Source of the DNA: a virus
Reading direction: 5' to 3' (one strand)
IMG/VR virus record: IMGVR_UViG_3300017738_000046
Location: 1-21,574 of that record
Length of the DNA: 21,574 bases
The notes under the pieces are model-generated. The model searched no databases. It saw nothing but the letters and a program-made list of their open reading frames with translations, and had not been told where the DNA came from. The translations under genes were made by a program, and so were the position numbers. Below are positions 1 through 21,574 of this stretch, one piece after another; position 1 is the stretch's first letter, and the number at the start of each line of letters is the position of its first letter.

Positions 1-1
1 A

Positions 2-1885
2 GAGTTTAAAAGACGTGAAGAAGGGTTTTGGTTCTATAACAAAGGTATTCCTAGTTATGTTACTGGTTCTCATTACATGTACTTGCAGTGGACTAAAATT
101 GATGTCGGACACCCAGAGTTTCGCGAATCCAATAGAATTTTCTTCATTTTCTGGGAGGCCTGTAAACTGGATGAACGCTCATATGGACTGTGCTATCTCA
201 AGAATAGACGATCCGGTTTTTCTTTCATGGCATCTTCAGAGCTTGTACACCAGGCCACTATATCATCAGATTCCAGATATGGTATTTTATCGAAGAGTGG
301 AGCTGATGCGAAGAAGATGTTTACAGACAAGGTTGTACCAATATCCGTTAATTACCCCTTTTTTTTTAGACCAATACAGGACGGTATGGACAGGCCCAAA
401 ACGGAACTTGCCTACAGAGTACCGGCGTCCAAACTTACCCGTAAGAAACTTGATCAGAACGAACGTGCCGAGGAACTCGTCGGGCTTGATACCACGATCG
501 ATTGGAAGAACACCGGGGACAACTCGTACGATGGGGAGAAGCTCAAACTTCTCGCCCACGACGAATCGGGCAAATGGGAGAGGCCGGACAACATCCTCAA
601 TAACTGGAGGGTTACAAAAACAACATTAAGATTAGGTAGTAGAATAATAGGTAGGTGTATGATGGGTTCAACATCAAATGCGTTAGATAAAGGAGGTACT
701 AATTTTAAAAAACTATATGAAGCGTCAGACGTTACAAAAAGAAACAGAAATGGACAGACTAATTCAGGACTATATAGTTTGTTCATACCTATGGAGTGGA
801 ATTACGAGGGATACATCAATACTTATGGATTTCCTGTATTCGAAACTCCGAAAAAAGCGGTTAGAAGTATCGATGGCGGAGAAATTAAAATCGGTGTCAT
901 CTCACATTGGGAAAACGAAGTAGAAGGTTTAAAAAATGACCAAGACGGTTTAAATGAATTTTATCGTCAGTTTCCAAGAACTGAAAAACACGCTTTTAGA
1001 GATGAAGCAAAACAATCTTTATTTAATCTAACTAAGATTTATGAACAAATAGATTATAATGAAGATTTAAGAAATACAAACATCCTTACAAAAGGAAGTT
1101 TTCAATGGGAAAATGGTGTAAAAGATACAAGAGTTATTTTTTTTCCAAACAACAACGGCAGGTTTTTAGTATCTTGGATACCACCTGTTAATTTACAAAA
1201 TAAATATATAATTAAAAATGGTATTAGGTATCCTGGAAATGATCATACTGGTGCTTTTGGCTGCGATAGTTATGATATCTCTGGAACCGTAGATGGTAGA
1301 GGATCTAAAGGAGCTTTGCACGGTTTAACTAAATTTTCTATGGAGGATGTTCCTCCAAATAGTTTTTTCTTAGAATACATAGCTAGACCACAAACAGCTG
1401 AAATATTTTTTGAAGATGTTTTAATGGCTATATCATTTTATGGTATGCCACTACTTGCAGAAAATAACAAACCTAGATTATTATATTATTTAAAAAGAAG
1501 AGGTTACAGAGGTTATTCTATGAATAGACCAGATAAAGTTTATAATAAACTATCTGTTACAGAAAGAGAAATAGGTGGAATACCTAATACAAGTGAAGAT
1601 ATTAAACAAGCACACGCTGCTGCTATTGAAGATTATATTGAAAACTTTGTTGGTTTAATTACTAAAGGTTATGGAGATATGTATTTTCAAAATACATTAG
1701 ATGACTGGGCAAAGTTTAACATAAACAATAGAACTAAGCACGATGCTTCAATAAGTTCTGGTTTAGCTATAATGGCTTGTAATAAAAATAGATACACACC
1801 TCATGCTAAAAGAAATATATCATCAGTTCCTTTAAAGTTTAAGTCGTATGATAACAAAGGATATAATTCAAAAATAATCACATAA
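2..1885 (+). CDS. terL: Terminase large subunit, 5'-truncated by window edge
   Basis: DNA-packaging motor: an N-terminal ATPase drives DNA into the procapsid and a C-terminal RNase H-like nuclease cuts the concatemer. The frame is open to the left edge, giving 627 residues; I estimate roughly 100-150 N-terminal residues are missing. An internal ATG at 77 is not the start, because conserved-looking sequence (FWFYNKGIPSYVTG) precedes it. Visible motifs are a degenerate Walker A-like segment NRRSGFSFMASSE (about 200-240), Walker B LKLLAHDES with the DE pair at 560-565, the coupling motif MMGSTS at about 659-676, and candidate nuclease acids: Asp in GCDSYD (1265-1267), Glu in LAENN (1460-1462) and Asp in KHDAS (1742-1744). 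The sequence resembles crAss-like/marine podovirus terminases as I recall them. The portal ATG follows the TAA directly. GC is about 40-57% up to about 610 and about 30% afterwards, an abrupt break inside the ATPase domain. Confidence 0.93.
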   Translation, partial: EFKRREEGFWFYNKGIPSYVTGSHYMYLQWTKIDVGHPEFRESNRIFFIFWEACKLDERSYGLCYLKNRRSGFSFMASSELVHQATISSDSRYGILSKSGADAKKMFTDKVVPISVNYPFFFRPIQDGMDRPKTELAYRVPASKLTRKKLDQNERAEELVGLDTTIDWKNTGDNSYDGEKLKLLAHDESGKWERPDNILNNWRVTKTTLRLGSRIIGRCMMGSTSNALDKGGTNFKKLYEASDVTKRNRNGQTNSGLYSLFIPMEWNYEGYINTYGFPVFETPKKAVRSIDGGEIKIGVISHWENEVEGLKNDQDGLNEFYRQFPRTEKHAFRDEAKQSLFNLTKIYEQIDYNEDLRNTNILTKGSFQWENGVKDTRVIFFPNNNGRFLVSWIPPVNLQNKYIIKNGIRYPGNDHTGAFGCDSYDISGTVDGRGSKGALHGLTKFSMEDVPPNSFFLEYIARPQTAEIFFEDVLMAISFYGMPLLAENNKPRLLYYLKRRGYRGYSMNRPDKVYNKLSVTEREIGGIPNTSEDIKQAHAAAIEDYIENFVGLITKGYGDMYFQNTLDDWAKFNINNRTKHDASISSGLAIMACNKNRYTPHAKRNISSVPLKFKSYDNKGYNSKIIT

Positions 1886-4300
1886 ATGATTAACATAAAC
1901 TATAACAGCAGCTTTCCAGATCAGGTAGTACCTGAAGCAGAGAAAAGATCTTTAGAATATGGATTAGCTGTTGCACAGGCAATAGAACATGAATGGTTCC
2001 GAAACACAAGTGGACAAAATAGATTTATTAATAATTATCAAAATTTTAATAGATTAAAATTATACGCAAGAGGTGAACAACCAGTTCAAAAATATAAAGA
2101 TGAATTAGCTATTAATGGTGATTTATCTTATTTAAATTTAGACTGGAAACCAGTACCTATATTATCTAAGTTTGTAGATATAGTTGTTAATGGTATGACT
2201 GATAAAGGTTATGAAATAAAATCTTATGCTACGGATCCTTTTGCAGTAAAACAAAGAACTAATTTTGCTACAAACGCTTTAAGTGATATATATAATCAAG
2301 AAATAATACAACAACTACAAACACAGTTAGGCCCTCAACCTGCTTTAGCTGCTTCTGCTTCTCCTGAAACATTACCAGCTAGTGAAGATGAATTAGATCT
2401 TTATATGCAATTAAATTATAAACAAAGCATTGAAATAGCAGAAGAAGAAGTAATAAACAATGTTTTAGATTATAATAAATATGATGAAACAAAAAAAAGA
2501 TTAGCTTATGATCTTACTGTTTTAGGTATAAGTTGTGTTAAAACTAATTTTAATTTATCTGAAGGTATAACTGTAGATTATGTAGACCCAGCTAGTATTT
2601 GTTATTCATATACAACTGATCCTAATTTTGAAGATCTTTATTATGTAGGGGAAGTAAAAAGTATGTCATTATCAGAAGTTAAAAGACAATTTCCTAGTTT
2701 AACCGATAAAGAATTAGAAGAAATACAAAAATTTCCAGGTAGAAACTCTTATACAAATACTTATTGGGGTCAGTCTACACAAGATCAAGTACAAATATTA
2801 TATTTTGAATATAAAACATATCATGATCAAGTATTTAAAATAAAACAAACAGAAAACGGATTAGAAAAAACATTAGAAAAAGATGATACTTTTAATCCAC
2901 CAGAAAGTGATAACTTTAAAAAAGCTTCAAGATCTATAGAAGTTTTATATACAGGCGCAAAAGTGCTAGGGCTAGGTAACAATATGCTTGAGTGGAAACT
3001 TAGTGAAAACATGACTCGACCTAATGCAGACACTACAAAAGTTAATATGAATTATGTTATTTCTGCTCCTCGTATGTATCAGGGTAGAATAGAATCTTTA
3101 GTAAGTAAAACAATAGGTTTTGCTGATATGATTCAATTAACTCATTTAAAATTACAACAAGTATTATCAAGAATGGTACCAGATGGTGTATATGTAGATG
3201 TTGATGGATTAGCAGAGGTTGATCTAGGTAATGGTACTAACTATAATCCATCTGAGGCTCTTAACATGTATTTTCAAACTGGTAGTATTGTTGGTAGATC
3301 ATTAACACAAGATGGTGAATTAAATAGAGGTAAAGTACCTATTCAAGAATTACAGACTTCAAATGGTATGTCAAAAATATCAGCAATGATACAAACATAT
3401 CAATACTACCTACAAATGATACGTGATGTAACCGGTTTAAATGAAGCAAGAGATGGTAGTACGCCTGATAAAAACGCTTTAGTTGGTTTACAAAAACTAG
3501 CAGCAGCAAATTCTAATACAGCAACAAAACATATATTACAATCATTAATGTATATAACAGTTAGAACTTGTGAAAATATAAGTTTAAGAACAGCTGATAT
3601 GTTACAGTTTCCATTAACAAAAGCTTCTTTATTAAATAGTGTTAATACTTTTAATACTAATACTTTAGAAGAAATAGATAAACTTCATATACACGATTTT
3701 GGAATATTTTTAGAATTAGAACCTGATGAAGAAGAAAAAGCTCAACTTGAAAAAAGCATACAAATAGCATTACAAGCAGGTAATATTGGTTTAGAAGATG
3801 CTATAGATATAAGAGAAATTAGCAACATAAAACTTGCTAATCAAATGCTTAAATTAAAACAAACAGAAAAAGAAGAGAAAAAACGAATAGAACAATTACA
3901 AAATATACAAGCTCAAGCAAATGCAAATGCTCAGTCAGCTGAAAAAGCAGCTTTAGCTGATGTTCAAAAAGAACAAGCTATAGCTCAAACTAAAGTTCAA
4001 ATAGAACAGGCTAAATCTCAATTTGAAATAGAAAGAATGGAACAAGAAGCTTTAATTAAAAAACAATTAATGGCTGAAGAGTTTGAATATCAAATGAAAT
4101 TAGCAGAAATGCAAGCACAAGTGCAAAGACAAAAAGAACAATCAATAGAAGATCGTAAAGATGAAAGAGTAAAAATACAAGGTACACAACAAAGTGAACT
4201 TATAAACCAACGACAGAATGATTTATTACCTCAAAATTTTGAATCAGCAGGTAATGATAATTTAGATGGTTTTGGACTAGAGCAATTTGGTCCTAATTAA
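1886..4300 (+). CDS. Portal protein
   Basis: Probable portal protein: the dodecameric ring at the capsid vertex through which DNA enters and leaves, and the docking site for terminase and then the ring proteins. At 804 aa its length fits crAss-like portals, and it sits between terminase and scaffold/capsid genes, the usual place. The ATG begins immediately after the terminase TAA, so the two are probably translationally coupled. The central part (about residues 190-620) is mixed alpha/beta with a long helical stretch near 410-520. From about residue 650 to 770 it is a highly charged Gln/Lys/Glu-rich helix with coiled-coil character (EEKKRIEQLQNIQAQ, EIERMEQEALIKKQ), matching the C-terminal barrel of long P22-type portals. 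The end is an Asn/Gly-rich tail (DGFGLEQFGPN). An Ala/Pro-rich loop at about 148-165 looks unstructured. The role is from resemblance and position; no single diagnostic motif exists for portals. Confidence 0.88.
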   Translation: MININYNSSFPDQVVPEAEKRSLEYGLAVAQAIEHEWFRNTSGQNRFINNYQNFNRLKLYARGEQPVQKYKDELAINGDLSYLNLDWKPVPILSKFVDIVVNGMTDKGYEIKSYATDPFAVKQRTNFATNALSDIYNQEIIQQLQTQLGPQPALAASASPETLPASEDELDLYMQLNYKQSIEIAEEEVINNVLDYNKYDETKKRLAYDLTVLGISCVKTNFNLSEGITVDYVDPASICYSYTTDPNFEDLYYVGEVKSMSLSEVKRQFPSLTDKELEEIQKFPGRNSYTNTYWGQSTQDQVQILYFEYKTYHDQVFKIKQTENGLEKTLEKDDTFNPPESDNFKKASRSIEVLYTGAKVLGLGNNMLEWKLSENMTRPNADTTKVNMNYVISAPRMYQGRIESLVSKTIGFADMIQLTHLKLQQVLSRMVPDGVYVDVDGLAEVDLGNGTNYNPSEALNMYFQTGSIVGRSLTQDGELNRGKVPIQELQTSNGMSKISAMIQTYQYYLQMIRDVTGLNEARDGSTPDKNALVGLQKLAAANSNTATKHILQSLMYITVRTCENISLRTADMLQFPLTKASLLNSVNTFNTNTLEEIDKLHIHDFGIFLELEPDEEEKAQLEKSIQIALQAGNIGLEDAIDIREISNIKLANQMLKLKQTEKEEKKRIEQLQNIQAQANANAQSAEKAALADVQKEQAIAQTKVQIEQAKSQFEIERMEQEALIKKQLMAEEFEYQMKLAEMQAQVQRQKEQSIEDRKDERVKIQGTQQSELINQRQNDLLPQNFESAGNDNLDGFGLEQFGPN

Positions 4301-4330
4301 GAGTTATTATTAATTTTATATTATTATATT

Positions 4331-5587
4331 ATGTCTAAACAAAAAGAAGTAAAAACAAAAGAAGAAGAAGTAAAAATTACTGCTACTGATACTACTCCTA
4401 CTAAAAAAGAAGGAGAGTTTAAAATAAAAAGTGCAAAAAAAATAAAAAACTTAGGTGAAGAAAAAATACCTGATATTATTAAGGTAGATTTAAGTAAACC
4501 TAAAAAAGAAGAAAAAGATGCCGTTCAAACACAAAAGACAAATGATAGCGATGCTGTTGTCGAAAGTTCCGAAGACAGTAAAGACAGCGAAGGAGTGGTT
4601 AAAGAAGTACGGCCCACCGACGAAGGAGTAGAGTCTGATTCGCCTATACAAGAAATAACAGATGAAAACGATACACCTGACGAGGCAGGAGTGGATGGAA
4701 GCGTTGAAACTACCACTACCTCATCGAAACAAGAAGAAATACCACAGGAAGTTGAAACACAAAAACTCCCTGAAAATGTAGAAAAATTAGTAAAGTTTAT
4801 GGAAGAAACTGGCGGAGACATACAAGACTACGCTAGATTAAACGCTGACTATACTAATGTAGATGAAACTACACTTTTACATGAATACTACAAACAATCT
4901 AAACCTCATTTAAATGCAGAAGAAAGAAACTTTATAATAGAAGATTCTTTTGCTATTGATGAAGAATTAGATGAAGCAAGAACTGTTCGTAAGAAAAAGC
5001 TTGCATATAAAGAAGAAGTTGCAAAAGCCAAGAACTATTTGGAAAAAATCAAGAGTAAATATTACGACGAGATCAAGTTGAGACCGGGCGTTACTCAAGA
5101 CCAACAAAAAGCTACTGACTTTTTCAACCGCTACAATGAAGAACAAAAAGTAAATAATGTTAAACACGACCGTTTTGTTACCAAAACTAAAGAATTATTA
5201 AACGATAATTTCAAAGGTTTTGATTTTAATTTAGGAGATAAAAAATTTAGATACGGTATTAAAGATCCTGGTAGTGTTGCAAATAACCAAAGTGATATTT
5301 CAAATTTTATAGGAAAGTTTCTTAACAAAGAAGGAGAAATAGCTAATGCTAAAGGTTATCATAAAGCATTATATGCTGCACAAAATGCAGATACTATTGC
5401 TAATCATTTTTATGAGCAAGGTAAAACCGATGCTATTAAAGATCAATTAGCAAAATCCAAAAACATAAGTACTGATGGTCCAAGGCAAACAGCTACGGGC
5501 GATGTATTTGTTAATGGTTTTAAAGTAAAAGCAATTAGTGGTGTTGATTCTTCAAGATTAAAAATAAAAAAGAAAACATTTAACTAA
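4331..5587 (+). CDS. Probable capsid scaffold protein
   Basis: Located between portal and major capsid protein, where tailed phages usually encode the scaffold that shapes the procapsid and is later removed. The 418-aa protein fits: residues 1-150 are very acidic, rich in Lys/Glu/Ser/Thr and apparently disordered. After that comes a helical, charged region with a conserved-looking segment from about 150 (KLVKFMEETGGDIQDY) and a long amphipathic helix at about 221-253 (KEEVAKAKNYLEKIKSKYYD). The C-terminus is short and basic (SSRLKIKKKTFN), reminiscent of scaffold tails that bind coat protein, though this last point is inference. No protease motif is seen. Bases 4537-4740, encoding part of the acidic region, are GC-richer (about 40-50%) than the flanks (about 28%). 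No Shine-Dalgarno; the start is preceded by an AT tract. It could instead be a minor or auxiliary capsid protein. Confidence 0.68.
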   Translation: MSKQKEVKTKEEEVKITATDTTPTKKEGEFKIKSAKKIKNLGEEKIPDIIKVDLSKPKKEEKDAVQTQKTNDSDAVVESSEDSKDSEGVVKEVRPTDEGVESDSPIQEITDENDTPDEAGVDGSVETTTTSSKQEEIPQEVETQKLPENVEKLVKFMEETGGDIQDYARLNADYTNVDETTLLHEYYKQSKPHLNAEERNFIIEDSFAIDEELDEARTVRKKKLAYKEEVAKAKNYLEKIKSKYYDEIKLRPGVTQDQQKATDFFNRYNEEQKVNNVKHDRFVTKTKELLNDNFKGFDFNLGDKKFRYGIKDPGSVANNQSDISNFIGKFLNKEGEIANAKGYHKALYAAQNADTIANHFYEQGKTDAIKDQLAKSKNISTDGPRQTATGDVFVNGFKVKAISGVDSSRLKIKKKTFN

Positions 5588-5599
5588 AAATAATAAATT

Positions 5600-7057
5600 A
5601 TGTCTTTAATACCACAATTTGGTGCGATAGTACCTGCTCCTAATCAGCAGTTACTAGCATCAGCATATTTGGCATTTGATGGTGGAGCAAATGATTTTGC
5701 TCAACAATATTTGCCAGAGTTATACGAACAAGAAGTAGAGCGTTATGGAAACAGAACGTTATCTGGATTCTTGAGAATGGTAGGCGCTGAAATGCCTATG
5801 ACATCAGACCAAGTAATTTGGTCAGAACAAAACAGATTACACATAGCATATGATAACTGTGTTAACGGCCAACAAGCTGCTAACCCAACCATTACTATCC
5901 CTGCTGCTACTGCTCCAGGCGTTACAAGAAACGTAATTAGCCCTGGTCAAACAATAGTAGTAATGGATAATTCTGGTAACGAAGCAAAATGTTATGTATC
6001 TGCAAGTAACACTGGAACAGGTGTTTTAACAGTAGAACCATATTTAACAGCTGGTCTTGGTGCCGCTGTAATGGGTGCAACTGTAAAAATATTTGTATAC
6101 GGTTCAGAATTTCAAAAAGGTGCTTCTACAGTTAATGCTGGCGCTGGTGCTTTAGTTGATGCTCCTGCTGCTCAGCCACAGGTAACTATCACTCCTTCTT
6201 TTACTCAATTTTCTAACTCTCCTATCATTATAAGAAATGTTTATACAATAAACGGATCTGATATGGCTCAAATAGGTTGGGTTGAAGTTGCTACAGAGGA
6301 TGGAACAACGGGTTACTTATGGTACTTAAAAGCGGAGTCTGAAACAAGATTACGTTTTGAAGACTACTTAGAAATGATATGTGTTGAAGGTGAGTTAACA
6401 GCTGCTGGTTCAGGTGTTTCTGCTCTTGGTACAGGTCTAGGTGGTACTCAAGGTTTATTCGCTGCTATCACAGCTAGAGGTAACGTAGAGATTGGTTTCT
6501 CTGGTGCTTCTGGTATAGATGACTTTGATGAAATTCTTAAAAACTTAGATACTCAAGGAGCTATAGAAGAAAACATGCTTTTCTTAAATAGATCTACTTC
6601 TCTAGAGTTTGATAACATGCTTTCAAATGTTTCTTACGGAGCACAAGGAGGTACAGCTTATGGCTTGTTTGAAAATTCTGAAGAAATGGCATTAAATCTT
6701 GGATTTAGTGGTTTCCGAAGAGGATCTTACGATTTTTATAAGACTGACTGGAAATACTTAAATGACGCTTCTACTAGAGGTGCTCAAACAGGTATCTCTT
6801 CAATTGAAGGTGTTTTAGTTCCTGCTGGAACTTCAACAGTTTATGACCAAATTCTAGGAACAAACATCAGACGACCATTCTTACACGTTAGATATAGAGC
6901 TTCTCAAACAGAAGACAGACGTATGAAGTCTTGGTTAACTGGTTCTGCAGGTGGTGCTTACACTTCAAATCTTGATGCTATGGAAGTAAACTTCCTATCT
7001 GAAAGATGTTTAGTTACACAAGCTGCTAACAACTTTGTTTTATTCCAAGGAATTTAA
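5600..7057 (+). CDS. Major capsid protein, HK97-fold type
   Basis: Probable major capsid protein forming the icosahedral shell. The 485-aa length, the position after the scaffold-like gene, and the N-terminal text (LIPQFGAIVPAPNQQ, then AFDGGANDFAQQYLPELYEQ) resemble crAss-like phage capsid proteins as I recall them. The order is a helical N-terminal arm (about 1-80), an Ala/Gly/Val-rich beta insertion (about 95-195), then the core with FLRMVGAEMPM near 55-65, a long helix (RLRFEDYLEMICVEGEL) near 250-266, and a C-terminal portion ending in VTQAANNFVLFQGI. The HK97 fold is assumed from the family, not visible directly. Synonymous choice is a little richer in C-ending codons (AAC, TTC, TAC) than in neighbours, as expected for the most highly expressed gene. 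A hairpin follows the stop within 11 bases. The start follows TAAATT with no Shine-Dalgarno. Confidence 0.88.
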   Translation: MSLIPQFGAIVPAPNQQLLASAYLAFDGGANDFAQQYLPELYEQEVERYGNRTLSGFLRMVGAEMPMTSDQVIWSEQNRLHIAYDNCVNGQQAANPTITIPAATAPGVTRNVISPGQTIVVMDNSGNEAKCYVSASNTGTGVLTVEPYLTAGLGAAVMGATVKIFVYGSEFQKGASTVNAGAGALVDAPAAQPQVTITPSFTQFSNSPIIIRNVYTINGSDMAQIGWVEVATEDGTTGYLWYLKAESETRLRFEDYLEMICVEGELTAAGSGVSALGTGLGGTQGLFAAITARGNVEIGFSGASGIDDFDEILKNLDTQGAIEENMLFLNRSTSLEFDNMLSNVSYGAQGGTAYGLFENSEEMALNLGFSGFRRGSYDFYKTDWKYLNDASTRGAQTGISSIEGVLVPAGTSTVYDQILGTNIRRPFLHVRYRASQTEDRRMKSWLTGSAGGAYTSNLDAMEVNFLSERCLVTQAANNFVLFQGI

Positions 7058-7067
7058 TAAGTACTTT

Positions 7068-7103
7068 GTAAAGTTATGGGGCATTAATTTGCCCCAGCTT
7101 TAC
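7068..7103 (+). terminator. Two-tier hairpin after the capsid gene (terminator-like)
   Basis: Between the capsid stop and the next start lies a two-part inverted repeat. The outer stem is GTAAAG (7068-7073) with CTTTAC (7098-7103). The inner stem is GGGGCA (7078-7083) with TGCCCC (7090-7095) around the loop TTAATT. TTAT and AG form an internal loop between the stems. Both stems are perfect and the GC-rich core stands out in AT-rich DNA. The downstream sequence is T/A-mixed rather than a clean T-run, so it may end or attenuate transcription after the capsid gene, or protect the capsid mRNA 3' end. A regulatory role is inference; the pairing is directly visible. Confidence 0.7.
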
Positions 7104-7132
7104 TATTATTAACTATTTAATTATATCATATT

Positions 7133-7897
7133 ATGAAAACTAAAAAAACAACTCAAGATACATCTTGGGAAATAAAAGATAGAACATATCTTGTAAAAGG
7201 TACAAATCAACCATTAACTTTAAAAATACCTTCTCGTCATACAACACGTCATGCTTTATTATGGTACGACAATGAAAAAAATGAACAAAGAGAAATAAGA
7301 TATGCTACAAATCAAAATTCACCGTTTAAAGATGAACAAAAAGGTGAAGCAACTTTAGGACACATTGTATTTAAAGATGGTGCTTTAACTGTAAGAAAAA
7401 AAGAACAGTCTTTACAAAAAATACTATCGCTTTATCATCCTTTACTAAATGTAAAATATAAAGAATTAGATACAATAGCAGATGCTAAAGATGAACTAGT
7501 AGACTTAGAAATGGAAATAGATGCTTTAAATATTGCTAGAAATATAGATATTGATCAAGCTGAAGCTATTTTAAGAGTTGAAATGGGATCTAAGGTATCT
7601 GAGATGAGTTCTAAGGAAATAAAAAGAGATTTACTCATATTTGCTAAACAAGATGCTAAACTTTTCATAGATCTTGCTAAAGATGATAATGTACAGCTTA
7701 GAAATTTTGCTATAAAAGCAACTGAATCTGGTATTATACACTTAGCAGATGATCAAAGAACATTTAAATGGTCTTCAAACAACAAGAAACTAATGACTGT
7801 GCCTTTTGATGAACACCCTTATGCTGCTATGGCTGCGTTCTTTAAAACAGATGAAGGTTTAGAAATATATAAATCTATAGAGAAAAAACTCTCTTAA
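7133..7897 (+). CDS. Conserved phage protein of unknown function
   Basis: A 254-aa protein I associate only with unnamed conserved proteins of marine and Bacteroidota phages; no function is claimed. About 1-90 appears beta-rich, with KDRTYLVKG near the start and REIRYATNQNSPFKDEQKG near 62-80. About 108-190 is helical and charged (ADAKDELVDLEMEIDALNI, then KRDLLIFAKQDAKLFIDLA). The C-terminal 50 residues carry a distinctive stretch: DQRTFKWSSNN, then KLMTVPFDEHPYAAM and a terminal helix. There is no signal peptide or membrane segment. It sits alone between two hairpins, directly after the capsid gene and before the ring proteins, suggesting a head-related or head-completion role with its own expression level. 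That role is inferred only from position. The start is preceded by an AT tract with no Shine-Dalgarno. Confidence 0.85.
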   Translation: MKTKKTTQDTSWEIKDRTYLVKGTNQPLTLKIPSRHTTRHALLWYDNEKNEQREIRYATNQNSPFKDEQKGEATLGHIVFKDGALTVRKKEQSLQKILSLYHPLLNVKYKELDTIADAKDELVDLEMEIDALNIARNIDIDQAEAILRVEMGSKVSEMSSKEIKRDLLIFAKQDAKLFIDLAKDDNVQLRNFAIKATESGIIHLADDQRTFKWSSNNKKLMTVPFDEHPYAAMAAFFKTDEGLEIYKSIEKKLS

Positions 7898-7907
7898 CAT
7901 GTAATAC

Positions 7908-7939
7908 TAATAAGGGAGGTGTAAAAACCTCCTTTATTA
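7908..7939 (+). terminator. 13-bp stem hairpin, terminator-like
   Basis: The arms TAATAAGGGAGGT (7908-7920) and ACCTCCTTTATTA (7927-7939) pair over 13 bases with one G-U wobble, around the six-base loop GTAAAA. The hairpin starts 11 bases after the stop of the 254-aa gene and ends 15 bases before the next start. No strict T-run follows (TAATAAAAATAACAA), although the 3' arm itself contains TTT. It could be a terminator or an mRNA-processing or stability element. The AGGGAGGT inside the 5' arm is Shine-Dalgarno-like but is locked in the stem and more than 30 bases from the next ATG. Confidence 0.7.
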
Positions 7940-7954
7940 TAATAAAAATAACAA

Positions 7955-8728
7955 ATGGCTATAAATGTAAACACTGTTTATCAAACCGTTTTACTTATAT
8001 TAAACAAAGAGCAAAGAGGTTATATGACACCTACAGAGTTTAACAATATAGGTACTCAGGTTCAACTACAAATATTTGAAAAGTATTTTGAGGATATAAA
8101 CCAACAAATACGTATACCTCAAACAGATACTGATTATGCTGATAGAGTAGAGAATATTGATGAAAAAATGGCTATTTTTAAAACTTACGGTAACGCTAGT
8201 TATGTTACTGGACCTCCTGCATACTGGACATTACCTACTATTGATATATATGGTAATAATGTAGAACCTACTTCGGATACGCCTTTTTATAGACTAGGTA
8301 CAGTTACTTATAGAAACGAAGTATTAGTTCAAAGATTAGATAGAAATGATTTTTATACTATAAATAAATCTTTACTAACAAAACCAACAAAAACTTTTCC
8401 TGCATATTTATATGAGAATAATTATTTATATGTTTTACCTAATGACATAGTTACAGATGGGGATATACAAGTTGAATTTATTAAAAAACCTGCACCACCT
8501 ATTTGGGGTTTTGATGTAGGTTCTTTAGGTCAATATGTATATAACAGCTCTCCTTTTGATCCATCTGCTTCTCCTACAGGATCTAGAAATTTTGAAATAC
8601 ATATATCAGAACAAACATCTTTGATAATAAAAATATTACTATATGCAGGTATTGTAATAAGAGATCCACAAATTGTTCAAGCTGCATCTCAACAAGTGCA
8701 GTCTGAAGAAATAAATGAAAAAAGCTAA
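7955..8728 (+). CDS. Probable head-tail ring/adaptor protein 1
   Basis: A 257-aa structural protein resembling the first ring (adaptor) protein of crAss-like phages, which stacks under the portal to extend the DNA channel. The N-terminus is a pair of helices (NTVYQTVLLILNKEQRGYM, then TPTEFNNIGTQVQLQIFEKY) continuing to about residue 45. A mixed middle follows with PPAYWTLP near 87 and a hydrophobic segment PAYLYENNYLYVLPND near 147-162. VEFIKKPAPPIWGFD comes near 172-186, and a C-terminal helix after it. It lies directly before the second ring protein with only three bases between them, so they are probably co-translated in matching amounts. A hairpin lies upstream. Identification is by recalled similarity and synteny and is moderately sure; it could also be described as a general 'structural protein'. 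Confidence 0.68.
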   Translation: MAINVNTVYQTVLLILNKEQRGYMTPTEFNNIGTQVQLQIFEKYFEDINQQIRIPQTDTDYADRVENIDEKMAIFKTYGNASYVTGPPAYWTLPTIDIYGNNVEPTSDTPFYRLGTVTYRNEVLVQRLDRNDFYTINKSLLTKPTKTFPAYLYENNYLYVLPNDIVTDGDIQVEFIKKPAPPIWGFDVGSLGQYVYNSSPFDPSASPTGSRNFEIHISEQTSLIIKILLYAGIVIRDPQIVQAASQQVQSEEINEKS

Positions 8729-8731
8729 ATT

Positions 8732-9955
8732 ATGGCAACACCTAATGGAGGATTAATAACAGAAACAAACGCACAATATTACGCAGGTACCCAAGTATTT
8801 GTTGCTACAAATAATCAAACAGTTTTTACTTCAACGTTTAATACTGATATTATATTTGGAGCTAGTGATCCAGCAAATGCTTTATATAATGATAATAATT
8901 TTAGATTATATACTAGTGCTAATGGATTATCTGGTACTTTTACAGAATATACAACTGCATATACTGTTGTTAATAATGTATTTACGTTACCAGCACAAGC
9001 TACTGGTACATATGTAGTTATACAATTATTAACTGCTAACGGTGGTGAATTTGGTAATGAAGATGCTTTAGGTAAAGTTGTTCAAGACAACTATGGTGAA
9101 TATCAATATATAAAAGTAAATGAAATAGTTAACAATTTTTTAGTAGCATATGTTGGTGCTGGTAAATTAATATCAAATGTAAAAAGAACAGATGTTGTAT
9201 TTCATACTAAACGAGCTTTACAAGAATTTAGTTATGATACATTAAGAAGTATACATTCACAAGAGTTAACAATACCTCATAATTTAAGTGTTCCACTTCC
9301 ACAAGACTATGTTAACTATGTTAACGTTTCTTGGATAGATGATAAAGGAATAAAACACATTATATATCCAACAACACTTACATCAAATCCTTATACAAAA
9401 CCAATACAAGATGCTGAAGGTATACCAACACAAACAAATCAAGGTCAAGATATTACTGGTACATCTATAACAGAAGAAAGATATGCTGCTATTGATAGTG
9501 CTTTATTACAAGAAATAAGAAACGATATAACAGGTAGATTAATATCTGATGGCTTATGGGGTATATATGGAAGTGGATTACTAGGTTATGGCCAACTATA
9601 TGGTATGCAACCAGAAATATCTCAAATAAACGGATGGTTTACAATAAACAATAGAGATGGTAAGATGTCTTTTTCTAGTGATTTAAAAGATAAATTAATA
9701 ATATTAGAATATATATCTGATGGTTTATCTTATGATCAAGAAATGAGAGTACCTAAACTAGCTGAAGAAGCTGTTTATGCTTATGTTATGCACGCTGTAA
9801 TTGCTTCAAAAATAAATCAACCTGAATATATTGTACAAAGATTACGTAGAGAAAAAAGTGCTAAGTTAAGAAATGCAAAAATAAGATTATCTAACATTAA
9901 ATCTAATGAGTTTGTTCAAATAATGAGGGGCAAATCCAAGTGGCTTAAAAACTAA
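8732..9955 (+). CDS. Probable tail stabilization/ring protein 2 (P22 gp4-like)
   Basis: A 407-aa protein resembling the second ring or tail-stabilization protein of crAss-like phages, related to P22 gp4. Residues 1-105 form an apparently separate beta-rich, Asn/Thr-rich domain (TNAQYYAGTQVFVATNNQT). A helical gp4-like core begins near 125 (YIKVNEIVNNFLVAYVGAGK, then KRTDVVFHTKRALQEFSYDT). It is followed by a beta hairpin (LPQDYVNYVNVSWIDDKG near 190-207), a long insertion up to about 300 and a C-terminal helical region (LAEEAVYAYVMHAVIASK, then VQRLRREKSAKLRNAKIR) ending in basic residues. P22 gp4 is only 166 aa, so most of this length is elaboration. The start follows AGCTAAATT, repeating the context seen before the capsid gene, and the next gene starts five bases after the stop. 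Confidence 0.7.
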   Translation: MATPNGGLITETNAQYYAGTQVFVATNNQTVFTSTFNTDIIFGASDPANALYNDNNFRLYTSANGLSGTFTEYTTAYTVVNNVFTLPAQATGTYVVIQLLTANGGEFGNEDALGKVVQDNYGEYQYIKVNEIVNNFLVAYVGAGKLISNVKRTDVVFHTKRALQEFSYDTLRSIHSQELTIPHNLSVPLPQDYVNYVNVSWIDDKGIKHIIYPTTLTSNPYTKPIQDAEGIPTQTNQGQDITGTSITEERYAAIDSALLQEIRNDITGRLISDGLWGIYGSGLLGYGQLYGMQPEISQINGWFTINNRDGKMSFSSDLKDKLIILEYISDGLSYDQEMRVPKLAEEAVYAYVMHAVIASKINQPEYIVQRLRREKSAKLRNAKIRLSNIKSNEFVQIMRGKSKWLKN

Positions 9956-9960
9956 ATTAA

Positions 9961-12900
9961 ATGGCAGAAGTTAAAAATTCTTTTATTAAGTCCAAAATGA
10001 ATAAAGACCTGGATGCCAGGTTGTTACCAAATGGTGAATATCGTGAAGGAAATAATATACAGGTAAGTAAATCTGAAGGTGCCGACGTTGGAGCGTTAGA
10101 AAATGTTTTAGGTAACGTAGAGATAGCTGACTTTAAAGTTTTATCAGGTTGTAACTGTAATCTTACTGCTATTGGTATGTATACTGATAACTTATCTGAT
10201 AATATATATGTGTTTTTAACTGATTACGATGAAACTCAAAACAATTATATAGTTCAAAACTTAAACTATTCTCCAACAGCAAACAACTATGTATTTCAAC
10301 ATAACGTGTCTAGTGGTCAATCTCTTATGCTTTTATCTGGAGCATTTTTAAATTTTTCTAAAAATAAACCTATATTAAATGTAAATTTATTAGAAGGTAT
10401 ACTTTTTTGGACAGATAATAGAAACCAACCTAGAAAAATAACTTTAAACAATGCTACAAGTAATGCAACTTCTTCAACAACTAATAGTTTTTATACTACA
10501 GAAGAACAAATCAGTGTAGCAACATATGCTCCATATCAACCTATTAATTTATATTATGAAAAAACAGCTGCTTATAATGTAAACGGTGGTCAAGGCGCTA
10601 CTGATCCTACAACGCCTACTAGTTCTGCGGTTACAACTATTAGTATTCCTTCAAGTACTTTACAAGGAGTAAACCCTACAGATTTAATAGGTGCCGTTGT
10701 TACAGCATCTACAGGTATAGCTGCTGGTACAGTTATTGTAAGCTATGTTGCGCCTACATTAACTATTAGTGCACCAACAACAGGTATTATTCCTGTTAAT
10801 ACTACTATATTGTTTAATGCTAATACATTACCAGCAACAACTTATGGTAAATATGTAACTAGCATGTTAGATGCTACTGCACAAACAAATCCTGATGGTT
10901 CAGCTAATGCTAATTATAATGCTAGCTTTAATGGTGATCCAGATTTTTTAGAAGATAAATTTGTAAGATTTAGTTATAGATTTAAATATATAGATAATAC
11001 ATATTCTTTAATGGCGCCTTTTACTCAAGCCGCTTTTATACCTAAACAAGATGGTTATTTTTTAGGTACTGCAAATCCTGTTTTAGCTGGAAACACTAAA
11101 GACGAACAAAACGCCTATAGAAGCACTGTTGTTGATTTTATGGCTAATAAAGTTAATAACATTTTTCTTCAAATACCTACACCACCATCAGAAACAAACG
11201 GTCAACCAGCTGCTTTTGGTATATTAGGAAAAGACTTAGCATCAACATTTCATGTGTCTGAAATAGAAATATTATATAAAGAGTCTGATTCTTTAGCTGT
11301 TAAAGTTGTAGATACAATACAAGCGTCTGAATTTACAGGTTTAAGTACTGTTGATGGTGTTAATACTGATACTATTGTATATGACTATCAAAGTACAAAG
11401 CCTTTTAAAACATTGCCTGATTCTGAATTAGTAAGAGTTTATGATAAAATTCCTGTAAGAGCTCAAGGTCAAGAAATAATAGGTAATAGACTTGTTTATA
11501 GTAACTTTCAAAACAAACACACGCCACCAGCATCTATAAATTATAATGCTACTGCGTCTCAAAAATACACAGATTTTTCTATACCTATAACTAGTAATGA
11601 GTTTTCTCCATCACTTTCTACTACTTCGTCAGTAGAATATCCAATGCATACTTTAAAACAAAATAGAAATTATCAAATAGGTGTTATATTATCTGATAAA
11701 TATGGTAGATCATCTACTACAATACTTTCATCTGCTACGTCTCAACAAGAAGATGCTGATGGTTTAAAACTTTCTGGTGATACTATATATTTTCCTTACA
11801 ATGTTGTTGATATAACTGGCTCTACTAATAATATAAACTCTTGGGTAGGTGATTCTATAAAAGTTTTATTTAATCAACCATTACCAGTAAGTAGACCTAA
11901 TTTACAGTCTTTAGTACCAGGTGTATATAACGGTGATCCTACTAGTTCTGATTATAATCCACTTGGTTGGTATTCATATAAAATTGTAGTTAAACAACAA
12001 GAACAAGAATATTATAATGTTTATTTACCTGGTATATTAAATCCTTATCCTAAAGATATAAGCGTAACTGAAGACCCTCAAAATACTATTAACACAATTG
12101 TTTTATTAAACGACAATATAAATAAAGTACCACGAGACTTAACAGAAGTAGGACCAGAACAACAACAGTTTAGAAGCGCTGTAGAACTATATGGTAGAGT
12201 TTCTCCTGACGCTGCGGTAGGTGGGCCAACTTTTAATCAACAATATAATCCTTCATCTGCTAGTAATGTTATACCTAGCGTTAGTACAGTTGCTACTATT
12301 GGTAAACAAAATGATTTATTTGATAATACTACTAGTGTAGTGTTTAGTGAAATATATCAATCAATATCAAATCCAGAAATAGCTAGATTATCACAAGATG
12401 AAGCCTTGCCAATAGGTTCTTTACCTGTAGGCACACAAGGAGCAGCATATAATCTTTTATTAGGTATTTATGAAACTAAACCTTTTGATTCTTTATTAGA
12501 TATTTATTATGAAACATCATCAACAGGTACTGTTCATCAATTAAACACAGCTATATTAGGTGGTAATTCAGCTGCTTCAGGTGTAACAAATACCACAGAC
12601 GCTTCTACTGATGATTGGGTTTTTAATTTATATGAAAATATACAACAAGGTCAATCACCTAATCAATCGTTTACAGGATCATACACTACAGTTACTTCGC
12701 TACCTGATCAACCTTTTTATCCATATAAAACAAATGCGGCTGGTACAAGGTCTATTATAAGTAATAGTAATATAAAAGGAGCTATTACATTAGCTCAATA
12801 CACGGCTAATGGTGGTTTTGTAGCACAAGATGGTTTTAGTGTAACTAGATCAGATGGTGTAGATGTATCTAATAAATTTACATTGATAAAAAATACTGAT

Positions 12901-15378
12901 TCTCAACCATTTAAGTATTTTATTTTAATAAATAATAATGAAAACTTTACATATGGTCCTGATTCATTTAATATAGATACTTACGAGTTTTTATTTGAAG
13001 AAGTAACTGATGTAGATACAAATATAATAACGCCAGTTACAGCTACAGGTAAATTAAGAAATATAAAACCAACTATTACAAACTGTACAACTGATGATTT
13101 AAATCCTACCCCTGGTCAAACTATTATTAAACAATTTTTAGGAGTAAATGGTAGTCCAGTTGATCAACAACTAGGTTTATCTTGGCATGTATTAAATCAA
13201 AACCCTTCAGTAGATCTTGAAAATGGTGTACCTTTGATAGAAATAAATCAAGATGGTGAACTATTAAATAATACTGATTTGTTTCCTACAGGAATAAGTT
13301 TAACTGTTCAATTAAGAGATAGTGGGTATATACAAAACGCTTCTGAAACTTACAATGGTGTTGCATATGTTGATTGTCCTGTAACAATAAATGCTGGTGC
13401 TGGATTTACAGCAGAACCACTTAATGAAAATTTTGGTAATTTTGAAAATTTATTAATTAATGCTGGCGCTGAATCGTCTACATTTATATGGGCAAAAGAA
13501 GCCGATATATTAAACGCTTATCAAGCTGCACCTTTACTTCAAAAAGATGGTGCTAATCCAGCCGAAATACCAGTAAATCCAAGAGAAAATATTACTATTA
13601 ATACTGGTGTAAATAGTCCTCCTAACTATTGGCCTGGTACTGGTTTAAATAGAGTACAAACATCTCAAACAGAGGGTAGTGAAACATGGTATTGGTGGAA
13701 CACAATAAGAACTAATAAGATATCTCTTACTACCGCCACATCACAAGGTGGTATACAGCTTAATCTTGGTGATAATAATGGGTCTAATGGAGTTGTTACG
13801 ACTGCTAGACAGGTATCTACAGATTCTAGGTTAAATCAAAATTTTAATCCTGCAACGACTAATAGTGGGTTAGATACTTTAAACACAGGAACTGCTTTTA
13901 TAGGTATAGATTATGCTTTAAGTGATTATCAAGGAACAGATGATCAACCTTCTGTTATTTGGCCTACTTATTTACAATATAGAGCATCTTCAGCGGATGA
14001 TTTTACTACTGCTACAGATATAGAAGGAAGACCAATACAGTTTGGTGGAACACAAGAAGGCGGAATATTAGTTAATGGTAGATTTACGAATGATGGTTCA
14101 AGTGCCCAATATATGGGTGATGGTATTATTTTTGATAATACTGAATCTCAAGTTGGTACATCTAGTTCTAGTACAAACACAGAAGAAGCTTGGGTTAAAG
14201 ATTCTTCAGAAACTAGATATGTAAGTAATACGGCTCCTGGAACTACTAATCATATATCTTCTAGAACAAACTATGGTGTTATAGGTAGAAGAGTATTTGC
14301 GGTTGGAAAAAATCAAGCATATAGATTAGGAGGAGGTGTTGAAAATCCTGATGCTCCTGATGCTTTTGGAGAGTACAGATTAGTAGTTAGATATCCTTAC
14401 GGTAGTAACACTGCTGGTAATGTAAATCCTGCGTTAACAGTAAATAATATACCATCAGGCGCCGTGTATGGAACTGATACAAAATCTAAATCAAACCAAC
14501 AAGTATATTTACGTTATGGTGATTTTTATCAAGGTAAAAGTTTTAGATATAGAATTAGTCAAGGTTTTGATTCAAGAGAAGAAGCAGAATCTCAACTTAC
14601 GTTTCCTCAAGTAGTTTTTGCTAAAGAAGCTTATATGAGATATGTATCACATTTTTATACTGATGCTAATTTAACTAATGTTTATTTACCTCATAATTCA
14701 TCTACAAAATGGCATTCATATATAGGCGAAGATATTAATTATTTTGGTGATGACAATGCAAGTCCTAATGCTTCTGGTATATATCCAGGTCAACTTTTTG
14801 AAGATATAGGTATTCCTTCAAGTATGTATGGAATAACAAGAGGTAATAGAGGAGAAAACGATAGAAAATGGGTTGCACAATTTGATGCAGGTGGTAAAAA
14901 AATTGCTTATTATGCTAGTATAGCTGCTGGTGATGAACCTGCATATCCATGTGAATATAAAGGTACATTATGGACAGGACCACCAAATGGTACACAACAA
15001 GGAACAATGTCTATTACTCCTACACCTAGTAGCGCTAATATTGGTGACACATTAACACAAATATTTATAAACTTTAATAGTATTAGATTTAATCCTAATG
15101 CACCATCAGAGTCTCAAGCGTTTTTTACTAAATTAAGTGATGGATCAACCACATTTAGTGCTGATCAACCTATAAAACAAACTATAACTGAGCTATCTGT
15201 TATTAGTGGTTTTTATCCTTTTCCAGCCACTCTTTCTTTTACTTGCGCTTTTGGTACAACAACTGTTACTTATCAAGAGGTTAATGGTTATTATAGTGTT
15301 ATTATTAAAGATATAGTATTAACTGGAGGTTCAGCGCAACATCAAGCATCATCAAACGCATATTGGACAGGTTTATAA
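9961..15378 (+). CDS. Giant tail nozzle ('muzzle'-like) structural protein
   Basis: A 1805-aa virion protein, by far the largest gene here. The N-terminus (NSFIKSKMNKDLDARLLPNG, then EYREGNNIQVSKSEGADVGA) and segments near 336-350 (RFSYRFKYIDNTYS), 434 (EIEILYKES), 559-585 (YPMHTLKQNRNYQIGVILSD) and 669-690 (WYSYKIVVKQQEQEYYNVYL) resemble the large tail proteins of crAss-like phages. These form the muzzle that closes the DNA channel, roughly the role of P22 gp10. An Ala/Thr/Val-rich beta stretch at about 210-290 (GAVVTASTGIAAGTVIVSY) looks like an inserted Ig-like or carbohydrate-contact domain. A second beta module near 1090-1125 (EINQDGELL, then SLTVQLRDSGY) has cadherin-like character. The rest is Thr/Asn/Ser-rich beta sequence with few charged helices. 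It is followed 33 bases later by a 490-aa protein that seems to continue the same structure. No enzymatic motif was recognised. Confidence 0.72.
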   Translation: MAEVKNSFIKSKMNKDLDARLLPNGEYREGNNIQVSKSEGADVGALENVLGNVEIADFKVLSGCNCNLTAIGMYTDNLSDNIYVFLTDYDETQNNYIVQNLNYSPTANNYVFQHNVSSGQSLMLLSGAFLNFSKNKPILNVNLLEGILFWTDNRNQPRKITLNNATSNATSSTTNSFYTTEEQISVATYAPYQPINLYYEKTAAYNVNGGQGATDPTTPTSSAVTTISIPSSTLQGVNPTDLIGAVVTASTGIAAGTVIVSYVAPTLTISAPTTGIIPVNTTILFNANTLPATTYGKYVTSMLDATAQTNPDGSANANYNASFNGDPDFLEDKFVRFSYRFKYIDNTYSLMAPFTQAAFIPKQDGYFLGTANPVLAGNTKDEQNAYRSTVVDFMANKVNNIFLQIPTPPSETNGQPAAFGILGKDLASTFHVSEIEILYKESDSLAVKVVDTIQASEFTGLSTVDGVNTDTIVYDYQSTKPFKTLPDSELVRVYDKIPVRAQGQEIIGNRLVYSNFQNKHTPPASINYNATASQKYTDFSIPITSNEFSPSLSTTSSVEYPMHTLKQNRNYQIGVILSDKYGRSSTTILSSATSQQEDADGLKLSGDTIYFPYNVVDITGSTNNINSWVGDSIKVLFNQPLPVSRPNLQSLVPGVYNGDPTSSDYNPLGWYSYKIVVKQQEQEYYNVYLPGILNPYPKDISVTEDPQNTINTIVLLNDNINKVPRDLTEVGPEQQQFRSAVELYGRVSPDAAVGGPTFNQQYNPSSASNVIPSVSTVATIGKQNDLFDNTTSVVFSEIYQSISNPEIARLSQDEALPIGSLPVGTQGAAYNLLLGIYETKPFDSLLDIYYETSSTGTVHQLNTAILGGNSAASGVTNTTDASTDDWVFNLYENIQQGQSPNQSFTGSYTTVTSLPDQPFYPYKTNAAGTRSIISNSNIKGAITLAQYTANGGFVAQDGFSVTRSDGVDVSNKFTLIKNTDSQPFKYFILINNNENFTYGPDSFNIDTYEFLFEEVTDVDTNIITPVTATGKLRNIKPTITNCTTDDLNPTPGQTIIKQFLGVNGSPVDQQLGLSWHVLNQNPSVDLENGVPLIEINQDGELLNNTDLFPTGISLTVQLRDSGYIQNASETYNGVAYVDCPVTINAGAGFTAEPLNENFGNFENLLINAGAESSTFIWAKEADILNAYQAAPLLQKDGANPAEIPVNPRENITINTGVNSPPNYWPGTGLNRVQTSQTEGSETWYWWNTIRTNKISLTTATSQGGIQLNLGDNNGSNGVVTTARQVSTDSRLNQNFNPATTNSGLDTLNTGTAFIGIDYALSDYQGTDDQPSVIWPTYLQYRASSADDFTTATDIEGRPIQFGGTQEGGILVNGRFTNDGSSAQYMGDGIIFDNTESQVGTSSSSTNTEEAWVKDSSETRYVSNTAPGTTNHISSRTNYGVIGRRVFAVGKNQAYRLGGGVENPDAPDAFGEYRLVVRYPYGSNTAGNVNPALTVNNIPSGAVYGTDTKSKSNQQVYLRYGDFYQGKSFRYRISQGFDSREEAESQLTFPQVVFAKEAYMRYVSHFYTDANLTNVYLPHNSSTKWHSYIGEDINYFGDDNASPNASGIYPGQLFEDIGIPSSMYGITRGNRGENDRKWVAQFDAGGKKIAYYASIAAGDEPAYPCEYKGTLWTGPPNGTQQGTMSITPTPSSANIGDTLTQIFINFNSIRFNPNAPSESQAFFTKLSDGSTTFSADQPIKQTITELSVISGFYPFPATLSFTCAFGTTTVTYQEVNGYYSVIIKDIVLTGGSAQHQASSNAYWTGL

Positions 15379-15411
15379 GTAATTAGATTAATAAATGAGT
15401 AATAATAAATT

Positions 15412-16884
15412 ATGGCAGCAACTATAGAAGTTAAATACTTTAACAGCTTTGTACTGAGAAAAACATTAGACTCTTCTGGAGCAGCCGCTTGGAATGGCTC
15501 TAAAGGAGATGGTACATATCCTGCTATATCACCTAATAACGCAAATGCTAAAAACTGGGCTATAGAAGAATCACGCATTAGAGGTGGTTATAATAACACT
15601 AGTACTGGTTATGGTGTAAAAGCTTATTTAGTAGAAGATAATCCACAAGGATCTGTTAGAATTAATTCTATGATATACTCTGGTATATTTAACTCTAGAA
15701 CAGGTATAAATGATACTAATGTATTTTCCGTAGGTGATGATATAATTAAAAGTGTAGACCCTGCAAATGGCTCTATACAGAAGCTATATGCTGAAGATAA
15801 CTATTTAAATATATTTCAAGAGAAAAAAGTAAGTAGAGCACCTATAGATAAAGATATAATATATTCAGCAGAAGGTAGTCCTACTATTACCGCAAGTACA
15901 TCTGTTATAGGTAACATACAGGCTTATGTAGGTAATTATGGTATTAGTAGAAATCCTGAAAGCTTTGCTTCGTATGGTAATAGAAGATATTTTACTGACA
16001 AAGATAGAAATGCTGTAATGAGGTTATCACAAGATGGTCTTACAGAAATATCTAACTATGGTATGATTGATTTCTTTAGAGATCAGTTTGGTGCTATGGG
16101 TGAAGGTAAACTTACTGGCGGTTGGGATATATACAACAAACAATATGTATTATCAATACAACCTCAAGATACTAGCATTGCTTATAAAACATTATCTTTT
16201 GATGAATCAGTAAATGGTTGGACTAGTTTATATTCTTATAAACCTGGTTTAATGCTTAGTTTAAAAAATAAGTTTTATACTATGGGACCATCTGATACTA
16301 CAGATACAGATACAGCTGGTTTATATCAACACTATATTACATCACAACCAAGATGTAATTTTTATGGTGTACAAAATAAAGCTAGTATAAATTTTGTATT
16401 TAACCCTAATGTAAGTTTATCAAAAGTATTTAAAACAATTAATTACGAGGGTAGTAATGGTTGGCAAGTAGATAGTTTTGTATCTGATCAAACAGGTATA
16501 GGTTATCCTAATATTGATTTTAGTAATTATGAAACAGTAAACACTGATGATTCGACGGTATCTATATATAGTTATAACGAAGGATCATTTGATAATTACG
16601 GTAACTTATTTATAAACCCTCAAAATAGTCCTATAACACAAAATACTACACCACTAATACCACCTGTAAATCATGCCGGTTTTACTAGAAAAGAAAATAA
16701 ATATATGGCTAATCTTGTTAATAATAGTCCTGCAGCTCCAGGTGAAGTAGTATTTGGTGCTGATATGACTGGTATTAAAGGTTACTTTGCTACTGTCACT
16801 ATATCTACTGATACTTTAACAGATCCAGGAGGTATGAAAGAACTGTTTGCGGCATCGTCAGATTATGTAGAATCAGCTTATTAA
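15412..16884 (+). CDS. Tail structural protein, probable C-terminal muzzle component
   Basis: A 490-aa beta-rich protein with Tyr/Gly/Asn repeats such as those of propeller-like tail proteins. Distinctive segments are ESRIRGGYNNTSTGYGVKAY (about 53-72), GIFNSRTGINDTNVFSVGDD (about 90-110), AVMRLSQDGLTEISNYGMID near 200-219 and GGWDIYNKQYVLSIQ near 236-250. I associate this combination with structural proteins of marine and crAss-like podoviruses, often encoded as the distal part of the large muzzle protein. Here it is a separate gene with its own ATG in the TAAATTATG context, 33 bases after the 1805-aa gene and in a different frame. The C-terminal 60 residues (ADMTGIKGYFATVTISTDT) form a short beta domain. 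Whether it is one subunit with its upstream neighbour or a separate protein cannot be decided from sequence alone. Confidence 0.7.
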   Translation: MAATIEVKYFNSFVLRKTLDSSGAAAWNGSKGDGTYPAISPNNANAKNWAIEESRIRGGYNNTSTGYGVKAYLVEDNPQGSVRINSMIYSGIFNSRTGINDTNVFSVGDDIIKSVDPANGSIQKLYAEDNYLNIFQEKKVSRAPIDKDIIYSAEGSPTITASTSVIGNIQAYVGNYGISRNPESFASYGNRRYFTDKDRNAVMRLSQDGLTEISNYGMIDFFRDQFGAMGEGKLTGGWDIYNKQYVLSIQPQDTSIAYKTLSFDESVNGWTSLYSYKPGLMLSLKNKFYTMGPSDTTDTDTAGLYQHYITSQPRCNFYGVQNKASINFVFNPNVSLSKVFKTINYEGSNGWQVDSFVSDQTGIGYPNIDFSNYETVNTDDSTVSIYSYNEGSFDNYGNLFINPQNSPITQNTTPLIPPVNHAGFTRKENKYMANLVNNSPAAPGEVVFGADMTGIKGYFATVTISTDTLTDPGGMKELFAASSDYVESAY

Positions 16885-16890
16885 TATTAA

Positions 16891-17298
16891 ATGAAATTAA
16901 ATATACGTAAAATTACAGAAAATGATTGGGATACTTTAGTTTCTTGGTGGGATGCGTGGCCTGAGTGGATTAATCCACCTAAAGGTTTTTTACCTGATAA
17001 TGGAACAGGTGGTCTTATTATAGAAAAAAACAATAAACCAATAGTTGCAGGGTTTTTATACTTTACAAACTCTGAGGCTGTTTTATTAGAATGGATTGTA
17101 TCAGATCCAAATTATAAAGAAAAAGATAGAAAAAATGCAATTGAAATGCTTATAAAAGGAGCAGAGATTTTTTGCAAAAATAATGGTAAAAATTATATGT
17201 TTTCTATAGGTAGAAATAAACATTTAATAAATACACATAAAAAATTAGGTTGGACAGTAGATGATAAATCATCATATGAAATAACAAAACAAATATAA
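16891..17298 (+). CDS. GNAT-like N-acetyltransferase
   Basis: A 135-aa protein with the size and secondary-structure order of a GNAT acetyltransferase, which moves an acetyl group from acetyl-CoA to an amine. Strand 1 is LNIRKITENDWDTLV. A conserved-looking WW(x)2WPEW Trp-rich segment sits near 19-26, followed by LPDNGTGGLIIEKN and IVAGFLYFTNS (beta 2-3), then LLEWIVSDPNYK (beta 4, about 65-76). The canonical acetyl-CoA loop RxxGxG/A at the start of the next helix is replaced by KEKDRKNA (76-83), so catalysis is uncertain. The C-terminus (NTHKKLGWTVDDKSSYEI) matches the usual GNAT end, where a helix leads into the last strands. It sits inside the tail module, six bases after the muzzle-like gene and one base before the next gene, a position I recall for such genes in marine phages. 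The substrate is unknown; virion-protein or host-protein modification is inference. Confidence 0.72.
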   Translation: MKLNIRKITENDWDTLVSWWDAWPEWINPPKGFLPDNGTGGLIIEKNNKPIVAGFLYFTNSEAVLLEWIVSDPNYKEKDRKNAIEMLIKGAEIFCKNNGKNYMFSIGRNKHLINTHKKLGWTVDDKSSYEITKQI

Positions 17299-17299
17299 T

Positions 17300-18046
17300 A
17301 TGGGAGTAGTAACAGCAATAGCAGCAGGTGCAGGGCTTATAGCTAGTGGTAGGGCATCAAAAAAAGCAGAAAGAGCAGCAAATAAAGCAGGGCGTAGGGC
17401 TCAGAAAGAAACCGATAGATTAAACGCTAAATTACAACAATTAGAAAGAAATAGACAAGAAGTTATTAATCCTTATGAAAGTGTAACAGATCTTTCTGGA
17501 ATGATTAGTGATACTTCTAATTTATTATCTAATCCATATGCTAGTTTAGGTGTGTCTACTGCTGCGGCTGAAGTTCAAGCAGAAGAAGCTGATATAGCTT
17601 TAGCAAATACATTAGATTTATTAGCATCTACAGGTGCATCAGCAGGTGGTGCAACAGCTTTAGCACAGGCGGCTTTATCTAGTAAAAGAGGTATTTCTAC
17701 TAGCATACAACAACAAGAAGCAGCTAACGCACAATTAAGGGCTCAAGGTGAATCTAATTTACAAGCAATGAAACAAGCTGAGGCTATTAGAGTTCAGGGT
17801 GCTAAATTAGGTGAAGCTAAAAGACAACAAGAAGTAGACGTTGCTGGAAAAGAATTTGTGTTTGGACAACAAGAACAAAGAGAAACTGCAGCTTTAAATA
17901 GAACAGCAGCTCAACTTCAAGGGGCTAAACAACGACAAGTTCAAGCTGATTCAGATAAAGTTGGTGTTTTAGGAGCTAGAGCAAGTAGCATAGGTAATAT
18001 AACTGGTTCAGTTATAGGTGCAATTGGAGCTGGAGGAGGAGGATAA
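17300..18046 (+). CDS. Probable internal virion protein, helical (T7 gp14-like in style)
   Basis: A 248-aa Ala/Gln-rich, almost wholly helical protein. It opens with a small hydrophobic Gly/Ala segment (GVVTAIAAGAGLIAS, residues 2-16) that could insert in a membrane. A basic helix (ASKKAERAANKAGRRAQKET) and a coiled-coil-like stretch to about 56 follow. After a short linker (NPYESVTDLSGMI) comes another helical region rich in Ala/Gln to about 215, and a Gly-rich hydrophobic end (GSVIGAIGAGGGG). This composition and the place after the tail genes are typical of small internal virion or ejection proteins that help form the DNA conduit through the cell envelope, as T7 gp14 does. No homology to gp14 itself is claimed. 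The start is one base after the GNAT stop, without a Shine-Dalgarno. Confidence 0.6.
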   Translation: MGVVTAIAAGAGLIASGRASKKAERAANKAGRRAQKETDRLNAKLQQLERNRQEVINPYESVTDLSGMISDTSNLLSNPYASLGVSTAAAEVQAEEADIALANTLDLLASTGASAGGATALAQAALSSKRGISTSIQQQEAANAQLRAQGESNLQAMKQAEAIRVQGAKLGEAKRQQEVDVAGKEFVFGQQEQRETAALNRTAAQLQGAKQRQVQADSDKVGVLGARASSIGNITGSVIGAIGAGGGG

Positions 18047-18072
18047 GCATAATATTAAAAAATAAATAAAAA

Positions 18073-19632
18073 ATGGCAAAAGGATTTTCAGGAGGCACCA
18101 ATTATGGTGTTGGTCAAGGTGCTTATTACGAAGGGCTTGACGCAAAAGTTGTAGACACTAGGTCGGGTGCTATGTGGCGTGACGCTATAACAAGTATTGG
18201 TGAAGCTACTAGTAATGTTATAGATAAACAGGCTGAAAATATTTCAAGGAAAAGAAAAAGAGCGCAAGAGTTAATGGATAGAACTATGAAATATACATTA
18301 GAAGAAACAGCTAGAGTATATGATAATCTTCAAAAACAAGGAGTAAACAATCCTAGTATATATGCTAATGTTGATAAATTATTACCTGATAGATTTACTT
18401 ATTTTCGTCAAGCCGCTGACGCTGACACGCCTGAAGAACAAAAAGCAGCTTTAGATAACTTAGCTAAAACTACAAAACAATTAACTAGTTTATCTTCATT
18501 AATATCTCAAGGGACTGAATCTACTGATTTATTTAATAAAGATGTACAAAGCGGTAATTTATTAGGCCAAGGAACTCTTAATTTATCTGGAGAAAAAAAT
18601 ACTCAATGGGCTAAAATGATGAATATAAGAAGTGGCTATAATGAAGGAACAGAAGAGTGGGGAATTGATGAAGATGGAGAGTGGACAGTAACTTATAATG
18701 GCCCTGAACTTGATGGTCCTGTTACAGAAAAAGCAGCTTTGTTTTTTGGATATGATCCTGGAACTATACCCGAAGTAGATAAGTTTTTTACTGAACTTTA
18801 TCAAGAAATAGGTGCTACAAATAAAAATAATGAACCTACTGATAAGTTTTTAAATACCAGAAACGTTTTACAAGCTACTAATGATAAGAATTTTAGTCAA
18901 GTAGCATATAATGTTAAAATGGGTGCTTTAGCTACTGCAACTGCATCACAAATAGGTGCTTATGCAAAGTCAATAGCACATAGTTTACCAGACGCAGAAG
19001 CTGTTTGGGATAATGTTTTACCTGAAAGTATAAAAAGAGAAGTTGCTAAAACATATGGTGTAGAAGATTATGAAGATTTAAAACCTGGATCAGGTAGTGG
19101 ATATGGTCAATTAGATAAAATATCAGGTGAAATGCTTGTAAGAGCAACTCAACTTTATGGAGAAACACGTATGCCAAAACAACGATTAGGCGCTTTAGTT
19201 AAAAATGTTCAACCCCCAGCGGCATCTAAAGCAATGATTGATGAAATGAAAAGGACTCAAGACTGGCAAGTTTTTAAACAAGACTTTGATTTAAAAGCAA
19301 GCCAATTTGGTATTGGTGTAAATGAAGAAGGTGTTTATACGGGCGAAATAGATATTGATGCTGATAATTTTGCTGAAGCATTAAATACTATAGGTTTTAA
19401 AATTATTGGAGATAAAGAAAACAAAGGTACTGATAACAATTATTTTATAGGTCTTGAAGTAGAATCAGCTAATGGTAAAAAAGTAACAATAAGAGACGAA
19501 GAAAATGCGCAAGATTTTGTAGCTAAACTATTAAGATCTATGGGCGCAACATATGGTGAGGGTGCTGGACCAACTGGTGGATATCAATACAATAAAACAG
19601 CTAAAGATCTTTTATCTAAATATTCTAATTAA
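18073..19632 (+). CDS. Probable internal virion / cargo protein
   Basis: A 519-aa protein of no recognised family. It opens with a Gly/Tyr-rich segment (GFSGGTNYGVGQGAYYEGLD). A helical region from about 35 to 160 follows (WRDAITSIGEATSNVIDKQ, then RKRKRAQELMDRTM), including a basic cluster. A beta-containing middle near 190-225 has EEWGIDEDGEWTVTYNGPEL. The second half is mainly helical with acidic loops and ends in YGEGAGPTGGYQYNKTAKD. There is no signal peptide or transmembrane helix. The position between the small helical virion protein and a very large protein with a protease motif resembles the block of ejected or cargo proteins in podoviruses; this is inference from context. The start is preceded by an A-rich tract (AAAAAATAAATAAAAA) and no Shine-Dalgarno. 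The next gene begins 11 bases after its stop. Confidence 0.6.
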   Translation: MAKGFSGGTNYGVGQGAYYEGLDAKVVDTRSGAMWRDAITSIGEATSNVIDKQAENISRKRKRAQELMDRTMKYTLEETARVYDNLQKQGVNNPSIYANVDKLLPDRFTYFRQAADADTPEEQKAALDNLAKTTKQLTSLSSLISQGTESTDLFNKDVQSGNLLGQGTLNLSGEKNTQWAKMMNIRSGYNEGTEEWGIDEDGEWTVTYNGPELDGPVTEKAALFFGYDPGTIPEVDKFFTELYQEIGATNKNNEPTDKFLNTRNVLQATNDKNFSQVAYNVKMGALATATASQIGAYAKSIAHSLPDAEAVWDNVLPESIKREVAKTYGVEDYEDLKPGSGSGYGQLDKISGEMLVRATQLYGETRMPKQRLGALVKNVQPPAASKAMIDEMKRTQDWQVFKQDFDLKASQFGIGVNEEGVYTGEIDIDADNFAEALNTIGFKIIGDKENKGTDNNYFIGLEVESANGKKVTIRDEENAQDFVAKLLRSMGATYGEGAGPTGGYQYNKTAKDLLSKYSN

Positions 19633-19643
19633 AATTATATAAC

Positions 19644-21574
19644 ATGGAAGAATTAGAAGTCATAGTTCAACGTATGATGGACGCTGGTGAACCAGAGGAT
19701 AACATTAGAATGGTAATAGAGGAGTTTAATAAAGGTCAAGAGGTAAAGACATCGACCACAACTCCGGATGCGGTTGTGGAAGGAGTAGAGATAGCATCCC
19801 CCGCTCCTTCAAAATCTTTGGATACGAGTTCAGTTTCACAAAGATTACAAGATAATCCAGATGATGTTTCTGCTGTAATAACTTCTTTAAAAAATGCTTG
19901 GAATAAATCTAAAATGGAAGCTTCTAGGCTTGGTGAATTTTGGCAGTTAGGAGATAGTGATAATGAAACCACAGATATAGCATCATCTATGCTCGCTAAT
20001 GCTATATTTGGTTCTGATGAAATTGAAGAATATATTAAAAAATATGGTAAAGATAGTTTTGTTGCTGCGGGTTTAGGAAAAGAAGAATTATTAGAAAGTA
20101 TAAAAGGAAGAAAAAAACAAAAACAAGAAGATTCTTTAGATACTGAAACTTTAGAAGTTATAGAAAGTTTTAAAAATGGAGATATAATAAAAGGAGTAGG
20201 TGCTGTAGGGAGTGCTATTGTAGGAGCGTTAGGTTCAGCTGCTTATGGTATTGGAACGCTTGGCGCTGGATATTTTATGGACTTCGCGGCTGATAATTTT
20301 ATAGAATTTAATGAAGGTCTTGCAAAACGAAAAGGTGTTTCTTTAGAAGAATTAATATTAAATGATGAAGCTAATACTGTTACACCAACTAGTGTTGCTT
20401 ATTTTCAAGCTTTAGCAGAAACTTTTGGTCTAGTTAAAACTGTAAAAGCTTCTGGTGTTGGTAGAAATTTAAGTAAATATATTGCTGGAAAAGCAATGAA
20501 AAGTGCTACTGGAAAAGCTGTATCTAATTTAGTTGGAGCAGGTGTAGCAGAAGGTTCTACTGAAATATTTCAATATGGAGCCGAGCAATATAATAATAAG
20601 TTAGGAGAAACAGGAAATCAACTTGATGCAGGTAAAGAATTTTTTAATTCTATGTTTTCTCAGCAAGGGTTAGAGCAAGGTTTACAAGGGGCTTTTGGTG
20701 GGGCTGGATTAGCTTCTCCAAGTTTAATAAATACAAGTTTTAAAACTAGAACCCCAACAGACTATAATTCTATAAATAAAGACTTAGAAGAACTAAATGT
20801 TCTTAATAAAAAATATAATCTTTCAAGATCTAAAGTTGTAAAAGAAGGTATACAACAAGATATTGATAGAATTAAAAACAATATTAAAGAAAGAGTTGAA
20901 AAAAATAATGATATTGTAAATAATTTATCGCCTGAACAAATTAGAGAAATAGATAATTTAGGAGATTTAGCCGAGACACAAGTACAAAAAGTAAAAGAAT
21001 TAAATGATCAATTAGAAAGAGGAGATATAGATCAAAAACAATACACATCTGCTTTAAAAGGTTTTAATGCAACATACCAAGATGCTAAGAATAGAATACA
21101 AAAAATAGCTTTAGAAAAAGATATTAAATTTGCTAAAGAAGGTGCAGAAAAATTAGGTATAGAAGTACAAGTATTAGATACTGAAAATAATCCTGAAGAT
21201 CAAAAAATTATAGATGAAACTTTTGTAGATAAAAAAGGTAAAAAAGTAAGTGGTGTAGAAGGTGCATATAGTCCAAAAGATAATAAAATATATATAGACA
21301 AAGTAGAAGCTGCTAAAAAAGAAAAAGTAACAGTAGGTAGCCATGAATTATTACATGGTATATTAGCTAACGCCGCTAAAATAGATAATAAAATACTTGA
21401 AGACTTTAAAAAAGAACTATCAACTGATCAAATAAATATAATTAATAAAAAGCTTACAGACAACTACGATGCTAATTATATAAAAAATAATCCAGATGAA
21501 TTTATAACACAGTTTTCTGATGCAATAGCCGCTAATGAAATAAGTTTTAATGAAAATTTATTTACTAAACTAGG
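19644..21574 (+). CDS. Large virion-associated protein with zinc-metallopeptidase motif (3'-truncated)
   Basis: An open frame from the ATG at 19644 to the window edge, 643 residues so far, with no stop. It opens with a short helix pair (MEELEVIVQRMMDAGEPEDN), then a Thr/Pro/Ser linker (about 33-65). Next comes a helical region, a Gly/Ala-rich hydrophobic segment (about 179-216; AVGSAIVGALGSAAYGIG) and a second such region (about 285-370; AGVAEGSTEIFQYGAEQ and GLEQGLQGAFGGAGL). Such segments are common in large phage proteins ejected with DNA. A charged coiled-coil-like stretch covers about 372-500. From 502 the pattern fits a zincin: beta strand GAYSPKDNKIYID (about 540-552), then HELLH at 567-571 and a candidate third ligand E619 in NPDEFITQF. 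Together this suggests an injected polyvalent virion protein carrying a metallopeptidase, perhaps acting on peptidoglycan or host protein. The C-terminal rest is outside the window. Confidence 0.75.
   Translation, partial: MEELEVIVQRMMDAGEPEDNIRMVIEEFNKGQEVKTSTTTPDAVVEGVEIASPAPSKSLDTSSVSQRLQDNPDDVSAVITSLKNAWNKSKMEASRLGEFWQLGDSDNETTDIASSMLANAIFGSDEIEEYIKKYGKDSFVAAGLGKEELLESIKGRKKQKQEDSLDTETLEVIESFKNGDIIKGVGAVGSAIVGALGSAAYGIGTLGAGYFMDFAADNFIEFNEGLAKRKGVSLEELILNDEANTVTPTSVAYFQALAETFGLVKTVKASGVGRNLSKYIAGKAMKSATGKAVSNLVGAGVAEGSTEIFQYGAEQYNNKLGETGNQLDAGKEFFNSMFSQQGLEQGLQGAFGGAGLASPSLINTSFKTRTPTDYNSINKDLEELNVLNKKYNLSRSKVVKEGIQQDIDRIKNNIKERVEKNNDIVNNLSPEQIREIDNLGDLAETQVQKVKELNDQLERGDIDQKQYTSALKGFNATYQDAKNRIQKIALEKDIKFAKEGAEKLGIEVQVLDTENNPEDQKIIDETFVDKKGKKVSGVEGAYSPKDNKIYIDKVEAAKKEKVTVGSHELLHGILANAAKIDNKILEDFKKELSTDQINIINKKLTDNYDANYIKNNPDEFITQFSDAIAANEISFNENLFTKL

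Follow-up and report, generated by a model that had tools for sequence, protein, structure and literature searches.

The 21,574-base virus record analysed here (the window) ends within a reading frame in which a sequence-only reading had noted the motif HELLH and had proposed an ejected virion protein with a metallopeptidase domain. The locus raises the question of what kind of protein this frame encodes, whether the motif belongs to a genuine zincin, and what such a domain might do in a protein of this type. The frame starts with an ATG at position 19644 of the plus strand and continues for 643 codons to 21572, with no stop before the contig end; it represents the 5' part of a giant modular gene.

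The giant gene and its genomic setting

The window holds a podovirus-type virion module whose genes are all read in one direction: terminase, portal and a structural protein in the position of the capsid protein are followed by other virion proteins and by small genes, with the zincin ORF at the end. The first gene of the module, cut at the window start, encodes the terminase large subunit (2-1885, plus strand like all window features given below; phrog_6681, E 1.3e-151) and is followed by the genes for the portal protein (1886-4300; phrog_6547, E 1.2e-145; P22_portal, E 1.8e-7) and for the virion structural protein in the capsid-protein position (5600-7057; phrog_13704, E 5.7e-87, and relatives). 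The genes ahead of the giant were traced in 61 non-redundant loci with more than 4 kb of upstream sequence. Relatives of 15412-16884 precede the giant in 52 of these loci and relatives of 17300-18046, which shows a weak match to an internal virion protein family (phrog_805, E 0.043), in 31; those of the gene immediately upstream of the giant (18073-19632) were detected in 8. A small gene at 16891-17298 matches phrog_17252, a family with no function assigned in PHROGs, and has relatives before the giant in 20/61 loci; MW202828 has at this place a gene annotated as an N-terminal acetyltransferase subunit.

A search with the entire fragment found a single relative, L002, in which the same upstream genes precede the giant. 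Its complete giant gene (L002:8984-15313) encodes 2109 aa, about three times the part visible in the window; residue numbers of L002 are counted from the preceding stop and are three higher than in P0002. DNA identity between the two is 86.8% from nt 21112 onwards (blastn piece 21112-21574) and 43-46% before. Pfam and PHROGs scans of the giants of the window and of L002 gave no clear family.

Proteins related to the portal or the capsid-position protein of the window occur in elemovirus, the Cellulophaga phages phi18:3 and phi38:1, Maribacter phage Panino, MW202828 and Tenacibaculum phage Gundel_1, and the virus of the window is a podovirus related to flavobacterial phages. All six carry a counterpart giant adjoining the same virion module, and in five of the six compared the giant gene ends this module; gp74 of Gundel_1 (2482 aa, with HEFGH by eye) precedes terminase and portal. 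A structural annotation is attached to four of the six, namely phi18:3 gp123 (virion protein, its annotation bearing an MS/MS note), phi38:1 gp101 (assigned as structural by similarity), the elemovirus giant and Gundel_1 gp74; the giants of Panino and MW202828 bear other names. An HExxH motif is present in the elemovirus and MW202828 giants and absent from those of phi38:1, phi18:3 and Panino, and the gene position thus does not need one. The counterparts differ from the giants studied here in that those of phi18:3, phi38:1, elemovirus, MW202828 and Panino match neither the zincin nor the C-terminal profile at E<=1; blastp without composition correction gave weak local matches, and Gundel_1 showed a weak C-terminal match (E 4e-3).

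It is by way of these counterparts in other phages that the earlier claim of a virion protein is upheld: by analogy, the giant encoded at 19644-21572 is probably, and in our estimation with considerable confidence, a virion protein. Judging from podovirus ejection proteins and the N4 virion RNA polymerase, it is also likely, if somewhat less surely so, to be ejected into the cell. The Gly/Ala-rich hydrophobic stretch that the sequence-only reading had associated with ejection is present at aa 184-211 (20193-20276), as read from translation and sequence.

The zincin domain and its predicted metal site

The motif HELLH occupies aa 567-571 (nt 21342-21356). The 643-aa translation contains no histidine other than H567 and H571, and from its composition 0.0006 HExxH motifs would be expected. 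By comparison with the zincin family, these histidines would be zinc ligands and E568 the catalytic residue. The edge-strand pattern described ahead of the motif, GAYSPKDNKIYID (aa 540-552, nt 21261-21299), covers a predicted beta-hairpin: two strands of the L002 model, E60-63 and E68-72, fall on window aa 540-543 and 548-552 in an ungapped mapping of the model's secondary structure. HELLH itself sits in model helix 84-97. Residue 619 (nt 21498-21500), the suggested third ligand, is indeed a glutamate; it maps to E139 in model helix 138-149, and conservation together with this helix points to a role in metal binding. Blastn against L002, a gapped codon comparison, the alignment and the model place the zincin domain from aa ~491 to past the contig end (21114-21572).

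With the zincin domain alone as query, 13 loci were found, which include the L002 contig once more. A first set of relatives was assembled by a profile search, from which the best 80 of 148 relatives were taken; removal of 14 of 95 loci (same-contig repeats and near-copies) left 81 loci, and after 16 of these with at least 90% identity had been set aside, 65 remained as non-redundant at <90% identity. In a search of a genome collection, 1/80 matched stretches was a relative, located in a Sphingobacteriales MAG. H567, E568, H571 and E619 are invariant across the 81 loci (65/65 non-redundant). For part of the matches the search pattern demanded HE..LH, yet 15 of the 65 non-redundant relatives lie outside this pattern and still carry the motif; E619 was in no search pattern.

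A second set was chosen by the C-terminal domain of the giants and regardless of the motif; 3 of 80 were dropped as already present in the first set and 4 of the other 77 for lack of a complete 5' end, which left 73 giants. Fifty of these match the zincin profile, and the same four residues are found in all 44 non-redundant giants that do so, a result that is only partly independent because the profile itself favours the motif. Ahead of the C-terminal domain, HExxH occurs in 65 of the 73 giants, HExxxH in one, EELFH in six and QEVGH in one. A class of giants devoid of a zincin, considered for the 23/73 that do not match the profile, was mostly rejected as in 15 of them an HExxH occurs at another place ahead of the C-terminal domain; the remaining ones carry HExxxH, EELFH or QEVGH. 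A zincin domain is probably present in every giant, sometimes minus one ligand, and its motif varies between HELLH, HEIGH, HEYFH and HEVLH. The HExxxH motif is HEMVGH in L159, and the altered first ligand is seen as EELFH in L109, L110, L117, L120, L126 and L170 and as QEVGH in L148; such variants lend themselves to functional comparison.

Loss of a ligand in the six EELFH giants and the QEVGH giant would be in keeping with a zincin fold that is mainly structural, serving in packaging or channel building with catalysis dispensable. In five of them (L117, L120, L126, L148, L170) the domain still aligns, with the altered motif falling on the position of the zincin site. The N4 virion RNA polymerase offers a precedent: according to the passages on N4 in Iyer et al. 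2017 (PMC5512222), this zincin-bearing ejected giant requires its zincin region for encapsidation and is packaged unprocessed, and the passages on the C1 domain in the N4 structure preprint (PMC12633501) name its HExxH motif and give no protease result. However, the ligands and the catalytic glutamate are invariant in 65/65 relatives of the first set and in 44/44 profile-matching giants of the second, which is more than a scaffold should need, and a mainly structural role is in our opinion unlikely.

The fold was examined with a model of the full L002 zincin domain (66 alignment rows; pLDDT 87.9, pTM 0.82). In a Foldseek comparison with the PDB no match was significant (best E 0.41), and the top 14 matches are all of zincin fold, comprising 8 entries of lethal factor, 2 of Certhrax, 1 of IrrE and 3 of selecase/jannalysin. 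The Certhrax domain is zincin-like, but not a peptidase. The VIA search placed lethal factor on top (Z 6.5, rmsd 4.4, 152 residues), followed by PPEP, Certhrax and IrrE, with the antirestriction protein ArdC at Z 3.6 and a few unrelated or merely HExxH-bearing chains ranking lower. Among viral models the best match is a protein of an uncultured virus (E 4.2e-6, TM 0.70), and polyvalent proteins, a structural protein of Cellulophaga phage phi14:2 and a virion RNA polymerase follow further down the list.

At the level of sequence families the matches of the zincin were weak. When the 66 zincin domains were scanned singly, Pfam M78 was matched in three, HNOB in six and ATLF, the lethal-factor family, in two (best E 0.014); in PHROGs, phrog_1233 (function not assigned) was matched in ten (best E 2.4e-4) and the metallo-protease family phrog_87 in two (best E 3.6e-4). 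The zincin sequence profile retrieved nothing relevant from the PDB, with no lethal-factor or PPEP chain at E<=10, and the likeness to lethal factor and PPEP would be one of fold only. Invariant ligands and a confident model whose nearest neighbours, at weak scores, are zincin folds nevertheless bear out the earlier reading, and the domain almost certainly has the fold and metal site of a zincin. From the order of the elements and the fold alignment, H567, H571 and E619 very likely converge on one metal in the predicted structure. That the domain is an active peptidase is a reasonable expectation, which we hold with less confidence than the fold.

A zincin within a probable ejection protein might also open the cell envelope on entry, as the sequence-only reading had considered. 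To our knowledge, zincins of a lethal-factor-like shape cleave proteins and not murein, and a possible M15-type murein peptidase gene, recognised by eye, lies elsewhere (L002:16643-17008). No observation made here hints at the envelope as target, and we regard envelope opening as very improbable. This M15-type peptidase-like gene is situated shortly downstream of the giant and might encode an endolysin.

Modular architecture and exchange of parts

In complete relatives the usual order is a variable N part, the zincin, a sigma-70 region-2-like module, an exchangeable cargo slot and a constant C-terminal domain; two or more unrelated modules per chain (zincin, sigma-region-2-like, cargo) are thus seen in these relatives, and the window ends before the latter two. 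Zincin and C-terminal domain (~670 aa) are found together in 57/58 ORFs that are complete in their locus. Among 44 non-redundant giants of the first set, the N part measures 268-1075 aa and the slot, from zincin to C-terminal domain, 664-1676 aa. The C-terminal domain aligns in 1892/1892 pairs and the slot over a mean of 20% of its length. PDB and Pfam searches with the C-terminal domain, whose alignment left out 23 of 57 rows, found no relative; a search of IMG/VR gave at least 592 matching stretches, a number that is not deduplicated.

The sigma-like module falls beyond the end of the window and is known from the relatives. With an iterative profile, a method that can drift, a helix pair was detected shortly past the zincin in 59/81 loci of the first set and 49/77 of the second; in L002 it spans aa 778-861 (L002:11306-11557). 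The first six PDB entries retrieved by the module profile (29 of 59 alignment rows left out) are all sigma factors, the best at E 0.0011. In the list from a smaller, earlier profile, one sigma factor ranked first (E 0.0029) ahead of unrelated chains. The model of the module is modest (pLDDT 76.6, pTM 0.60), and by title sigma factors account for 14 of 17 Foldseek matches (best E 0.76) and 23 of 28 VIA entries (best Z 5.4). Pfam Sigma70_r2 was matched in one giant only, at E 0.063. Profile and model comparisons suggest that the helix pair is a relative of sigma-70 region 2, and we treat it as a candidate module.

Comparisons between individual giants show where parts have been replaced. L041 and L044 share 92-99% aa identity everywhere but at aa 1101-1440 (L041 numbering), where identity is 31%, and between L002 and L044 identity is 96-97% over the whole stretch from aa 736 onwards, with the slot, and 23-50% in N part and zincin. 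Exchange therefore hits both the N part with the zincin and the cargo slot. The block by which the otherwise near-identical L041 and L044 differ is a different cargo, and the break begins at a K-[FY]-S motif. Between the window and L002, the proteins show a sharp border at aa ~491-500, with 20-23% aa identity in the N part against 80-92% in the zincin.

Exchange of this kind would suit a zincin that is itself an injected effector, cutting a host protein (a defence, transcription or envelope factor) and co-delivered with other effectors. Such attack on the host is one option named in the zincin passages of Iyer et al. 2017 (PMC5512222), and an exchanged domain that varies in sequence and motif is what differing host targets would lead one to expect; the identity border between window and L002 and the independence of the border motif from an intact zincin (see below) point in the same direction. 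On the other hand, an HExxH-like motif is constant before the C-terminal domain (73/73 giants picked regardless of motif), while recognisable cargo comes and goes, and we consider an effector role somewhat unlikely, if less so than a structural one.

The recognisable cargo is diverse. Matches of zeta-toxin/AAA type were found in 3/44 slots, a HAD-like DFDDT pattern in 16/44 (for example in L035, L038, L045, L075 and L087) and a weak match to LPD22 in 1/44. The HAD-like label rests on the DxDxT-type pattern and on matches to DUF2608 (4/44 slots), a family presumably linked to HAD; a profile of this cargo (12 of 16 alignment rows left out) did not retrieve a HAD structure from the PDB. A further lead is PD-(D/E)XK-like cargo, noted by eye in L002 and by pattern in L018, L058, L060 and L101. 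The giants thereby give a list of cargo that Bacteroidota phages may deliver on entry.

The border motif and the possible role of the zincin

A short motif, K-[FY]-S-[KRLVIM] with K or R as its first letter, recurs after the zincin, at the inner border of the slot and before the C-terminal domain. The 44 giants of the first set contain 79 copies compared with 26.6 in shuffles, whereas 161 control ORFs elsewhere in these loci (stop-to-stop frames of at least 250 aa from either strand, not all of which may be genes) contain 9 compared with 14.6. Per 1000 aa, its density is 16.5 immediately ahead of the C-terminal domain, 5.7 immediately behind the zincin and 0.47 elsewhere. No tripeptide of the slot is more over-represented than KFS, with 77 occurrences in 32/44 proteins against an expectation of 13.5. 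Since copies at one and the same border may be inherited, only interior copies were tested against homology breakpoints: 23 copies in 20 representatives had a mean of 3.57 nearby alignment ends, compared with 0.69 for random positions and 0.72 for control motifs, and 0 of 2000 random draws reached a value as high. An earlier run on 44 giants had given 7.46 vs 1.84. In the second set the motif is enriched before the C-terminal domain (9.4 per 1000 aa, 12/44 proteins); the copy after the zincin was not replicated there (1/44). The protein of the window ends before the first site and contains no KFS-type motif, and the narrow motif is absent from the giants with other zincins (elemovirus, MW202828, Gundel_1). 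A shared DNA recombination word is disfavoured as the origin of the motif because the serine codons of 38 KFSK copies are mixed (AGY 23, TCN 15).

We propose, tentatively and short of calling it likely, though as the most probable of the roles considered, that the zincin chiefly processes the giant, and the same strength applies to the explanation as a whole. Packaged in the virion and entering the host cell with the DNA, the giant would be cut by its zincin, as the main job of this domain, at the module borders, and cleavage would free the sigma-like and cargo modules. Processing is favoured by the constant presence of the zincin, its place ahead of the exchangeable slot and the sharp module borders; against it speak the N4 giant, which is packaged uncut, and the retention of KFS in giants with no intact zincin. 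Five of the seven giants with a replaced first zinc ligand still carry a KFS-type motif, and 7/44 giants with an intact zincin do not. The former number speaks against KFSK as the zincin's own cut site, and the motif may be unrelated to the zincin. E568 and the candidate cut sites provide concrete handles on the processing-versus-attack role of zincins in ejected phage proteins.

The giants resemble the polyvalent proteins in several respects covered by the passages of Iyer et al. 2017 (PMC5512222) that deal with them: both unite a number of unrelated modules in a single giant chain, are encoded with virion genes, and have an HExxH zincin with a glutamate on the second helix, variable cargo and an inferred delivery with the DNA. 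For the polyvalent zincin, autoprocessing or attack on the host had been suggested there. The giants studied here differ in the lack of a clear Pfam or PHROGs match for zincin and C-terminal domain, in the sigma-70 region-2-like module behind the zincin (the term 'sigma factor' has 0 occurrences in the main text of that paper) and in the recurrent KFS border motif, the cleavage passages of Iyer et al. naming no site. A literature search brought up neither a motif of this kind nor a sigma-like part described for these giants, and the passages obtained from PMC8776804, PMC13288928, PMC7077304, PMC7824862 and PMC7886860 contain nothing on the giant protein. On sequence grounds, the giant appears to fit a polyvalent-type virion protein, yet one of its own family, with no clear Pfam or PHROGs match and a sigma-like neighbour in most loci. 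The giants make up a large set: the members scanned lack a clear Pfam or PHROGs model, yet share one constant layout of zincin, swappable cargo and, often, a sigma-like module.

The N4 virion RNA polymerase of the Schitoviridae is likewise an ejected podovirus giant, of ~3,500 aa, whose C1 domain holds HExxH and whose extensive C-terminal part has no recognised relatives, as far as the corresponding passages of PMC12633501 go. It differs in carrying an RNA polymerase where the giants here have a sigma-like fragment beside the zincin; a Pfam match to RNA polymerase was absent from L002 (E<=1), from eight further giants, some of them cut (E<=0.1), and from the 44 slots (E<=0.01).

A zincin-type domain in a large protein is also shared, by weak structural matches, with the crAss-like giants BFVD A0A345MT41, entitled 'Putative RNAP associated protein fused to zincin protease', and phi14:2 S0A053. 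A further trait that the crAss-like phages share with those considered here is the host group, Bacteroidota. The likeness to these giants is confined to structural matches (E 0.89 and 0.11), unlike that of the window's portal and capsid-position proteins, which match elemovirus, the Cellulophaga phages, Panino and MW202828.

A bolder version of the processing scheme would make the giant a virion-delivered polyprotein for transcriptional takeover, in which the zincin would cut at K-F-S-K borders, the sigma-like part would bind the host RNA polymerase and the cargo would disarm the host. We judge this version quite improbable; if true, it would be a counterpart of the N4 and crAss-like virion RNA polymerases in which a sigma-type fragment and a protease replace the polymerase.

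One giant of the collection has a different ending: the ORF at L020:8486-11473 stops at 996 codons, ahead of any C-terminal domain, and might be a split or frameshifted gene.
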